This document shows positions 1 to 64,000 of a stretch of 64,000 nucleotides of DNA, piece by piece. Both the position numbers and the translations under genes were made by a program. Position 1 is the first letter of the stretch; each line of letters starts with the position of its first letter. The stretch is from assembly GCF_007993035.1 (NCBI RefSeq), contig NZ_VOOS01000004.1:62001-126000 (forward strand), in the 5' to 3' direction. The notes under the pieces were generated by a model that searched no databases, was not told the origin of the DNA, and worked only from the letters and a program-made list of their open reading frames with translations. This DNA is from Vicingus serpentipes. Lineage in GTDB: Bacteria > Bacteroidota > Bacteroidia > Flavobacteriales_E > Vicingaceae.

Positions 1-332
1 CTACCCATTATTTTTTGCATTCCTTTAGCTCCGTGAGTTCCCATGACAATAAATCCAGCTCCTATTTCAGAAGCAACATCACCTATATCTTCAAATATAT
101 TTCCAATTCTAACGATAACATGAAAATTAACACCATTAGCTTCTTCAGCATCTCTAGCAATAACGTTCAATTTTTCTCTTGCGGCATCAACTTCTTTAGT
201 TTTAGAAACTACATGTAACAAATAAACTTCACCACTAAAAGAGTTAGCTATTTTAGCTGCGTGGTTAACTGCACAGTTTGCAACCGATGAAAAATCATGA
301 GGAACTAGAACTTTATATGTTTGCTTATCCAT
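1..332 (-). CDS. universal stress protein (UspA family), N-terminal part, truncated by window edge
   Basis: The reverse strand reads an open frame from an ATG at 332 down to base 1, and the gene continues outside the window. The visible 110 residues begin with a KVLVPHDFS strand, have a LLHVVS strand near residue 40, and reach a GFIVMGTHGAKG segment, the usual beta4 and nucleotide-loop signature (G-x-x-G-x) of the Usp fold. UspA proteins are cytoplasmic stress-response proteins; many bind ATP. Whether this is a single-domain or tandem-domain Usp cannot be seen. It follows accC but a hairpin terminator separates them, so it is probably its own transcription unit. A TACTTTTG box lies 50 bases upstream. 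The family call is firm; the physiological role is unknown. Confidence 0.88.
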   Translation of the reverse strand, partial: MDKQTYKVLVPHDFSSVANCAVNHAAKIANSFSGEVYLLHVVSKTKEVDAAREKLNVIARDAEEANGVNFHVIVRIGNIFEDIGDVASEIGAGFIVMGTHGAKGMQKIMG

Positions 333-382
333 AATTACTAATTAGATTAAAGGTTAATTGATGTAATATAAAAATATTTTCA

Positions 383-390
383 CAAAAGTA
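383..390 (-). promoter_or_regulatory. possible -7 box for the universal stress gene
   Basis: The reverse strand reads TACTTTTG, an exact match to the Bacteroidota -7 consensus TAnnTTTG, about 50 bases before the stress-protein ATG. No good TTG element lies 19-20 bases upstream, so support is partial. The box sits directly after the U-tract of the accC terminator. Confidence 0.35.
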
Positions 391-416
391 AAAAAAAACG
401 CAAGTAATTGCGTTTA
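390..416 (-). terminator. intrinsic terminator after accC
   Basis: On the reverse strand an 8-bp stem (AAACGCAA / TTGCGTTT, at 396-403 and 408-415) with a 4-base loop is followed by a long T run. It begins about 10 bases after the accC stop codon and should end the fabH-accB-accC transcript. Confidence 0.85.
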
Positions 417-424
417 TTTTTTTG

Positions 425-1765
425 TTAAATTTCTTTTAACTTAAAGGTTTCCATAAACTTAGTAGTAAAATCACCTTCTCTAAATTTTTTATCTTTCATT
501 AATTGAACATGAAAAGGTATAGTTGATTTCACTCCTTCAATAATGTATTCACTTAATGCACGCTCCATTTTTGTAATTGCTTCCTCTCTTGTTTGGGCAA
601 CAGTAATTAGTTTTGCAATCATAGAGTCATAATATGGAGGAATAACATAACTAGCATATACGTGAGTATCTATTCTAATTCCGTGTCCTCCTGGCTCGTG
701 ATATGTTGTAATTTTACCTGGACTTGGTCTGAAATCGTTAAAAGGATCCTCAGCGTTTATTCTACATTGAATAGCGTGCATTTGAGGTTCGTAGTTTTTA
801 CCACTAATTTTATCTCCCCAAGCTAATTTAATTTGTTCTTTTATTAAATCGAAATTAATTACTTCTTCAGTAATAGTGTGTTCAACCTGAATTCTAGTAT
901 TCATTTCCATAAAATAGAAATCTCTATTTTTATCTACTAAAAACTCAACTGTACCTACCCCTTCATATTTAACAGCTACAGCAGCTTTTATTGCGGCTTC
1001 ACCCATTTTCTTTCTCAGTTCAGGAGTCATAAATGGAGAAGGTGTTTCTTCAACCAATTTTTGGTGTCTTCTTTGGATTGAACAATCTCTTTCAGATAAG
1101 TGACAAGCATCTTTACCATCACCTGCTATTTGAATTTCAATATGACGTGGCTCTTCTATGAATTTCTCCATATACATCCCATCATTTCCAAACGCTGCAG
1201 CAGATTCTTGTCTTGCTGATTCCCATGCAGCTTCCATTTCTTCTTCTTTCCAAATCACTCTCATTCCTTTACCACCACCACCAGCAGTAGCTTTCATCAT
1301 CACTGGATACTTAATTTTTTTAGCGATTGCTTTTGCATCAGCTAAATCTTTAAGTAATCCTGGTGAACCAGGAACAACAGGAACTCCCGCTTTTATCATT
1401 GTTTCTTTAGCTGAAGCTTTATCTCCCATTGCATCAATCATTTCAGGTGAAGCACCAATAAATTTGATGTTATTTTCTTGGCAGATTTTAGAAAACTTAG
1501 CATTTTCAGAAAGAAACCCGTATCCTGGATGAATTGCGTCGGCATTTGTAATTTCTGCAGCTGCAATGATATTAGGAATATTTAAATATGATTCTGAACT
1601 TTTAGCAGGTCCTATACATACAGCCTCGTCAGCAAAACGAACATGCAAGCTGTCTTTATCTGCTGTAGAATAAACTGCAACAGTACTTATCCCCATCTCT
1701 TTGCAAGTTCTGATTACACGTAGAGCTATTTCTCCTCTGTTTGCAATTAATATTTTTTTAAACAT
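425..1765 (-). CDS. accC: acetyl-CoA carboxylase, biotin carboxylase subunit
   Basis: AccC carboxylates the biotin on AccB using ATP and bicarbonate, the first half-reaction of malonyl-CoA synthesis in the cytoplasm. The 446-residue protein matches the family length. It opens with [13 protein letters not shown], has the [10 protein letters not shown] motif, the ATP-grasp glycine-rich loop GGGGKGMR near residue 165, and the active-site segment [10 protein letters not shown] near 290. An in-frame upstream ATG at 1825 would add 20 residues of unlike sequence, so the ATG at 1765 is preferred. It lies about 110 bases downstream of accB on the same strand, after fabH, and the three are probably cotranscribed. 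A strong terminator follows. Confidence 0.97.
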
Positions 1766-1874
1766 AAATTCGGTTTGAAAATTAAACAATTTGAATAGTT
1801 GAAATTTAGAGTGCTGAAAAGACAAGATAAATAAATAATCTATCTTACTTCACAGACTATTTCAAATTATTAAA

Positions 1875-2375
1875 TTAGTTTGGGTCAACTAAAAATAAAG
1901 GTTGATCATATTCTACAGGAGAACCATCATCAACTAAAACTTTTACAATTTTACCGCTAACCTCAGCTTCAATTTCATTAAATAATTTCATTGCTTCTAT
2001 AATACAAACGCATGTATCATTTGCAACGTCATCTCCAATATTTACAAAATTTGGTTTATCTGGAGATGCTTTTCTATAAAAAGTACCAATCATTGGCGAT
2101 TTTATAGTTACATATTTTGAATCGTCATTTACTGGTTCAGCTGGTTTTTCTGGTGCAGCAGCAACAGGAGCAGCTTGAGCAACTGGTTGTTGTACTTGTT
2201 GCTGTGGCACAGCCACAGGAACCTGAGTTTGAATTACTTGTACTTCTTCAACTTTTCCTCTTTTGTAAGGAGGAGTTTTAATTGTTATTTTAAAATCTTT
2301 GCCTTCTATTTCAACTTCACTTACTCCCGATTTAGAAACAAATTTAATTAGTTCTTGAATTTCTGATGCCTTCAT
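1875..2375 (-). CDS. accB: acetyl-CoA carboxylase, biotin carboxyl carrier protein
   Basis: This is the biotinylated carrier subunit of acetyl-CoA carboxylase. The 166-residue protein has a short N-terminal helical region, a Gln/Pro/Ala/Val-rich flexible linker at about residues 45-85, and a C-terminal biotinyl-lipoyl domain. The biotin acceptor is Lys130 in EAMKLF. The family normally shows AMKM(M/L) or AMKLMN, so the F after Leu is an ordinary variant. It lies between fabH and accC in the order usual for Flavobacteriia. The start ATG is well placed at residue one of the conserved MKASEIQELI opening. Confidence 0.97.
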   Translation of the reverse strand: MKASEIQELIKFVSKSGVSEVEIEGKDFKITIKTPPYKRGKVEEVQVIQTQVPVAVPQQQVQQPVAQAAPVAAAPEKPAEPVNDDSKYVTIKSPMIGTFYRKASPDKPNFVNIGDDVANDTCVCIIEAMKLFNEIEAEVSGKIVKVLVDDGSPVEYDQPLFLVDPN

Positions 2376-2416
2376 TTTCTATAAGTTTTATTAAACACGT
2401 AAAAGTAATTAATATT

Positions 2417-3418
2417 TTATTTTTTTCCGTCATAAGCCCATTTTATCCAAATAGACCCCCATGTAAAACCACCTCCAAAAGCTGCTAAAATAATATTATC
2501 ACCTTTTTTTAATTGGTCTTCCCACTCCCATAAACAAAGAGGAATTGTTCCTGAGGTTGTATTTCCATATTTATGGATATTAAGCATTACTTTTTCCTCT
2601 CCAACACCCATTCTTCTTGCTGTGGCGTCAATAATACGCTTGTTCGCTTGGTGAGGTACTAACCAAGCAACATCGTCGCTCGATAAGTTATTTTTTTCCA
2701 TTATTTCAGCAGAAACATCAGCCATATTAGTTACTGCGAACTTAAATACTGCCTGCCCTTCTTGGTGGATATGATGCTCTTTATTCTTAACTGTCTCTAA
2801 TGTTGGAGGATATGCAGAACCTCCTGCTTTTTGGTGTAAAAATTGGAATCCAGAACCATCGCTACGTAAAATAGAGTCTCTTACTCCAAATCCTTCATCA
2901 TTTGGTTCTAACAATACTGCACCACAACCATCACCAAAAATTATACATGTTGCTCTATCTTCATAATCAACAAGTGCAGACATTTTATCAACACCAACTA
3001 CAACAACTTTCTTATGAGTTCCTGATTCAACAAACTTTGAACCTGTTACTAAACCATAAAGAAAACCAGAGCATGCTGCGTTAAGATCAAATCCGAAAGC
3101 ATTTTTTGCTCCTATTTTATCTGTAATAATATTTGCTGTTGCAGGAAAAACATGATCAGCAGTTACTGTACAACAAATCAATAAGTCTATTTCTTCAGGT
3201 GATATTCCTCTTTTTTTACACAATGCCAACACAGCTGGAGCAGCCATATCAGAAGCTCCTTTACCTTCTCCTTTTAAAATTCTTCTTTCTTTAACTCCTG
3301 TTCTGGAAGTAATCCACTCATCATTAGTATCTACCATTGTTTCCAACTCTTTGTTGGTTAACACATAATCAGGAACATATCCTTGAACAGCTGTTATTGC
3401 TGCAGTAGTTTTACTCAT
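2417..3418 (-). CDS. fabH: beta-ketoacyl-ACP synthase III
   Basis: FabH condenses acetyl-CoA (or a branched acyl-CoA) with malonyl-ACP to start fatty-acid synthesis. The catalytic triad is visible: Cys116 in AACSGF, His256 in VPHQAN and Asn286 in YGNTTSG. The length of 333 residues is normal. It is upstream of accB and accC, which supply malonyl-CoA, so the three genes form a fatty-acid initiation unit. The usual upstream partner rpmF lies on the same strand, but a strong terminator stands between them. A weak -7 element (TACCTTCG) lies at 3444-3451. Acyl-CoA preference cannot be read from the sequence. Confidence 0.96.
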
Positions 3419-3484
3419 ATTTTAATTTTTCAAAAATGATTAACGAAGGTAAAAAATATATCTCACCTAAGAAAAGAATAGCTT

Positions 3485-3524
3485 GATAAAACAAAAAAAC
3501 TTACTGGTTAGACGCAGTAAGTTT
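3485..3524 (-). terminator. intrinsic terminator between rpmF and fabH
   Basis: A perfect 10-bp stem (AAACTTACTG at 3497-3506 and its complement at 3515-3524) with an 8-base loop is followed on the reverse strand by TTTTTTTG and more T. It starts about 30 bases after the rpmF stop codon and separates the DUF177-rpmF unit from fabH. Confidence 0.9.
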
Positions 3525-3553
3525 AATGTTTATTGTTTTGAAATGCTACTAAA

Positions 3554-3739
3554 TTATAGCGCTATTTCTTTTTCTATTGCTTGTTTCCCTCTGTAGTAAC
3601 CACATTCACCACAAACTCTGTGGTATAAAACTGGTGCCCCACAGTTAGAACAGTTTGAAGTAGTAGGAGCTACTGCTTTATAATGCGTTCTTCTTTTGTC
3701 TCTTCTTTGTTTCGAAGTTTTTCTTTTAGGATGTGCCAT
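3554..3739 (-). CDS. rpmF: 50S ribosomal protein L32
   Basis: This is a 61-residue basic ribosomal protein. It starts MAHPKRKTSK and carries a zinc ribbon with cysteines at residues 30, 33, 43 and 46 (CSNC and CGEC), which is the zinc-binding form of L32. It sits 14 bases after the DUF177 gene on the same strand; this pair is conserved across many bacteria. The unit ends at the hairpin at 3485-3524. Confidence 0.98.
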   Translation of the reverse strand: MAHPKRKTSKQRRDKRRTHYKAVAPTTSNCSNCGAPVLYHRVCGECGYYRGKQAIEKEIAL

Positions 3740-3753
3740 TTTATCTTTTTTTA

Positions 3754-4260
3754 CTAATTGTTAAATTTATCTAGTCCTGACCAACGAGGATCAATCTTAT
3801 CATTGCTTTTTACTTTATATTCATTTAATTTTTTTATTGCTTCAACATCACATTCATCTTCATCATGTGCTCTCTTTTGTGGTATGTTTACTTCAATAAA
3901 TTCGTAAATGTATTGAGCTACATTAATTTCGTATGCATTTTCAGGTAAGATTACAATATCATCAGTTCCATCATAAGGCTCGTCGCCAAACTTTACAATT
4001 AACTTTTCTTCTCCTTCAATAGCAATGTTTAAATCTTCTAAACATCTATCACAAGGTACTGTAATTTCTCCCGAGATATTAAAATTAAGTAACATCATTG
4101 TTGACTGTTTTTCGAAAGCTAGTTCTACTTTAAAAGTAGCATCTAAAAATTCAAAAAAGTCAAACTCTTCAAAGAACTTGTTATCCACTTCATACTCAAA
4201 AAAATGAGTTCCGAGCTTCAAACTTACAAACTGTATTGTATAGTCTTTCAGTACTTTCAA
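3754..4260 (-). CDS. DUF177 (YceD-family) protein
   Basis: This 168-residue protein belongs to the YceD/DUF177 family, normally encoded next to rpmF. The family is linked to 23S rRNA accumulation or processing in bacteria and plants, though the biochemistry is not settled. A CDRC motif in VPCDRCLEDL and a C-terminal segment rich in acidic residues with the SGLDKF ending are typical. No signal peptide or membrane segment is seen, so it is cytoplasmic. A good Bacteroidota promoter lies 28 bases upstream of the ATG. Assignment rests on motif recognition and on the rpmF neighbour. Confidence 0.88.
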   Translation of the reverse strand: MKVLKDYTIQFVSLKLGTHFFEYEVDNKFFEEFDFFEFLDATFKVELAFEKQSTMMLLNFNISGEITVPCDRCLEDLNIAIEGEEKLIVKFGDEPYDGTDDIVILPENAYEINVAQYIYEFIEVNIPQKRAHDEDECDVEAIKKLNEYKVKSNDKIDPRWSGLDKFNN

Positions 4261-4287
4261 TTTTTATTCTTTTTAAAAGAAAGTTTG

Positions 4288-4318
4288 CAAAGGTAAGAAT
4301 TTATTTAACACTGCAAAA
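4288..4318 (-). promoter_or_regulatory. promoter of the DUF177-rpmF unit
   Basis: The reverse strand has TTG (4316-4318), a 20-base spacer and TACCTTTG (4288-4295). This is an exact match to the Bacteroidota sigma-A-type pattern TTG-N19/20-TAnnTTTG, placed 28 bases before the DUF177 start codon. Confidence 0.7.
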
Positions 4319-4341
4319 AATCTATGAAAAACAATTTTTAT

Positions 4342-5391
4342 TTAAAAACTCCAATCGTAATTATCGATTTCTAACAAGCATTGTGTTAACAAATCTGTAC
4401 TACCTTTTATGTCGTATTTATTCGCCATTTCTATTACTTGGTGAATGTGACGAGTTGGAATTGATATAGCCCCAGCTATTGCTCCTCCTGGATTCATTCG
4501 CTGAATACCTGCGGTATCTGTTCCTCCTGCTGTTAAAATTTCTTTTTGGTATTTAATGTTGTTTTTAGTAGCGATTTGCTCCATGAATTTTACCATACGA
4601 TAGTCACAAATTGTTGAACTATCCATAATTTTTATAGCTGTTCCGTCTCCTAATTTGGTAATCATCTCTTCTGGTTTTGCTCCAGGAACATCAAATGCAA
4701 TAGTTGTATCTAACCCAAATCCAAAATCAGGTTTAATTTCTAATGCTGCAACATTCGCTCCTCTAATACCAACTTCTTCTTGCACTGTGAAAACACCATA
4801 AATATCATAAGGAACTTCTTTGTCTTTTAAGTTCTTAAGTGCTTCTATTAAAATAAAAACTGCTAATCTGTTATCTAAAGACTTACAGTTAACACAATCC
4901 CCCATCTCAATTAACCCTCTTTCTCTAGTTATTGGGTCACCAATTCTAACAATTTTTTCAACTTCCTCTTTACCCATACCCAAATCGATAAAATAATCGG
5001 TTGTTTTAGGCATTTTAGTTCTTTCTTCTGGGCTCATTACATGAATAGGTTTTGAACCCATTACACCTATTATGTCCTCAGTTCCATGAATAATAACACG
5101 CTGTGCTGTTAATGTTTTTGGATCGAAACCTCCTAAAGTATGAAAACGAACAAATCCATTATCATCAATATGTGTAACCATAAAACCAATCTCATCCATA
5201 TGAGCTCCAATCATGACACGTTTATCATTTTTACCTTTTTTAATGGCATAAACATTACCCATGTTATCAACTTTAATTTCGTCAACCAAAGGTTTAATTT
5301 CTCTAAGGACGATTTCTCTTATTCGTTGTTCATGACCTGGTGCTCCTGCAACCTCAGCAATCTCTTTTAATAATGGAATATTAATTGGCAT
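4342..5391 (-). CDS. M42-family metallopeptidase (glutamyl aminopeptidase/endoglucanase-like)
   Basis: This 349-residue protein has the dinuclear-metal aminopeptidase signatures of family M42: His64 in GAHMDEIG, Asp172 in SLDNR, the catalytic and ligand Glu204-Glu205 in VQEEVG, Asp227 in GLDTT and a final ligand His in RHIHQ near residue 315. Members are cytoplasmic, usually dodecameric, tetrahedral aminopeptidases that trim peptides. The start matches the family beginning (a short helix, then EIAEVAGAPGHE). It is followed on the minus strand by the DUF177 gene after an 80-base gap. A TATCTTTG box at 5418-5425 may be its -7 element. Substrate specificity is not determined. Confidence 0.93.
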   Translation of the reverse strand: MPINIPLLKEIAEVAGAPGHEQRIREIVLREIKPLVDEIKVDNMGNVYAIKKGKNDKRVMIGAHMDEIGFMVTHIDDNGFVRFHTLGGFDPKTLTAQRVIIHGTEDIIGVMGSKPIHVMSPEERTKMPKTTDYFIDLGMGKEEVEKIVRIGDPITRERGLIEMGDCVNCKSLDNRLAVFILIEALKNLKDKEVPYDIYGVFTVQEEVGIRGANVAALEIKPDFGFGLDTTIAFDVPGAKPEEMITKLGDGTAIKIMDSSTICDYRMVKFMEQIATKNNIKYQKEILTAGGTDTAGIQRMNPGGAIAGAISIPTRHIHQVIEMANKYDIKGSTDLLTQCLLEIDNYDWSF

Positions 5392-5514
5392 TTTGAATCA
5401 ATTTAAAGTTAAAAGTTCAAAGATATGTATTCTAATAATTTATATTTCTACCTTTTATATAAAAGTTGACCTTTATTTTAATGAAGGAATCTTATTTTTA
5501 TAAATAAAACTAAC

Positions 5515-6396
5515 GTGAAATTGAGCCCTAAAATAGTTTTGGAATCATATCTAGTGCCTTTTAACATTAATAAATTACGTCTTTCTGATTTTGCAGTAGG
5601 AATTTTTGTCACTACAACCACTCGAAAAGGAATTAAAAAAGCAATTAAAAATGGCTTAATCTTTATTAACGGAAAACAAGGATATACAAGTGATTATATT
5701 ACAGGAGGAGAATTATTAGAGCTATATCAACCTGAGATTAAGAAAACAAAACCTTTAATTCATATTCCTATTGAGGTAATTTATGAAGATGATTATTTAG
5801 CTATCGTTAACAAACCTCCTGGAATTTTGGTAAGTGGCAACAAAAAATGGACTATCGAAAATGCCTTGCTTCCTCATTTAACCAAAAGCACACAGAAAGA
5901 TGCATTGCAATATCCAGAACCAATTCATAGATTAGACTACCCTACAAGTGGTGCATTATTAATTGGAAAAACTATAAGCAGCACTGTTGAGTTGAATAAA
6001 TTATTTGAAAGCAGAGCAATCGATAAAACTTATTTAGCAGTTAGCATAGGTAAAATGAAACATGAAGGAATTATAGACTTACCTATTGATAATAAAAATT
6101 CTCGCTCGTTTTTTAACGTTTTAAACTCGGTAGTTTCACCCAAATACAACTATTTTAATTTGGTAAAATTAAAACCCGAAACAGGAAGAAGACATCAATT
6201 AAGAAAACATTTAGCTAGCATTGGCAATCCAATTTTAGGTGATCTTGTATATGGCAAAGAAGGGTTTATTTTAAAAGGAAAGGGATTGTATTTACATGCT
6301 TATTCATTAAAGTTTACACATCCTTTTACTCAAGAAATTATAGAAATAAATGCTCCTATCCCTAAAAAATTTAAGAAGCTGTTTTCATTTGAATAG
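5515..6396 (+). CDS. RluA-family RNA pseudouridine synthase
   Basis: The protein converts a uridine in rRNA or tRNA to pseudouridine. The 293-residue sequence has an S4-like N-terminal RNA-binding region (residues about 18-75, including GLIFINGK) and the catalytic domain with HRLDYPTSG; Asp141 is the catalytic aspartate. The more common form is RLDRxTSG or RLDKDTSG, so the Tyr after RLD is a variant. ETGRRHQLRKHLA near residue 226 is the conserved second motif. Translation starts at GTG; the only nearby ATG (5481) is out of frame and runs into a stop. It diverges from the M42 peptidase. The target nucleotide cannot be assigned from this sequence. Confidence 0.92.
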   Translation: MKLSPKIVLESYLVPFNINKLRLSDFAVGIFVTTTTRKGIKKAIKNGLIFINGKQGYTSDYITGGELLELYQPEIKKTKPLIHIPIEVIYEDDYLAIVNKPPGILVSGNKKWTIENALLPHLTKSTQKDALQYPEPIHRLDYPTSGALLIGKTISSTVELNKLFESRAIDKTYLAVSIGKMKHEGIIDLPIDNKNSRSFFNVLNSVVSPKYNYFNLVKLKPETGRRHQLRKHLASIGNPILGDLVYGKEGFILKGKGLYLHAYSLKFTHPFTQEIIEINAPIPKKFKKLFSFE

Positions 6397-6496
6397 AATT
6401 CAACAATACCAATAAAACTAGTCTATTTGTTTTTTTATTTACTTTGCTGAAGTAGAATATAAAGGCTAAGGGATTTAAATGCTAAAGGAAACATTA

Positions 6497-7456
6497 ATGA
6501 TAACAACTAACCTAAAAGAAGCGAAACAAGAATTGAATTCTGAAGGAATTATTGCTATACCAACAGAAACTGTTTATGGATTAGCCGGAAATGCATACAG
6601 TGAGAATGCCATAAAAAAAATATTTGACCTAAAAAAAAGACCATTTTACAATCCATTAATTGTGCATATTAAATCCGCTGAATTTTTAACCGAAGTTGCA
6701 CGAGAAATACCTGAAATAGCCCAAAAATTAGCCAATGAATTTTGGCCAGGACCGCTTACCTTAGTATTAAAAAAACAGCCTCATATTCCAGATTTAGTTA
6801 CCGCTGGTAAAGATACTGTTGCAATCAGAATTCCTAACCATGATTTAACCTTAAATCTTTTAGAAGAACTTGAATTCCCTCTTGCTGCGCCAAGTGCAAA
6901 TCCTTTTGGATCAATAAGTCCAACTTCTGCTTTACATGTTTTTAATTATTTTGAAGATGATTTAAAAGTGATTTTGGATGGTGGAGAATGTCAGAAAGGT
7001 ATTGAATCTACGATTATTGGTTTTGAAAATGATAAGCCTATATTGTATCGTTTAGGTTCTCTATCCATAGAACAGATTGAAGAAAAAATTGGCCCGATAC
7101 TAACAAAAACTAATAGTACTGATAATCAACCTGCAGCACCAGGAATGCTTTCTCGGCATTATGCTCCTTCAACAGACACTTACCTTACCAATGATGTAAC
7201 TAATTTAATTCAATCTTATCCCAACAAAAAAATTGGCTTACTTCTTTTTCAAAAACAATTAAATAATGTTCCAATTGAGCATCAAGAAATTCTTTCTAAA
7301 ACAGGAAATTTAGATGAGGCTGCTAAGAATTTATATGCTTCAATGCATCGGCTTGACAAACTAAACTTAGACCTAATTATTACCGAAAGACTACCGAATA
7401 CAGGACTAGGAAAAACTATGAATGACAAGTTAGAAAGAGCTACAAAAAAAGAATAA
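6497..7456 (+). CDS. L-threonylcarbamoyladenylate synthase (Sua5/YrdC/YwlC family)
   Basis: This enzyme makes threonylcarbamoyl-AMP from threonine, bicarbonate and ATP for t6A37 modification of ANN-decoding tRNAs. The N-terminal YrdC domain (residues about 1-195) shows IPTETVYGLAG, the LKKRPFYNPL (KxR) motif and SANPFGSISPT. A C-terminal Sua5 domain of about 110 residues follows a PAAPGMLSRHYAP linker, so this is the long Sua5 form, not short TsaC. An upstream in-frame ATG at 6479 would add six residues; the ATG at 6497 fits the family start better. It is convergent with metZ. Confidence 0.93.
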   Translation: MITTNLKEAKQELNSEGIIAIPTETVYGLAGNAYSENAIKKIFDLKKRPFYNPLIVHIKSAEFLTEVAREIPEIAQKLANEFWPGPLTLVLKKQPHIPDLVTAGKDTVAIRIPNHDLTLNLLEELEFPLAAPSANPFGSISPTSALHVFNYFEDDLKVILDGGECQKGIESTIIGFENDKPILYRLGSLSIEQIEEKIGPILTKTNSTDNQPAAPGMLSRHYAPSTDTYLTNDVTNLIQSYPNKKIGLLLFQKQLNNVPIEHQEILSKTGNLDEAAKNLYASMHRLDKLNLDLIITERLPNTGLGKTMNDKLERATKKE

Positions 7457-7499
7457 TATAACATCTAATAATTAGTTAACAAACATAAAATGAGTTAAC

Positions 7500-8660
7500 T
7501 CATGACAATCCTATCTCCACATCTTTAATAATATCATCGATGTGCTCCAGTCCAACAGAAACACGGATTAATCCTGGTAAAATACCAACCTCTTGTCGTT
7601 CTTCTTCTGAAAGTTTTGAGTGTGTAGTTGATGCTGGGTGAGTTGCAATTGTTCTTGTATCACCTAAATTAGCTGTTAAGGAAATCATTTGTAATTTATT
7701 TAAAAAATCACGCCCTTTTTCGACTCCTCCCTTTACAATAAACGTAACTATTCCACCTCCAGCTTTCATTTGTTTTTTTGCCACATCATATTTTGGATGA
7801 GAAGCCAAAAACGGATGTTTTGCCATTTCCACTTGTGGATGTTTCTCCAACCATTCTGCTAATTTCAATGCGTTTTCAGAATGTCTATCCATCCGAACAG
7901 CCAAGGTTTCTATGCTTTTAGAAATTATCCACGCATTAAACGGTGACATTGCTGGACCTGAATGACGAGCAAACCCCTGAATTTCATCAATTAAACTTTG
8001 CTTACCAGCAATTAACCCTCCTAAAACTCTCCCTTGTCCGTCTAAATATTTTGTAGCTGAATGAATAACCAAATCAGCTCCAAATTTTATAGGTTGTTGC
8101 AAATAAGGTGTTGCAAAACAATTATCAACTATATATAATAATTTGTGCTGTTTCGCAAAATTTCCCAACCATTCTAAATCAATAATATCTACTCCTGGAT
8201 TGGTTGGTGTTTCTATAAAAACCAATTTAGTATTTTCCTGAACTGCATAACTCCAATTTTCGGTATCATTAATATCTACATAAGTAAATGTAATTCCCCA
8301 TTTGGGTAAAATTTTGGTTAAAATAGTGTGTGAAGAACCAAAAATAGAACGACAGGCCAACACATGATCACCTTGTTTTAATAAAGCTCCAAAAGTGGTA
8401 AACACAGCTGCCATACCAGTAGCTGTAGCCCAACCAGCTTCAGCACCTTCTAATGCACAAATTTTTTGTATTAATTCCGTTGTATTTGGGTTTGAAAATC
8501 GACTGTAAATATTGCCCTCAACCTCATCAGAAAACATTGCGCGCATTTGTTCAGCATCATCAAATACAAAACTTGAAGTTAAATGTAATGGTGTCGAATG
8601 TTCGTTAAATTGTGAACGATCACTCTGAGTTCTTACGGCTAAGGTTTCAAAATTTTTCAT
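7500..8660 (-). CDS. metZ: O-succinylhomoserine sulfhydrylase (trans-sulfuration PLP enzyme)
   Basis: The enzyme belongs to the Cys/Met metabolism PLP family and most likely joins sulfide to activated homoserine to form homocysteine. The PLP lysine is Lys204 in SATKYLDGQGRVLGG; the KYLDGQGRVLGG string is typical of MetZ rather than of MetB, MetC or the longer MetY. The length of 386 residues also fits MetZ. It is the last gene of the sulfur operon, 2 bases after the OsmC gene. Because the operon also encodes MetX, the in vivo substrate may be O-acetylhomoserine or O-succinylhomoserine; sequence alone does not settle this. Confidence 0.92.
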   Translation of the reverse strand: MKNFETLAVRTQSDRSQFNEHSTPLHLTSSFVFDDAEQMRAMFSDEVEGNIYSRFSNPNTTELIQKICALEGAEAGWATATGMAAVFTTFGALLKQGDHVLACRSIFGSSHTILTKILPKWGITFTYVDINDTENWSYAVQENTKLVFIETPTNPGVDIIDLEWLGNFAKQHKLLYIVDNCFATPYLQQPIKFGADLVIHSATKYLDGQGRVLGGLIAGKQSLIDEIQGFARHSGPAMSPFNAWIISKSIETLAVRMDRHSENALKLAEWLEKHPQVEMAKHPFLASHPKYDVAKKQMKAGGGIVTFIVKGGVEKGRDFLNKLQMISLTANLGDTRTIATHPASTTHSKLSEEERQEVGILPGLIRVSVGLEHIDDIIKDVEIGLS

Positions 8661-8662
8661 AG

Positions 8663-9073
8663 TTACTTTATTGTGTATGTTGCTGTAATTTCTATCTCTT
8701 TATTTAAACTTAATGCTACTGAACAGTATTTTGTTAAGGTTAAATCAATTGCTTTTTCAACTTTATCAGCATCTAGACTTCCTGTTAAAACAAAATGAAC
8801 ATTGATACTCTTAAAAGCTTTGGATGGTGTTTCATCTCTTGTAGCTGAAACTTCAACCTGATAATCGTCTAGTACCTGTCGTTGTTTTTTTAATATTAAA
8901 CCTAAATCTATGCTTGCACAACCTCCTAAACCCATTAATACCAATTCCATTGGTCGAGCTCCTTTTCCTTCTCCTCCAATCGCGGGATTCGCGTCAATGT
9001 TTACGATAATTTTATCTTCATTTTTAGCTTCATAATGAAAAGCTTGATTGACTCTTTTTAAATTTACTTTCAT
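8663..9073 (-). CDS. OsmC-family protein
   Basis: This is a 136-residue cytoplasmic OsmC/Ohr-fold protein. It has the two family cysteines, one in GLGGCASID near residue 52 and one in KYCSVALSL near residue 117. OsmC and Ohr use such cysteines to reduce organic hydroperoxides; other branches of the family (YhfA-like) are of unknown function. The position in a sulfur-assimilation operon, directly after two YeeE/YedE transport genes and before metZ, suggests a thiol- or sulfur-handling role rather than osmotic stress. That role is inference from context. Confidence 0.9.
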   Translation of the reverse strand: MKVNLKRVNQAFHYEAKNEDKIIVNIDANPAIGGEGKGARPMELVLMGLGGCASIDLGLILKKQRQVLDDYQVEVSATRDETPSKAFKSINVHFVLTGSLDADKVEKAIDLTLTKYCSVALSLNKEIEITATYTIK

Positions 9074-9075
9074 AA

Positions 9076-9489
9076 CTAGTGTGGTAATTTTTGTTTTAAT
9101 AACCCATAACTAAATGTTCCAAGTACAGCAAAGATAATTGGTATTATCATTACAAAATTACCCGCACCTAAATGAACAAATAATGGAGCTGTACATGCTC
9201 CGATAATTGACCAGCCTAGACCAAAAATAATTCCACCAAATAAATTAGCTTTAAACTGCAACGGTTTTCTTAAAGTGTCAATCGTTGAATTGTTAAACGA
9301 TTTTAGGTTTAATTTTTTAATAATGATTACCGAAATTATTCCTACTAAAATTGCAGATGCTATAACTCCAAACATATGAAAAGATTGGAAATGAAACATC
9401 TCAACAATACGATACCACGAAACAGCTTCAGATTTGATTAAGATAAATCCAAAATAAAAGCCAAGAATTACAAATTTTAAATTTTTCAT
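9076..9489 (-). CDS. YeeE/YedE-type sulfur transport membrane protein, second half (DUF6691-like)
   Basis: This 137-residue integral membrane protein has about four hydrophobic segments and the conserved stretch GLGWSIIGACTAP with a cysteine, as in the C-terminal half of YeeE/YedE. Characterised YeeE proteins import thiosulfate through a pore lined with such cysteines. Here the protein is split into two genes; this one overlaps the first half by 4 bases. It lies between cysH and the OsmC gene. The most likely role is uptake of thiosulfate or a similar sulfur compound across the inner membrane; the exact substrate is unproven. Confidence 0.85.
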   Translation of the reverse strand: MKNLKFVILGFYFGFILIKSEAVSWYRIVEMFHFQSFHMFGVIASAILVGIISVIIIKKLNLKSFNNSTIDTLRKPLQFKANLFGGIIFGLGWSIIGACTAPLFVHLGAGNFVMIIPIIFAVLGTFSYGLLKQKLPH

Positions 9490-10043
9490 AAAATATTATC
9501 TAATATTAAAAAAGTACCAATTATTCCGCCAATAAAAAACCCAATTACTGCAATTAAAGAACTTAAACTTAACAACGATAAGCCTGTAATGGCATGTCCT
9601 GAAGTACAACCGCCAGCATACCTAGAACCAAACCCAATTAGAAAACCTCCTAAAGCAATAACTAATCCTGTAAGAGAAAATAGATTGGACCAATTAAAAA
9701 TAGCTTTTGGGAGTATTCCGTTTACTTCTATATTTTTGGATCCAAAATATAATATTCCAGTATCACTTAGTTCTCCTTGCTCTACTAAAATAACCTGAAA
9801 CAAAATAAACCCAGAAATTATAACGCCTAATACAAAAAGAAAATTCCAGAAATAACTCCTTACACTATAAGTAAAATATTCATTTTTACTTACTCTTGAT
9901 AAAGTACAGAAATGCTTAAATATTGATGAAACACCAAACTTTTTATTATCTATAATTAGTAACATAGGTACTATTAGTCCCAATAATGGGCCAGAAATAT
10001 ACCAAGGCCAAGGTTGTTTAAGTATGTTTATTATCTCTTCCAT
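9486..10043 (-). CDS. YeeE/YedE-type sulfur transport membrane protein, first half
   Basis: This 185-residue membrane protein has four to five hydrophobic segments and the family hallmark GSRYAGGCTSGHAITG near residue 140, with the conserved cysteine. It is the N-terminal half of a YeeE/YedE transporter. The ATG at 10043 is preferred over one at 10067, which would overlap cysH and add eight residues. It starts 5 bases after the cysH stop and overlaps the second half by 4 bases, so the two are translationally coupled and probably form one complex. Thiosulfate import is the established activity of the family. Confidence 0.87.
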   Translation of the reverse strand: MEEIINILKQPWPWYISGPLLGLIVPMLLIIDNKKFGVSSIFKHFCTLSRVSKNEYFTYSVRSYFWNFLFVLGVIISGFILFQVILVEQGELSDTGILYFGSKNIEVNGILPKAIFNWSNLFSLTGLVIALGGFLIGFGSRYAGGCTSGHAITGLSLLSLSSLIAVIGFFIGGIIGTFLILDNIL

Positions 10044-10048
10044 ATTTT

Positions 10049-10738
10049 TTACAAGTGTAATCCACACTCCGTTTTAGGGTTATTATTCCATCTTCCATCT
10101 CTTTCTTTTCCGGGAACAGTACAGTGTTTACAACCAATAGAAGAATATCCTTTAGATACCAAAGGATGGAAAGGTAACTTATTTGTTTTAATATACTTTT
10201 CTCTGTCTTTTTTTGAGACATCTAATAATGGGTAAAATTTTAATATTCCTCCACGGTCTTCAAAAATATCTAAGCTTGCTCTATGATCGCTTTGCCATTC
10301 CATTAACCCAGAAACCCATACAGTAAAATTCTCTTTTATTAAAGTTAAAGGCTCTACTTTATTTATTGAACAACAAAGATTAGGGTCTTTTTTCCATGTT
10401 TCATCTTTAGTTGTAAAATCATGTTTCCATTTTTCTGCACCAATACTTTCTACATTTAAGGCATAAAGCTTTGTCAATTCTTCTTTATATTGTAATGTAT
10501 CATCAAAATGATATCCCGTATCGATAAAATATATTTTTTGTGCTGAATTTACTTTAGAAAAAACACGCAATAAAAAAGCAGAAGTGGCTGCAAAAGAAGA
10601 TGTTAACATTATTTCCGTCGCATCAAAATCTTTATACAATTCTTCTATTCTTTCTTCCACAGAAAGTAAGTTATACTTTTTGTTTAGCTTTTTTATTTCT
10701 TCTGCTGAAATCTGTCTTTTTATATTACTCACACTCAT
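10049..10738 (-). CDS. cysH: phosphoadenylyl/adenylyl-sulfate reductase
   Basis: CysH reduces APS or PAPS to sulfite. The 229-residue protein has the PP-loop-like segment TSSFAATSAFLL, the IDTGYHF motif and a C-terminal ECGLHL with the catalytic cysteine. A Cys-Cys pair (NLCCSIN) plus CKHC in SIGCKHCTVPG form the four-cysteine set that binds a [4Fe-4S] cluster. This marks the APS-reducing type, so APS kinase may not be needed. The gene overlaps the upstream siroheme-synthesis gene by one base. No ATP sulfurylase gene is present in the window. Confidence 0.93.
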   Translation of the reverse strand: MSVSNIKRQISAEEIKKLNKKYNLLSVEERIEELYKDFDATEIMLTSSFAATSAFLLRVFSKVNSAQKIYFIDTGYHFDDTLQYKEELTKLYALNVESIGAEKWKHDFTTKDETWKKDPNLCCSINKVEPLTLIKENFTVWVSGLMEWQSDHRASLDIFEDRGGILKFYPLLDVSKKDREKYIKTNKLPFHPLVSKGYSSIGCKHCTVPGKERDGRWNNNPKTECGLHL

Positions 10739-11376
10739 TAGTTTAAATATATTTTGAAATCTTTTTTTACCAATGTTAATTCATCAACAATTTTTGAATT
10801 ACTATTAAGGGCAATAGTTACATTATTTAAATTTTCAATTTTATGATGTAAATCAGCCTTTATTTTTTTTCGAATTGAGTTTAATAATTTAGTAGAAAAT
10901 TCTACTTCATCAGGAATCACATCTTCAAAATACATTCTCATTTTTTTAGCCAAAGTTGGTGATTGTCCATTTGTAGAAATACCCAATTTCAAAGCTCCTT
11001 TTGTAACTATACTCCCCAAATAAAAATCACATAATTCGGGGTCGTCAGCAACGTTTGTTAAAATATCAAGACGTTCAGCATCTTGTTTAATTTTAACATT
11101 TAACGCTCTATCATCAGTAGCTACAATTAACAAATTAATTCCTTCAATATCTGTTTTGTGATATTCTTTTTCAATCAATACAACGTTACTATAAAAATGA
11201 GATAACTCAATAATTTTATAATGAAACTCTTTAGATACAACAGTAATATTTGCTTGAGGACTACTTTTTAATATGTAGGTTAATTTTTCTAATCCAACCT
11301 CTCCTGCTCCAATAATTAAAACATCTATTTTGTCCAGTTTTAAAAAAATAGGGTACAATGTATTTTTAGTTTCCAT
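10738..11376 (-). CDS. precorrin-2 dehydrogenase/sirohydrochlorin ferrochelatase (CysG N-terminal/Met8-like)
   Basis: This 212-residue protein resembles the N-terminal half of CysG and yeast Met8: an NAD-binding GAGEVGLEKL motif, the conserved ISTNGQSPTLAKK segment, and a small helical dimerisation tail. It oxidises precorrin-2 and probably inserts iron to make siroheme, the cofactor of the sulfite reductase encoded upstream. The methyltransferase half is a separate gene (cobA), which overlaps its start by 11 bases. Whether it performs both steps or only the oxidation cannot be read here. Confidence 0.9.
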   Translation of the reverse strand: METKNTLYPIFLKLDKIDVLIIGAGEVGLEKLTYILKSSPQANITVVSKEFHYKIIELSHFYSNVVLIEKEYHKTDIEGINLLIVATDDRALNVKIKQDAERLDILTNVADDPELCDFYLGSIVTKGALKLGISTNGQSPTLAKKMRMYFEDVIPDEVEFSTKLLNSIRKKIKADLHHKIENLNNVTIALNSNSKIVDELTLVKKDFKIYLN

Positions 11377-12127
11377 AATAATTCAAATTTGAGATTTCAT
11401 TAATCAATACTTCTTGCTTTAAAGCCACTACTTCACCAATAATAATAATTGCTGGCGACTGAATGTTTTCTTCAATTTTTAATCTTTCAATTGTATTTAA
11501 CGTACCATAAATTGCCTTTTCAGATTTTAATGTTCCGTTCTGTATAATAGCAATCGGTACATTCCCTTTATTTTGTTTTTTATAAAGATTAACAATTTGT
11601 GTTAACTTGTTTACACCCATCAAGATAACTACCGTTGAGTTAGTTTGAACAGCTAATTTTATATCTTCTGAAAGTACTCCATTTTTATTAGTAGCTGTTA
11701 ACACCCAAAAACTCTGACTTGCTCCTCGATGAGTTACAGGTATTTTCTGAGAAGCAGGAACTGCCACTGAACTTGAAATACCAGGAATTACATTTACTTC
11801 TATCCCAAAAGATTCAACATATTGCAATTCTTCATAACCTCTTCCAAAAATAAATGGATCTCCTCCTTTTAATCTAACCACTTTGCCATAGTTAAAAGCA
11901 TGATCTATGATTAGTTTATTAATTTCATCTTGTCCAAAGCTATGTTTACCCACTCTTTTACCAACGCACATTAGTTTTGCAGAAGATTTAGCATGTTTTA
12001 AAACTGCTTTATTAATTAATGCATCATACAGAATTGCATCTGCATTTTTTATCGCATTAATTGCTTTTAGTGTTAAAAGCTCTGGATCTCCTGGCCCTGC
12101 TCCTACTAATGTTACTTTTGATTTCAT
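11366..12127 (-). CDS. cobA: uroporphyrinogen-III C-methyltransferase
   Basis: CobA (SUMT) methylates uroporphyrinogen III at C2 and C7 with SAM to give precorrin-2, the first committed step to siroheme. The 253-residue protein has the signatures VGAGPGDPELLTLKA at the start, VRLKGGDPFIFGRG near residue 85 and a PVTHRGASQSF segment. It starts one base after the sulfite reductase stop and overlaps the next gene. The operon thus carries both the enzyme that needs siroheme and the enzymes that make it. Consumption of SAM here fits control by a SAM riboswitch. Confidence 0.95.
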   Translation of the reverse strand: MKSKVTLVGAGPGDPELLTLKAINAIKNADAILYDALINKAVLKHAKSSAKLMCVGKRVGKHSFGQDEINKLIIDHAFNYGKVVRLKGGDPFIFGRGYEELQYVESFGIEVNVIPGISSSVAVPASQKIPVTHRGASQSFWVLTATNKNGVLSEDIKLAVQTNSTVVILMGVNKLTQIVNLYKKQNKGNVPIAIIQNGTLKSEKAIYGTLNTIERLKIEENIQSPAIIIIGEVVALKQEVLINEISNLNYYGN

Positions 12128-12128
12128 T

Positions 12129-14243
12129 TTAATTTTTCAGTTCTGATTCTAGTCTATACTCTTCAATATTTTTAAGTATCGATTTAGCATCTGTTAAATA
12201 TTTTAAAGCAAATTCTGCTGTTGGTTTATTCCCTTTAATTTGATAAACCAACTCCGAAAATGTAGTTTCTAATTTTAGTGCTTGTTTTGTTCCAAATTGT
12301 TCTTCAAATTGCGCTATAATTCCTGCTTGGGTATTCGTTTTAATTCCATCGGCAACTAACAAAGCTTTTGCTGAATTGATTAAAGACGTGTAAGAATGAT
12401 AAATACTATCTGCCCATTGTTCATCATTTAAGGCTTCTTGAGCATAAGTCAATTTTTCTTTACTCTCTACTAAAATAGTACTTACTAAATCCAACACAAC
12501 GCCAGCACACTCACCAACTCCAATTGCTTTAACATAAGCTTTATCGTATCCCCAATCAATAAATTCATCTTCTTTTAGGTTTGATGTATCTGATAAAGGT
12601 TTTAATAATTCGTAAAAATATTTTTGGCCTTGTCTATCATAATACGTTAAAAAAGATTCTTCTTCAATAATGTTATCTTCATAATCATCCAACAGCAACC
12701 TTAAAGCGTTTGGACCTCGTTTACTTGGAATTTTAATCACTTTATCAGCAAATCTTCCTTTTCCGTCTCCTAGAATTCCTCCACCCAACAAAACTTGTAA
12801 AGCAGGAGCAACTAATTCACCAGATTTGATTGACATTCCTTGAAACCCAATATGAGCAATGGTATGTTGCCCACAAGCGTTCATACAACCACTAATTTTT
12901 ATTGTAATCTCTTTATTTTTTGCATATTCAGGGTATTCCTCTTTAAGCACTTTTGTTAATTCAGATGCTATTCCTGTGCTGCTAGCAATACCTAAATTAC
13001 AAGTGTCTGTTCCCGGACAAGCTGTAATGTCATGCGTAGAATTATAACCAATTTCAGTAAACCCTAATTGCTTTAATTCGACATAGAAAAAAGGCAATAA
13101 TTCTTCTTTTACATGTCTTATTAAAATATCTTGTCGTAATGTTAACCTTAACTCATTTCCAGCATAATCACGAATTAAATCTGCTAACTTTCTAGCTTTA
13201 TCCGTATAAAAATCTCCTAATGGAACTTTTATTCCAATAGCATACAACCCTTCTTGCTTTTGTTTAATTACGTTTACTTTTTTCCATTTTTCGTATGCTT
13301 TTTCATCCTCAATTTTTACTTTAAAAATTGTAGGACTTGGAATTTCTACTGGCACATCATAAGCGGATGTATCAATTGGGTAAGTTAGATAAGATAAGGC
13401 CTTCTGTTCTTCCTCAATCAGCTCTCTTAGCCTATCTAATCCAACATCTCTAACTAAAAATTTAAATCGTGCTTTATTCCTATTTGCCCTTTCACCATAT
13501 CGATCAAAAACTCTTAACACACTTTCTATAAATGGTATTATTTGCTCTACGGCTAAAAATTCATAAGCTACGTCTGCTAATCGAGGTTGAGAACCTAATC
13601 CTCCTGCAATTAACACCTTAAAACCTCGAATAATTACTCCATTTTCAATTTTGGTTTTTGCTATAAAACCTAAATCATGCATATAACTTAATGCCGTATC
13701 TTCATCACTTCCTGAAAAAGAAAGCTTAAACTTTCTGCCCATATCTTGCCCAACTGGATTTCTTAAAAAGAATTTAAACGCAGCATCAGCATATGGCGAA
13801 ACATCAAAAGGTTCCTTAGGGTCAATTCCTGCAGTTTCAGATGCCGTTATATTTCTTACCGTATTTCCACAAGCCTCTCTTAAGGTAATATCACTTTTTT
13901 CTAGTTCTGCCCATAACTGTGGTGTTCTATCTAAACTCACATAATGAATCTGAATATCTTGTCGAGTTGTAATGTGCAACCTTCCTCGCGAATATTCATC
14001 CGAAACATCAGCTATTTTATGTAATTGCTCAGAAGTAACTTTGCCAAAAGGTATTTTAATTCTAACCATTTGAACTCCAAACTGACGTTGCCCATATACT
14101 CCACGAGCTAATCGTAAGCTTCTAAAGCCTTCTTCATTGATCTTACCTTCTTTAAAAAGACGAATTCTTCTTTCTAAATCAATAATATCTTTCTCAACAA
14201 CTGAATTATTTAAATCTTCTAATTCTGTTCTAAAACTTTTCAT
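12129..14243 (-). CDS. siroheme-dependent sulfite (or nitrite) reductase with C-terminal HEPN-like domain
   Basis: This 704-residue protein has the duplicated ferredoxin-like and NiR/SiR domains of ferredoxin-dependent sulfite/nitrite reductases. The siroheme-[4Fe-4S] ligands are C-x5-C in CPGTDTC near residue 410 and C-x3-C in GCMNACGQH near residue 452. Operon context with cysH, cobA and metZ points to sulfite as substrate. Beyond the reductase, about residues 565-695 form a helical extension (YAQEAL ... YHSYTSLINSAKALL) resembling a HEPN domain, absent from E. coli CysI. HEPN helices often mediate nucleotide binding or RNase activity; here the role is unknown. The extension appears in-frame and intact. 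Confidence 0.9.
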   Translation of the reverse strand: MKSFRTELEDLNNSVVEKDIIDLERRIRLFKEGKINEEGFRSLRLARGVYGQRQFGVQMVRIKIPFGKVTSEQLHKIADVSDEYSRGRLHITTRQDIQIHYVSLDRTPQLWAELEKSDITLREACGNTVRNITASETAGIDPKEPFDVSPYADAAFKFFLRNPVGQDMGRKFKLSFSGSDEDTALSYMHDLGFIAKTKIENGVIIRGFKVLIAGGLGSQPRLADVAYEFLAVEQIIPFIESVLRVFDRYGERANRNKARFKFLVRDVGLDRLRELIEEEQKALSYLTYPIDTSAYDVPVEIPSPTIFKVKIEDEKAYEKWKKVNVIKQKQEGLYAIGIKVPLGDFYTDKARKLADLIRDYAGNELRLTLRQDILIRHVKEELLPFFYVELKQLGFTEIGYNSTHDITACPGTDTCNLGIASSTGIASELTKVLKEEYPEYAKNKEITIKISGCMNACGQHTIAHIGFQGMSIKSGELVAPALQVLLGGGILGDGKGRFADKVIKIPSKRGPNALRLLLDDYEDNIIEEESFLTYYDRQGQKYFYELLKPLSDTSNLKEDEFIDWGYDKAYVKAIGVGECAGVVLDLVSTILVESKEKLTYAQEALNDEQWADSIYHSYTSLINSAKALLVADGIKTNTQAGIIAQFEEQFGTKQALKLETTFSELVYQIKGNKPTAEFALKYLTDAKSILKNIEEYRLESELKN

Positions 14244-14245
14244 TG

Positions 14246-15463
14246 TTAAGCATATTGTAACGCATAAGCGAATTCATATTTTTTATTTAACTGCTTTAAA
14301 GCTTCATCTGTAAGTGCTATAAGAGATAATTTTTCATCCAATAACTCTTCTTGAATTTTAATTAAGTCAGCAATACTCACTTTAGCATACCCTTCTGATT
14401 TGTTGATAATTACAACCTCTTCAATATATTTTTCAAACTGGGTTATTTTATCAGAATAAACCCAAATAAATTCTTGAGTTTCGTACTTAATTCGCTTTCC
14501 TGACAAAATTTTATCATACTTGTATTTATAGTTTTCTGGTGCTTTATAGTCGCTATAAATTACTTGCCCTGTTGGCAAACTACCCGCTCCTTTGCCAATT
14601 AACGTTTGTTTTCCTATACTTTCTGAAACAACTTCTACAGCATTAAACTCATTGTCAACATTATAAAAAACGCTATCGTTAGTTATAAAAGTTGGTAATA
14701 CTGATAACCATAGTTTATTGTTGTTCGATTTTACCGAAGCAATTAATTTAATTTTTAAATTATTTTCTCGAGCAAATGCGATATCACTGTCAGTAATATT
14801 TTGAATCCCAATTTTTAACACTTTAGATGGAGAAATAAATTTTCCAAAAGCATGAGTAGTTAAAATCAGCAACTTATACAAGGCATCACTTCCACTAACA
14901 TCAGAAGTTGGATCAGCTTCTGCAAAACCTAACTTTTGTGCTTTCGCTAATGATTCTTGATAAGAAACATTATCCTTAAATATTTGTGTTAGAATATAGT
15001 TTGTAGACCCATTAAATATCCCTTGAATTTGAGTTACAGTATCTAAACTGTAATAATCATTTAAGGTTCTAATAATTGGAATACTTCCACAAACAGCTCC
15101 TTCATACAAAAATCTTCCTTTACTTTTATTTTCTAGTTCAAGTAATTTTTCTAGATTGTTAGCTATCATTTTTTTGTTTGCAGAAACTACATTTTTACCA
15201 GCTTTTAAAGCTTTAGTAACTATATCAAATGCTTCTTTATCATCACTAATTAATTCAACTACAGTTTCAACAGATTTATCATTAATAACTTCATCTGCCT
15301 CCGTAATAAATTTAGCTTTTACTTCATCTCTTTCTTTATTGTTGTTTTTTATAACAATTTTAGGCAACAGCTTTTCTTCTTTATTTTCTTCTAAGTAGCT
15401 GTAAAATCCTTGACCTACAACTCCAAAGCCAATTAATCCTATATTTTTATTAAGCGTACTCAT
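14246..15463 (-). CDS. hom: homoserine dehydrogenase
   Basis: The enzyme reduces aspartate semialdehyde to homoserine, the carbon skeleton for methionine. The 405-residue protein has the Rossmann motif GLIGFGVVGQG at residues 9-19, VVSANKKMIA, the substrate-domain segment GIFNGSTNYILT and GFAEADPTSDVSG. No fused aspartokinase is present, and the C-terminal 75 residues do not show an obvious ACT domain. It overlaps metX by 14 bases, so homoserine formation and its acylation are coupled. Control is probably through the SAM riboswitch and leader upstream of metX. Confidence 0.94.
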   Translation of the reverse strand: MSTLNKNIGLIGFGVVGQGFYSYLEENKEEKLLPKIVIKNNNKERDEVKAKFITEADEVINDKSVETVVELISDDKEAFDIVTKALKAGKNVVSANKKMIANNLEKLLELENKSKGRFLYEGAVCGSIPIIRTLNDYYSLDTVTQIQGIFNGSTNYILTQIFKDNVSYQESLAKAQKLGFAEADPTSDVSGSDALYKLLILTTHAFGKFISPSKVLKIGIQNITDSDIAFARENNLKIKLIASVKSNNNKLWLSVLPTFITNDSVFYNVDNEFNAVEVVSESIGKQTLIGKGAGSLPTGQVIYSDYKAPENYKYKYDKILSGKRIKYETQEFIWVYSDKITQFEKYIEEVVIINKSEGYAKVSIADLIKIQEELLDEKLSLIALTDEALKQLNKKYEFAYALQYA

Positions 15464-16496
15464 ATCGTTTAGTTTTTAATTTTTGTGTTAAATAAAATTT
15501 TTCAAATAATTCTTTTAGTTGGTCTGTTTCTATTAAAAATCCATCATGACCATATAATGAATCTATTACTTCCAATTCAGCATCTTTAATGCTATCTGCT
15601 ATTAAAATTGACTCAGAAACTGGAAACAATAAATCAGAATTTACAGCTACAACTAATGTGTTTGCTTTAACTTGATTTAATGCTTTAGTAATGCTTCCTC
15701 TGCCTCTACCCACATCATGACTATCCATCACCTTACTTAAGGTCCAGTAAGAAAAAGCATTAAAGCGATTAACTAATTTTTCACCTTGATAATTTTGGTA
15801 AGACGAAGCTTTATAACAATCAATTCCCTCTCTATTGTCCTCTTGAGTTGCTCGATAAGTATTGTAATTACGATAGCTTAATAATGCAATAGAACGAGCT
15901 GCTTTCAACCCTTTTAAACCCGCATCATCGCTGTAAGAATACCAACTTCTATCAGCTTTAATTGCTAAACGTTGACTTTCGTTAAAAGCAATTCCCCAAG
16001 GAGAATGCTTTGCATTAGTAGCTATTAAAATTAAATTCTCTATTAAAGATGGATTTATAATGCTCCATTCTAACGCTTGTTGCCCGCCTAATGAACCGCC
16101 TAAAAGAGTTTGAATTTTTTTAATCTGTAAATAATCTTTCAACAGCTCAAATCCATTTACAATATCTCGAATAGTAAGTTGAGGAAAGCTATGGTAATAT
16201 TTATTTCCATTATCAGGATTAATTGACAAAGGTCCTGTAGATCCATAAGCCGACCCCAAAACATTTGCGCAAACAATAAAATAGTTTTCAGGATTATAAA
16301 ATTTGCCTTTACCAACTAATCCATTCCACCACTCTTCAGGATTTGAATTAGCTGTTAAAGCATGTGTTATCCATATCACATTATCGCCTGTTGAGTTTAA
16401 CTTACCTATAGTAGTATAAGCAATCTCTATCTTTTGTAGCGATTCTCCAGATTCTAATCCGAATATTTTGTTGTATTTATAAGTTTGTAGTAACAT
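15450..16496 (-). CDS. metX: homoserine O-acetyltransferase
   Basis: MetX activates homoserine with an acyl-CoA so that sulfide can be attached. The 348-residue alpha/beta hydrolase-fold protein has the nucleophile Ser in GGSLGGQQALEW near residue 135, the Asp in NSDLLFP and the His in GHDGFLIETDQ. Family members use acetyl- or succinyl-CoA, and residue-level prediction is uncertain, which matters because metZ is in the same operon. An upstream in-frame ATG at 16556 lies inside the predicted leader hairpins; the ATG at 16496 begins the conserved region. It is the first structural gene of the ten-gene sulfur operon. Confidence 0.94.
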   Translation of the reverse strand: MLLQTYKYNKIFGLESGESLQKIEIAYTTIGKLNSTGDNVIWITHALTANSNPEEWWNGLVGKGKFYNPENYFIVCANVLGSAYGSTGPLSINPDNGNKYYHSFPQLTIRDIVNGFELLKDYLQIKKIQTLLGGSLGGQQALEWSIINPSLIENLILIATNAKHSPWGIAFNESQRLAIKADRSWYSYSDDAGLKGLKAARSIALLSYRNYNTYRATQEDNREGIDCYKASSYQNYQGEKLVNRFNAFSYWTLSKVMDSHDVGRGRGSITKALNQVKANTLVVAVNSDLLFPVSESILIADSIKDAELEVIDSLYGHDGFLIETDQLKELFEKFYLTQKLKTKRYEYA

Positions 16497-16529
16497 TTTA
16501 AAAAATAAAAAATGAGATTTTAAGATATA

Positions 16530-16602
16530 GTTGTCTCCTTTGTTTTGGAGAAACATTACCTAAGTTTTCGAGAAAATAATTGAATAACTAAATGGTAATG
16601 TT
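16530..16602 (-). promoter_or_regulatory. candidate attenuator: two mutually exclusive hairpins between leader ORF and metX
   Basis: On the reverse strand AACATTACC (16594-16602) can pair perfectly with GGTAATGTT (16552-16560), closing a 33-base loop. The downstream arm overlaps GTTTCTCC (16547-16554), which can instead pair with GGAGACAAC (16530-16538) with one bulge. The two stems share three bases and cannot both form fully. The upstream arm begins within the stop codon of the Cys-rich leader ORF, so ribosome position could decide the fold. A T-rich run follows about 15 bases after the second hairpin. The base pairing is visible; the regulatory function is inferred. Confidence 0.5.
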
Positions 16603-16726
16603 AATGACTGAAACAACAGCACATAAATGGCACTACACAATTATGATGAGCCCTTAAAGGCAAATTAGAAACACAACTTACTTGTAGTAAGTTTTTTGTC
16701 TTAATTGATGAATAATTCGTTTTCAT
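16601..16726 (-). CDS. 41-residue Cys-rich leader peptide upstream of metX
   Basis: An ATG at 16726, 10 bases after the last strand of the SAM aptamer P1 helix, opens a 41-codon frame ending at TAA 16601-16603. The peptide begins MKTNYSSIK, includes LPLRAHHNC, and ends PFMCCCFSH with three consecutive Cys codons (residues 36-38) and five Cys in all. No signal peptide is convincing. Its position between a riboswitch and a sulfur operon, with the Cys run just before possible alternative hairpins, is what a cysteine-sensing leader peptide would look like. Translation is not proven. The longer in-frame extension upstream to 16825 runs through the aptamer and is not expected to be coding. Confidence 0.6.
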   Translation of the reverse strand: MKTNYSSIKTKNLLQVSCVSNLPLRAHHNCVVPFMCCCFSH

Positions 16727-16732
16727 TTTGCA

Positions 16733-16858
16733 ATTTTTTATATGTTCCGCAACATCGCGGATAGGATTTGGCACCGGTTTTCCAATTCTTTTTACAGAAC
16801 TTTTAGTTGGTTGCCAGAAGGTCAAAGAGCCTATTCTCTCGCTTCTTCTTTATAAACA
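16733..16858 (-). ncRNA. SAM-I-family riboswitch
   Basis: Reading the reverse strand 5' to 3', the elements of the SAM-I aptamer appear in order. P1 is TTTATA (16851-16856) paired with TATAAA (16737-16742). The P2 arms are AGAAG and CTTCT, with a kink-turn-like GAGAGAATAGGCTC between them. The near-invariant CTGGCAACC is at 16808-16816. P3 closes with GGTGCC at 16770-16775, followed by AAATCC. P4 is the hairpin TCCGC/GCGGA at 16746-16761. It lies in the 5' leader of metX and the sulfur/methionine operon. No terminator U-tract follows the aptamer; the leader ORF start follows instead, so control of leader translation or downstream folding is likely. The family call is strong; the switching mechanism is inferred. 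Confidence 0.88.
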
Positions 16859-16897
16859 ATTACAATTCACTGGGTGAGTGGTAACTGAAAATCAATG

Positions 16898-16928
16898 CAA
16901 ATATAAAGAACAATGTTTTATAATTCAA
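16898..16928 (-). promoter_or_regulatory. promoter of the metX sulfur operon
   Basis: On the reverse strand TTG (16926-16928, within TTTTG) is followed by a 20-base spacer and TATATTTG (16898-16905), a full match to the Bacteroidota consensus. Transcription should start near 16891, about 35 bases before the riboswitch. The 550-base region 16497-17046 has no protein-coding gene other than the leader ORF; bases 16929-17046 hold nothing else I recognise. Confidence 0.72.
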
Positions 16929-17046
16929 AATTTAATTCTGTATTTTTATTATAAAAACCAAAATTCAATACATTATTTTGAAATGATAAATTAAAAGGCA
17001 CAATAAAGTTGTTTTATAAATAAACAACAAAAGAAAAATTATGATA

Positions 17047-18999
17047 TTACTTTAAAATAATTCGACCTAGTTTTTCAGACAATTGGCGCTGCACACCTTT
17101 TAGGTGCTTATATTCAGTCATTAGCCTAATTTGTTCTATATCGTTCTTTTCTATTTTAAGTTGTGAACCGATCTCTTCAAGTAAATATTCTACCTTCGTG
17201 GCTTTAAAGGCGAAAACACTATTAAATATTGCCATTTTAACCTGGCTTTCTTCAGTTTTAACAAAAATGCCGTGGTTTTTCCAATTTTCACTCACTTCAT
17301 ATTTGTTTGATAGAACATCAATCGCTAATCTACTTATATCTTGATTTAAATTATTGATAAAATCTTGGTGTGTTGGAATTCGTTCTTCATTTACCATCTC
17401 AACATAATGATTAAAAGCTTCTTGTAGTATTGGGTTGTCAAACGTTAATCCGTCACCATTAATATTAGACAGAATATAAACTGCAGCTGTTACTTCTTGT
17501 TGTTGAATTTCTTCATTTTCACCCAACACATCTACTGTAATTATTTCGGCTCCATAAGAAATTAATAACCTTATAATTTCATGCTCCCAATGTGCTACCT
17601 TACTTGAAATACTTGAGCTTTTTTCTTCTTGTGGTTCGTAAAAGTCTTCAATTGGTGGTGGACCATCATCAAAATGTTGCTGTTGAGGCTTTGAAGCTTT
17701 ACCCCGTAAAATTTTATTTGTTTCGTTAATTAATGCCTGCTCACCTATATCAAGCAGCGAACTACATTCTTGCGTATAAATAGAACGTTTAATTTGATCA
17801 GGGATTATTGCAATACTAGCAACAATTTCTTTAATTAATTCAGCTTTTTTAATGGGGTCATTTCCAACTTCTTCTAATAAAACCGAAGTTTTAAAACGAA
17901 TAAAATCTTGAGCATGCTCTTTAATATATGCTATTAACTCATTTGAAGAATGATTTTTAGCATAAGAATCCGGGTCTTCACCATCAGGAAAAAGAACAAC
18001 CCTCACATTCATCCCTTCTTGCAAAATCATATCAATACCTCTAAAGGAAGCTTTTAATCCAGCTGCATCTCCATCATAAAGAATTGTAATGTTTTCGGTA
18101 AAACGTTTAATTAATCGTATTTGCCCCTCCGTTAAAGAAGTTCCTGAAGAAGAAACTACATTTTCAACACCTGATTGATGTAAAGAAATAACGTCAGTAT
18201 AACCCTCTACCAAGTAGCAATTATCTTGCTGTATAATTTCCTTTTTGGCAAAATAAATACCATAAAGCACCTTGCTTTTATGGTATATTTCTGATTCTGG
18301 TGAGTTTAAATATTTGGCAGCTTTTGCCTCAGTTTTTAAAATACGACCTCCAAATCCTAAAACCCTTCCTGAAAGGTTATGAATAGGAAACATTACTCGT
18401 CCTTTAAAACGATCGAATTTCTTCTCTTCTTTAACTATTGTTAAACCTGATTTTTCAAGAAATTCAATACTATGACCATTCTTTAAAGCCTCATCTGTAA
18501 AAGCACTCCATTCATCTGGGCTGTACCCCAACTCAAACTTTTCAATAATATCTTCTCTAAATCCTCGCTCTTTAAAATAGCTCAATCCAATTGCCTTTCC
18601 GGCTTGGGAATTGTGCATTTGGTCTTTAAAATATTTTGAAGCATAATTAGAAACAACAAACAAACTTTCCTTTTCGTTTGCTGCCAATTTTTGTTCATCT
18701 GTCTGCTCTTCTTCTTCAACTTCTATATTATACTTATTGGCTAAGTAACGTAAAGCTTCTGGATAAGAATAATGCTCATGTTCCATTATAAAATTAATGG
18801 AGTTTCCAGCTTTGCCACATCCAAAACATTTATAAATTCCTTTTGCAGGAGAAACAGTAAAAGAGGGGGATTTTTCGTTATGAAATGGACAATTACCTAA
18901 GTAGTTAGCTCCACGCTTTTTTAACGCAACAAACTCTCCGACAACATCTTCAATTAATGCCGCGTCAAATATTTCGTCTATGGTACTTTTTGGAATCAT
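17047..18999 (-). CDS. dnaG: DNA primase
   Basis: DnaG makes RNA primers for replication. The 650-residue protein has the CHC2 zinc finger (Cys37, His40, Cys58, Cys61), the RNA-polymerase core with GRVMFPI and GFGGR, and the TOPRIM motifs LVEGYTDVISL and LYDGDAAGLKA. A Gln/Pro/acidic linker follows, then a C-terminal helicase-binding-like region. Its start overlaps the stop of the MORN-like lipoprotein gene by one base. The start MIPKSTIDEIFDAA is the conserved N-terminus. It runs toward the metX leader with about 190 bases to the operon promoter. Confidence 0.97.
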   Translation of the reverse strand: MIPKSTIDEIFDAALIEDVVGEFVALKKRGANYLGNCPFHNEKSPSFTVSPAKGIYKCFGCGKAGNSINFIMEHEHYSYPEALRYLANKYNIEVEEEEQTDEQKLAANEKESLFVVSNYASKYFKDQMHNSQAGKAIGLSYFKERGFREDIIEKFELGYSPDEWSAFTDEALKNGHSIEFLEKSGLTIVKEEKKFDRFKGRVMFPIHNLSGRVLGFGGRILKTEAKAAKYLNSPESEIYHKSKVLYGIYFAKKEIIQQDNCYLVEGYTDVISLHQSGVENVVSSSGTSLTEGQIRLIKRFTENITILYDGDAAGLKASFRGIDMILQEGMNVRVVLFPDGEDPDSYAKNHSSNELIAYIKEHAQDFIRFKTSVLLEEVGNDPIKKAELIKEIVASIAIIPDQIKRSIYTQECSSLLDIGEQALINETNKILRGKASKPQQQHFDDGPPPIEDFYEPQEEKSSSISSKVAHWEHEIIRLLISYGAEIITVDVLGENEEIQQQEVTAAVYILSNINGDGLTFDNPILQEAFNHYVEMVNEERIPTHQDFINNLNQDISRLAIDVLSNKYEVSENWKNHGIFVKTEESQVKMAIFNSVFAFKATKVEYLLEEIGSQLKIEKNDIEQIRLMTEYKHLKGVQRQLSEKLGRIILK

Positions 19000-19418
19000 T
19001 AAAAATCTTTCTCCTCTAATAATTTTCCATCTTCACCATAAAATTTCCAATGTCCTGATTTTTTATCATCAGTAAAAAATCCTTCATATCTTAACTTACC
19101 ATTTGGGAAGTAATTTTTTGCCTCACCGTTTCTTTTTCCATTTTTATAAGTGCCTTCACTCCATAAAGTACCTTCATCAAAATAAACCTTCCATAACCCC
19201 TCTCTTTGTCCATCCTTTACTACTCCTTCCATTCTTACATTGCCATTATTATAAAGTTCTCTTTCTTTAACTTTAACATCAACCCCATCAATATTTTGAT
19301 ATACACATACTAACTTTGGTTTACCATCTTCAAAACTTGCTTCAATCTTTTCAATCTCTTTTGGAGCACATGAAAATAAAAGGAAAGCGATTTGTGAAAT
19401 GATTAGAAAATTCTTCAT
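18999..19418 (-). CDS. MORN-like repeat lipoprotein (YwqK-type)
   Basis: This 139-residue protein has a lipoprotein signal peptide with the lipobox LLFSC and Cys17 as the acylated residue, so it should be anchored in a membrane. The mature part carries at least four MORN-variant repeats of about 22 residues (for example NGNVRMEGVVKDGQREGLWK, then EGTLWSEGTYKNGKRNGEAK). Such YwqK-like proteins are common in Bacteroidota; although some are named toxin-antitoxin components, nothing here suggests a toxin partner. The gene overlaps dnaG by one base and follows the polyprenyl synthase gene after about 45 bases. Function unknown. Confidence 0.82.
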   Translation of the reverse strand: MKNFLIISQIAFLLFSCAPKEIEKIEASFEDGKPKLVCVYQNIDGVDVKVKERELYNNGNVRMEGVVKDGQREGLWKVYFDEGTLWSEGTYKNGKRNGEAKNYFPNGKLRYEGFFTDDKKSGHWKFYGEDGKLLEEKDF

Positions 19419-19463
19419 TTTTTACAATTGTTTATTCAAAAATAATAAATTGAACGTTAATGT

Positions 19464-20441
19464 TTATTTGGTTCTTTCGGTTGTATATATAACAAGATTC
19501 GCCAACGCCATGTTTGCTTCGTTTTGTTCAAACTCTTTTAATATAGTCAAAGCTTTTTCTTTGTAATCTAGCATAGCTTTTTGGGCGTAATCTAACCCTC
19601 CGCTTGCTATTACAAAATCAATAACTTGTTTTACTTTTTTTGTATTGTTATTATTGTGTTTAACTATACTTATCATTTTTCGTTTTTCGAAAAAACTAGC
19701 TTTACTCAAGGCAAAAATCAATGGCAAAGTCATTTTCTTTTCTTTTATGTCTATGCCTGTAGGTTTTCCTATTGTTTTACCATCGCTACCATAATCAAAC
19801 AAATCATCTTTTATTTGAAAAGCAATACCTGTATACTCTCCAAATAAACGCATTTTCTCAACTTGCTCAGGTGTTGCTTTAGCAGCATTTGCACCAGCAG
19901 CGCAACAAGAAGCAATCAACGTTGCCGTTTTTTGACGAATAATATCAAAATAAACATCTTCCGTAATATCTAATTTCCTAGCTTTTTCAATTTGCAACAG
20001 TTCTCCTTCACTCATCTCTCTTACAGAGTTTGACATGATTTCTAATAAATCATACTCTTTATTCTCAACTGCTAACAACAATCCTTTTGAAAGTAGGTAA
20101 TCTCCAACTAAAACTGCAATTTTATTTTTCCAAATGGCATTTATACTCCAAAAACCTCTTCGCTTATTAGAATCATCTACTACGTCATCATGAACTAAAG
20201 TTGCGGTATGCAACAACTCAATCATAGATGCCGCACGATAAGTGGAGTCATTCGCAGGGGCAAAAAGTTTTGACGATAAGAAAACAAACATCGGACGCAT
20301 TTGTTTCCCTTTACGCTTAATAATATAGTGCATTATATTATTCAATAAAGAAACACGGCTTTTCATCGAATCTCGAAACCAAGATTCAAATTTTTCCATT
20401 TCTTCAGCTATAGGAGCTTGTATTTCTTTTATTGTTGCCAT
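19464..20441 (-). CDS. all-trans polyprenyl diphosphate synthase
   Basis: The enzyme elongates farnesyl- or geranyl-diphosphate with IPP units, probably for the menaquinone side chain. The 325-residue protein has the first Asp-rich motif in LVHDDVVDDSNKRRG near residue 80 and the second in QIKDDLFDYGSD near residue 205, with GKxxGxDIKEKKMTLP after it. The bulky residues upstream of the first motif are consistent with a long-chain product, but chain length cannot be fixed by eye. The ATG at 20441 is preferred to one at 20456. A TACTTTTG box at 20454-20461 is very close to the start. Confidence 0.92.
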   Translation of the reverse strand: MATIKEIQAPIAEEMEKFESWFRDSMKSRVSLLNNIMHYIIKRKGKQMRPMFVFLSSKLFAPANDSTYRAASMIELLHTATLVHDDVVDDSNKRRGFWSINAIWKNKIAVLVGDYLLSKGLLLAVENKEYDLLEIMSNSVREMSEGELLQIEKARKLDITEDVYFDIIRQKTATLIASCCAAGANAAKATPEQVEKMRLFGEYTGIAFQIKDDLFDYGSDGKTIGKPTGIDIKEKKMTLPLIFALSKASFFEKRKMISIVKHNNNNTKKVKQVIDFVIASGGLDYAQKAMLDYKEKALTILKEFEQNEANMALANLVIYTTERTK

Positions 20442-20487
20442 AAAATGTGAAGGCAAAAGTACTCATTTGTTTAAAAGATAAACACTA

Positions 20488-20518
20488 TTGCCTAACTGAA
20501 AAAATTCAACTATTTTAG
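20488..20518 (+). promoter_or_regulatory. promoter of the TPR/SpoIIE phosphatase gene
   Basis: TTG (20488-20490), a 20-base spacer and TATTTTAG (20511-20518) match the Bacteroidota promoter with one mismatch in the -7 box. It ends 10 bases before the start codon, which would give a very short 5' leader. Confidence 0.5.
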
Positions 20519-20528
20519 ATTTCTAAAA

Positions 20529-22688
20529 ATGAAAAAAAAACTAATCATATTATTTTTCTTAATTCCCTTCTTAGGGACTACTCAAAACTTTGCTGATAAA
20601 ACTTTTTATTTAATTGATAGTTTAGACTTAGACGATTTAACTAAAGGAGATAAAGAATTAATTGATAATTCATTAAAATTATTTCACTCAACAAAAGATG
20701 ATACACTTAAAATACAATCATTAAGTAGTATTTGTGAAAACATGATGCATGACGATTGGGAAAAGTATCAATATTATCAGTACTCTCTTATTAAAAATTC
20801 TCTATCAAAAAATACATCTAAAAAAGAATCTCTTACCTTAAAAAAGTCTTTAGCGAGTGCTTTAAATAATCTTGGCTTTATTCATATGAATAATGGAGAT
20901 ATTGATTCCGCTCTTTTTTATAATCACAAATGCCTTGAAGTTAGAAAGGAATTAAATGATAAAAAGGGATTAGCAATACTATATAATAACTTTGGAGGTA
21001 TATACAAAAACCAAGGAGATATAGCTTTAGCTCTAAATTATTTTCATAAAGGATTAAAAATACAAGAAGAATTAAGTGATATTAGAGGGGCTGCGGTTTC
21101 TTTAAATAATATTGGCCAAATCTATAAAATACAAAAAGATTTAGACCTTGCATTGGAGTATTATCAAAAAAGTTTAGAAATAAGAATTTCTAATAAAGAT
21201 AAATTAGGAATGTCTGGCTCTTATAATAATATTGCAGGTGTTTTTCAAGCAAAAAATGATTTAGAAAAGGCTCTTGAATATTGTTTTAAAGGCCTAAATA
21301 TCTCTATAGAAATTGGTGACAAAAGAGGTATGGCTTCATCCTACAACAATATTGGATATATCTATAAAATTCTTGGAAATAAATCTCTAAATGAAGAATA
21401 TTGGCTAAAAAGCATAAAAATCAGAGAAGAAATTGGTGATAAAGAAGGAGCTTCTTCTTCCTATAACAATATTGGCCTTGATAATTATCAAAACTCTGAA
21501 TTTGCCAAAGCAAGAACTATGGCTGAAAAAGGATTGCAGCTTGCAAAAGAAATAGGTTTTCCTAGTCTAATCGAAAGAAACGCTGGACTTTTAAGTTTAA
21601 TTGCGACTAAACAAGGAAAGTATAAAGAAGCTTTTGAAATGCGCAACCTTGAAATACAAATGCGTGATAGTATAGCTAGCGAAGAAAATATTAGAGCAGC
21701 AGCCCAACAACAAGCGAAGTATGAATATGAAAAAGAGCAAGCGATTAATGACAAAGAACATGAGAAACAATTAGCTATAGAAAAAGAAGCAAAAGCTAAA
21801 CAAAAAATAATCACTTATGCAACTGCAAGTGGATTAGGATTAGTGGGTATTTTCTTATTTTTTGTAATAAATAGGTTAAATGTTACTCGTAGACAAAAAG
21901 GAATAATTGAGTTGGCTCATACTGAGCTGGAAGAAAAAAACAAAGAAATAACAGATAGTATTCAGTATGCAAAGCGGATTCAGAATGCTATTTTACCTCC
22001 AAATAAATTAGTTAAAGAATATTTACAAGAAAGTTTTATTTTATACAAACCCAAAGACATTGTTGCTGGAGATTTTTACTGGCTAGAACTCAAAGATAAT
22101 AAAATACTATTTGCAGCTGCAGATTGTACTGGACATGGTGTTCCTGGAGCTATGGTGAGTGTAATTTGCAATAATGGATTAAATAGAAGTGTACGAGAGC
22201 ATGGATTAACTGACCCAGGAGAAATACTAAATAAGACTAGGGAGATTGTAATTTCTGAGTTTGAAAAAAGTGAAGATGAGGTAAAAGATGGAATGGACAT
22301 TGCTCTTTGTAGTTTAGAAGGCAATGTTTTAAAGTATGCTGGCGCTAACAATCCCTTATGGATTATTAGAAAAAACGCTACGCAAATAGAAGAAGTAAAA
22401 GCTAACAAACAACCTATTGGAAAGTATTCGGAGAATTTAGCTTTTACTACCCATACAATCGAGTTACAAAAAGGCGATAGTGTTTATATTTTTTCTGATG
22501 GGTATTCAGATCAATTTGGCGGAGAAAAAGGGAAAAAAATGAAAGCTGCTAACTTTAAAAAATTACTGCTTTCAATCCAAAACGAAACAATTGAAAAACA
22601 AAAGCAATTAATAGATGAGGCTTTTGAAGAATGGAAGGGTGATCTAGAACAATTGGATGATGTTTGTGTAATTGGAATTAAGGCCTAG
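20529..22688 (+). CDS. TPR-repeat membrane protein with C-terminal SpoIIE-type PP2C phosphatase domain
   Basis: This 719-residue protein begins with a signal peptide, then has about six TPR repeats of 40 residues (residues about 115-350) with a recurring YNNIG motif. A charged coiled-coil stretch, one membrane helix near residues 428-448 (GLGLVGIFLFFVI) and a second coiled coil follow. The C-terminal 230 residues form a PPM/SpoIIE Ser/Thr phosphatase with the metal ligands in VAGDFYW, ADCTGHGVPGAM, FSDGYSDQ and LDDVCVIG all present. Such proteins occur widely in Bacteroidota and probably dephosphorylate anti-sigma-antagonist-like or other partners in the cytoplasm. No partner gene is adjacent. 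Its stop overlaps the convergent neighbour's stop. Confidence 0.9.
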   Translation: MKKKLIILFFLIPFLGTTQNFADKTFYLIDSLDLDDLTKGDKELIDNSLKLFHSTKDDTLKIQSLSSICENMMHDDWEKYQYYQYSLIKNSLSKNTSKKESLTLKKSLASALNNLGFIHMNNGDIDSALFYNHKCLEVRKELNDKKGLAILYNNFGGIYKNQGDIALALNYFHKGLKIQEELSDIRGAAVSLNNIGQIYKIQKDLDLALEYYQKSLEIRISNKDKLGMSGSYNNIAGVFQAKNDLEKALEYCFKGLNISIEIGDKRGMASSYNNIGYIYKILGNKSLNEEYWLKSIKIREEIGDKEGASSSYNNIGLDNYQNSEFAKARTMAEKGLQLAKEIGFPSLIERNAGLLSLIATKQGKYKEAFEMRNLEIQMRDSIASEENIRAAAQQQAKYEYEKEQAINDKEHEKQLAIEKEAKAKQKIITYATASGLGLVGIFLFFVINRLNVTRRQKGIIELAHTELEEKNKEITDSIQYAKRIQNAILPPNKLVKEYLQESFILYKPKDIVAGDFYWLELKDNKILFAAADCTGHGVPGAMVSVICNNGLNRSVREHGLTDPGEILNKTREIVISEFEKSEDEVKDGMDIALCSLEGNVLKYAGANNPLWIIRKNATQIEEVKANKQPIGKYSENLAFTTHTIELQKGDSVYIFSDGYSDQFGGEKGKKMKAANFKKLLLSIQNETIEKQKQLIDEAFEEWKGDLEQLDDVCVIGIKA

Positions 22689-23722
22689 TTAATTCTCTTT
22701 ATCCATTTTGGCAAAACAAATGCACCAATAAACAAATAAGGGTAATAGCTGATTAATCTCCACAACACGACCAACAATCCTGCTAATCCAATAGGAATAA
22801 AGTCTTGTAAAAAACCATTAAAAGCAAATTCAGCAACTCCAGTACCTCCTGGTGTTGGACTAATTAATAAAATTACCCACATTACCAATTGTCTACCATA
22901 AATTAAAAAATGGCTCGAGACGTCAGTAAACGCCAAGATTAAAAAGTTTACAACCCAAAAACGAGCAGTCCAAGAAAAAATAGTTGCTCCAAAAGCTTTC
23001 ACCCAAAATAAGAATGATTTATTTTTAAGCTCTGCAGAGGTTTGAATTAAATCATCTCCTAACTTCTCAATTTTTATTTGCCACTTGCGTAAAATTTTAA
23101 TACTGAAAAGCTTTACTAAACTATTCTTTAATCGCTGAGGATTAACAAATACTCCATAAAATATTAACGTCACCAAAAACAAAATGAATACATAGCCAAC
23201 CATAAAAATTTCCTTGGTAGAAAGTGTAATGCCAAATACTGTTTTACTTAATTCAATGGGGAAAAGATGTTGAGTCCCTATTAAGAGAATAACCAAAGGC
23301 ACCATAATCACATAAAACAATTCATCTAACAAAGCTGTAACCATAACTACAGCAGTACTCTTTCCTAAACTAATTCCTTCTTTATTTAGTATGAACATTG
23401 CTACCCCGCTTCCGCCAACAACTGAAGGTGTAATTGAAGAAGCAAATTCCCATAACATGATTACATCAAAACTTTTTCTCCAAGATAAGACATTCTCGGT
23501 CAGTACTTTAATTCGATACATGTAGGCTAAATCTCTAATCACCATCATTAAAACAGCTACAAGTAACCACCCAAACATTTCATAAGTCCAATCAATTTGT
23601 TGTAGTGATTTCCAATTTGTTTTATCCCAAAGCATATAACCAGCAACTAGAAATCCAATAGCAATTGGAATTGCAATTCTTTTTGCTGAAAATAAATCGG
23701 TTACTTTATTACTTTTGGACAT
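22685..23722 (-). CDS. UPF0104/lysylphosphatidylglycerol synthase-like membrane protein
   Basis: This 345-residue protein has about eight hydrophobic segments and the family features near residues 95-115 (SSITPSVVGGSGVAMF) and near 290-305 (SPTPGGTGVAEFAF). These are typical of the flippase-like transmembrane domain found alone in UPF0104 proteins and fused to the synthase in MprF. Only the membrane domain is present, so lysyl transfer is not expected; a lipid-handling role is inferred. Its stop codon is shared within a CTAG with the convergent phosphatase gene. It is divergent from the ArsC-like gene with only 14 bases between start codons. Confidence 0.85.
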   Translation of the reverse strand: MSKSNKVTDLFSAKRIAIPIAIGFLVAGYMLWDKTNWKSLQQIDWTYEMFGWLLVAVLMMVIRDLAYMYRIKVLTENVLSWRKSFDVIMLWEFASSITPSVVGGSGVAMFILNKEGISLGKSTAVVMVTALLDELFYVIMVPLVILLIGTQHLFPIELSKTVFGITLSTKEIFMVGYVFILFLVTLIFYGVFVNPQRLKNSLVKLFSIKILRKWQIKIEKLGDDLIQTSAELKNKSFLFWVKAFGATIFSWTARFWVVNFLILAFTDVSSHFLIYGRQLVMWVILLISPTPGGTGVAEFAFNGFLQDFIPIGLAGLLVVLWRLISYYPYLFIGAFVLPKWIKRIN

Positions 23723-23736
23723 TATAAAATTTAGCG

Positions 23737-24084
23737 ATGAAAAAAATTTATTACCTATCTACTTGTTCTACTTGCAACAGAATTATAAAAGATCTTGGTC
23801 TTGATGACTCTTTTGAATATCAAGATATCAAAACTAATAAAATAACTGAAGCTCAGTTAGAGAAAATGGCAGAAATGAGTGGGTCGTACGAAAGCTTATT
23901 TAGCCGTAGAGCAATGAAATACAAAGAATTAAACCTTGGAAATAAAGATTTATCTGAAACTGACATTAAAAAATTAATTCTTGATGAATATACTTTTTTA
24001 AAACGTCCGGTAATTATTATCAATTCTGAAATATTTGTTGGAAATGCTAAAAAAATAATTGAAGCAGCAGCTAAACTGATATGA
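23737..24084 (+). CDS. ArsC/Spx-family thioredoxin-fold protein
   Basis: This 115-residue protein starts MKKIYYLSTCSTCNR, giving a C-x2-C at residues 10-13, and has the family segments FEYQDIK, LFSRRAMKY and a C-terminal RPVIII with a GN loop. Glutaredoxin-coupled arsenate reductases carry a single catalytic Cys in a CSTCRK context; the RPV/I motif follows the ArsC/Spx/YffB family. No ars genes are near, so arsenate reduction is only one possibility. It overlaps the EamA transporter gene by 4 bases and is probably translated with it. Confidence 0.82.
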   Translation: MKKIYYLSTCSTCNRIIKDLGLDDSFEYQDIKTNKITEAQLEKMAEMSGSYESLFSRRAMKYKELNLGNKDLSETDIKKLILDEYTFLKRPVIIINSEIFVGNAKKIIEAAAKLI

Positions 24085-24971
24085 GTACAAACTTAAAAGC
24101 TCATTTGGCAATTCTTGGTGCAAATTTAATTTATGGCATAAATTATTCTATAGCTAAAGATGTAATGCCTGCTTATATTTTACCTTTTGGTTTTATATTT
24201 TGTAGAGTTCTTGGTGCTTTGATGCTCTTTTTTGCTATTGGTTCTTATATTAAAGAAAAAGTTGAGCAAAAAGATTTATTAAAACTTGCCGTTTGCGGAT
24301 TTTTTGGTGTTGCCGCAAATCAGATGATGTTTTTTTATGGTTTAAACTTAACCAATCCCATAAATGCAGGAATAATAATGACCTCTAACCCCATATTAGT
24401 TTTAATTGTTTCTGCCATAATTTTAAAAACTAGAATCACCGCAAACAAAATTCTAGGTATTACACTAGGTATTGCTGGAGCATTAATTATTCTTTTATTT
24501 AAAAAAGGATTTGCTTTTGGCTCAGACACTATTGTTGGCGATACTTTTATATTTTTAAATGCTCTATCGTATGGTATCTATTTAGTGTTGGTTAAGCCAC
24601 TAATGAGCAAGTACAAACCCATTACTGTAATTAAATGGGTATTTACATTTGGATTTATCTATGTGCTCCCATTCGGGATTTCACAAGCTAGTGAAATAGA
24701 ATGGAGTTCATTCAACCCAGAAATTTGGTTGAAATTTTTATTTGTAATTATTGGCACAACATTTTTTGCCTACTTATTTAATATTTATGGCCTTAAAAAA
24801 CTAAGCCCATCAACCGTTTCTACATATATTTATTTACAACCAGTTATTGCTGCTTTTTTTGCTATTTCTGTTGGAAAAGACAGTTTTACATGGATTAAAT
24901 TAATTGCTGCTATTTTAATTTTTAGTGGGGTTTACTTAGTTAGTAAGCCAATCTCATCAAAAAACCAATAG
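24081..24971 (+). CDS. EamA/DMT-family transporter
   Basis: This 296-residue inner-membrane protein has ten hydrophobic segments arranged as two EamA repeats (about residues 5-140 and 155-290). It belongs to the drug/metabolite transporter superfamily; members export amino acids, nucleosides or other small metabolites. The substrate cannot be predicted from sequence. It overlaps the ArsC-like gene by 4 bases, and yicC follows after about 30 bases with its own possible -7 box. Confidence 0.88.
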   Translation: MSTNLKAHLAILGANLIYGINYSIAKDVMPAYILPFGFIFCRVLGALMLFFAIGSYIKEKVEQKDLLKLAVCGFFGVAANQMMFFYGLNLTNPINAGIIMTSNPILVLIVSAIILKTRITANKILGITLGIAGALIILLFKKGFAFGSDTIVGDTFIFLNALSYGIYLVLVKPLMSKYKPITVIKWVFTFGFIYVLPFGISQASEIEWSSFNPEIWLKFLFVIIGTTFFAYLFNIYGLKKLSPSTVSTYIYLQPVIAAFFAISVGKDSFTWIKLIAAILIFSGVYLVSKPISSKNQ

Positions 24972-24977
24972 GTTTAT

Positions 24978-24985
24978 TAACTTTG
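24978..24985 (+). promoter_or_regulatory. possible -7 box for yicC-gmk-nadD
   Basis: TAACTTTG exactly fits TAnnTTTG and lies 17 bases before the yicC start codon. No clear TTG element is found 19-20 bases upstream, so the call is tentative. Confidence 0.4.
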
Positions 24986-25002
24986 TAGTTCAAAAATAAT
25001 TT

Positions 25003-25881
25003 ATGATTAAATCGATGACTGGCTTTGGCAAAGCAACTGCCGAAGTAAATAACAAAAAAATTAGCGTAGAAATAAAATCGCTAAACAGTAAACAGGCTGA
25101 CATGTTTGTACGAATGCCTTCTTTTTATAAGGAAAAAGAATTGCCGGTTAGATCATTGATTAACAAAGAATTGGAGAGAGGAAAGATCGAGTTTAATCTT
25201 TATGTAGAATTACTAGCTGAACAATCATCAGTTAACCTAAACAAAGACCTTTTTAAAAAATACTATACCGAACTGAAAGATGTTTTAGCAGATTTAAATG
25301 AAGCAACTACTAATGAAAATCTTGTTTCTATTGTTGCTAAAATGCCTGACGTTTATAAATCAGAAAAGTCTGAATTAGACGAAACTGAATGGGTAGAAAT
25401 TGAAAAAACAATAAAAGAAGCTATTATTGCTCTCGATAATTTTAGAAGAGACGAAGGAAAATCATTACTTGAAGAGCTTACGTTAAGAATAAATAATATT
25501 GTTTCGCTTTTAGCTGAGGTAGAACAATATGATGAAGAAAGAATAACTACAGTAAAAGAAAGAATTAGCAACCACTTAAAAGAAGCTGTTGGTGAACAAA
25601 ACATCAACAACGACAGGTTTGAACAAGAGTTAATTTTTTACATCGAAAAATTTGATGTTACTGAAGAAAAAACTAGGCTAACAACTCACTGCAATTATTT
25701 TTTAGAAACCCTAAATTCTGATATTTCTGAAGGAAAAAAATTAGGTTTTATTTCTCAAGAAATTGGAAGAGAGATTAATACCTTAGGCTCTAAAGCTAAC
25801 CACGCTGACATTCAAAAAATTGTGGTGAAAATGAAAGATGAGCTAGAAAAAATTAAAGAACAAGCATTAAACATATTATAA
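25003..25881 (+). CDS. YicC/YloC-family endoribonuclease
   Basis: This 292-residue protein starts MIKSMTGFGKA, the conserved N-terminal signature, and ends with NTLGSKANHADIQ and VVKMKDELEKIKEQALNI, the conserved DUF1732 C-terminus. E. coli YicC is an endoribonuclease that works with PNPase in small-RNA decay. The gene is followed 6 bases later by gmk, a pairing conserved in many bacteria. The acidic central region (residues about 110-230) is less conserved. Confidence 0.92.
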   Translation: MIKSMTGFGKATAEVNNKKISVEIKSLNSKQADMFVRMPSFYKEKELPVRSLINKELERGKIEFNLYVELLAEQSSVNLNKDLFKKYYTELKDVLADLNEATTNENLVSIVAKMPDVYKSEKSELDETEWVEIEKTIKEAIIALDNFRRDEGKSLLEELTLRINNIVSLLAEVEQYDEERITTVKERISNHLKEAVGEQNINNDRFEQELIFYIEKFDVTEEKTRLTTHCNYFLETLNSDISEGKKLGFISQEIGREINTLGSKANHADIQKIVVKMKDELEKIKEQALNIL

Positions 25882-25887
25882 AGGAAG

Positions 25888-26454
25888 ATGGAAGGAAAGT
25901 GTATTATTTTATGTGCCCCATCGGGAGCAGGAAAAACTTCAATTACTAAATTTTTGTTAGAGCAAGATTTAGGATTAGAATTTTCAATTTCGGCATGCAA
26001 TAGAGAAAAAAGAGAAAATGAAAAAGACGGTGTTGACTATCATTTTTTATCTACTGAAGATTTTAAAAGACGAATTGACAACAATGAATTTGTAGAATGG
26101 GAGGAAGTTTATAAAGATAATTATTATGGAACTTTAAAAACTGAAATTAACAGAATTTGGAATAGCGGAAAAAATGTAATTTTTGACGTTGACGTTGAGG
26201 GAGGATTAAGTTTAACAAAACATTTTGGTGAAAAAGCGATGGCTATTTTTATCCAACCCCCTTCAATGGAAGCTTTAGAAGAAAGATTAAGAGGAAGGGG
26301 AACAGAGGATGAAGAAAAAATTCAAAAAAGATTAGCCAAAGCGGGTAAAGAATTATCTTATGCAAAATGGTTTGATACTATTATAGTAAACTCTAATCTT
26401 GAAGAATCTCAAAAAGAAGCCTTACACATTGTAAAATCGTTTTTGAAGAAATAG
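25888..26454 (+). CDS. gmk: guanylate kinase
   Basis: Gmk phosphorylates GMP to GDP. The 188-residue protein has the P-loop APSGAGKTS at residues 9-17, the GMP-binding SACNREKRENEKDGVDYHF segment (the family usually has S-x-T-R-x-x-R) and YGTLKTEI. Length and motifs are standard. It lies between yicC and nadD, spaced 6 and 7 bases, in a nucleotide-related operon. Confidence 0.96.
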   Translation: MEGKCIILCAPSGAGKTSITKFLLEQDLGLEFSISACNREKRENEKDGVDYHFLSTEDFKRRIDNNEFVEWEEVYKDNYYGTLKTEINRIWNSGKNVIFDVDVEGGLSLTKHFGEKAMAIFIQPPSMEALEERLRGRGTEDEEKIQKRLAKAGKELSYAKWFDTIIVNSNLEESQKEALHIVKSFLKK

Positions 26455-26461
26455 GTTAGCC

Positions 26462-27073
26462 ATGAAAATAGGTTTATACTTTGGCACATACAACCCTATT
26501 CATGTCGGTCATCTAATTATTGCTAATTATATGGCAGATTTTACTGAGCTTGATCAAGTTTGGTTAGTCGTTACCCCGCAAAATCCTTTAAAGAAAAAAA
26601 ATACTTTACTGGAAGATTACCATCGTTTAGCCATGGTTGAAATTGCTGTTGAAGACAACACTAAACTAACCGCTTCAAATATAGAATTTAAGCTTCCTCA
26701 ACCTTCTTATACTTCTAACACCTTAGCCTATCTTAAAGAAAAACATCCTAAGCATGAGTTTTCACTTATTATGGGTGAAGATAACTTACGCACACTTCAT
26801 AAATGGAAAAACTTTGATCAGATTTTAAATAATCATATGATTTATGTTTATCCTAGAGCATTAACTGAACAAGAAAGGACTGAAGTAATTGAGCAAACTG
26901 AAACAGAAAACACTTTGGCTCAACATAAAAATGTAATTGTTTGTGATGCTCCTGTAATGAAAGTTTCAGCTAGCTTTATCAGAAAAGCGATTAAAGATAA
27001 AAAAGATGTGCGCTACTTATTAACTGAACCAGTATTTAAGTATGTAACCGATATGAATTTCTATAAAAAGTAG
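26462..27073 (+). CDS. nadD: nicotinate-nucleotide adenylyltransferase
   Basis: NadD adenylates nicotinate mononucleotide to form deamido-NAD. The 203-residue protein has the nucleotidyltransferase motif FGTYNPIHVGH at residues 7-17 and the second motif SASFIRKAIKDKKDVRYLL near residue 170 (family S-x-T-x-I/L-R). GTYNPIH replaces the more usual GGTFDPIH, a common Bacteroidota variant. It follows gmk by 7 bases. Its 3' end overlaps the convergent membrane-protein gene by 13 bases. Confidence 0.94.
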   Translation: MKIGLYFGTYNPIHVGHLIIANYMADFTELDQVWLVVTPQNPLKKKNTLLEDYHRLAMVEIAVEDNTKLTASNIEFKLPQPSYTSNTLAYLKEKHPKHEFSLIMGEDNLRTLHKWKNFDQILNNHMIYVYPRALTEQERTEVIEQTETENTLAQHKNVIVCDAPVMKVSASFIRKAIKDKKDVRYLLTEPVFKYVTDMNFYKK

Positions 27074-28023
27074 TCTAATATTATAGATACTAATAGGAGC
27101 ATAAACGCTAATTCTCCAATCGCTCTTTTTTTAATACCTGTAAAAAAGTTAGCCAAAATAATAGATAATGGCACAATTAAAATAAGGTATGTAAAACGTA
27201 AATCTTGTAATTTAAAAAAATAAGTTAACGCACTTACTCCCATTAAAAGAAATACCATCATTAACAATTTTCTAGTTTTTACAACATTTCTACCTATTAA
27301 AAGTATTAGATTAAATATTGCCAAAATAGAAAGGAAACTCACAAAACTTAAAAAATAATAGTTTTTAATAATTACTTTATCAATTTTGTCGGAATGAAAA
27401 AGCAGATAATTATCAATAGTAAAAATAAGCTGATTGTTTAAATATAAATAAGTAACCCAATAAATAAATGGCACTAAAAATCCTATTATCAATATTAGAA
27501 AATCTTTTCCTTTGGGAGTTCTAACATAAGCTATTCCAAAAATTGCAAGTGGCAAAAGCAAAATAAATGGATTATAAAGAACGACAGCTAAACCAAGAAA
27601 AAAACCTACATTAAATATAGTAGCATTTGCTTGTTGTAAGTTGTACAACTTAAAAAGTTGATGAATTAACAACAACACAAGAGTATTAACAACTAATAAT
27701 AAGTTAAGAGAAAATAAAACTAAGCCAGCACCATTAAGCAACACATAAAATACTGCAACTAAAAAAGAGTTAGATTTAAGTAACTTATTAGTGCTAACAA
27801 TATAGTTTAAATAAATAGCTTGCCCACTAATTAACAAAGACGTTATAATAATATTTAGCCATCTTGGGGAAAATAAAAAATCAATCCCATTAAAATTAGC
27901 AACCTGGGTTTTTAAAATAACTTCTTGTGAAATAAAAAAACCAGGCATCCACAAAACAATTGAAAGTATTACAACTAATACTCCAACTATACTCTTATTA
28001 GATTTAAAAATTTCGAGAAGCAT
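27061..28023 (-). CDS. multi-pass membrane protein, DUF6427-like
   Basis: This 320-residue protein is strongly hydrophobic with about nine to ten membrane segments separated by short loops. It starts MLLEIFKSNKSIVGVLVVI, similar in layout to the Flavobacteriia DUF6427 proteins that are encoded next to DUF6341, as here. No catalytic motif is visible; the repeated polytopic architecture resembles glycosyltransferase C-like membrane scaffolds only loosely. It is convergent with nadD (13-base overlap) and divergent from the small membrane gene. Function unknown. Confidence 0.75.
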   Translation of the reverse strand: MLLEIFKSNKSIVGVLVVILSIVLWMPGFFISQEVILKTQVANFNGIDFLFSPRWLNIIITSLLISGQAIYLNYIVSTNKLLKSNSFLVAVFYVLLNGAGLVLFSLNLLLVVNTLVLLLIHQLFKLYNLQQANATIFNVGFFLGLAVVLYNPFILLLPLAIFGIAYVRTPKGKDFLILIIGFLVPFIYWVTYLYLNNQLIFTIDNYLLFHSDKIDKVIIKNYYFLSFVSFLSILAIFNLILLIGRNVVKTRKLLMMVFLLMGVSALTYFFKLQDLRFTYLILIVPLSIILANFFTGIKKRAIGELAFMLLLVSIILDYFL

Positions 28024-28105
28024 TTTGTAATATTAATTAAATAAGTTCTTTTTTTGTTTTGTTAATTAAAGATTAGTTTTAAATTTGTTGTCTAAAATTA
28101 ATATT

Positions 28106-28285
28106 ATGGCTGATTTTGTTTACTGGTTAAAAGATGTTTTTTATGCATTTTTCGGAGTTTTTGAAAAATTAGGAAACATTCCAAACTATGCATTTATAGC
28201 ATTAGGATTTGTAGGATTATTCTATTGGCTTATTCTACAAAAGAAATACAATAAAAAAGCACAAGATACAGGGGAATTAAAATAA
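28106..28285 (+). CDS. small membrane protein, DUF6341-like
   Basis: This is a 59-residue protein with an amphipathic N-terminus (MADFVYWLKDVFYAFFGVFE) and one membrane helix at about residues 30-50 (YAFIALGFVGLFYWLIL), ending in a charged tail. Its size, layout and position beside the DUF6427-like gene match the DUF6341 family of Flavobacteriia. The ATG at 28106 is preferred over one at 28085. A clear terminator follows 25 bases after the stop. Function unknown. Confidence 0.72.
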   Translation: MADFVYWLKDVFYAFFGVFEKLGNIPNYAFIALGFVGLFYWLILQKKYNKKAQDTGELK

Positions 28286-28310
28286 ACTCCTTATTCTTTT
28301 CAATACATTA

Positions 28311-28346
28311 AACTTCTTAATATTATTTTAAGAAGTTTTTTATTTT
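28311..28346 (+). terminator. intrinsic terminator after the DUF6341-like gene
   Basis: A perfect 10-bp stem (AACTTCTTAA at 28311-28320 and TTAAGAAGTT at 28328-28337) with a 7-base loop is followed by a T-rich run. It separates the small membrane gene from the ribosomal operon. Confidence 0.85.
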
Positions 28347-28400
28347 AAAGCCTTCTTGTTCTATTTTATTCAATTATTAACAAATAAATTGTTAATAATG

Positions 28401-28431
28401 TTGGTGCATTAAAAAAATAGTCATAAATTCG
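28401..28431 (+). promoter_or_regulatory. promoter of the rplM-rpsI unit
   Basis: TTG (28401-28403), a 20-base spacer and TAAATTCG (28424-28431) match the Bacteroidota promoter with one mismatch. The predicted transcript starts in the C-rich stretch GCAGCCCC, leaving a leader of roughly 45-50 bases before rplM. Confidence 0.55.
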
Positions 28432-28484
28432 CAGCCCCAATTTAGGGTATAATGTAATAACTGATTGATTAAAAGTATATTTAC

Positions 28485-28940
28485 GTGGACACATTAAGTT
28501 ACAAAACAATTTCAGCAAATAGTGCTACAGTTAATAAAAACTGGGTATTAATAGATGCTAAAGACGAAACACTAGGAAGACTAGGTAGTAAAGTTGCAAA
28601 CCTTATTAGAGGTAAGCATAAAACAAATTTCACTCCTCATGTTGACTGTGGTGATAACGTTATTGTTATAAACGCAGAACACATTAACCTTACAGGTAAC
28701 AAGTGGGAAGATAAAAAATACATTACTTATTCTGAATACCCTGGTGGTCAGAAAAGTGCTACGGCTAAAGAAGTAATGGCTAAAAATCCTATTCGTATGG
28801 TTGAAAAAGCTGTAAAAGGAATGTTGCCAAAAAATAAATTAGGTAGAGCTATGTACAAAAACTTATTTGTGTATGCTGGTGCAGAACATCCACATGAAGC
28901 TCAAAAACCTCAAACATTAAAATTAACAGAGATTAAATAA
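28485..28940 (+). CDS. rplM: 50S ribosomal protein L13
   Basis: This is a 151-residue large-subunit ribosomal protein. It starts at GTG with [12 protein letters not shown], the N-terminus normal for Bacteroidota L13, and contains [17 protein letters not shown], the [16 protein letters not shown] segment and the [15 protein letters not shown] motif. It is followed 5 bases later by rpsI in the conserved L13-S9 pair. No in-frame ATG lies close upstream. Confidence 0.97.
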
Positions 28941-28945
28941 TAAGC

Positions 28946-29332
28946 ATGGAAGTTACTAACGCAACGGGAAGAAGAAAAACAGCTGTAGCTAGAGTTTACC
29001 TTTCTAAAGGAAAAGGAAACATTACAGTTAATAAAAAAGATTACAAAGTGTTTTTTCCTACATCTATATTACAAGGTAAAGTACAACAAGCATTTGTTGC
29101 TACTGAAACAAAAGATACATTTGACGTTAAAGTTAATGTATATGGTGGTGGAATCAATGGTCAAGCAGAAGCTGTTAGACATGCAATAGCTAGAGCATTG
29201 GTAAAAATTAATGAAGATAACAAAGCATTAATGAAACCAGAAAGCTTATTAACTAGAGATCCTAGAATGGTTGAACGTAAAAAACCAGGACAGCCTAAAG
29301 CTCGTAAAAAATTCCAATTTAGTAAACGTTAA
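28946..29332 (+). CDS. rpsI: 30S ribosomal protein S9
   Basis: This 128-residue protein has the family N-terminus ATGRRKTAVARVYL and the C-terminal tail KKPGQPKARKKFQFSKR, whose last residues (SKR) contact the P-site tRNA. It is cotranscribed with rplM, 5 bases apart. About 113 bases of leader-like sequence separate it from rpsB. Confidence 0.98.
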   Translation: MEVTNATGRRKTAVARVYLSKGKGNITVNKKDYKVFFPTSILQGKVQQAFVATETKDTFDVKVNVYGGGINGQAEAVRHAIARALVKINEDNKALMKPESLLTRDPRMVERKKPGQPKARKKFQFSKR

Positions 29333-29445
29333 GATATTTGGCATAAAGCCGAATTTTATAATCTATTGTTTAGTATCTAAATTTTTGAGATGGCATATGC
29401 CCTACTACAAGAATTGAGTTATTAAAGAATGTAAACAATAAACAA

Positions 29446-30219
29446 ATGTCAAAAGTAAATTTTCAAGAATTACTAGAAGCAGGTGTACACTTTGGTCACC
29501 TAAAAAGAAAATGGAACCCTAAAATGGCTCCTTACATTTTTATGGAGCGTAATGGTATTCACATTATCGACTTACATAAAACTGCTGCAAAATTAGAGGA
29601 AGCTTCTGCTGCTCTTAGTCAAATTGCAAAATCAGGTAAAAAAATTATGTTCGTAGCTACAAAAAAACAAGCTAAAGACATTGTTGCCGACAAAATCAAA
29701 AATATTAACATGCCTTACGTGACTGAAAGATGGCCAGGTGGTATGTTAACTAACTTTGTTACTATTAGAAAAGCTGTTAGAAAAATGGCTACTATCGATA
29801 AGATGGGTGAAGATGGTACAATGGCTACATTATCAAAAAGAGAGCGTTTACAAATTGCTCGTCAAAGAGAAAAATTAGAAAGAAACTTAGGTTCTATTGC
29901 TGATTTAACTAGATTACCAGCTGCAATTTTTGTAGTTGATATTATGAAAGAACACATTGCAATTGCTGAAGCTAAGAAATTAGGTATTCCAACATTTGCT
30001 ATAGTAGATACGAATTCAGATCCTACTTTAGTAGATTTCCCTATTCCAGCGAATGATGATGCTTCTAAGTCTATCGAAAAAATTATTGATCTTGTTTGCG
30101 GAAGTATTACAGAAGCTTTAGCAGAAAGAAAACAAGAAAGAGAAAAAGTAAAGACTGAAAAAGCTCCTAAAGCTGAAAAGAAAGCTGAAGAAGTAGCAGA
30201 AACAGAAAAAAAAGATTAA
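29446..30219 (+). CDS. rpsB: 30S ribosomal protein S2
   Basis: This 257-residue protein has the signatures [30 protein letters not shown] and WPGGMLTNF, plus [12 protein letters not shown] and [10 protein letters not shown] near residue 200. The C-terminal 30 residues are a Lys/Glu/Ala-rich tail, common in Bacteroidota S2. It is followed 27 bases later by tsf. The gap before it has a GGCATATGCC palindrome that may be part of an autoregulatory leader. Confidence 0.98.
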
Positions 30220-30246
30220 TTCATTCTTATTAAATAAAAGATAAAA

Positions 30247-31083
30247 ATGTCAAACATTACAGCAGCAGACGTAAACAAATTACGTAAACAAACAGGTGCA
30301 GGTATGATGGACTGCAAAAAAGCCTTAGTAGAAGCTGAAGGCGATTTCGAAAAAGCCATTGATATATTAAGAGCAAAAGGACAAAAGGTTGCCGCTAAAA
30401 GAGGTGATAGAGATGCTAATGAAGGTTTAGTTATTGCAAAAACTACAGCAGATGGTAAAAAAGCTGTTATGGTTGTTGTAAACTGTGAAACAGATTTCGT
30501 AGCTCAAAACGCTGATTTTGGTGCTTTTGCTAATACTATTTTAGACTTAGCAATTGCTAACAACGCTACTAGCGTTGATGCAGTTAAAGCTTTAAGTTAT
30601 GCTGGAAACGGCTTAACTGTTGGTGATAAAATTATTGAGCAAACAGGTGTTATAGGCGAAAAAATTGATGTTTCTGCAATTGAAGTTGTTGAAGCTGAGC
30701 ATGTAGTTGCTTATAATCACCCTGGTAACAAATTAGCTTCTATAGTTGGGTTAAACAAAGGTGGAGATGCAATTGCTGATGCAGGAAAACAAGTTGCAAT
30801 GCAAGTTGCTGCTATGGCTCCTATCGCATTAAACGAAGATCAAGTAGACGAAGCTACTATTGCTAGAGAATTAGAAGTAGGTAAAGAACAAGCATTAGCT
30901 GAAGGTAAACCTGCAGAAATGGTTGATAAAATTGCTGAAGGTAAAGTAAAGAAATTCTTAAAAGAAAATACTTTATTAAACCAACCGTCATTAAGAGACA
31001 ACAAAAAAACTGTAAGTCAAGCATTAGCTGAAGTTGAAAGCGGATTAACCGTTACTAGCTTTAAGCGAATAATGTTAGGATAA
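30247..31083 (+). CDS. tsf: elongation factor Ts
   Basis: EF-Ts is the guanine-nucleotide exchange factor of EF-Tu. The 278-residue protein has the N-terminal UBA-like domain (VNKLRKQTGAGMMDCKKALVEA), the core motif NCETDFVAQN near residue 80 and HPGNKLASIVGL near residue 157. It follows rpsB in the conserved order and ends before a strong terminator. Confidence 0.98.
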   Translation: MSNITAADVNKLRKQTGAGMMDCKKALVEAEGDFEKAIDILRAKGQKVAAKRGDRDANEGLVIAKTTADGKKAVMVVVNCETDFVAQNADFGAFANTILDLAIANNATSVDAVKALSYAGNGLTVGDKIIEQTGVIGEKIDVSAIEVVEAEHVVAYNHPGNKLASIVGLNKGGDAIADAGKQVAMQVAAMAPIALNEDQVDEATIARELEVGKEQALAEGKPAEMVDKIAEGKVKKFLKENTLLNQPSLRDNKKTVSQALAEVESGLTVTSFKRIMLG

Positions 31084-31097
31084 CATATTTAATTATT

Positions 31098-31130
31098 AAA
31101 AAGAGAGAATTTAAATTCTCTCTTTTTTTT
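31098..31130 (+). terminator. intrinsic terminator after tsf
   Basis: A perfect inverted repeat centred on AATTTAAATT extends for 30 bases (31098-31127) with GAGAGA/TCTCTC stems and runs into eight T. It ends the rpsB-tsf transcript about 15 bases after the stop. The symmetry (A run before, T run after) could allow it to act on both strands. Confidence 0.92.
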
Positions 31131-31154
31131 GCCCAAAAATTAATAAAATAAAAT

Positions 31155-31865
31155 ATGGCGTTTAAAAGAATTCTACTAAAACTCAGCGGAGAGTCGTTAA
31201 TGGGTAACAAACAATTTGGTATTGACAACAATCGTTTATCTGAGTACGCAAAAGAAATTAAAGAAATAGTAAACCAAGGAGTTGAAGTTGCAATAGTAAT
31301 TGGAGGAGGAAACATTTTTAGAGGTATTCAAGCCGAAGAAGGTGGAATGGAGAGAACACAAGGAGATTACATGGGAATGTTAGCAACCGTTATAAACAGT
31401 ATGGCACTTCAATCAGCATTAGAGGCAGCAGATGTAAAAACAAGATTGCAAACAGCAATTGAAATGAAAGAAATTGCTGAGCCTTTTATAAAAAGAAGAG
31501 CAGTTCGCCATTTAGAAAAAGGAAGAGTAGTAATATTTGGAGCTGGAACAGGTAATCCTTATTTTACAACAGACACAGCTGCAAGTTTAAGAGCAATAGA
31601 AATTGAAGCAGATGTGATTTTAAAAGGAACTAGAGTTGATGGGATTTATACAGCAGATCCAGAAAAAGATCCAACAGCAACTAAATATGACTCCATTACT
31701 TTTGATGAAGTTTATGAAAAAGGTCTGAATGTAATGGATATGACAGCATTTACATTATGTAAAGAAAATGACTTACCAATTATTGTTTTTGATATGGACA
31801 CGCCAGGGAACCTGAAAAAAGTTATCGCTCAACAAGAACAAATAGGAACAGTCGTAAAATTATAA
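31155..31865 (+). CDS. pyrH: uridylate kinase
   Basis: PyrH phosphorylates UMP to UDP and belongs to the amino-acid-kinase fold. The 236-residue protein has [12 protein letters not shown] at the start, GGGNIFRG near residue 52, and the [16 protein letters not shown] and [13 protein letters not shown] motifs. It lies between the tsf terminator and frr, the usual tsf-pyrH-frr order. A promoter must lie in the short gap or read-through occurs; none is obvious. Confidence 0.97.
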
Positions 31866-31896
31866 TTTTAGTTATTTTTGATAAAAATTTATCATT

Positions 31897-32460
31897 ATGA
31901 ACGAAGACGTACAATTTATACTTGATTCAACTAAAGAGGCAATGGAAGCAGCTTTAGTTCATCTTGAAAAGCAATTACAAAAAATACGTGCGGGAAAAGC
32001 TAGTCCAATGATGCTTAGTAGCGTTATGGTTGACTATTATGGCTCAATGACTCCTTTATCTCAAGTTGCAAACGTAAACACCTTAGATGGTAGAACAATC
32101 TCTGTTCAACCATGGGAGAAGAGTATGACTCAACCAATTGAAACAGCTATTATAAATGCAAACTTAGGTCTAAATCCACAAAATAATGGAGAAAGCATTT
32201 TAATTAATGTGCCTATGCTAACAGAAGAGCGTAGGAGAGATTTAACTAAACAAGCGAAAGCGGAAGGAGAGCATGCAAAAGTTGGAGTTAGAAATTCTCG
32301 TAAAGATGCAAATGATGAAATAAAAAAATTGAATAACGATGGTTTAAGCGATGACATGAGTAAAGATGCTGAAGCAAGTGTTCAAAAACTTACCGATACT
32401 TTTATTGCTAAAGTTGATGCTTTAATTGATGCTAAAGAAAAAGATATTATGACTATTTAA
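31897..32460 (+). CDS. frr: ribosome recycling factor
   Basis: RRF splits post-termination ribosomes with EF-G. The 187-residue protein has the family signatures LEKQLQKIRAGKASP near residue 22, the VNTLDGRTISVQPW segment, and PMLTEERRRDLTKQAK near residue 110. Length and order after pyrH are standard. A strong terminator follows. Confidence 0.97.
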   Translation: MNEDVQFILDSTKEAMEAALVHLEKQLQKIRAGKASPMMLSSVMVDYYGSMTPLSQVANVNTLDGRTISVQPWEKSMTQPIETAIINANLGLNPQNNGESILINVPMLTEERRRDLTKQAKAEGEHAKVGVRNSRKDANDEIKKLNNDGLSDDMSKDAEASVQKLTDTFIAKVDALIDAKEKDIMTI

Positions 32461-32480
32461 AATAGTTTATTTTGATTACT

Positions 32481-32519
32481 AAAAATCCCATTGATTAATT
32501 TCTCTGGGATTTTTTTTTT
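32481..32519 (+). terminator. intrinsic terminator after frr
   Basis: AAATCCCA pairs with TGGGATTT across a 14-base loop and runs into nine or ten T. It starts about 20 bases after the frr stop codon. Confidence 0.85.
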
Positions 32520-32558
32520 GTGTAAATCTGATTAACTTCGTTAACAATAATTTTTAAA

Positions 32559-34058
32559 ATGAGCATAAAAGCTTCCCTTAGTTTACTTTACGCTAAATTC
32601 GTTTGCAATAAAATTGCAAAATGGAGCAATAACCCAATTGTTTCTCAAGAAAAAGTTTTTACAACCCTTATTAAACAAGGGGGAAATACAGAATTCGGAA
32701 AAGATCATAATTTCCAAATGATAACAGACTATGAATCATTTAAAAAAAATGTTCCTGTTAAAGATTATGAAGATTTAAAACCCTACATCGAAAAAATAAA
32801 AGCAGGACAAGAAAATATATTGTGGCCTGGCTTACCTAATTACTTTTCTAAAACCTCAGGCACTACTTCAGGAGCTAAATATATTCCAAACACAGTAGAA
32901 TCGTTAAACGAACAGATCAAAGCAGCTAAAAATGCTATTTTATGTTACATCAACGAAACCAAAAAAACTGATTTTGTTAATGGTAAAATGATTTTTCTAC
33001 AAGGAAGTCCTGAATTAGATAATTCGCTTAAAGTTCCTGTTGGAAGATTATCCGGCATAGTAGCTCATCATGTTCCTAGTTACTTACAAAAAAACAGGTT
33101 GCCTTCTTATGAAACCAATTGTATAGATGATTGGGAAACTAAGATAAGTGCAATAATTAAAGAGACTGTAAATGAAAAAATGACCCTAATTTCTGGTATT
33201 CCGCCATGGGTTCAAATGTATTTTGACAAGCTGATAGAAACTACCGGAAAAAGAAACATTGCGGAAATATTTCCTGAATTTTCGTTGTTTATTTATGGGG
33301 GAGTAAATTTTGAGCCTTATCGAGCAAAATTTGAAAGCACAATTGGAAAACATATCGACAGCATAGAAACCTATCCAGCATCTGAAGGGTTTATTGCTTT
33401 TCAAGACTCTCAAAAAGAAGAAGGATTATTGCTAAACATAAATGCAGGTATCTTTTTTGAATTTATTCCTGCTGATGAATATTTTGATGAAAATCCTTCT
33501 CGAATTTCATTAAAAGATGTAGAGCTAAATAAAAATTATGCTTTAATCTTAAATACCAATGCAGGTCTATGGGGCTATAGTATTGGAGATACGGTAAAAT
33601 TTGTTTCTTTAAATCCATATCGGATTGTTGTTTCTGGAAGAATAAAACATTTTACCTCTGCGTTTGGAGAACATGTAATTGGTGAAGAAGTTGATTATGC
33701 CTTGCAAAAAGCTACAGAAGAATTAAAAATTGAAGTAAAAGAATACCACGTTGCTCCTCAAGTAAATCCTCCAGAAGGAGGAATCGCATACCACGAATGG
33801 TTTGTTGAGTTTACAACTGAAGGCGTTGATTTAAAAAACATTGCAAATAAAATAGATACTTTACTGCAAGGTAAAAACTCTTATTATAAAGACTTAAGAA
33901 TAGGAGATATGTTAAGTACACTCAAAATCACCCCATTAAAACCAAATGCTTTTAATGATTACATGAAAAGTATTGGAAAATTAGGTGGTCAAAATAAATT
34001 GCCTCGCTTATCAAACGACAGAAAAATTGCTGACGAATTAACTCCATTTAAAATTTAA
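32559..34058 (+). CDS. GH3-family (auxin-responsive promoter-like) acyl-adenylating protein
   Basis: This 499-residue protein belongs to the GH3 family, named from plant enzymes that conjugate amino acids to jasmonate or auxin through acyl-adenylates. The ATP-binding motif KTSGTTSGAK is at residues 98-107, followed by IYGGVNFEPY and ETYPASEGF (motif 2), and GLWGYSIGDTVKF with a later SGRIKHF (motif 3 region). Bacterial members are widespread in Bacteroidota but have no settled substrate. It stands alone between two terminators or gaps, so context gives no clue. A TAACTTCG element near 32540 may be its -7 box. Confidence 0.88.
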   Translation: MSIKASLSLLYAKFVCNKIAKWSNNPIVSQEKVFTTLIKQGGNTEFGKDHNFQMITDYESFKKNVPVKDYEDLKPYIEKIKAGQENILWPGLPNYFSKTSGTTSGAKYIPNTVESLNEQIKAAKNAILCYINETKKTDFVNGKMIFLQGSPELDNSLKVPVGRLSGIVAHHVPSYLQKNRLPSYETNCIDDWETKISAIIKETVNEKMTLISGIPPWVQMYFDKLIETTGKRNIAEIFPEFSLFIYGGVNFEPYRAKFESTIGKHIDSIETYPASEGFIAFQDSQKEEGLLLNINAGIFFEFIPADEYFDENPSRISLKDVELNKNYALILNTNAGLWGYSIGDTVKFVSLNPYRIVVSGRIKHFTSAFGEHVIGEEVDYALQKATEELKIEVKEYHVAPQVNPPEGGIAYHEWFVEFTTEGVDLKNIANKIDTLLQGKNSYYKDLRIGDMLSTLKITPLKPNAFNDYMKSIGKLGGQNKLPRLSNDRKIADELTPFKI

Positions 34059-34076
34059 AGTCGATTATATTTCTTT

Positions 34077-34084
34077 TACCTTTG
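34077..34084 (+). promoter_or_regulatory. possible -7 box for the DUF1573/VWA gene
   Basis: TACCTTTG fits the Bacteroidota -7 consensus and lies 46 bases before the start codon. The -33 region is not convincing. Confidence 0.4.
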
Positions 34085-34130
34085 GCAACAAGTTTGCAGA
34101 ACATATTAAAATTTTGAATACCAGATTGTA

Positions 34131-35456
34131 ATGAACAAAATACTAGTCATTCTATTTCTTATAATTACTCCCTTTCTTAAAGCGCAAGTTGTATTCAATA
34201 CGTCGCACCATAATTTTGGAGAGTTAAACACTGAAGACCAAAAGTATTTTGATTTTACATTGACGAATGCAGGGAAAGTACCTGCGTTTATATTAAGAAT
34301 TGAAGAGCCTTACGGGATTGATGCAAAGTTTTCTAATAAAGAAATAGCTCCCGATAGCACCGTAATTGTTCGAATTAAATACACTCCAAAACGAAAAGGG
34401 AAATTTAAAAAAGATGTACCTGTATGGGTAAGTGTAAACAATGAACCGATTACATTTACTATTGAAGGAGAAGCAAAAACATTTGACATTAATGAATCGT
34501 TAGCTTGTCCTGATTTTAAAGTAAATAAACAACCTGTTGATTTAAAATCGGATTTAAAAATTAATGTAATTGATGTAAACACAAAAAAACCAATTGAAAA
34601 TGCTACCGTTGAAATTATTTGGGATGGATTAGTTTATAAAAATTTGAGGACTGATAAAAACGGTGAAATCATCCAAAACTTAAAATGGGATAACTATTAT
34701 TTTGTGGTTAACGCTGAAGGATATGGAACCAAAGAACAAGATGTATATGTAAACAAAAATAACAACACAATCGAATTTCAATTAGGAGAGCCAACAGAAG
34801 AAGAATTAGCAATAGTAGAAGATACTATTCCTGTTGAGCCTGAAATAATTCCAGAACCAGAAGATACCATTTCAACCGCTGCACTTCCTGTTAATTTATA
34901 CGCTCCTAATAATGTTGTTTTCTGTATTGATGTTTCTGTATCGATGAAACAAAAAGGCCGTTTAGATTTGCTTAAAGCTTCTATGATAGAGTTATTAAAC
35001 GGATTGAGAACAATTGATAAATTAGCTATTGTTACCTACGCTTCCTCAACAGAAACAATTTTAGAGTCTAATTATGTAACTAACAAAGCTGAAATCACCA
35101 AATTGATTCAAGAGTTAGAAGCTGGTGGTTATACCGCTGGTGGAAAAGGAATTAAAAAAGCTTATCAAGTTGCCCGATCTAGTTTTATTGAAGAAGGAAA
35201 CAATCAAGTAATTATTGCTACAGATGGTGCATTTAATTTAGATAAAGGGGATAAAGGAATTTTAAGTGATGTAGAAGCTAATCTTAAAAAAGGTGTTACT
35301 ATCTCCGTTGTTGGAGTTAAAAACGAAAAATGGACAATAAAATCGATGACTGATATTGCCGAAACTGGTGGTGGTCATTATTTACATATCGAATCATTTT
35401 CTCAAGCACAACAAGTGTTGATGAATGAAATAAAAACTAACTCAAGAAAAAAATAA
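34131..35456 (+). CDS. exported protein with DUF1573, carboxypeptidase-regulatory-like and VWA domains
   Basis: This 441-residue protein has a signal peptide (cleavage after PFLKA near residue 18). Residues about 20-115 form an Ig-like DUF1573 domain (HNFGELN ... FTLTNAGKVP); about 143-220 resemble a carboxypeptidase regulatory beta-sandwich (NTKKPIENATVE); an acidic Glu/Pro linker follows; about 260-435 form a von Willebrand factor A domain with an intact MIDAS motif DVSVS (Asp267, Ser269, Ser271). VWA domains bind proteins through a metal. It should act outside the inner membrane. It lies 3 bases before dxr but has no known link to isoprenoids. Specific function unknown. Confidence 0.85.
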   Translation: MNKILVILFLIITPFLKAQVVFNTSHHNFGELNTEDQKYFDFTLTNAGKVPAFILRIEEPYGIDAKFSNKEIAPDSTVIVRIKYTPKRKGKFKKDVPVWVSVNNEPITFTIEGEAKTFDINESLACPDFKVNKQPVDLKSDLKINVIDVNTKKPIENATVEIIWDGLVYKNLRTDKNGEIIQNLKWDNYYFVVNAEGYGTKEQDVYVNKNNNTIEFQLGEPTEEELAIVEDTIPVEPEIIPEPEDTISTAALPVNLYAPNNVVFCIDVSVSMKQKGRLDLLKASMIELLNGLRTIDKLAIVTYASSTETILESNYVTNKAEITKLIQELEAGGYTAGGKGIKKAYQVARSSFIEEGNNQVIIATDGAFNLDKGDKGILSDVEANLKKGVTISVVGVKNEKWTIKSMTDIAETGGGHYLHIESFSQAQQVLMNEIKTNSRKK

Positions 35457-35459
35457 CTC

Positions 35460-36614
35460 TTGGAAAAGAAAAAAATTGCCATACTTGGTTCTACTGGTTC
35501 TATAGGAACCCAAGCTCTAGAAGTAATAGAAGAACATGCCGATAAATTTGAAGTTGAAGTGTTAACTTCAAACAATAATGCTGATTTATTAATTGAACAA
35601 GCTTTAAAATTTAAACCTAATACTGTTGTAATTGCAAATGAAGCACATTACAAAAAAGTAGAGGAAGCTTTGTGGGAAAACGATATTAAAGTATTTTCTG
35701 GAACAGATTCTTTAGCTCAAATTGTGGAAATGGAGAGCATTAACATTGTTCTTACAGCTTTAGTAGGTTATGCTGGGTTAAAACCAACTATTAATGCAAT
35801 TAATGCTAAAAAAACTATTGCGCTTGCCAACAAAGAAACCCTTGTGGTTGCTGGGGAATTAATCACCAAATTAGCTCGAGAAAATGGTGTGCATATTTAC
35901 CCTGTTGACTCAGAACATTCTGCAATCTTTCAATGCTTAACTGGAGAATTATTAAATCCTATTGAAAAAATATATTTAACCGCTTCAGGTGGACCATTTA
36001 GAGGTAAAAAAAGAGAAGATTTATTAAACATCACAAAAGAACAAGCGCTAAAACACCCTAACTGGGAAATGGGAGCAAAAATCACTATCGACTCTGCTAC
36101 TTTAATGAACAAAGGTTTAGAGGTTATTGAAGCAAAATGGTTGTTCAACTTAAAGCCAGAACAAATTGATGTAATAGTTCATCCCCAATCTATTGTTCAT
36201 TCGCTTGTTCAATTTGAAGATGGCAGCATGAAAGCTCAAATGGGGTTGCCAGACATGAAACAACCTATTCAATATGCATTGTCATATCCTTATCGTTTAA
36301 CTTCTAAATCGCCACGATTTAACTTTATGGATTACCCAAACTTAACCTTTGAGCAACCAGATAAAGAAACATTTAAAAATTTAGCTCTAGCTTATGAAGC
36401 GATGGATAAGGGCGGAAATTTAGCTTGCATTTTAAATGCTGCAAACGAAGTTGCTGTTGATGCATTTTTAAAAGATAAAATCAAGTTTTTAGATATTGCT
36501 GAGATTAATCAAAAATGCATGGAAGCTATCTCTTTCATTAAAAATCCTAGCTACGAGGATTATGTGAAAACAAATAATGAAACAAGAGTTTTTGCTGAAG
36601 GGTTAGTAAAATAA
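35460..36614 (+). CDS. dxr: 1-deoxy-D-xylulose 5-phosphate reductoisomerase
   Basis: Dxr makes 2-C-methyl-D-erythritol 4-phosphate in the MEP isoprenoid pathway. The 384-residue protein has the NADPH motif ILGSTGSIGTQ at the start, LANKETLVVAGE, PVDSEHSAIFQ and the TASGGPF segment, all conserved. Translation starts at TTG; no ATG is near and the conserved N-terminus begins there. It starts 3 bases after the upstream gene, so it is cotranscribed. ispD, the next enzyme of the pathway, is at 58 kb in this window. It is convergent with a glycosyltransferase gene. Confidence 0.96.
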   Translation: MEKKKIAILGSTGSIGTQALEVIEEHADKFEVEVLTSNNNADLLIEQALKFKPNTVVIANEAHYKKVEEALWENDIKVFSGTDSLAQIVEMESINIVLTALVGYAGLKPTINAINAKKTIALANKETLVVAGELITKLARENGVHIYPVDSEHSAIFQCLTGELLNPIEKIYLTASGGPFRGKKREDLLNITKEQALKHPNWEMGAKITIDSATLMNKGLEVIEAKWLFNLKPEQIDVIVHPQSIVHSLVQFEDGSMKAQMGLPDMKQPIQYALSYPYRLTSKSPRFNFMDYPNLTFEQPDKETFKNLALAYEAMDKGGNLACILNAANEVAVDAFLKDKIKFLDIAEINQKCMEAISFIKNPSYEDYVKTNNETRVFAEGLVK

Positions 36615-36615
36615 T

Positions 36616-37641
36616 TTACATTACAAATCCACTGTAATTTTTTACCTCTTTCACTGCCTTCTCTAAATCAAATTCACTTTGCTTTTGAGTATAAAACTGC
36701 CCTTTTTCTTGATGGTATTGGGCTAAATATTCTTGCTCTGTTTGTCCGGGTGTGGGAACTAAAATCGCTTTTTTACCCAATGTAGCTAAATCCATAATCG
36801 TGCTGTAACCAGAACGGCTAATCACCACTTTACTTTTTTGAAGGTAATTTAAAAATTCATTGGTTTCAAGATGATTGTAAATTTGAATTGCTGAGTTTTC
36901 AATTTTCAATTTTTCATTAGAGTCAGGCAAACCTCTTACTAATACTCCTTTTAAATTTGTATCCCTTACTTGCTCTAATATTAGCTTTTCAAAAATTGTT
37001 CGTTGGGGTTCTGGACCAGAAACAATAGCTATAAAATCATATTCTTCCGAGAAATCACATGCCTTTTTTAATGAAGAAAATCTTGATAAAGGCCCAATAA
37101 ACTTATAATTATGAGGTAATGGTTTTTTATGAGCCAAATCGCCACTAAGGTTATTCTCCCCTTCAATATCTGGAATCCATACTTCATCAAAATTTGCCAA
37201 ATAATTATTAAGTATTTTTTCAATTAACCACTCTCCTGTTGGAGCTTTAATAAATAACTGGTGAGTAATTAAAGTCGACTCTATTTTATTGTTCCATAAA
37301 CCATATCGATTATCAGAAACTACTTGATCAATTTTGTATTTATCAATAATTGCTGCTAACCATTCCTGTTCTTCTTGTATAGCTTTTTTAATTTTCGGAA
37401 GTTGAGTCAACATCTTTGAAATCATTGCTCCATTTTCAGGGTATTCAACGTTATATCCTTTTAATTCAATAAAAGTTACATAAGGGAATTCTTGTTTCAA
37501 CAATGCTTCTTGCTTTCCAGAAGTACCAATAATTACTTTGTGATTGTCTTTTAAAAAAGATTGTATAATTGGTATGCAACGCGTAGCATGTCCTAACCCC
37601 CAATCTAACGGGCAAACTAATATGGTTTTTTGATTAGTCAA
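36616..37641 (-). CDS. MurG-like glycosyltransferase
   Basis: This 341-residue protein has the GT-B pattern: an N-terminal LVCPLDWGLGHATRCIPI segment resembling the GHxxR glycine loop of MurG and related transferases, and a C-terminal donor-site region with VISRSGYSTIMDLATLGKKAILVPTPGQTEQ. No membrane helix is seen, so it probably acts at the inner face of the membrane. It is not MurG itself, since flanking genes are not cell-wall genes and key MurG motifs differ. It overlaps the DUF1697 gene by 8 bases. Donor and acceptor are unknown. Confidence 0.82.
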   Translation of the reverse strand: MTNQKTILVCPLDWGLGHATRCIPIIQSFLKDNHKVIIGTSGKQEALLKQEFPYVTFIELKGYNVEYPENGAMISKMLTQLPKIKKAIQEEQEWLAAIIDKYKIDQVVSDNRYGLWNNKIESTLITHQLFIKAPTGEWLIEKILNNYLANFDEVWIPDIEGENNLSGDLAHKKPLPHNYKFIGPLSRFSSLKKACDFSEEYDFIAIVSGPEPQRTIFEKLILEQVRDTNLKGVLVRGLPDSNEKLKIENSAIQIYNHLETNEFLNYLQKSKVVISRSGYSTIMDLATLGKKAILVPTPGQTEQEYLAQYHQEKGQFYTQKQSEFDLEKAVKEVKNYSGFVM

Positions 37642-38182
37642 CTTCTTTAGATAATTCAGTCAGTTTTTTCATGGTGTTATAATTTCGGGTAGTGCTACTC
37701 ACTTTTAATTTCTTTTCAAAAAATGTACCCTGCCACTTTGCTCTTCCAACACCATTTGGATAAAAACAATAAATAACCTCATCTGTTATTTTAAAAAACT
37801 CTTCTGTTTGTTCTAATTGTTCTAATTCTTTTACAAACTCTGAATTTGGCTTTTCTGCTAATAAAGTATAATAAACAGCTTTTAGCTGATCTTGATTTCC
37901 CTCTAAAAAGGTATGATTTTCTGTTATTCTTTGTAATTTTTCAGCACCTAACACTTGAACATCTACATCAAATCCAAATACTTTTAAAATATTAGTTTTT
38001 ATTGTTTCTTGAATTGAAACAATATCTTCTTTTTTAGATGAAAACACTACATTTCCACTTTGAATATAGGTTGTTACATTTTTAAATTCAGCCTTTTCAA
38101 ACATCGATTTTAACTCAGTCATTTTTATCAATTTATGACCACTAACGTTAATTCCTCTCAATAAAGCTATATATATTTTCAT
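37634..38182 (-). CDS. DUF1697 protein
   Basis: This 182-residue protein starts MKIYIALLRGINVSGHKLIKM, the hallmark of DUF1697, and contains TYIQSGNVVF near residue 45 and a C-terminal TTRNYNTMKKL, all typical of the family. Its function is unknown. An in-frame ATG at 38224 would extend it into the acyltransferase gene and is rejected. It overlaps the acyltransferase stop by 4 bases (ATGA) and the next gene's start by 8. Confidence 0.9.
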   Translation of the reverse strand: MKIYIALLRGINVSGHKLIKMTELKSMFEKAEFKNVTTYIQSGNVVFSSKKEDIVSIQETIKTNILKVFGFDVDVQVLGAEKLQRITENHTFLEGNQDQLKAVYYTLLAEKPNSEFVKELEQLEQTEEFFKITDEVIYCFYPNGVGRAKWQGTFFEKKLKVSSTTRNYNTMKKLTELSKEVD

Positions 38183-39045
38183 TCTTCTCGTTTGTGTTTC
38201 CATCTTCGATGCGTCCAAAGCCAATACTGAGGCAACTCATTTATATTGTCTTCTAAAAAACGATGTGCTTTTTCAATAATTTCACCCTGTCCCATTTCGT
38301 TTGGAGTTTCTGTAACCATTTTAAACTCTGCTTCATAATAACCTCTTTTAGGTTTATGAATTACTCCATAAACTACAGGCATATTGTATTCTTTCGCATA
38401 TTTCTCCGCTCCATAAAAAACAGCTGTATCTTGATTTAAAAAAGTCATCCAATGTGCTTTTTTAGGGTTCGAAGGGCTTTGGTCCATCCCAAATATGATT
38501 CCTTTTGGCCGTCCAAAATCTTTTTCAAAATATTTCTTTGTTTGACTCATCGGACAAAGCATCATCCCAAACCGTTGACGAGAAGTTTGCATCTTTTCAT
38601 CAAAATACTTATTACTTAATGGTTTGTAAATACCTATTAGTAAGTGTCGCATTTGCATCGAAACGCCTAGTGCCAAAATTTCCCAATTATTATAATGTCC
38701 ACCAACAAAAACAATGTCTTTTCCTTCTTCATAAAGTTTGTCTACAATTGTTCTGTCTCTTACTTTAAATCGCTTGTTTAATTCCTTTTCAGAAATGGTA
38801 AACCCCTTTAATCCTTCTACAATTACATCACAAAAATGAACGTAAAACTTCTTTGCAATTTGGTGATGTTCTTTAGGTGTTTTATCAGGAAATGAGTTTT
38901 TGATATTTCCATAAACCACCTTTTTACGGTAGCCCAAAACATGAAACATCATAAAAAAAGCAAAATCGGAAACCCGATACAATAAAAAATGAGGTAAGTA
39001 CGAAATGGGTAAAATCAATAAATAATAAACGATACGGTTAACCAT
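38179..39045 (-). CDS. lipid A biosynthesis lauroyl-type acyltransferase (LpxL/HtrB-like)
   Basis: This 288-residue protein has an N-terminal membrane anchor and the H-x4-E catalytic motif HYNNWE (His117, Glu122) of lysophospholipid/lipid A acyltransferases. GMDQSPSN near residue 190 and an ExxH-like C-terminal WLWTHRRWK are typical of HtrB/LpxL. It probably adds a secondary acyl chain to lipid A at the inner membrane. It begins the three-gene minus-strand unit acyltransferase-DUF1697-glycosyltransferase, all with overlapping ends, suggesting envelope glycolipid metabolism. Confidence 0.9.
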   Translation of the reverse strand: MVNRIVYYLLILPISYLPHFLLYRVSDFAFFMMFHVLGYRKKVVYGNIKNSFPDKTPKEHHQIAKKFYVHFCDVIVEGLKGFTISEKELNKRFKVRDRTIVDKLYEEGKDIVFVGGHYNNWEILALGVSMQMRHLLIGIYKPLSNKYFDEKMQTSRQRFGMMLCPMSQTKKYFEKDFGRPKGIIFGMDQSPSNPKKAHWMTFLNQDTAVFYGAEKYAKEYNMPVVYGVIHKPKRGYYEAEFKMVTETPNEMGQGEIIEKAHRFLEDNINELPQYWLWTHRRWKHKREE

Positions 39046-39100
39046 AAACTATGTGTCTGCTTAATGTAAAAAATCAGATAAAGTTAGTTATTTTTGATTT

Positions 39101-39796
39101 ATGAAAGCGGTAATTACAGGTGCAACAAGAGGCGTTGGTAGAGCTTCAGCTTTTATGCTTGCTCAAGAAGGCTACGATTTAGCCTTATCTTCTCGCAATA
39201 TTTCTGATTTAGAACAATTAAAATTAGAATTAGAATCAAAATTTGGCAATTCTGTTTTCATTCAACAGGCTGATTTATCCATTAAAGAAGAAGCCATAAA
39301 TTTTTCGGAAAATATTATCGAAAAATTTAACAAAATTGAAGTACTAATTAACAATATTGGTAAATATAACGTTAGTAAACTGACCGATAGTGATAGTGAT
39401 TTAGAGTTGATGATAAATACCAATTTAAATTCGGCTTATTACATTAGTAAAAATATTGCAGTAAATATGGGCAACAACAATAGTGGCCACATTTTTAATA
39501 TCTGCTCTGTTTTGAGTTTAAAGCCAAGAATTGAAGCTGCAACTTATACTATATCTAAACATGCTTTAAAAGGCTTTAATGACGTGTTAAGAGAAGAAAT
39601 GAGAGAGCATAATGTTAAAGTAACAGCTATTTATCCAGGTTCAATTAACACTTCTAGCTGGGATGGAATAATTGCTCCTAAAGAAAAATTTGTTCAACCA
39701 GAAGACATCGCTAAAACAATAAAAACCTGTTTATCCATTTCTAAAAATGCAAACATTGAAGAAATTGTGATTAATCCTTTAGATAAAAACTACTAA
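39101..39796 (+). CDS. short-chain dehydrogenase/reductase
   Basis: This 231-residue SDR has the cofactor motif TGATRGVGRA at residues 6-15, the NNIGKY motif near residue 86, and the catalytic Tyr and Lys in YTISKHAL near residues 149-153. Classical SDRs use NAD(P)H with many alcohol or ketone substrates; the sequence resembles 3-oxoacyl reductase or sepiapterin reductase-like members but does not settle the substrate. A TATTTTTG box lies only 4 bases before the ATG. It is divergent from the acyltransferase gene. Confidence 0.9.
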   Translation: MKAVITGATRGVGRASAFMLAQEGYDLALSSRNISDLEQLKLELESKFGNSVFIQQADLSIKEEAINFSENIIEKFNKIEVLINNIGKYNVSKLTDSDSDLELMINTNLNSAYYISKNIAVNMGNNNSGHIFNICSVLSLKPRIEAATYTISKHALKGFNDVLREEMREHNVKVTAIYPGSINTSSWDGIIAPKEKFVQPEDIAKTIKTCLSISKNANIEEIVINPLDKNY

Positions 39797-39875
39797 GTGA
39801 AAAATTTATAACAAAATTCAAGACTCATTTAATGAATTAAATTTCTATTTTAAATAAACCCTTATCTCCTCTATT

Positions 39876-40265
39876 ATGAAATATTACAACGCTAAAAACA
39901 TTCCTAATACTACTGTAGAAAAACTTCGACCAAAAGTTGAAGAGGAACTAAAAAAAGAAGGTTTTGGTGTGCTTACAGAAATTGACATCCAAGCAACGAT
40001 GAAAAAGAAATTAGATAAGGATTATTTGCCTCATTTAATTTTAGGTGCATGTAACCCTGTTTATGCTGACAAAGTAATTAGTATTGAGCCAACTATTAGC
40101 ACAATGCTGCCATGTAATGTAACCCTTCGTCAATTGGAAGATGGGAGTGTTCAAATTGCAATTATTGACCCTGCTGCGGCAATGGGTGCCATTGGTAATC
40201 CTAGTTTAGAAACACCAGCAAAAGAAGTACAAGAAAAGTTAATGAACGTTTTAAATAACATTTAA
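39876..40265 (+). CDS. DUF302 protein
   Basis: This 129-residue cytoplasmic protein starts MKYYNAKNIPNT and contains EELKKEGFGVLTEIDIQATMKKK, the conserved core of DUF302, plus LGACNPVYADKVI and MLPCNVTLR, each with one cysteine. Archaeal DUF302 structures show a possible ligand pocket, but no reaction is established. It precedes a haem-binding-domain gene, an ArsR regulator and a multihaem cytochrome on the same strand, so a redox or metal-related role is plausible but not shown. Confidence 0.88.
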   Translation: MKYYNAKNIPNTTVEKLRPKVEEELKKEGFGVLTEIDIQATMKKKLDKDYLPHLILGACNPVYADKVISIEPTISTMLPCNVTLRQLEDGSVQIAIIDPAAAMGAIGNPSLETPAKEVQEKLMNVLNNI

Positions 40266-40314
40266 AAAATTCACTAAAGGTTTAATCTTACCTTTATATT
40301 AGATCATTATTATT

Positions 40315-41106
40315 ATGAAAAAGAAAATATTATTAGCAATTGTAGCTATTTTAGTAATTATTCAATTTTTTAGAATTGATAAAACAAACCCTGAAGTGGT
40401 ATTAGAAAATGATTTTATAACCATTACTAACCCTCCAGAAGAAATTGCTGCAATTTTAAAAACAAGTTGTTACGATTGTCACTCTTATGAAACTAAATAT
40501 CCTTGGTACACTAACGTTTCACCAATAGCATGGTGGGTTAAAGATCATATTAACGAAGGTAGGGATGAATTAAATTTTTCTGAATGGGCAAATTATAAAG
40601 AAAAACGTAAAAAACACAAACTAGAAGAGTGCATTGAATTGGTTGAAGAAAATGAAATGCCTTTAGAAAGTTATTTAATTACTCATGGTGATGCAAAATT
40701 AACTGAAACTCAAAAAACAGAATTATTAAATTGGCTTCATGCTGAATTTAAAGGAAAAAAGAAAATCGATAAAGCAGAATTAAGCCTAAACGATGGTGCA
40801 AAATGGCAAGCAAATAAAGCGACCACGTTAGGCATTGCAAAAATGCTCGAAATTGTTAATGATAATACTGCTGATAATCAAATAACTTCTTTAAATGGGA
40901 AAGGAGAATTATTAGAAACTGAAATGAAACTTATCTTTGAAAAATGTGACATGGTTGGTGAATCTCATGAACAATTACATACGTTTTTACTTCCTTTAGT
41001 AAAAAAGTTTAGAACTTTAAGAGAAACAACAAATGTTGAAGAATTTTATTCTACTGAAAAAGAAATAAAAAATCATTTAGAAAATTATACTAATTACTTT
41101 GAGTAA
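40315..41106 (+). CDS. haem-binding-domain (single CxxCH) exported protein
   Basis: This 263-residue protein has an N-terminal signal anchor (residues about 4-18) and a small haem-binding domain with CYDCH at residues 52-56 followed by YPWYTNVSPIAWW, the pattern of the Bacteroidota haem-bd family. The rest (residues about 135-260) is a helical domain with no recognised motif except an acidic FEKCDMVGESHEQLH stretch, possibly a ligand site. It should act in the periplasm. It is followed immediately by the ArsR gene (1-base gap to its ATG), suggesting that the regulator controls this unit. Confidence 0.85.
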   Translation: MKKKILLAIVAILVIIQFFRIDKTNPEVVLENDFITITNPPEEIAAILKTSCYDCHSYETKYPWYTNVSPIAWWVKDHINEGRDELNFSEWANYKEKRKKHKLEECIELVEENEMPLESYLITHGDAKLTETQKTELLNWLHAEFKGKKKIDKAELSLNDGAKWQANKATTLGIAKMLEIVNDNTADNQITSLNGKGELLETEMKLIFEKCDMVGESHEQLHTFLLPLVKKFRTLRETTNVEEFYSTEKEIKNHLENYTNYFE

Positions 41107-41107
41107 A

Positions 41108-41404
41108 ATGGAAAGTATAAACTACAATATTGAAAAATTGGAGCATATGTCTGAAGTTTTAAAAGCTGTAGCACATCCTTTAAGAATTGCAATTGTAGAC
41201 TTATTAATTCATCATAAAGAACTTACTGTAACAGAGATACATTCAAAGCTAAACATTCCTCAACCCGAAGCTTCTAGACAATTAAGAACACTAAAAACTG
41301 GAAATCTAATTAAATTAAGAAAAGAAGGAAATACTCGGTTTTATTCATTATTAGATCCTAATATTTCTAAACTACTTCACTGTGTAGAAAATTGCACTAT
41401 CTAA
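41108..41404 (+). CDS. ArsR/SmtB-family winged-helix regulator
   Basis: This is a 98-residue regulator with the ArsR fold: LKAVAHPLRIAIVDLL, a recognition helix PQPEASRQLRTLK near residues 58-70, and the wing EGNTRFYSL. The usual metal-site ELCVCDL is absent; the only cysteines are in LLHCVENC at the C-terminus, which could form a C-x3-C sensor site. A TTG at 41099 could add three residues; the ATG at 41108 is chosen. It follows the haem-binding gene directly and precedes a cytochrome gene whose promoter carries a palindrome. Inducer unknown. Confidence 0.88.
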   Translation: MESINYNIEKLEHMSEVLKAVAHPLRIAIVDLLIHHKELTVTEIHSKLNIPQPEASRQLRTLKTGNLIKLRKEGNTRFYSLLDPNISKLLHCVENCTI

Positions 41405-41435
41405 TTTAGAATAATTGCACTATCTAATTTAGAAT
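41391..41435. repeat. 22-bp tandem duplication at the 3' end of the ArsR gene
   Basis: The 22-base string at 41391-41412 recurs exactly at 41414-41435, separated by one base. The first copy contains the last three codons and stop of the ArsR gene; the second is in the intergenic region. Slippage or a short duplication during repair is the simplest origin. Confidence 0.85.
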
Positions 41436-41441
41436 TAATCT

Positions 41442-41470
41442 ATATTCTATTATTCGTATATTTGAATATA
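41442..41470 (+). promoter_or_regulatory. promoter and candidate ArsR operator before the multihaem cytochrome
   Basis: TATATTTG (41457-41464) exactly fits the -7 consensus, 17 bases before the cytochrome ATG. It lies inside the palindrome TATATTTGAATATA (41457-41470), and a wider inverted pair ATATTC (41442-41447)/GAATAT (41464-41469) is also present. ArsR proteins bind such AT-rich inverted repeats over promoters, so repression by the neighbouring regulator is plausible. No convincing -33 TTG is seen, which would fit a regulated weak promoter. Confidence 0.5.
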
Positions 41471-41481
41471 AAATATACATA

Positions 41482-43425
41482 ATGAAAAAAATTCTAGCTA
41501 GTTTAGCGATTGTAAGTGGCCTATTTTTAGCCTATTTATCTTCTTCTTTTATTGAAAAAGGAAAAACAGAAGCTTACAAATTTCATTCGCAACGCGATAT
41601 AAATCACTTTGAAAGTATTGCTAAAGTTCTACCAACTGGCATGAATTCAATCTTTGCTGCCTCTGGAGAATGTGAATTATGTCATGGTACAGCTGGAGCT
41701 GGTCCAAATACTACTGCACTTCAAGATGCTATGGGTAACGATGTGTCTCCAGTTGCCGATTGGAAAGCAACAATGATGGCAAATTCGGCTAAAGATCCTT
41801 TTTGGAGAGCAAAAGTAAGCCATGAGGTTTTAGTTAATCCTTCTTTACAAGTTGCTATTGAAAATACTTGCACCAAATGTCATGCACCTAATGGATTTTT
41901 TAATGCTATTCATAATGGAGAACCTCACTATTCTATAGCAGATTTAGAACAAGATACAATCGGTTTAGACGGAGTTAGTTGTACTAGTTGTCACTCAATG
42001 CTTTCTGACGGATTAGGAAGTGTTTTTTCTGCAAATATGAATTATGATACTAACAAAACAATTTATGGACCTTACGATGCTCCTTTTGTAAATCCTATGC
42101 AAAATACTATCGGATTTACTCCTGAAAAAGGAGACCACATAAACAATGCTGGATTGTGCGGAGCATGTCATACCTTAATTACAAACCCGGTAGATTTATC
42201 AGGTATATCTACTGGAACTTATTTTGTAGAGCAAGCTATTTATCATGAATGGTTAAACTCTGATTTCTCAACAACCAACCCTACAACTTGTCAAGAATGC
42301 CATTTACCAAGAACTACTGATAATGTTGTTATTTCTGATCGACCAGGATGGTTAGACCCAAGAACACCCTTTGGGAAACACACTTTGGTTGGCGGAAACG
42401 CATTTATGCTTGAGTTGTTAAAAAACAATATCGATTCATTAGGGTTAAGTGCAAATGTTATAGAATTTGATACCGTTATTGCAAGAACAGTAAATCAACT
42501 ACAAAATAAAACGTTGGATGTGAATTTATTAGAAATTCAAAGAACAATTGATACTGCATTTTATTCTCTTGAATTAATAAACAAAACAGGACATAAATTT
42601 CCTGCTGGTTATCCAAGTAGAAGAGCTTATATTGAATTTGTTGTTTCTAACCTAGATGGAGATACTATTTTTCACTCAGGTAAAGCTGACGATGAGTTTC
42701 GTTTAATTGAAGAAGAAGCTACTTATGAAACTCATTATAATGTAATTAATAATGAAAGTCAAGTACAGATTTATGAAATGGTTATGGGAGATGTAAACAG
42801 TAGCGTAACTACTGTTTTGGAAAGAGCTTTTTCACACTTAAAAGATAACAGAATTCCTCCAAGTGGTTTTACCTCAACACACAACTCTTATGATACCGTA
42901 AAAGTTTATGGAAATGCAGACCTTGATATTAATTTTAATAAAAATGGCGGCAGTGAAGGAACGGGAAGCGATATCATATATTTTAACATCCCATTAAATG
43001 GTTATGCCGGCACTTTAAATGTAACTGCTACAGTTCATTACCAACCAGTTCCTCCAAAATGGACAGACGAAATGTTTGCACTTTCTTCAAACGAAATAGA
43101 CTTGTTTAAAGGAATGTATAATAATGCTGATCATACGCCTGTTAAAGTAGCTGTAGCAATACTAAACCAAACATCAATAGATGAAATAGAAAATTTAAAC
43201 ATTAAAGTATTTCCAAACCCAGTTCAAAATCACATTAATTTAGAAGGATTAGAAAATATAACTGATATTGTGTTATTCGATAACCAAGGAAAAAAAATTA
43301 AGACATTTACTTGGAATCAAAAATCTACACAAAAACTAAATGTTTCAATTGAAAATGGCATTTATTATTTGAAAATTAAAACCAAAAAAGGACAGTACTT
43401 ATCTAAAAAAATAATTAGCCTCTAA
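41482..43425 (+). CDS. secreted pentahaem c-type cytochrome with T9SS C-terminal sorting domain
   Basis: This 647-residue protein has a signal peptide (residues about 1-22) and five CxxCH haem-attachment sites at Cys64, 130, 167, 226 and 270, all in the N-terminal half. The spacing recalls the cytochrome c-554/multihaem family. Residues about 300-560 form a beta-rich region without motifs. The last about 75 residues are a type A sorting domain (IKVFPNPVQNHINLE ... GIYYLKIKTKKGQYLSKKI), directing export by type IX secretion and cell-surface attachment. Electron transfer at or outside the outer membrane is likely; the acceptor is unknown. A terminator follows. Confidence 0.9.
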   Translation: MKKILASLAIVSGLFLAYLSSSFIEKGKTEAYKFHSQRDINHFESIAKVLPTGMNSIFAASGECELCHGTAGAGPNTTALQDAMGNDVSPVADWKATMMANSAKDPFWRAKVSHEVLVNPSLQVAIENTCTKCHAPNGFFNAIHNGEPHYSIADLEQDTIGLDGVSCTSCHSMLSDGLGSVFSANMNYDTNKTIYGPYDAPFVNPMQNTIGFTPEKGDHINNAGLCGACHTLITNPVDLSGISTGTYFVEQAIYHEWLNSDFSTTNPTTCQECHLPRTTDNVVISDRPGWLDPRTPFGKHTLVGGNAFMLELLKNNIDSLGLSANVIEFDTVIARTVNQLQNKTLDVNLLEIQRTIDTAFYSLELINKTGHKFPAGYPSRRAYIEFVVSNLDGDTIFHSGKADDEFRLIEEEATYETHYNVINNESQVQIYEMVMGDVNSSVTTVLERAFSHLKDNRIPPSGFTSTHNSYDTVKVYGNADLDINFNKNGGSEGTGSDIIYFNIPLNGYAGTLNVTATVHYQPVPPKWTDEMFALSSNEIDLFKGMYNNADHTPVKVAVAILNQTSIDEIENLNIKVFPNPVQNHINLEGLENITDIVLFDNQGKKIKTFTWNQKSTQKLNVSIENGIYYLKIKTKKGQYLSKKIISL

Positions 43426-43428
43426 ATT

Positions 43429-43457
43429 AAAGCTCATCCTAAGGATGAGCTTTTTTT
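43429..43457 (+). terminator. intrinsic terminator after the multihaem cytochrome
   Basis: An 11-bp perfect stem (AAAGCTCATCC at 43429-43439, complement at 43443-43453) with a 3-base loop runs into seven T. It starts 4 bases after the cytochrome stop codon. Confidence 0.93.
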
Positions 43458-43486
43458 ATTCCTTAAATTTAAATAGATTTGAGGCT

Positions 43487-44176
43487 ATGAAAGGTGAAGG
43501 AAAAAAAACGGAACGATGGAGAGAAATGAAAACATTTTCTCATGTGTTTCAACCAAATTTTGACGAAGTTTTTAATAAAGATTTTATCCATAAGGGGAAA
43601 TGGAAAGAGAACGTTTTAAAAAACGAAAATCCTATTGTATTGGAGTTAACCTGTGGCAGAGGAGAATATTCTGTTGGTTTAGGATCTCATTTTCCTGAAA
43701 AAAACTTTATTGGTTTTGACATAAAAGGAGCTCGAATTTGGCAAGGAGCAAAGCAAGCCTTAGTTCAAGGGTTAAACAATGTATTTTTTGTTCGTACACG
43801 TATCGATTTTATTACTTCCTTTTTTGCTAAAGATGAAGTAGATGAAATATGGATAACTTTTCCTGACCCACAGCCACAAGAAAGTAGAGAACGTAAAAGA
43901 GTTACAGCTCCAATTTTTATGGAGCGATACAAACAAATACTAAAGCCTGGTGGGATCATTCATTTAAAAACTGACAACGAAGGTTTTTTTAGATATACCT
44001 TAGAAGAAATTAAAAGAAACAATTATGAACTAATTGAGCACACCTTTGATTTATATGGAGAAGCTATAGAAAAGCTTGACCCAAAAACCCAAGAAATATT
44101 ATCGATTAAAACCTACTACGAAAACTTATTTTCAGCTCAAGGGCATAGCATTCATTATTTAAGATTTAGATTTTAA
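43487..44176 (+). CDS. trmB: tRNA (guanine-N7-)-methyltransferase
   Basis: TrmB methylates G46 of tRNA with SAM. The 229-residue protein has LELTCGRGEYSVGL near residue 48 (SAM motif I, normally ELGCGxGxF), IGFDIKGARIWQGA, and the conserved WITFPDPQPQ with KTDNEGFF after it. The open frame extends upstream to 43445, inside the cytochrome terminator, so the ATG at 43487 is chosen. The Thr-Cys in place of Gly-Cys in motif I is a mild variant. It overlaps the next gene by one base. Confidence 0.95.
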   Translation: MKGEGKKTERWREMKTFSHVFQPNFDEVFNKDFIHKGKWKENVLKNENPIVLELTCGRGEYSVGLGSHFPEKNFIGFDIKGARIWQGAKQALVQGLNNVFFVRTRIDFITSFFAKDEVDEIWITFPDPQPQESRERKRVTAPIFMERYKQILKPGGIIHLKTDNEGFFRYTLEEIKRNNYELIEHTFDLYGEAIEKLDPKTQEILSIKTYYENLFSAQGHSIHYLRFRF

Positions 44177-44553
44177 TGGCTTACGACGAATATTTAGCTG
44201 ACCGTATTAAACATGTTTTAAAAGAAAAAAGAGTTTCATTTATTGGTAAAAATATGATGGGAGGATTAATGTTTATGGTTGATGAGAAAATGTTTTGCGG
44301 AATCCATTTTGATAAAAAAAGAAAGACCGACTTATTGATGGTTAGAATAGGTGAAGAAGCTAGTATTGAAGCTTCAACTAAAACAGGTTGCCAACCTATG
44401 GATTTTACAGGTAGACCAATGAAAGGATTTGTTTTTGTTGACCCTACAGGATTTGATTTAGATGATGACTTAGCTTATTGGATTCAACTTTGTATCAATT
44501 TTAATCCATTGGAAAATCAAGTAAAAAGAAATAATGAAGTACTCAGAGGCTAG
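44176..44553 (+). CDS. TfoX N-terminal-domain protein
   Basis: This 125-residue protein matches the TfoX/Sxy N-terminal domain: MMGGLMFMVDEKMFCGIHF near residues 28-45, DLLMVRIGEE, and MKGFVFVDPTGF near residue 88. Full-length Sxy/TfoX activates competence in gammaproteobacteria, but stand-alone TfoX-N proteins in other phyla are of unknown role. It starts within the trmB stop (TAATG) and overlaps the next gene by 20 bases, so the three are translationally coupled. Confidence 0.87.
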   Translation: MAYDEYLADRIKHVLKEKRVSFIGKNMMGGLMFMVDEKMFCGIHFDKKRKTDLLMVRIGEEASIEASTKTGCQPMDFTGRPMKGFVFVDPTGFDLDDDLAYWIQLCINFNPLENQVKRNNEVLRG

Positions 44554-44881
44554 TCAAGATTTTTTTGAACAAGTTTATCAGGTTTGCAGAGAAATACCTT
44601 ACGGCAGAGTAACTACTTATGGTGCTATTGCAAAATATTTGGGTGCAGCTCGTAGCTCAAGAGTTGTTGGCTGGGCAATGAATAGTGCTCATTCTCAACA
44701 GAACACTGTTCCTGCCCAAAGAGTTGTAAACAGAAATGGGCAGCTAACTGGTAAAATTCATTTTTCAACTCCATTTGAAATGGAAGAAAAATTAAAATCA
44801 GAAGGTATTTTAGTAAAAAACGATACTATTGTTGACTTTAAAAAATATTTCTGGGACCCATCTATTGAATTGGCTTTATAA
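44534..44881 (+). CDS. alkyltransferase-like protein (MGMT DNA-binding domain without the catalytic Cys)
   Basis: This 115-residue protein has the MGMT/Ogt C-terminal fold: IPYGRVTTYGAIA near residue 21, SSRVVGWAMN, and VNRNGQLTGK. The active-site motif PCHR of true alkyltransferases reads PAQR at residues 60-63, so the acceptor cysteine is Ala61 and the neighbouring His is Gln62. It should bind O6-alkylguanine without repairing it and hand lesions to nucleotide excision repair, as known for ATL proteins. It overlaps the TfoX-N gene by 20 bases. Confidence 0.92.
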   Translation: MKYSEASQDFFEQVYQVCREIPYGRVTTYGAIAKYLGAARSSRVVGWAMNSAHSQQNTVPAQRVVNRNGQLTGKIHFSTPFEMEEKLKSEGILVKNDTIVDFKKYFWDPSIELAL

Positions 44882-44955
44882 TGTTGCTTTTATTGTTCAC
44901 AAAACAAATTTGAGTGGTTGATATTAGTAATTTTACACCTCAAAATAATAGCAAT

Positions 44956-46080
44956 ATGAATTTCGACCAAAAAGATATACTAGAAGCATTAAGTTTTGTA
45001 ATAGAGCCCGATTTAAAAAAAGATATTGTTGACCTAAATTTAGTGTCCAATGTAAAATCTGAAGGAAATAAAATCAGTTTCGACTTGCAGATTAATAACC
45101 CTGCAATGCACAACAAGAAAAGAATTACAGAAGCATGTGAGTTGCATTTAAACAGAGTGCTTAAAACAGAAGTAGAGTTAAACATTAGCATAACTCCAAT
45201 ACCTAAAGCACCTGAAACTCCAAAATCAAACAAAGTTTTGCCTAATGTTAAAAATATTATTGCAATAGCATCAGGAAAAGGTGGTGTTGGAAAATCAACA
45301 ACAACAGCAAACTTAGCTGTTGCTTTAGCTCAAAAAGGATATAAAGTAGGTTTAGTTGATGCAGATATTTATGGTCCATCTATGCCGCTTATGTTCAATG
45401 TAGAGGATGAAAAACCAATGCCAATTGAAGTAAACGGTAGAAACATGATTAAACCTGTAGAAAGTTACGGTGTTAAATTATTGTCTATTGGCTTTTTTGC
45501 AAATACTGATCAAGCTGTGGTTTGGAGAGGGCCAATGGCGACTAGAGCATTAACGCAATTATTTACTGAAGCTGATTGGGGAGAATTAGATTATATGCTA
45601 ATTGATTTGCCTCCAGGAACAGGAGACATTCATTTATCTTTAGTACAAACAGTTCCTGTAACTGGAGCTGTAATTGTTAGTACACCACAAAAAATGGCGC
45701 TAATTGACGCTAGAAAAGCTGTTGGGATGTTTAAGTTAGAACAAATCAACGTGCCAGTTTTAGGAATGATTGAAAACATGGCGTATTTTACACCTGCTGA
45801 ATTACCAAATAACAAATATTATATTTTTGGTGAAAATGGGTTAAAAGATTTAGCAGCAGAACAAAACCTACCATTACTAGGAGAAATACCTTTGGTTCAA
45901 AGTGTAAGAGAAGCTGGTGATGCTGGGAGGCCTGCTGTGCTTCAGGAGAACACACCTCAAGCAAAAGCATTTATGGCGTTTGCAGATAATGTAATTGAAC
46001 AAGTAAACTTAAGGAACGAAAAATTAGACCCTACTAAAAAGGTAGAGATAACTAATATGAATGGTTGTTCTACTAAATAA
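44956..46080 (+). CDS. apbC: Mrp/ApbC-family iron-sulfur cluster carrier ATPase
   Basis: The 374-residue protein has an N-terminal MIP18-like (DUF59) domain at residues about 1-80 and a P-loop NTPase with the deviant Walker A SGKGGVGKST near residue 112, DADIYGPSMP and LPPGTGD. ApbC/Mrp proteins carry and transfer [4Fe-4S] clusters. The CxxC usually placed after the ENMS motif is absent: here the segment reads ENMAYFTPAELPNN, and the protein has no C-x2-C. An upstream GTG at 44914 is rejected in favour of ATG 44956. The NifU-like gene follows after 39 bases. Confidence 0.9.
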   Translation: MNFDQKDILEALSFVIEPDLKKDIVDLNLVSNVKSEGNKISFDLQINNPAMHNKKRITEACELHLNRVLKTEVELNISITPIPKAPETPKSNKVLPNVKNIIAIASGKGGVGKSTTTANLAVALAQKGYKVGLVDADIYGPSMPLMFNVEDEKPMPIEVNGRNMIKPVESYGVKLLSIGFFANTDQAVVWRGPMATRALTQLFTEADWGELDYMLIDLPPGTGDIHLSLVQTVPVTGAVIVSTPQKMALIDARKAVGMFKLEQINVPVLGMIENMAYFTPAELPNNKYYIFGENGLKDLAAEQNLPLLGEIPLVQSVREAGDAGRPAVLQENTPQAKAFMAFADNVIEQVNLRNEKLDPTKKVEITNMNGCSTK

Positions 46081-46119
46081 AAAAAGTCTTAAATTGCAGT
46101 TGTATTTTTTCATATCGAA

Positions 46120-46380
46120 ATGGACAAAAAAGAAATAATTGACAAGATTAATAGTGCGTTAGAGCAAATTCGTCCATTTTTAATTGACGACGGAGGAGAT
46201 ATTGAATTAATTGAAGTGACCGACGATTTAATTGTTAAAGTAAAATTACTTGGTGCTTGCAAAGACTGTTCAATGAGTGCAATGACTTTAAAAGGTGGCG
46301 TAGAAGAATCTATTAAAAGAGTTATTCCTGAATTAAAAGCTGTTATTGCAATAGAAGATGAAACTGTTAATTATCAATAA
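46120..46380 (+). CDS. NifU C-terminal-domain (Nfu-like) protein
   Basis: This is an 86-residue protein consisting of the NifU-C domain, with RPFLIDDGGDIEL at the start and the cluster-binding Cys47 and Cys50 in ACKDCSMSAMTLKGGVE. Such Nfu-type proteins bind a bridged [4Fe-4S] cluster as a homodimer and pass it to apoproteins. It lies directly downstream of apbC and probably works with it. Confidence 0.93.
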   Translation: MDKKEIIDKINSALEQIRPFLIDDGGDIELIEVTDDLIVKVKLLGACKDCSMSAMTLKGGVEESIKRVIPELKAVIAIEDETVNYQ

Positions 46381-46381
46381 T

Positions 46382-47377
46382 TTAAGATAACTTCCCTGTT
46401 AAAATTCTCATCTCCATAATTGGAGAAATCTTTTCATAAAGAATATGGTAAACAGCATCCATAATTGGCATGTCAACCTTAAACTTTTTGTTTATTTCAT
46501 AGATTCCTTTAGCTGCATAATAACCTTCGGCAACCATGTTCATTTCTATTTGAGCAGATTTTACAGAATAGCCTCTACCAACCATACTTCCAAAGTTCCT
46601 ATTTCTTGAAAATTGCGAATAAGCTGTTACCAATAAATCGCCCAAATAAGCAGATGATTTTACATCTCTATGTATAGAATGAACCTCATCAATAAATTCT
46701 TTAGTTTCTCTTAATGCTGCCGCAATTAAAACGGCTTGAAAGTTATCTCCATATCCTAATCCATTACAAATACCACTAGCAACAGCATAAACGTTTTTAA
46801 GAATAGCTGATAACTCAGTGCCAAATAAATCATCAGAAGTTGATGTGTTAATATATCTACACGATAAACAATCTGCAACATATTGAGCTATCTCTTGATT
46901 TTGACAGGCAATTGTCAAATAAGACAAACGTTCCATCGCAACTTCTTCTGCATGACAAGGTCCTGCAATCATTCCAATCCTATCGTAAGGAACATTGAAG
47001 TTGATATGAAAATACTCAGCTGGTATTTGATTATACTCTGGTACTACACCTTTAACTGCTGAAATGATTATCTTTTTTTCAATTCCTTCAATTTCAACTC
47101 CATCAAAAGCTTTAGCTAAAAATGCAGATGGAACTGCTACAACAACAATATCTGAATCATCAATTATCGCTTGTAAATCGGAACTCATATTTAACTTGTT
47201 AGGGTTAAATTGTATAGATTGTATATACCTTGGGTTGTGGTGATAATTTTGAATATGAGCAATACATTCTTCATCACGCATCCACCAGTTAACTTTCTCT
47301 AAATTCTCCGTTAACATCTTCACAATAGCTGTTGCCCAGCTACCTCCTCCTAATACTGCTATTTTTTTATTTTCCAT
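46382..47377 (-). CDS. gpsA: glycerol-3-phosphate dehydrogenase [NAD(P)+]
   Basis: GpsA supplies sn-glycerol-3-phosphate for phospholipid synthesis. The 331-residue protein has the Rossmann motif VLGGGSWATAIVK at residues 8-20, SAVKGVVPE near 118, GPCHAEEVA near 150 and the catalytic Lys in ELSAILKNVYAVASG near 200. It is the second gene of a minus-strand pair with lysS, separated by about 21 bases, and convergent with the NifU-like gene with a 1-base gap. Confidence 0.96.
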   Translation of the reverse strand: MENKKIAVLGGGSWATAIVKMLTENLEKVNWWMRDEECIAHIQNYHHNPRYIQSIQFNPNKLNMSSDLQAIIDDSDIVVVAVPSAFLAKAFDGVEIEGIEKKIIISAVKGVVPEYNQIPAEYFHINFNVPYDRIGMIAGPCHAEEVAMERLSYLTIACQNQEIAQYVADCLSCRYINTSTSDDLFGTELSAILKNVYAVASGICNGLGYGDNFQAVLIAAALRETKEFIDEVHSIHRDVKSSAYLGDLLVTAYSQFSRNRNFGSMVGRGYSVKSAQIEMNMVAEGYYAAKGIYEINKKFKVDMPIMDAVYHILYEKISPIMEMRILTGKLS

Positions 47378-47398
47378 ATTGCCAAATATAGTTATTCT

Positions 47399-49096
47399 TT
47401 AACTCAACACACAAACCTTTGTGTCTCCATCAACTTCAACTTTTACCATTCCATGTTTATTCAAGCCTTTCATCCCTTTATCCCACTGCTTTCCACTTAA
47501 ACCAGATGCATTTTTTAAAGCTCCTAGTTCCATATTATTATTTGCTTTTAATATTTCAAAAATTGTTTTTTCAGCATCACTCAAGTCAACCGTTTTTTTC
47601 TCTGGTTTCATTTGAGGGAATAAAACTACCTCTTGAATAGATTCGTTATTGGTTAAAAACATAATCAATCGGTCAATTCCTATGCCTAATCCTGATGTTG
47701 GAGGCATACCATATTCTAGAGCTCTTAAAAAATCATAATCAATAAATTCTCCAGCTTCATCATCTCCTTTTGCCGCTAATTTTAATTGTTCTTCAAAACG
47801 TTCTTTTTGGTCTATTGGATCATTTAACTCTGTATAAGCATTAGCTAATTCTTTTCCACAAATCATTAATTCAAAACGCTCAGTTAAAGATGGATCGTCT
47901 CTATGTTCTTTACATAAAGGAGACATCTCTTTTGGGTAGTCAATAATAAATGTTGGATCAATATAATTTCCTTCACACTTCTCTCCAAAAATTTCATCAA
48001 TTAACTTTCCTTTTCCCATCGTATCATCTACTTGAATTCCATTTTCATTACACCAAGCAGCTAAATCTTCTTCAGATTTATCTTTTATATCAAACCCTGT
48101 AAAATCAATAATTGATTGACGCATAGTAACTCGCTTATATGGAGCTTTGAAGTTTATTTTATTTTTACCAAACGTAGCTTCAGTTGTTCCATTTACAGCA
48201 ATGGCACAATGCTCAAGTAATTTTTCTGTAAACTTCATCATCCAATTATAGTCTTTGTAGGCTACATAAATTTCCATCATTGAAAATTCGGGATTATGTG
48301 TTCGGTCCATCCCTTCATTTCTGAAGGTTTTAGCAAATTCAAATACCCCTTCAAATCCACCAATTAAAGTCTTTTTTAAGTATAACTCACATGCTATTCT
48401 CAAATACATTGGAACATCTAACGAGTTGTGATGAGTTACAAATGGTCTTGCAGCTGCTCCGCCTGGTATAGGTTGTAATATAGGTGTCTCAACTTCATAA
48501 TACCCTCTCTCAACAAAAAACGAACGCATTGCGTGCATTAATTTGGCTCTTTTAATAAATACCTCTTTTACGTGTGGATTTACAACTAAATCAGCATAAC
48601 GCTGACGATAACGCATTTCTGGGTCTGTAAAAGCATCGTGTACATTTCCTTCGCTATCAGTTTTTGGAAGAGGTAAAGGCTTCAATGATTTACTTAATAA
48701 ATCAAACTTTTTTACTCTTACACTAATTTCTCCCACTTGAGTTTTAAAAAGCTCTCCTTCAACACCAATAAAATCACCTATATCCAACAATTTTTTATAA
48801 ACATCATTGTATAACGTAGAGTCATCTTCAGAACAAATCTCATCTCTATTAAAATAAACTTGTATTCTTCCCTCACTATCTTGCAATTCAGCAAATGATG
48901 CTTTTCCTTGAATTCTTCTTGACATCAATCTTCCAGCAATCACAACCTTTTTACCTTCTTCATAATTTTCTTTTATCTCTTTAGATAAAATAGTTACTGG
49001 ATAAAGTGCTTGAGGATAAGGATTAATTCCTAATTCTCTTAATCTGGTTAACGATTCTCTTCTAACCAATTCTTGTTCTGATAATTGCTGGCTCAT
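47399..49096 (-). CDS. lysS: lysyl-tRNA synthetase (class II) with C-terminal extension
   Basis: LysS charges tRNA-Lys. The 565-residue protein has an N-terminal OB-fold (residues about 50-165), and class II motifs including FRNEGMDRTHNPEFSMME (motif 2) and GLGIGIDRLIM (motif 3). E. coli LysS has about 505 residues; here about 65 residues extend beyond motif 3 and form a small domain rich in charged residues (DLSDAEKTIFEILKANN ... KGLNKHGMVKV) that resembles a winged helix. Similar tails occur in Bacteroidota LysS. The ATG at 49096 is chosen over one at 49156. A TACTTTTG box is at 49117-49124. Confidence 0.95.
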   Translation of the reverse strand: MSQQLSEQELVRRESLTRLRELGINPYPQALYPVTILSKEIKENYEEGKKVVIAGRLMSRRIQGKASFAELQDSEGRIQVYFNRDEICSEDDSTLYNDVYKKLLDIGDFIGVEGELFKTQVGEISVRVKKFDLLSKSLKPLPLPKTDSEGNVHDAFTDPEMRYRQRYADLVVNPHVKEVFIKRAKLMHAMRSFFVERGYYEVETPILQPIPGGAAARPFVTHHNSLDVPMYLRIACELYLKKTLIGGFEGVFEFAKTFRNEGMDRTHNPEFSMMEIYVAYKDYNWMMKFTEKLLEHCAIAVNGTTEATFGKNKINFKAPYKRVTMRQSIIDFTGFDIKDKSEEDLAAWCNENGIQVDDTMGKGKLIDEIFGEKCEGNYIDPTFIIDYPKEMSPLCKEHRDDPSLTERFELMICGKELANAYTELNDPIDQKERFEEQLKLAAKGDDEAGEFIDYDFLRALEYGMPPTSGLGIGIDRLIMFLTNNESIQEVVLFPQMKPEKKTVDLSDAEKTIFEILKANNNMELGALKNASGLSGKQWDKGMKGLNKHGMVKVEVDGDTKVCVLS

Positions 49097-49220
49097 TTTT
49101 TTATTTTTAATGAATGCAAAAGTAATAAAGAATTTGGTGTTTTTGCTAGAAGACAAAAGACAGAAATAATTTCTTCTAACTTCGTTCTTCTGTCTTCCTT
49201 CCTTTATCTATTTTTGTTTT

Positions 49221-49991
49221 ATGATTTTAACCGATACTCATACACATTTATACTCATCACAATTTGATGAAGATCGAACAAATGCTATTAATAACTGCAT
49301 TAAAAAAGGTGTTTCACGATTGTTTTTACCCAATATTGATAGCAGTTCTATTGATGGTATGTTAGCTATAGAAAAAGAATTTCCTAGCAATTGTTTCGCT
49401 ATGATGGGCTTGCATCCATGTTCGGTTAAAGAAAATTATAAACAAGAATTAGCCTTAATTAAAGAATGGCTAAACAAACGCAACTTTTGTGCTATTGGTG
49501 AAATAGGGATAGACTTGTATTGGGATAAATCTACGCTAGAAGCTCAACAAGATGCCTTTAGAACTCAAATTAATTGGGCAAAAGAACGAGATTTACCTTT
49601 TGTAGTTCATTGCAGAGATGCTTTTGATGAGATTTTTGAAATTATGGATGAATTAAATGATGACAAAATGCGCGGTATTTTTCATTGTTTTACAGGCAAT
49701 TTAGAACAAGCAAATCACATCATAAACTATGGTGGTTTTAAATTGGGTATAGGCGGAGTTGTTACTTTTAAAAATGGGGGGTTAGACAAAGTTGTTGAAC
49801 AAATTGACTTAAAACATCTTGTATTAGAAACTGATTCTCCCTATTTAGCACCTGTACCATACAGAGGGAAACGAAATGAAAGTAGTTATTTACTGAATAT
49901 TGCCGAAAAGATTAGTGAAATTCATCAAGTAACTATAGAAGAGGTTGCTAAAATAACTACTGCAAATTCTATGGAAGTGTTTGGATTTTAA
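49221..49991 (+). CDS. TatD-family metal-dependent hydrolase
   Basis: This 256-residue protein has the TatD signatures DTHTHL (His7 and His9), GEIGIDLYWD near residue 92, PFVVHCRDA near 130, GIFHCFTGN near 153 and LETDSPYLAP near 204. TatD enzymes are cytoplasmic DNases or related phosphoesterases acting through a two-metal TIM barrel. The exact substrate is not predicted. The next gene starts 14 bases past this gene's stop. A TATTTTTG or TAACTTCG element lies just upstream. Confidence 0.93.
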   Translation: MILTDTHTHLYSSQFDEDRTNAINNCIKKGVSRLFLPNIDSSSIDGMLAIEKEFPSNCFAMMGLHPCSVKENYKQELALIKEWLNKRNFCAIGEIGIDLYWDKSTLEAQQDAFRTQINWAKERDLPFVVHCRDAFDEIFEIMDELNDDKMRGIFHCFTGNLEQANHIINYGGFKLGIGGVVTFKNGGLDKVVEQIDLKHLVLETDSPYLAPVPYRGKRNESSYLLNIAEKISEIHQVTIEEVAKITTANSMEVFGF

Positions 49992-50004
49992 ATTACATTT
50001 GGGT

Positions 50005-51021
50005 ATGAATTCGATATTAATTATATACACTGGTGGTACTATTGGAATGGTAAAAGATGAAGAAACTGGTGCTTTAAAATCATTTGAATTTGATTCTTTA
50101 ATTAAAGAAATTCCTGAGATTAAGAAATTTGGTCACGAAATAAATATTCATTCATTTGAAACACCAATAGATTCATCTAATATGCAGCCACAACATTGGT
50201 TAACGTTAGCAGAAATCATTTATAACGGTTATGATAATCATGATGGCTTTGTAATTTTACATGGTTCAGATACAATGGCTTACACTGCTTCTGCATTAAG
50301 TTTTATGCTCGAAAACTTGAGCAAACCCGTAATACTAACAGGGTCTCAATTACCTATAGGTGAAGTTAGAACAGATGCAAAGGAAAATTTACTAACAGCA
50401 ATCGAATTAGCATCTTCTTACAAAGAAGGGAAAGCTTTAGTTCCTGAAGTTGCTATTTATTTTGAATATGATCTATATAGAGGTAACCGATCAACTAAAT
50501 CAAATGCTGAGGATTTTGAAGCCTTTACCTCTCCAAATTATCCTGTTTTAGCTCAAGCTGGTGTTTCTTTAAAATTCAACACTAACGATATTTATAAACC
50601 AAACAGTAAAGATTTAAAAATTAATAAATTTTTAAATCAAGATATAGCTACTATAAAGCTTTTTCCTGGTATTACTGAGCAATACATCTTTTCAATAATT
50701 CATATTCCTAATCTTAAAGCTATAGTATTAGAAACTTTTGGTTCAGGAAATGCACCAACAGAGTTATGGTTCATAAATTTATTAATTGAAGCAATTAATA
50801 AAAACATCATTATACTAAACATTAGTCAATGTGAGGGTGGAGCTGTTAATCAAGGTAAATATGAAACAAGCTCAGCATTAAATCAAATAGGCGTGATAAG
50901 TGGTAGAGATATGACTTACGAAACTGCTATCACAAAATTAATGTATTTATTGGGTACTGATTTAAGTGTTTCAGAAATCAAAAATTGGCTTCAAAAATCA
51001 ATTAGAGGCGAAATTTCTTAA
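50005..51021 (+). CDS. ansA: type I L-asparaginase
   Basis: The enzyme hydrolyses L-asparagine to aspartate and ammonia in the cytoplasm. The 338-residue protein has the first catalytic Thr in IIYTGGTIGM and the second in HGSDTMAYTASAL near residue 86, both family signatures. There is no signal peptide, which suits type I. The ATG at 50005 is preferred to 49981, which overlaps tatD. It is convergent with an unknown exported protein, 4 bases apart. Confidence 0.94.
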   Translation: MNSILIIYTGGTIGMVKDEETGALKSFEFDSLIKEIPEIKKFGHEINIHSFETPIDSSNMQPQHWLTLAEIIYNGYDNHDGFVILHGSDTMAYTASALSFMLENLSKPVILTGSQLPIGEVRTDAKENLLTAIELASSYKEGKALVPEVAIYFEYDLYRGNRSTKSNAEDFEAFTSPNYPVLAQAGVSLKFNTNDIYKPNSKDLKINKFLNQDIATIKLFPGITEQYIFSIIHIPNLKAIVLETFGSGNAPTELWFINLLIEAINKNIIILNISQCEGGAVNQGKYETSSALNQIGVISGRDMTYETAITKLMYLLGTDLSVSEIKNWLQKSIRGEIS

Positions 51022-51025
51022 TATT

Positions 51026-51511
51026 CTATTTGCTTAATTTAAGCATCTTTTCTGCTGCTGAAGAGTCTCTAAATCCAGTTAATATGGAAATACATCCTTC
51101 TGGCACAATATTATTTGAAACAGCTTTCATTTCAGCAACTTTAACTTGAATAATTAATTGCTGAGTATTTTTTACCCTAAAGTCCCAATGTGGATTTTTT
51201 TGACCAGGCTTACTTGTAAATAAAACTTTTCTAGTTTTATCTAAAACCTTTAATTCAACATCTCCTATCATTTCCTGACTTGCAATTAACACTCGATAAT
51301 CGTTCCCGCCATTAAATGTCATTTCTAATTCAGCCTCATCTCCAGGAATAAACTTAGCGCTTGTTAATTGTCCATTATGTGTATATGGAGCTAAAGCAGG
51401 AAACCCTTCCTTTTTTGTGAAATTTTTACATTGACTATATCCACTAATAGAAATAGTAATGAAAAGAGCAGCTAAAACTGTTCTAAATAAATTCTTATTC
51501 AATGATTTCAT
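51026..51511 (-). CDS. unknown exported protein (161 residues)
   Basis: The protein starts MKSLNKNLFRTVLAALFITISISGYSQ, a signal peptide cleaved near residue 27. The mature part is beta-rich with no motif I recognise; it contains a KKEGFPALAPYTHNG segment and an even hydrophobic pattern ending in a helical SSAAEKMLKL. The gene overlaps the upstream lipoprotein gene by 17 bases, so the two are cotranslated. It may be a periplasmic or outer-membrane-associated partner. An ATG at 51538 is rejected because it precedes the signal peptide by nine residues. Confidence 0.65.
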   Translation of the reverse strand: MKSLNKNLFRTVLAALFITISISGYSQCKNFTKKEGFPALAPYTHNGQLTSAKFIPGDEAELEMTFNGGNDYRVLIASQEMIGDVELKVLDKTRKVLFTSKPGQKNPHWDFRVKNTQQLIIQVKVAEMKAVSNNIVPEGCISILTGFRDSSAAEKMLKLSK

Positions 51512-52379
51512 TTCTAATTGATTTAACTGTTTCTGCAATCTCTAATATTTTTTCTGTTGAATAGGTTAATGTTGTACCTCCATCTATAGTTGCCATGTCT
51601 TCGTTGTTTGAAACTGAAGTAGCAGATGTTGATGATTGAATTTTATCAAAACTCAATTTTAATTTTTGAAGGTTTGCTTTCATTTTTTCTACTTCCGGAT
51701 GATCATATAAATCTATTAATCCGATTAAGTTATCTAATGAATACTTTTGATCCGCAATTGCTCTCATCAAATCTGGGCTTGGATGATCTTTATCCATAGT
51801 TGCTGTACCTAAATATAACCCTTCAATCCATCCTCCAGAGATAATTAAAGCTGATAAATAGTCTTGTTCATTCTCTTTTAAGTAGCTATCTGCTAACCAA
51901 TATGAATCATTAATAATATTCATCAAAGAGTCTCTGTTATTCATATTTGACTCTATTCTTTCCATTGTTTCAGCATCAAAAGCAGAAGTTATACCTAAAC
52001 CGTCAGCTAATTTTTTAGCACAATTCATGTAAAACATACATTGCTGTGATTGATCAAAAATATTAGCATAACTTAAATCAGCACCGTAAACACCAAAATT
52101 TAATGCTTGCTTTGCACTTGTTGAGTAATTATTTACATTATCTATCGGATTTAAAAATCCAATATTATAACCAACTCCCGAACGCTCAAAAATGATTGCT
52201 GTTTCGTATGGAGAAGGAACTGTATAAAATATTTTTTTAGCCTTTGAAGCTCTTTCTGCTAATTTAGAATCTTCTACTGTATTTGTAGAACTTTCGTTGC
52301 TATTATCTTCGGTTGTAGCATTGCCTCCGCAACCATATAAAGCTATAACAAAAACAAAAGGATAGATAACTTTTTTCAT
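51495..52379 (-). CDS. unknown lipoprotein (294 residues)
   Basis: The protein begins MKKVIYPFVFVIALYGCGG with a lipobox LYGC, so Cys17 should be lipidated. After a low-complexity Ser/Thr/Asn/Glu region (residues about 20-40) the rest is largely alpha-helical with no recognised motif; DSYWLADSYLKENEQDYLS and ALIISGGWIEGLYLG are repeated-helix-like features. The gene is 29 bases after polA on the same strand and overlaps the next gene by 17 bases. ATG 52427 is rejected as it precedes the signal sequence. Function unknown. Confidence 0.72.
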   Translation of the reverse strand: MKKVIYPFVFVIALYGCGGNATTEDNSNESSTNTVEDSKLAERASKAKKIFYTVPSPYETAIIFERSGVGYNIGFLNPIDNVNNYSTSAKQALNFGVYGADLSYANIFDQSQQCMFYMNCAKKLADGLGITSAFDAETMERIESNMNNRDSLMNIINDSYWLADSYLKENEQDYLSALIISGGWIEGLYLGTATMDKDHPSPDLMRAIADQKYSLDNLIGLIDLYDHPEVEKMKANLQKLKLSFDKIQSSTSATSVSNNEDMATIDGGTTLTYSTEKILEIAETVKSIRNEIIE

Positions 52380-52408
52380 AGTCTTAAATTTTTTCCAAAT
52401 ATATAAAA

Positions 52409-55207
52409 TTAATGAGCTAACAACCAATTTTCTGCATTACTCATTTCAACATCTAATGGAACAGCAATTTTAACTGCATGCTCCATTTTGTCTTTAACTA
52501 TTTTTTTCACTTTTTCTAGTTCTGGTTTAAATACATCAAAAACCAATTCATCATGCACTTGTAATAGCATTTTAGATTTTAATTGCTCTTTTTCAAACTC
52601 TTGATGAATGTTTATCATCGCTATTTTAATAATATCAGCAGCAGAACCTTGTATTGGTGCGTTTACAGCATTACGTTCTGCATGCCCTCGAACTATTGCA
52701 TTGTTGGAGTTAATGTCTTTTAAATTTCTTCGCCGCTGCATAATGGTTTCAACATAACCTTGCTCTTTTGCTAATACTACATTATTATCCATATATGCTT
52801 TTAGCTTCGGGTATTTTTCAAAATAAGTATCTATAATTTCTTTAGCTTCTGTTCTCGATATATTCAAATTTTGTGACAAACCAAAAGCAGAAACACCATA
52901 AATAATCCCAAAATTTACAGCTTTAGCCTTACTTCTCATTTCTCTATCAACTTCATTTTTTTCAACTCCAAAAACTTTAGCAGCAGTAGCCGTATGTATA
53001 TCTTCTCCTTTTACAAAAGCTTCTTGCATATTTTCGTCTTCACTTAAAGCAGCAATAATGCGCAGCTCAATTTGTGAGTAATCTGCCGCAAGTAGAGTAT
53101 AATCTTCATTTCTTGGTATGAAGGCTTTTCTAATTTCACGCCCTTTTTCTGTTCTAATTGGTATATTTTGAAGGTTAGGGTTATTTGAACTTAAACGCCC
53201 TGTAGCGGCTACAGTTTGCATATAACTAGTATGCAGACGATTTGTGTGAGGATTTACCAATTCTGGTAATGCATCAACGTAAGTAGATTTTAATTTTTTT
53301 AGAGAACGATATTCTAAAATTTTAGGAACGATATCATGTTTATCTGCTAATTTAGATAGCACATCTTCACCCGTTGAATATTGACCTGTCTTTGTTTTTT
53401 TTGCTTTTTCAATTATTTGCATTTTGTCAAAAAGCACTTCTCCTAATTGTTTAGGAGAATCAATATTAAAATCCTCTCCTGCTAATTCAATTATTTCTTT
53501 AGTTAATACCGTTATTGAGTCTTCTAATTCTATTGAGAATTTTGCTAACGCATCTACATCCAAATTAATACCTTCTCTTTCCATGTCAGCTAAAACAGGA
53601 ATTAATGGTATTTCAATTTCGTCCATTAATTTTTTTAAGGTTGGGTTCATTTTAGGCTCAAATTCATTCTTTAATTGCAAAGTAATATCAGCATCTTCAC
53701 AAGCATAATCTACAATGTTTTCTTGTGGAATATCTCGCATACTCAACTGGTTTTTCCCTTTTTTACCTATCAAAGTCTCTATTGAAACTGGTTTATAACC
53801 CAAATAAGCTTCGGCTAACAAATCCATTCCATGTCGCATGTCAGGCTGAATTAAATAATGAGCAATCATCGTGTCAAAAAGCTTTCCTTTTAACTCAACA
53901 TTATAATTTGCTAAAATGTTTAAATCATATTTAATATTATGTCCAACCTTTTCTATTTTATCATTTTCAAACACTACTTTAAATTCTTCTAAAATAGCTT
54001 TAGTTTCATCTTTCTTATCTGAAAATGGAATGTAATAAGCTTCGTGCTCTTTATAAGCAATTGATAAACCTACAATTTCAGCTTCAAGTGTATTTAACCC
54101 TGTTGTTTCTGTATCAAAACAAAATGAAGTTTGTTTTGATAAATTATCAATTAGTGTTTTACGTTCTTCTGCAGTCTGCAGAAAATTGTAATTATGCTTT
54201 GTGTTGGAAATATCTTTTTGTTCCATTAACTCTGGTTCCAGTTCTTCTTCCTCAATGGCTGGAGCATTTCCAAACAAATCCATTTGCCCACCAACTTGAA
54301 CTGGAGCAGCTTGAATTTGTATTTCTTTGCCTAAAACACGTTTTGCTAAATTTCTAAATTCAAGTTCAGCAAAAAGATCTATTATTTTTTGCTCATCTGG
54401 AGCTTCTACTCTAAAGTCTTCAAAATCATATTCAACTGGTACGTCTAAAATAATCGTTGCTAATTTTTTAGACATTAATCCTTGCTCTGCAAACTCAATC
54501 ACATTTTCTTTTTGTTTCCCTTTTAATTCATGAGCATGTTCAATTAGCCCTTCAACACTTCCATATTTAGCAATTAAAATTTTTGATGTTTTTTCCCCTA
54601 TTCCAGGTATTCCAGGAATATTATCAACAGCATCTCCCCATAATCCTAAAATATCAATAACTTGTAATGGATTTTCAACTCCAAATTTTTCACAAACTTC
54701 AGGTATTCCTAAAACTTCTGCTGGCTTTCCATAAGCTGCTGGTTTATACATAAAAATGTTTTCTGAAACTAACTGACCAAAATCTTTATCTGGGGTCATC
54801 ATATAGGTCTGAAAACCTTCTTTTTCAGCAGCTTTAGCCATTGTTCCTATTATGTCATCTGCTTCGTAGCCTTCTAACAAATAGATAGGAATATTAAATG
54901 CATCTAATATTTGTTTAATATATGGAATTGCTGTTTTGATATCTTCAGGCATAGCCTCTCTACCTGCTTTATAATCAGAAAAGTCTTCTTCTCTATTTGT
55001 TGCTCCTCCAGGGGCATCAAAAACAACGGCGATATGCGTTGGTTTTTGTTTTTCTAACACTTCTATTAGAGTATTAGTAAACCCCAACATTGCTGAAGTA
55101 TTAAGTCCTTTTGAATTGTATCTATGGTTTTTACCGAAGCCAAAATAAGCTCTATAAATTAATGCGAATGCATCCAGTAAAAAAAGTTTCTTATTAGAAG
55201 TTGACAT
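52409..55207 (-). CDS. polA: DNA polymerase I
   Basis: PolA performs gap filling and RNA-primer removal. The 932-residue protein carries all three domains: 5'-3' exonuclease (FLLDAFALIYRAYF, then GYEADDIIGT), an intact 3'-5' exonuclease (FCFDTETTGLN and DYACEDADITL), and the polymerase with DYSQIELRI, the VNFGIIYG O-helix and VHDELVFD. All catalytic acids expected for proofreading are present. The gene heads the unit with the lipoprotein and the exported protein. Confidence 0.97.
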   Translation of the reverse strand: MSTSNKKLFLLDAFALIYRAYFGFGKNHRYNSKGLNTSAMLGFTNTLIEVLEKQKPTHIAVVFDAPGGATNREEDFSDYKAGREAMPEDIKTAIPYIKQILDAFNIPIYLLEGYEADDIIGTMAKAAEKEGFQTYMMTPDKDFGQLVSENIFMYKPAAYGKPAEVLGIPEVCEKFGVENPLQVIDILGLWGDAVDNIPGIPGIGEKTSKILIAKYGSVEGLIEHAHELKGKQKENVIEFAEQGLMSKKLATIILDVPVEYDFEDFRVEAPDEQKIIDLFAELEFRNLAKRVLGKEIQIQAAPVQVGGQMDLFGNAPAIEEEELEPELMEQKDISNTKHNYNFLQTAEERKTLIDNLSKQTSFCFDTETTGLNTLEAEIVGLSIAYKEHEAYYIPFSDKKDETKAILEEFKVVFENDKIEKVGHNIKYDLNILANYNVELKGKLFDTMIAHYLIQPDMRHGMDLLAEAYLGYKPVSIETLIGKKGKNQLSMRDIPQENIVDYACEDADITLQLKNEFEPKMNPTLKKLMDEIEIPLIPVLADMEREGINLDVDALAKFSIELEDSITVLTKEIIELAGEDFNIDSPKQLGEVLFDKMQIIEKAKKTKTGQYSTGEDVLSKLADKHDIVPKILEYRSLKKLKSTYVDALPELVNPHTNRLHTSYMQTVAATGRLSSNNPNLQNIPIRTEKGREIRKAFIPRNEDYTLLAADYSQIELRIIAALSEDENMQEAFVKGEDIHTATAAKVFGVEKNEVDREMRSKAKAVNFGIIYGVSAFGLSQNLNISRTEAKEIIDTYFEKYPKLKAYMDNNVVLAKEQGYVETIMQRRRNLKDINSNNAIVRGHAERNAVNAPIQGSAADIIKIAMINIHQEFEKEQLKSKMLLQVHDELVFDVFKPELEKVKKIVKDKMEHAVKIAVPLDVEMSNAENWLLAH

Positions 55208-55280
55208 ATCTTAAATTTTGAGCATCCAAAATACGTTTTTTAGGGTAAGAAGTAAAGTATTGTTGAGTTCTTTTAATATC

Positions 55281-56333
55281 TTAATTTGCTGCCTTATTCT
55301 TATTCGCTAATTGACCACAAGCAGCATCAATATCTTTACCTCGGCTTCTACGAACATTTACAATTAAGTTGAAATTATCCTCCAAAAAAGCAGCAAATTT
55401 ATCTGTTTTGTCAGCATCTGCTTTTTCAAATTTGGTATCATCAATTGGATTGTATTCAATGATGTTGATTTTACAGGGAACAACCTTACAGAAAGCAGCT
55501 AATTCTTTAGCATCTTCAATACTGTCGTTAAAATCTTTGAAAATTATATACTCAAAAGTTACTCTTGTTCCTGTCTTTTCATAAAAATATATCAATGCCT
55601 CTTTTAGTGATGCTAAAGAGTTTTGATCATTAATAGGCATTATTTCACTACGCTTCACATCATTTGCAGCATGTAATGATAGCGCTAGATTAAACTTTAC
55701 ATCATCATCACCAAGTTTTTTAATCATTTTAGCAATACCAGCAGTAGAAACTGTAATTCGTTTAGGAGACATTCCTAAACCAGTTTCAGAAGTAATTAAA
55801 TCAATTGATTTTAAAACGTTTCTATAGTTTAATAATGGTTCTCCCATTCCCATATAAACAATGTTGCTTAATGGTGTTTTATAGTATTCTTCTGCTTGAT
55901 TTTTAATAATAACAACTTGGTCAAAAATTTCTTCAGCCTCAATGTTACGTAATCGATCTAATCGTCCTGTTCCACAAAATGCACATGTTAAGCTGCAACC
56001 TACTTGACTAGAAATACAAGCAGTCATCCTTTTAGGCGTAGGTATTAAAACCCCTTCTGTAATCTTTCCGTCAAAAAGCTTAAAGGCATTTTTAATCGTT
56101 CTGTCAGAACTTATTTGTTTTTCGGCAACACTTACAGAATTAATGAAAAAATGCTCCTTTAATAAATTTCGAGTGCTTAACGATAAATTAGACATATCAT
56201 CAAAGTTTATCACCTGCTTTTTCCAAAGCCACTCAAATACTTGTTTTGCACGAAACGGTTTTTCTCCATTATTAGAAAAGAAAGTTTTTAATTCTTCTTC
56301 TGTTAGGCTTCTTATGTTCTGCTTATCTGACAT
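55281..56333 (-). CDS. rlmN: 23S rRNA (adenine(2503)-C(2))-methyltransferase
   Basis: RlmN is a radical-SAM enzyme that methylates A2503 in 23S rRNA and A37 in some tRNAs. The 350-residue protein has the cluster motif CSLTCAFCGTG near residue 112 (C-x3-C-x2-C), the conserved YMGMGEPLLN, and the mechanistic Cys in DIDAACGQL near residue 340. It lacks the features that would distinguish Cfr, and its length fits RlmN. It is 73 bases upstream of polA on the same strand. Confidence 0.95.
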   Translation of the reverse strand: MSDKQNIRSLTEEELKTFFSNNGEKPFRAKQVFEWLWKKQVINFDDMSNLSLSTRNLLKEHFFINSVSVAEKQISSDRTIKNAFKLFDGKITEGVLIPTPKRMTACISSQVGCSLTCAFCGTGRLDRLRNIEAEEIFDQVVIIKNQAEEYYKTPLSNIVYMGMGEPLLNYRNVLKSIDLITSETGLGMSPKRITVSTAGIAKMIKKLGDDDVKFNLALSLHAANDVKRSEIMPINDQNSLASLKEALIYFYEKTGTRVTFEYIIFKDFNDSIEDAKELAAFCKVVPCKINIIEYNPIDDTKFEKADADKTDKFAAFLEDNFNLIVNVRRSRGKDIDAACGQLANKNKAAN

Positions 56334-56406
56334 TAGGTATCAAAATTACGATTAGTTTTTTGTTATGCCATTGCTAGGTTCCATTCAATCGCGTATTTTT
56401 GAGCTG

Positions 56407-57570
56407 ATGAAAAAAATTAGTGCAAATTATATTTTCCCTGGAAATATTCCTCCAATTAAAAATGGTGTTTTAATAATCGATAATAATGGAACTATTATTG
56501 ACCTCTTAAACCCGCAAAAAGATGAAATTAATTGGTCAGAAGTAGAAATACATAAAGGGTTTATCTGCCCTGGATTTATAAACACTCATTGCCATCTTGA
56601 ATTGTCTTACTTAAAAAATCAAATTCAAGAAAAAACTCAACTCCATGGTTTTATTAAAGAAATAATAATCAAAAGAAACACCTTTTCTGAAGAAGATCGA
56701 AATCAAGCAATTATTGAAGCTGAACTAGAAATGAAAAAAAATGGAATTGTTGCTGTTGGCGACATTTCTAATGGAAACTCAACATTTAAGCAAAAGGAAA
56801 AAGGGATTTTACATTATCATACCTTTTTAGAGGTTTTTGGATCTGACCCTAAAATAGCTAACGATGCTTTTTTACAAGCCGAAAATCTCTACAAGCTATA
56901 TTATAATTCGACTAGAGTATCTATAACACCCCATGCTACTTACTCCGTTTCTGACCCTTTAACATTATTAATAAACGACCACTGCATTACCAATAAAAGT
57001 TTAGTTAGTATTCATAACCAAGAAACGGAAAGTGAAAATGAATTTCATAAAAAAGGTAGTGGTCATCTCTATAATTTCTTAGAAATTGATAAAAAAACAG
57101 CATTCATTGCTACTGGAGAAAATGCCTTGTCTTCTTTTCTTGCAAAATATAAAGATTTAAATCATACCCTTCTAGTTCACAACACTTTTACTGATAAAGA
57201 TGACATCCGTTGGGCAAATAAATACAATTCAGATATTTATTGGGCCTTCTGTCCAAATGCAAACTTATACATCGAAAATAAACTGCCGAACTTTGAACTG
57301 TTCTTAAATGAAAAATGTACAATTGGAACAGATAGCTATGCTTCTAACTGGAGTTTGTCAATTTTAGATGAACTAAAAACCATTAGTAAGTCTAGCCCGA
57401 ATATTAATTTAGAAACATTAATAAAATGGGCAACTTTTAACGGCGCGGAGTTCTTGAAGTTTAGTCATTTAGGTTCATTTGAAATAGGAAAAACTCCGGG
57501 TATTAATTTAATTGAAAATGTTAACGAGATGACTTTAACAGAAAAATCAAGTATAAAAGTTTTAGCCTGA
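56407..57570 (+). CDS. amidohydrolase-family protein (deaminase-like)
   Basis: This 387-residue protein has the metal-ligand motif GFINTHCHLELS (H-x-H) near residue 60, HATYSVSD near 175, IHNQETESE near 208, and TDSYASNWS near 310. This pattern resembles 5'-methylthioadenosine/S-adenosylhomocysteine deaminase, guanine deaminase or chlorohydrolase-type amidohydrolases, but the substrate is not assignable. An ATG at 56365 would add 14 residues; the ATG at 56407 starts the conserved MKKISANYIFPG. It is divergent from rlmN and followed by an unrelated secreted protein gene. Confidence 0.86.
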   Translation: MKKISANYIFPGNIPPIKNGVLIIDNNGTIIDLLNPQKDEINWSEVEIHKGFICPGFINTHCHLELSYLKNQIQEKTQLHGFIKEIIIKRNTFSEEDRNQAIIEAELEMKKNGIVAVGDISNGNSTFKQKEKGILHYHTFLEVFGSDPKIANDAFLQAENLYKLYYNSTRVSITPHATYSVSDPLTLLINDHCITNKSLVSIHNQETESENEFHKKGSGHLYNFLEIDKKTAFIATGENALSSFLAKYKDLNHTLLVHNTFTDKDDIRWANKYNSDIYWAFCPNANLYIENKLPNFELFLNEKCTIGTDSYASNWSLSILDELKTISKSSPNINLETLIKWATFNGAEFLKFSHLGSFEIGKTPGINLIENVNEMTLTEKSSIKVLA

Positions 57571-57611
57571 ACTTTTCTTTTCGTTATTTCGCTTACTTAA
57601 AACTTATCATC

Positions 57612-58085
57612 ATGAAATTAAATTCTTTACTAGTTGCTTTTTGCTTATTATTTAGTGTGTTATCTTACGGACAAGGCATTGATAACACCAAAGAAATTAC
57701 TCAGATTAGTGAAAATATAAGCTCGCTAAAAACCTCTCAAACTGAAACAAAAACAAAAATTGAGAATTTAAAGAAAGAATTGGAGTCCTTGACAAAAGAA
57801 TTAGATAAAAAGAAGCGAGATTTAAGTTCTGCTAAACGAGATGTTGAAGTTCATAGCGAAACTTTAATTGACAATATTGATGACGCTAAAAAAACATCAA
57901 AAATTAGTAAGAAAAGAGATAAAATGGTTGATAAGAGTGAGAAACTAACAAAGCAAAAAACCAGCCTCGAATCAAAAATAAACAAGAAGAAAAAAGAGAT
58001 TAAGAAAAATGAAAAAAAATTAAAAAAGTTAGAAACAAAAGAGGCGAAATTAAAAAGTAAATTAGGTAAATTGAACTCTAAATAG
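57612..58085 (+). CDS. secreted coiled-coil protein (157 residues)
   Basis: The protein starts with a signal peptide (MKLNSLLVAFCLLFSVLSYGQG, cleavage near residue 21). The mature region from residue about 30 is almost entirely a Lys/Glu/Ser-rich heptad coiled coil, with repeated KKE, KLE and TKxK units. Such low-complexity coiled coils defeat homology calls, so no function is proposed. It overlaps ispD by 24 bases at the convergent 3' ends. Confidence 0.72.
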   Translation: MKLNSLLVAFCLLFSVLSYGQGIDNTKEITQISENISSLKTSQTETKTKIENLKKELESLTKELDKKKRDLSSAKRDVEVHSETLIDNIDDAKKTSKISKKRDKMVDKSEKLTKQKTSLESKINKKKKEIKKNEKKLKKLETKEAKLKSKLGKLNSK

Positions 58086-58745
58086 TGCTTCAGTAATCTT
58101 CAAATCTATAGGAGAGGTAATTTTAATGTTTTCTTTATTGCCTTCAACTAAATTTATTTTTTCTCCTAAGGCTTCAACAACAGATGCATCGTCTGTAAAA
58201 CTTTCATCAAATTCTTGTTGGTAAGCCTTTAAAATTAAAGCCGAGGTAAAACATTGCGGAGTTTGTATTAATTGATAACAACTCCTTGCAACTGCTTTAT
58301 TAGAATCATCTTGCTTAGAAACATGTCTTAGAGACTCAATCACACCTATTGATGGAATTGCGTTTCCTTTTAATTCAGCCTCATTAAAACTCTTTATTAT
58401 CGTTTCTGAACTCACTAAAGGTCTAACTCCATCATGTATAGCTACAATGCTTTCTTGTTTAACAAGCGCTAAGGCATTTTTTACTGAATGGAATCTTGTT
58501 TTACCTCCACAAACTAATTGATGCGAACTAGGATTAAAGGTGTGTAAAACACAAAGCTCTTTCCAAAAATCAATTTGATTTTCGGGAAGAGCTAAGATTA
58601 TTTCTATTGTTGGAAAAGTAGAATTAAACTTTTCTATGGTGTGCATTAATATAGGTTTGCCAGCTAGCTCAAGAAATTGTTTTGGAGTATCACTCCCCAT
58701 TCTTTCGCCTTTACCTCCAGCAACTATAATTGCATATTTATGCAT
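58062..58745 (-). CDS. ispD: 2-C-methyl-D-erythritol 4-phosphate cytidylyltransferase
   Basis: IspD adds CMP to MEP in the isoprenoid pathway. The 227-residue protein has AGGKGERMGSDTPKQF at residues 9-24, VAIHDGVRPLVS near residue 105 and a C-terminal DDASVVE with GNKENIKITSP, all conserved. It follows the four-helix-bundle gene with an 8-base overlap. Dxr, the preceding enzyme of the pathway, is at 35.5 kb in this window. The 3' end overlaps the coiled-coil gene on the other strand. Confidence 0.95.
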   Translation of the reverse strand: MHKYAIIVAGGKGERMGSDTPKQFLELAGKPILMHTIEKFNSTFPTIEIILALPENQIDFWKELCVLHTFNPSSHQLVCGGKTRFHSVKNALALVKQESIVAIHDGVRPLVSSETIIKSFNEAELKGNAIPSIGVIESLRHVSKQDDSNKAVARSCYQLIQTPQCFTSALILKAYQQEFDESFTDDASVVEALGEKINLVEGNKENIKITSPIDLKITEALFRVQFT

Positions 58746-59229
58746 TTACAGAGATTTCTTCTTCACTAAAAAACTCATCAGCAGATGCTGTATAAGCATT
58801 TCCATTTGGTTCATCATTACTATTCAAATCTTCACTATCGTTATTGTAGTTATTATTTCTTTCGTAATTATCTTCTTTCTTTCTTCCTATTGAACGAATG
58901 TAAGCATTTAACATTCTATGAATTTTTTCAACGTTTTCTACTAATTCATCAGACTCTGCAGCTTCTATCATTCCTCTTTCTTTAGCTTTTAAAAGCCACC
59001 CTTTAGTTTTTAGTAAAAACCCTCTTGAAATATAACAATAATGCTTTTTATCTTTAAAATTATATCTTCCATACCCAGCTGCAATATTACCAGAAATAGC
59101 ATCTGCATCTTTTACAAAATCTACTCCAATTGTATCTTTATTAAAACCCTCCCAGGCATTAACTATCTTCCAAATTTTATCTTCAAAGTCTAGACATTCT
59201 TGGTAAAGCTTTAAATCTTCTAATTTCAT
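58738..59229 (-). CDS. four-helix-bundle protein (23S rRNA intervening-sequence-like) with Asn/acidic tail
   Basis: This 163-residue protein has an N-terminal helical domain (residues about 1-117) with ADAISGNIAAGYGRYN near residue 45, a hallmark of the four-helix-bundle/IVS protein family first found inside 23S rRNA intervening sequences. Residues about 118-163 are a low-complexity tail rich in Asn, Asp and Glu. The gene is a stand-alone chromosomal copy between queA and ispD and overlaps ispD by 8 bases. The family has no established activity. Confidence 0.85.
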   Translation of the reverse strand: MKLEDLKLYQECLDFEDKIWKIVNAWEGFNKDTIGVDFVKDADAISGNIAAGYGRYNFKDKKHYCYISRGFLLKTKGWLLKAKERGMIEAAESDELVENVEKIHRMLNAYIRSIGRKKEDNYERNNNYNNDSEDLNSNDEPNGNAYTASADEFFSEEEISVNA

Positions 59230-59254
59230 TGGTACTTGTTTAAATTGTGTTCTT

Positions 59255-60301
59255 TTATATAATTAGCATGGCATCACCATACGTGTAAAATCTATACTTT
59301 TCTTTAATAGCTTCTTTATAAGCTTTCATTATTAAGTCATAACCTCCAAATGCACAAGTCATCATCAATAATGTTGAGTAAGGTGTGTGAAAGTTTGTAA
59401 TCATTGCATTAGCAATATTAAAATCAAAAGGAGGGAAAATAAATTTATTCGTCCATCCATCATAAGGCTTCAACTGTCCATCAGAAGAAACTGAAGACTC
59501 TATGGCTCTCATAGATGTTGTTCCAACAGCACAAATTCTCTTCTTTTTTAACTTAGTAGCGTTAACTAAATCCGCGCACTTTTGATCAATATGAGCCTCT
59601 TCTGAGTCCATTTTATGCTTAGTTAAATCTTCTACCTCAACCCCTCTAAAAGTACCTAACCCAACGTGTAATGTTAATTTAGCGAAATTGATTCCTTTTA
59701 TTTCTAACCGCTTCAATAAATGTTTACTAAAATGTAAACCAGCTGTTGGAGCAGCTACTGCTCCCTCATTTTGAGCATATACAGTTTGATATCTATCTGC
59801 ATCTTCAGGAACAACTTCTCGTTGAATATATTTAGGTATTGGTGTTTCTCCTAATTTTTCAATAATAGCTTTAAATTCCTCATAAGGACCATCAAATAAA
59901 AATCGTAATGTTCTTCCTCTTGATGTTGTGTTATCTATTACTTCTGCAACTAAATCATCGTCACCAAAATAAAGTTTATTTCCAATTCTAATCTTTCTAG
60001 CAGGATCAACTAAAACATCCCAAAGCAGACTCTCTCTGTTTAATTCTCTTAATAAGAACACTTCAATTCTAGCTCCTGTTTTTTCTTTATTTCCATACAT
60101 TCTTGCAGGAAAAACTTTTGTGTCATTCATGATTAACAAATCACCTTCATCAAAATAGTCAATCATATCCTTAAAAAGTTTATGTTCTATTTCTCCGGTA
60201 TCTCTATGAACAACCATCAACCTCGATTCGTCTCTTTCTTGAGCAGGATGTTCAGCTAATAATTCTTCTGGTAGGTCAAATTTAAATTTGGATAATTTCA
60301 T
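59255..60301 (-). CDS. queA: S-adenosylmethionine:tRNA ribosyltransferase-isomerase
   Basis: QueA transfers and isomerises the ribosyl group of SAM to make epoxyqueuosine in tRNA. The 348-residue protein has LIAxHPA-like [14 protein letters not shown] at the start, [11 protein letters not shown] near residue 60, [11 protein letters not shown] near residue 190, and [16 protein letters not shown] near residue 305. It is 25 bases upstream of the four-helix-bundle gene and ispD on the minus strand. Its promoter (60330-60359) is a good match. Confidence 0.96.
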
Positions 60302-60329
60302 GGTATAATTTTACTTGAAAATAAGGCTG

Positions 60330-60359
60330 CAAATGTAATAATATATAAACAATTATCAA
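60330..60359 (-). promoter_or_regulatory. promoter of the queA unit
   Basis: On the reverse strand TTG (60357-60359), a 19-base spacer and TACATTTG (60330-60337) match the Bacteroidota consensus in full. The box lies 28 bases before the queA ATG. Confidence 0.7.
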
Positions 60360-60398
60360 GTCTATTTCTTTCAAAACTAACTACTGATAAACGATAAG

Positions 60399-60426
60399 CA
60401 GAAAAGCCACTTTTACAAGTGGCTTT
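60399..60426 (-). terminator. intrinsic terminator after hemD
   Basis: A perfect 10-bp stem (AAAGCCACTT at 60403-60412, complement at 60417-60426) with a 4-base loop follows the hemD stop within 6 bases on the reverse strand. The T run is short (TTTTC), so termination may be partial. Confidence 0.7.
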
Positions 60427-60431
60427 AAGTA

Positions 60432-61187
60432 TTACTTTTTTGCTTTATTTACTTTCTTTATATAAATTTCTAAAGCTTTTGTCATTGATGGTGCTTCTGA
60501 AGTAGGTGCAGAGATATCAATATTTAAGCCTGATTCTTCAGCTGCTTGGGCTGTAGTTGGTCCAAAAACAGCAATACGAGTATTGTTTTGTTTAAAGTCA
60601 GGAAAATTTTGATACAAAGATTTAATTCCTGAAGGGCTAAAAAAAACTAAAATGTCGTAATTGACATCTTTTAAATCTGATAAATCGCTACAAACTGTTC
60701 GATACAATGTTGCAATTTGATAATCAAATCCATTCTCATCCAGTAACGCTGGAATATTTTGTCTTAGAATATCAGCACTTGGTAATAAAAATTTACAATC
60801 TTTTTGTTTTTTAAGTACTGTTATTAAATCAGCAAAAGTTTGCTGTCCAAAAAATATTTTTCGTTTGCGATAAACAATATATTTTTGAAGATAAAACGCC
60901 GTAGATTCAGAAATACAGAAATATTTCATATCATCAGGAACCTTTACTCTCATTTCTTCTGCAGCTCTAAAGTAATGATCAACAGCATTTCTACTGGTAA
61001 AAATAACAGCATTAAAATCAAGTAAATTAATTTTTTGAAGCCTAAATTCTTTTGCAGGGACACCTTCAACGTGTATAAATGATCTAAAATCAACTTTCAC
61101 TTTGCAAGTATCTGCCAAATCAAAATATGGCGACTTTTCCGTCTCTGGTTTTGGTTGAGAAACTAAAACACTTTTTACTTTCAACAT
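60432..61187 (-). CDS. hemD: uroporphyrinogen-III synthase
   Basis: HemD cyclises hydroxymethylbilane to uroporphyrinogen III, the branch point to haem and to siroheme. The 251-residue protein follows the diverged HemD pattern: KSVLVSQPKPE at the start, VIFTSRNAVDHYF near residue 60, and LVFFSPSGIKSLYQNF and AVFGPTTAQAAEESG near residues 175-215. Sequence conservation in the family is low, but these segments and the neighbour DUF4271 agree with the usual Flavobacteriia arrangement. It provides the substrate for cobA of the sulfur operon. Confidence 0.9.
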   Translation of the reverse strand: MLKVKSVLVSQPKPETEKSPYFDLADTCKVKVDFRSFIHVEGVPAKEFRLQKINLLDFNAVIFTSRNAVDHYFRAAEEMRVKVPDDMKYFCISESTAFYLQKYIVYRKRKIFFGQQTFADLITVLKKQKDCKFLLPSADILRQNIPALLDENGFDYQIATLYRTVCSDLSDLKDVNYDILVFFSPSGIKSLYQNFPDFKQNNTRIAVFGPTTAQAAEESGLNIDISAPTSEAPSMTKALEIYIKKVNKAKK

Positions 61188-61224
61188 CTCCCTATCTGTT
61201 TTTTAATTTTTAGTCGAAGTAGTC

Positions 61225-62181
61225 TTAATTAAAGATAAAAAACTTGCTTAATACGACTAATGGTAAAATTTCAAGCGTGCAAATGTACAAAATAATATAT
61301 AAAACAAAAAAATTGTTTTGCTTTCCAATAATAAATAATCTGAAAATTCTAGCTAAAAAAATGAGTGTAAAACTTGGTAAAATAACATAGTTAAACACTA
61401 CATCAAACGAGATGGTAGAGAAAAAAATAAATGCCAAACAAGGAAGTAAAATTACTCCAAACAAATAGTTGTATATTAGCGTGTTATATGTGTAAGTTGC
61501 TGATAAATCTACACGAGAAAAGATAGCAGATATTACAACAACTGAAATAAATTTTACACCGTAAGTAGCTAAAATAAAAATGGCCACTTTAACATAAAAT
61601 CCATCAGTTATTGTATTACCAGTTTTAAAAATTAAAAAACTAACAATTAACAACAACAATCCAATTAAATACAATACGAACAAGCTCAAGTTTACTCGAT
61701 GAAAAAATACTTTTTCTTCCCTAACAACTTCTTCAGCAGCTTGAAATGAAAATATAGATTTAAAAATTTGATTAAATCGTGTTGAACTGAAAGCCTTAAC
61801 AAACCCTAACAAACCAAAAGCTATTAACAATAATATAGTTTGCCATGAAGTATTTATTGAATTATTTATAGCAGGAGAATATAGCAACTCTTCATCGCTT
61901 TTGTCTTGCTTTTGAGTAGCTATAGGGCTTATTTTTCGTGTTGGTATATTATCAAACCCTTGATTATAGAAGTTTGTATCTATCTCTGAATAATTTGAGT
62001 CAGAAACTAACACTATAGACTTCTTAGTTAAAACCTTATTGTTTGAAATTTTAGAGGGAATAATTAAAGCAGACTCATCTTCTATTTGAAGCAATTTTAA
62101 AGTATTAGATTTTAAAATAGTATCAACATTGTTTTGTTGAAGTATAGAATCTTGTTGCTGGTATGTCTGATTTATTTTCAA
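61225..62181 (-). CDS. DUF4271 membrane protein
   Basis: This 318-residue protein has about six to seven membrane segments in its C-terminal two thirds (residues about 110-315), typical of DUF4271, and is encoded next to hemD, as usual in Flavobacteriia. The first 105 residues are hydrophilic, Gln/Ser/Asn-rich and contain no recognised domain; they may be a long cytoplasmic or periplasmic tail. The exact start is uncertain because the N-terminal tail is poorly conserved. Function unknown. Confidence 0.82.
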   Translation of the reverse strand: MKINQTYQQQDSILQQNNVDTILKSNTLKLLQIEDESALIIPSKISNNKVLTKKSIVLVSDSNYSEIDTNFYNQGFDNIPTRKISPIATQKQDKSDEELLYSPAINNSINTSWQTILLLIAFGLLGFVKAFSSTRFNQIFKSIFSFQAAEEVVREEKVFFHRVNLSLFVLYLIGLLLLIVSFLIFKTGNTITDGFYVKVAIFILATYGVKFISVVVISAIFSRVDLSATYTYNTLIYNYLFGVILLPCLAFIFFSTISFDVVFNYVILPSFTLIFLARIFRLFIIGKQNNFFVLYIILYICTLEILPLVVLSKFFIFN

Positions 62182-62211
62182 TATGATACAAAGATATACT
62201 ATTCCTCTTCA

Positions 62212-62248
62212 ACAAAAAAAGCCTTTCTTACTAACTAAGAAAGGCTTT
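62212..62248 (-). terminator. intrinsic terminator after the ExbD genes
   Basis: A perfect 13-bp stem (AAAGCCTTTCTTA at 62218-62230, complement at 62236-62248) with a 5-base loop is followed on the reverse strand by TTTTTTTG. It starts about 22 bases after the exbD stop. Confidence 0.92.
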
Positions 62249-62269
62249 AATTATAAATTAAACTTTATA

Positions 62270-62746
62270 TTAATCTAAAATTTTATCAGTTTTTTTAGTT
62301 GAGTAGTTAATTTTTAATGCGTTAACTTTTCTCAACTCTTGCTTTACTTCTGTTACAATACCCATTTTAGTATCTTGATCTACTTTTAATGACCAAGTAA
62401 CTAAATTACGCTCGGCCTCATCTCTTTTATCTTTTTCCATTTCAACGAATTGAAAAAGATCTTCTTTAGTTGCAAACGCATCATTTAGCTGAATACGAGG
62501 TGCAGTACCGAATGAAGCTTGTAAAGATTTAATAGGTTCACCAATGTAAATGTAACTTACTAATGATTTACGTTCTAATTTTTCAACTTCAGTAGCCTTT
62601 GGTGTTACCACCTTAACTTTTAAAGTTGTTTCTCTCATAGTTGTGGTAACCATAAAGAAGAATAAAAGCATAAATACAATATCAGGTAAAGCGGCAGTGT
62701 TAACTGCTGGTTGACTTTTATTTCCTTTTTTTCTAAATTTTGACAT
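62270..62746 (-). CDS. ExbD/TolR-family biopolymer transport protein (second)
   Basis: This 158-residue protein has a short basic cytoplasmic N-terminus, one membrane helix with the proton-relay Asp in LPDIVFMLLFFFMVTT near residue 21, and a periplasmic domain. ExbD couples the proton gradient, through ExbB, to TonB-dependent outer-membrane transport or to related machines. It overlaps the first ExbD gene by one base, and both follow a MotA/TolQ/ExbB gene. The periplasmic domain is 100 or so residues and lacks known partner motifs. Confidence 0.92.
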   Translation of the reverse strand: MSKFRKKGNKSQPAVNTAALPDIVFMLLFFFMVTTTMRETTLKVKVVTPKATEVEKLERKSLVSYIYIGEPIKSLQASFGTAPRIQLNDAFATKEDLFQFVEMEKDKRDEAERNLVTWSLKVDQDTKMGIVTEVKQELRKVNALKINYSTKKTDKILD

Positions 62747-63348
62747 TAGTTAGCCCCTCCCACAGCTTTAGGTTCAGCCTCAGAAATTCTTTGAGGATAA
62801 ATTGCTTTAATTGCTTTGTATTGTTGTCCTATTAGCTCTGAAGATTCAGATTGAGCAACTAGTTCGTCATAAGATTTACCAAACTTCTGATTAGCTAATT
62901 CATTTCTCAATTCACTATATGCACCAATTAATTCATTTTGAACTTTAATGTACATCTCATAAGAAGTCCCATTATCATTCTGTAATGAAATAATTTGTTT
63001 AGAAACTTCCATTTGTCCAAAAACAGGAACTTCTTCTATTTTAAACTCAGGCATTTCAGGATTGTTTTTATCTCCTTTGATAAATTCCTTTGCTTTTGCT
63101 CTCAATTCAGATACTTGAATGTAATCTCCTTCTACTAATAGTTGGTCATTTGCATTTACCAAAACCTCAAAAATATTACGTTGCTTAACATCAATATCTT
63201 CTGGATTATCCTCTGGTGGAGGTGGTAATTTTCTAATTAAACCTGTATCTGTATCCATCGTAGTAGTTACCAAGAAGAAAATCAAAAGCAAGAAAGCGAT
63301 ATCCGCCATCGAACCGGCATTTATTTCAGATATTTCTCTTTTAGCCAT
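62746..63348 (-). CDS. ExbD/TolR-family biopolymer transport protein (first, long)
   Basis: This 200-residue protein has the ExbD pattern: a short N-terminus (MAKREISEINAGSM), a membrane helix with the Asp in ADIAFLLLIFFLVTT near residue 16, and a periplasmic domain of about 165 residues with an inserted helical region (residues about 125-180) not seen in short ExbD proteins. It pairs with a second ExbD one base downstream and with the ExbB homologue upstream. The longer periplasmic part may contact an unusual TonB-like partner. Confidence 0.9.
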   Translation of the reverse strand: MAKREISEINAGSMADIAFLLLIFFLVTTTMDTDTGLIRKLPPPPEDNPEDIDVKQRNIFEVLVNANDQLLVEGDYIQVSELRAKAKEFIKGDKNNPEMPEFKIEEVPVFGQMEVSKQIISLQNDNGTSYEMYIKVQNELIGAYSELRNELANQKFGKSYDELVAQSESSELIGQQYKAIKAIYPQRISEAEPKAVGGAN

Positions 63349-63357
63349 ATCAGGTTT

Positions 63358-63768
63358 TTATTTTAACATTTTTGAAACTTCAGCAAATATTACAGCACCA
63401 ATTGCTCCGGCACCCATAATGTAAAAAGCGATTAAACCAGTTTCTGATTGTTTAGAAGTTGAACCATCAGCTAATAATACACCATCAAGTGTGAAATATT
63501 CTTCACTACCTGCAAGTGCATAACTAATACCTACAACAACTAATAAACCAACCACTCCAATTAATGCATTTTTTGCTCCTTTCGGATTTTGTGCCATTGT
63601 TAATACTGGAAATACTACAGCTGTAAGTGCAGCGATTGCCAATAAAACATAGCACCAAGTAATTAACAAACCTTCTGAAACCACACCAGCAAAAAACAAT
63701 ACGCTTAATACTGCTGATAGTCCTAATAAGGCTATTAATATTGTACTAAATAACTTATTGTTACCCAT
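63358..63768 (-). CDS. small membrane protein in the ExbB/ExbD operon (136 residues)
   Basis: This protein has about four hydrophobic segments (near residues 8-28, 35-52, 68-85 and 112-132) and no signal peptide cleavage site. It lies between an ExbB-like gene, ending 8 bases upstream, and the first ExbD gene, 9 bases downstream, all on one strand, so it should be part of the same energy-transduction complex or its assembly. I do not recognise a family. Similar small membrane proteins occupy this place in other Bacteroidota exb operons. Confidence 0.7.
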   Translation of the reverse strand: MGNNKLFSTILIALLGLSAVLSVLFFAGVVSEGLLITWCYVLLAIAALTAVVFPVLTMAQNPKGAKNALIGVVGLLVVVGISYALAGSEEYFTLDGVLLADGSTSKQSETGLIAFYIMGAGAIGAVIFAEVSKMLK

Positions 63769-63776
63769 GTTGTTTT

Positions 63777-64000
63777 TTATTTATTTGATAATTCGTTTTT
63801 AACTAATAAATCAATTAAAGAAATAGAAGCATTTTCCATGTCATTAACTAAGCTATCTACTTTTGCAACGATATAATTATAAAAGATTTGAAGAATAATT
63901 GCAACAATCAAACCAAATACAGTTGTTAACAAGGCTACTTTAATACCATCTGCAACTACTGCTGGAGAAATATCTCCCGCTGCTGCAATCGCATCAAAAG
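63777..64000 (-). CDS. MotA/TolQ/ExbB proton channel family protein, C-terminal part
   Basis: The last 73 residues of this gene are visible on the reverse strand; the start lies beyond the window. The segment IAAAGDISPAVVADGIKVAL leads into a hydrophobic helix (TTVFGLIVAIILQIFYNYI) and a charged tail ending in LVKNELSNK. This is the conserved end of ExbB/TolQ/MotA channels, where GIKVALLTTxxGL is typical. It is the first visible gene of an operon with a small membrane protein and two ExbD proteins, forming an inner-membrane motor for outer-membrane or envelope processes. Confidence 0.9.
   Translation of the reverse strand, partial: FDAIAAAGDISPAVVADGIKVALLTTVFGLIVAIILQIFYNYIVAKVDSLVNDMENASISLIDLLVKNELSNK

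Follow-up and report, generated by a model that had tools for sequence, protein, structure and literature searches.

We analysed a 64,000-nucleotide stretch of the Vicingus serpentipes genome (contig NZ_VOOS01000004.1, positions 62,001–126,000), hereafter the window, in which a leader region on the minus strand lies between a primase-like gene (17047–18999, named by eye) and a cluster of sulfur genes. The first gene 3′ of the leader is metX (15450–16496), whose product had its best match in the homoserine O-acetyltransferase model TIGR01392; the score of 334 bits is under the 500-bit NCBIfam cut-off, so the name rests on the best match and on context. Nine further sulfur genes follow on the same strand (7500–15463), encoding a homoserine dehydrogenase, a sulfite/nitrite-reductase-type enzyme, a uroporphyrinogen-III methyltransferase, a siroheme N-terminal-domain protein, the PAPS reductase CysH, two TsuA/YeeE-type proteins, an OsmC-type protein and a sulfhydrylase-type PLP enzyme. 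Their names come from NCBIfam, with scores below the cut-off for the sulfite/nitrite-reductase-type enzyme and the first TsuA-type protein, or from inspection by eye, as for the second TsuA/YeeE-type, the OsmC-type and the sulfhydrylase-type proteins. metX and these nine genes probably form one co-transcribed operon.

Read 5′ to 3′, the leader opens with a promoter-like site of the Bacteroidota sigma-A type, the −7 box TATATTTG (16905–16898, minus strand), which matches TAnnTTTG; TTTTG at 16930–16926 stands roughly where we take the −33 box to be expected. TAnnTTTG is given as the promoter consensus in a published transcriptome study (PMC9723704), and it was present 37–55 nt 5′ of the aptamer in 54 of 58 leaders of the groups V, M and P defined below. 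The site is followed by a predicted SAM-I (S-box) riboswitch aptamer (16735–16858, minus strand), which matched RF00162 over the full length of the model (1–108), scoring 65.8 bits (gathering score, 44.4), and whose RNA is predicted to bind SAM. A preliminary description of the window had named both the promoter and the aptamer and had expected the Rfam match; a promoter-like site and the aptamer are there, and the aptamer, placed at 16733–16858, ends at 16735 by the Rfam boundaries. The 41-codon leader ORF MKTNYSSIKTKNLLQVSCVSNLPLRAHHNCVVPFMCCCFSH proposed in the same description was confirmed at its coordinates (16601–16726 with the stop codon, minus strand): the ATG lies at 16726–16724, the stop TAA at 16603–16601, and the 41-residue peptide has three consecutive Cys codons near its end (TGC TGT TGT, 16621–16613), directly preceded by a Met codon, so that the Met-Cys-Cys-Cys codons occupy 16613–16624. 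Measured from the Rfam end of P1, the leader ATG follows after 8 nt rather than the 10 bases originally counted. The ORF is downstream of the promoter-like site, of the helix P0 described below and of the aptamer, so it would not be leaderless, judging from these positions rather than from a mapped transcript start. The leader peptide had no match in NCBIfam, and a search of 60 relatives returned its own copy at E = 7e-25 and a next best hit at E = 0.0485; the element is thus not detectable by peptide sequence search.

The leader was then compared across a sample of 46 Vicingaceae-like genomes, an order-level search having given the same 46. SAM-I aptamers were found in 42 of these genomes, at 58 sites, by a scan whose filters can miss weak matches; 38 sites precede metH, and 20 precede metX or metY. 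In all 20 metX/metY leaders an ORF of 39–56 residues begins 8–10 nt past the aptamer, and 18 of these ORFs carry at least three Cys within the last 14 residues, the other two carrying two. By contrast, not one of the 38 metH leaders had a CCC-run ORF inside 500 nt, so the occurrence of the ORF behind metX/metY aptamers is more than chance. Conservation of the ORF and its Cys codons in relatives, one of the checks named in the preliminary description, is thus borne out. Its second candidate for conservation, the motif LPLRAHHNC, was present in none of the other leaders listed and was rejected.

Similar leaders occur outside the family. A search for MetX in named genomes yielded 585 confirmed loci, of which we took the best 80; 11 belonged to the same family, and the 69 others were scanned with Rfam. 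Since these loci were chosen by MetX similarity, the counts that follow are not phylum frequencies. Among the best 80 of 585, a SAM-I aptamer was found upstream of metX at 65 of the 69 loci outside the family, mostly about 1.6 kb 5′ of metX and separated from it by another gene, often metY-like. In 46 of these 65 leaders, an ORF that starts 4–12 nt past the aptamer carries at least three Cys among its final 14 residues. They comprise 17 of 17 Mucilaginibacter-type leaders, 19 of 21 Pedobacter-type leaders and 10 others, with Parapedobacter, Albibacterium, Adhaeribacter, Pontibacter and a Bernardetiaceae bacterium among them; in the remaining 19 leaders such an ORF with three Cys at its end is lacking. 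At the Runella, Emticicia, Flectobacillus, Dyadobacter and Jiulongibacter loci in the sample, the aptamer is present and no such ORF follows it within 60 nt. At class level, the 26 best-scoring further SAM-I loci, 18 of them with metH downstream, included none with a Cys-run ORF starting within 20 nt; one class-level locus, L109, has an 18-residue ORF with Cys-Arg-Cys.

For the analysis of coding character, 69 leaders were arranged in four groups: V (the family), M (Mucilaginibacter-type), P (Pedobacter-type) and X (others, selected for a Cys run). Of the 65 SAM-I leaders outside the family, eight with no usable ATG within 20 nt never entered the set (L127, L131, L146, L151, L153, L162, L169 and L171), and a further eight were left out for lack of a Cys run or a length below 25 residues (L135, L139 and L192; L136, L144, L165, L177 and L193). 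Through these drop-outs the composition of group X is a selected one, V, M and P not being selected on Cys; with that proviso, Cys accounted within the final 12 residues for 40, 45, 29 and 36% in V, M, P and X, respectively, and in the rest of the leader peptide for 0.8, 1.2, 6.8 and 0.7%. Met showed the same tendency, with 26, 12, 19 and 10% of the last 12 residues against 0, 0.2, 1.0 and 2.4% elsewhere, an enrichment that fits genes making both amino acids; ATG in this region is also favoured by an RNA hairpin present in P and in part of V. The 69 leaders use both Cys codons (190 TGT and 165 TGC), and apart from a few residues at the start, the Cys/Met run was the sole feature seen to be common to the genera. 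These comparisons, together with the pN/pS and reading-frame counts given below, support a coding leader with a regulatory run of Cys/Met codons, whose translation is predicted. The earlier proposal that the leader senses cysteine through its Cys run holds to the extent that the Cys codons are a conserved coding feature; it is too narrow in that Met codons are enriched as well.

Upstream of the ORF, the aptamer helix P1 is extended in the window to about 14 base pairs. The 5′ strand of the extension, TTGTAAT (16859–16865, minus strand), pairs with ATTGCAA (16728–16734, minus strand), which ends 1 nt before the leader ATG. This 5′ strand is mostly common to a competing helix, P0, in which CAGTTAC (16881–16887, minus strand) pairs with GTAATTG (16863–16857). 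Out of 500 shuffles, 4 were as stable as the P1 extension of the window and 37 as stable as its P0. The extension had a mean energy of −7.8 kcal/mol in the 20 family metX/metY leaders versus −0.9 kcal/mol in the 38 metH leaders (Mann–Whitney P = 5 × 10−10), with means of −4.3, −5.2 and −5.7 kcal/mol in M, P and X. P0 was paired in 95.7% of 140 cells over 20 sequences (9.0–52.5% when slid), and of 500 shuffles on the 3′ side, 11 reached the paired percentage and 35 the covariation score. By column counting in the family, the P1 extension was paired in 86.4% of cells (37.9–46.7% when slid) and had no double-sided change, 463 of 500 shuffles reaching its covariation score; the sequence is conserved there. 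Arm-swap tests between 24 lineage representatives, picked by hand, gave 0 of 10,000 permutations reaching the own-arm mean for the P1 extension and 0 for P0, with 3008 and 6011 for two controls. Within groups V, M, P and X, where group X was selected for at least three Cys, the signal was weaker, with 228, 50, 468 and 0 of 5000 for the P1 extension and 151, 52, 172 and 16 for P0; outside V, the lowest control count was 169 of 5000 (control 1 in X). As the permutations ignore relatedness, none of these figures, nor those of the arm-swap tests below, is a probability.

Translation in Bacteroidota mostly starts without a Shine-Dalgarno sequence and needs open RNA before the ATG; a helix ending at that point should therefore block initiation. 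The idea that SAM binding could gate leader translation is strengthened by a P1 that reaches the ATG in the window, ends near it elsewhere and covaries between lineages. On these grounds the leader ORF is a candidate riboswitch-controlled upstream ORF.

The other end of the ORF offers a second pair of competing helices. Segment 1 (16630–16644, minus strand), inside the ORF, pairs with segment 2, AACATTACC (16594–16602, minus strand), which begins in the stop codon, to give helix A; segment 2 alternatively pairs with segment 3, GGTAATGTT (16552–16560, minus strand), to give the 9-bp helix B. Helix A is weak in this genome (−7.5 kcal/mol; 214 of 500 shuffles as stable), and helix B was equalled in stability by 2 of 500 arm shuffles. 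The stem previously described as starting inside the ORF's stop codon is thus exact; of the two mutually exclusive stems described with it, the exclusive pairing exists, but the partners are A and B rather than two stems downstream. In the family (n = 20), arm-swap tests gave 0 of 5000 permutations for A and 0 for B, against 2913, 4391 and 4409 for three controls (helix A arm window, stop −6 to +22; control 3 window, stop −75 to −47). Own arms averaged −13.0 versus −9.7 for swapped arms in A and −11.7 versus −8.4 in B, and the two helices have at least 3 nt of segment 2 in common in 19 of the 20 genomes. These results support mutually exclusive helices on segment 2 in the family, as predicted structures. 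The MAFFT alignment of the attenuator region looked too poor for column counts on B, and arm-swap tests were used for this reason; B reached 5 of 10,000 permutations between the 24 lineage representatives and was not significant within groups (M 401, P 1982 and X 2656 of 5000). Directly adjoining helix B is hairpin C (16534–16551, minus strand; TCTCC 16551–16547 with GGAGA 16538–16534), which has no U-tract directly after it and overlaps B only when extended (GTT/AAC), so that mutual exclusion of B and C is partial at best. A translational switch in which segment 3 would pair with the metX/metY start was tried and rejected: own and swapped arms in V averaged −7.46 and −7.66 (2087 of 3000), and the counts were 913 of 3000 in M (n = 15) and 2773 of 3000 in P (n = 4, the start motif being recognised in few).

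The reading we favour, with a probability of about 0.7, is a two-input leader in which SAM gates translation of a Cys/Met-sensing attenuator peptide. With SAM bound, P1 would be kept extended, ending against the leader ATG, and ribosomes would be barred from the ORF; with SAM absent, P0 would capture the 5′ strand of the P1 extension and leave the ATG free. On a leader being translated, a shortage of Cys-tRNA, probably also of Met-tRNA, would stall the ribosome on the Cys/Met codons near the end. A ribosome stalled at the first Cys codon, 18 nt before the stop, would cover roughly 35 to 6 nt before the stop. Such a footprint would mask most of segment 1 and free segment 2, allowing helix B to form, which would be the ON state. 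When both Cys and Met are plentiful, the ribosome would run on to the stop codon, where segment 2 begins, so that B would be blocked; on an untranslated leader, helix A would take segment 2, with the same outcome. Formation of B would require both a translated leader and a shortage of Cys/Met, the condition in which biosynthetic genes ought to be expressed, and the genes would thus be on only at low SAM and low charged Cys/Met tRNA. The gene content downstream fits this model. Sequence comparison supports the aptamer, the position and coding character of the ORF, its Cys/Met run, P0 versus extended P1 and, in the family, A versus B; ribosome stalling and the direction of its effect are what this layout suggests, and the last step to metX would run through Rho-dependent termination, metX translation or mRNA stability. 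That there exists a whole class of such composite leaders over several Bacteroidota orders, with a platform on the 5′ side (P0 versus extended P1), AND logic and no intrinsic terminator, we consider an even bet.

In the window we found no intrinsic terminator, and across the groups terminators were not above shuffles (V, 6 of 20 with 3.8 expected; M, 3 of 17 with 3.3; P, 1 of 21 with 2.6). With no 3:4 hairpin with a U-tract found, we do not file the leader as a classical attenuator; of the attenuator and anti-attenuator roles first suggested for the stems, what stands is that A and B covary in the family. Rho is the simplest candidate for the last step, by analogy with an M. tuberculosis Mbox, for which riboswitch, upstream ORF and Rho control are reported together (PMC12810186). 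The same precedent and the same lack of terminators would equally suit a model in which a SAM-bound or fully translated leader exposes RNA to Rho, a stalled ribosome shields it, and the helices are non-functional. Helix A is indeed unsupported outside the family (M 2206, P 2735 and X 4637 of 5000; 1837 of 10,000 between lineages), but B covaries between lineages and A does so with B in the family, and this model needs neither. We regard it as a tentative alternative with the odds somewhat against it; it differs from the favoured two-input leader only in the role of A and B, so that confidence in one does not exclude confidence in the other.

It is unlikely, in our estimate, that the leader instead holds two independent layers, a SAM-I switch and a separate Cys leader, brought close together by mere compactness. 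Tandem independent switches are known, as with SAM-I and AdoCbl ahead of Bacillus clausii metE (PMC2258182). Against this stands the spacing of the two parts: considering only ATGs within 20 nt of the aptamer end, the leader ATG lies 4–12 nt past that end in the 69 leaders and 6–9 nt past it in 64 of them. The covariation of the P1 extension toward this ATG between lineages also argues against independence, and no terminator was seen.

A working Cys-rich micropeptide under SAM control, with the downstream genes following by polarity, would explain why the ORF looks coding (pN/pS 0.45 over 19 pairs, single pairs ranging from 0 to 3.4), but outside its start and the Cys/Met run the peptide varies between lineages, with lengths from 25 to 56 residues, and we consider this very improbable. 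Equally far-fetched is the notion that an enclosing RNA hairpin of the GTATGTGC/GCATGTAC kind gives rise to the Cys codons as a by-product: such a hairpin surrounds them in Pedobacter-type and several family leaders, but in-frame Cys runs are kept in other lineages amid different sequence (KACCC, GSCCCC, YCCCCCSLSS, LCCCSCSDRR), and a count over the last 14 positions in three frames gave 473 Cys codons, of which the leader's own frame has 334 and the others 129 and 10.

Each part of the favoured two-input leader has known counterparts. With SAM-I (S-box) riboswitches of RF00162 it shares the sequence and structure of the aptamer, Met genes downstream and P1 as presumed switching helix; unlike in the usual SAM-I riboswitch, the output presumed for it is a leader-ORF start codon, rather than a terminator or the ribosome-binding site of an enzyme gene, and the competing strand, that of P0, lies 5′ of the aptamer. 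Ribosome-mediated attenuators of the trp/his type combine a leader ORF containing a run of codons for the pathway product with competing 1:2 and 2:3 helices. The window leader resembles them in its codon run, in 1:2 versus 2:3 pairing and in the place of segment 2 at the stop codon, and departs from them in that no 3:4 terminator with a U-tract was found and the start of the ORF is in reach of a riboswitch helix. Short ORFs with Cys codons ahead of Cys-related genes have also been reported: the actinobacterial polycysteine leader ORFs (Canestrari et al. 2020, as cited in PMC9031893; cys leaders, PMC1262725) and uORFC-8-2 ahead of cysS (PMC8632094). The actinobacterial leaders likewise have the Cys run close to the stop. 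In the accessible portions of these sources, no riboswitch is described for the polycysteine leaders or uORFC-8-2, the M. smegmatis polycysteine leaders are leaderless, unlike the window ORF, and uORFC-8-2 has a terminal U-run, as would fit an intrinsic terminator, again unlike the window leader (PMC8632094). Riboswitches acting on a small upstream ORF that affects downstream expression are represented in M. tuberculosis by the ppe2 B12 switch (PMC11260477) and the pe20 Mbox (PMC12810186); these have other ligands, and the available text of the two reports describes no amino-acid run and no attenuator helices. In Bacteroidota, the accessible part of the Flavobacterium psychrophilum transcriptome study mentions leader-peptide attenuation upstream of amino-acid operons, the genes not being named there (PMC9723704).

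Among the open-access papers listed in our searches we found no earlier report of a SAM-I switch joined to a Cys leader, and subscription papers may report one; on that basis, what would be new is that a SAM-I riboswitch is wired in series with a Cys/Met leader peptide. If the two-input reading is correct, one RNA would read two end products of a branched pathway through a riboswitch and a translating ribosome in series, and the output of the riboswitch would be a second sensor. It would also provide a testable attenuation system in culturable Bacteroidota genera (Pedobacter and Mucilaginibacter) and pose the problem of how expression is halted in leaders of this kind without intrinsic terminators.

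Several further observations concern SAM-I leaders in these genomes. V. serpentipes has a second SAM-I aptamer (L001, 1501–1626, contig C6), 58 nt 5′ of metH, with neither a Cys leader nor a long P1 extension. In five Larkinella loci (L136, L143, L144, L165 and L177), a short ORF soon past the aptamer begins M(T/I)NIRCCMP; it encodes 33 residues in L143 and 13 in the other four. The Fibrisoma locus L127 has MLYIHCCMPLAGR 23 nt past the aptamer, and these Larkinella and Fibrisoma ORFs are possibly a reduced Cys-Cys-Met version of the leader. At L131 (491–602) and L146 (480–591), a metY-type start follows the SAM-I aptamer after only 28 nt and there is no leader ORF, which may reflect direct SAM-I control in relatives without the Cys leader. 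A record titled Flavobacteriaceae bacterium PS02338 (L179) has a Pedobacter-type leader and peptide, and its label may be wrong. Two Pedobacter-type loci have a Flavo-1 RNA (RF01705) on the opposite strand, 3′ of metX (L155, 4558–4636; L176, 4703–4781). Finally, from about +10 to +60 past the leader stop, Pedobacter-type leaders contain a conserved motif, in which a nearly invariant CTTCC/GGAAGG stem stands immediately 5′ of a variable hairpin and a mostly conserved TACGC.
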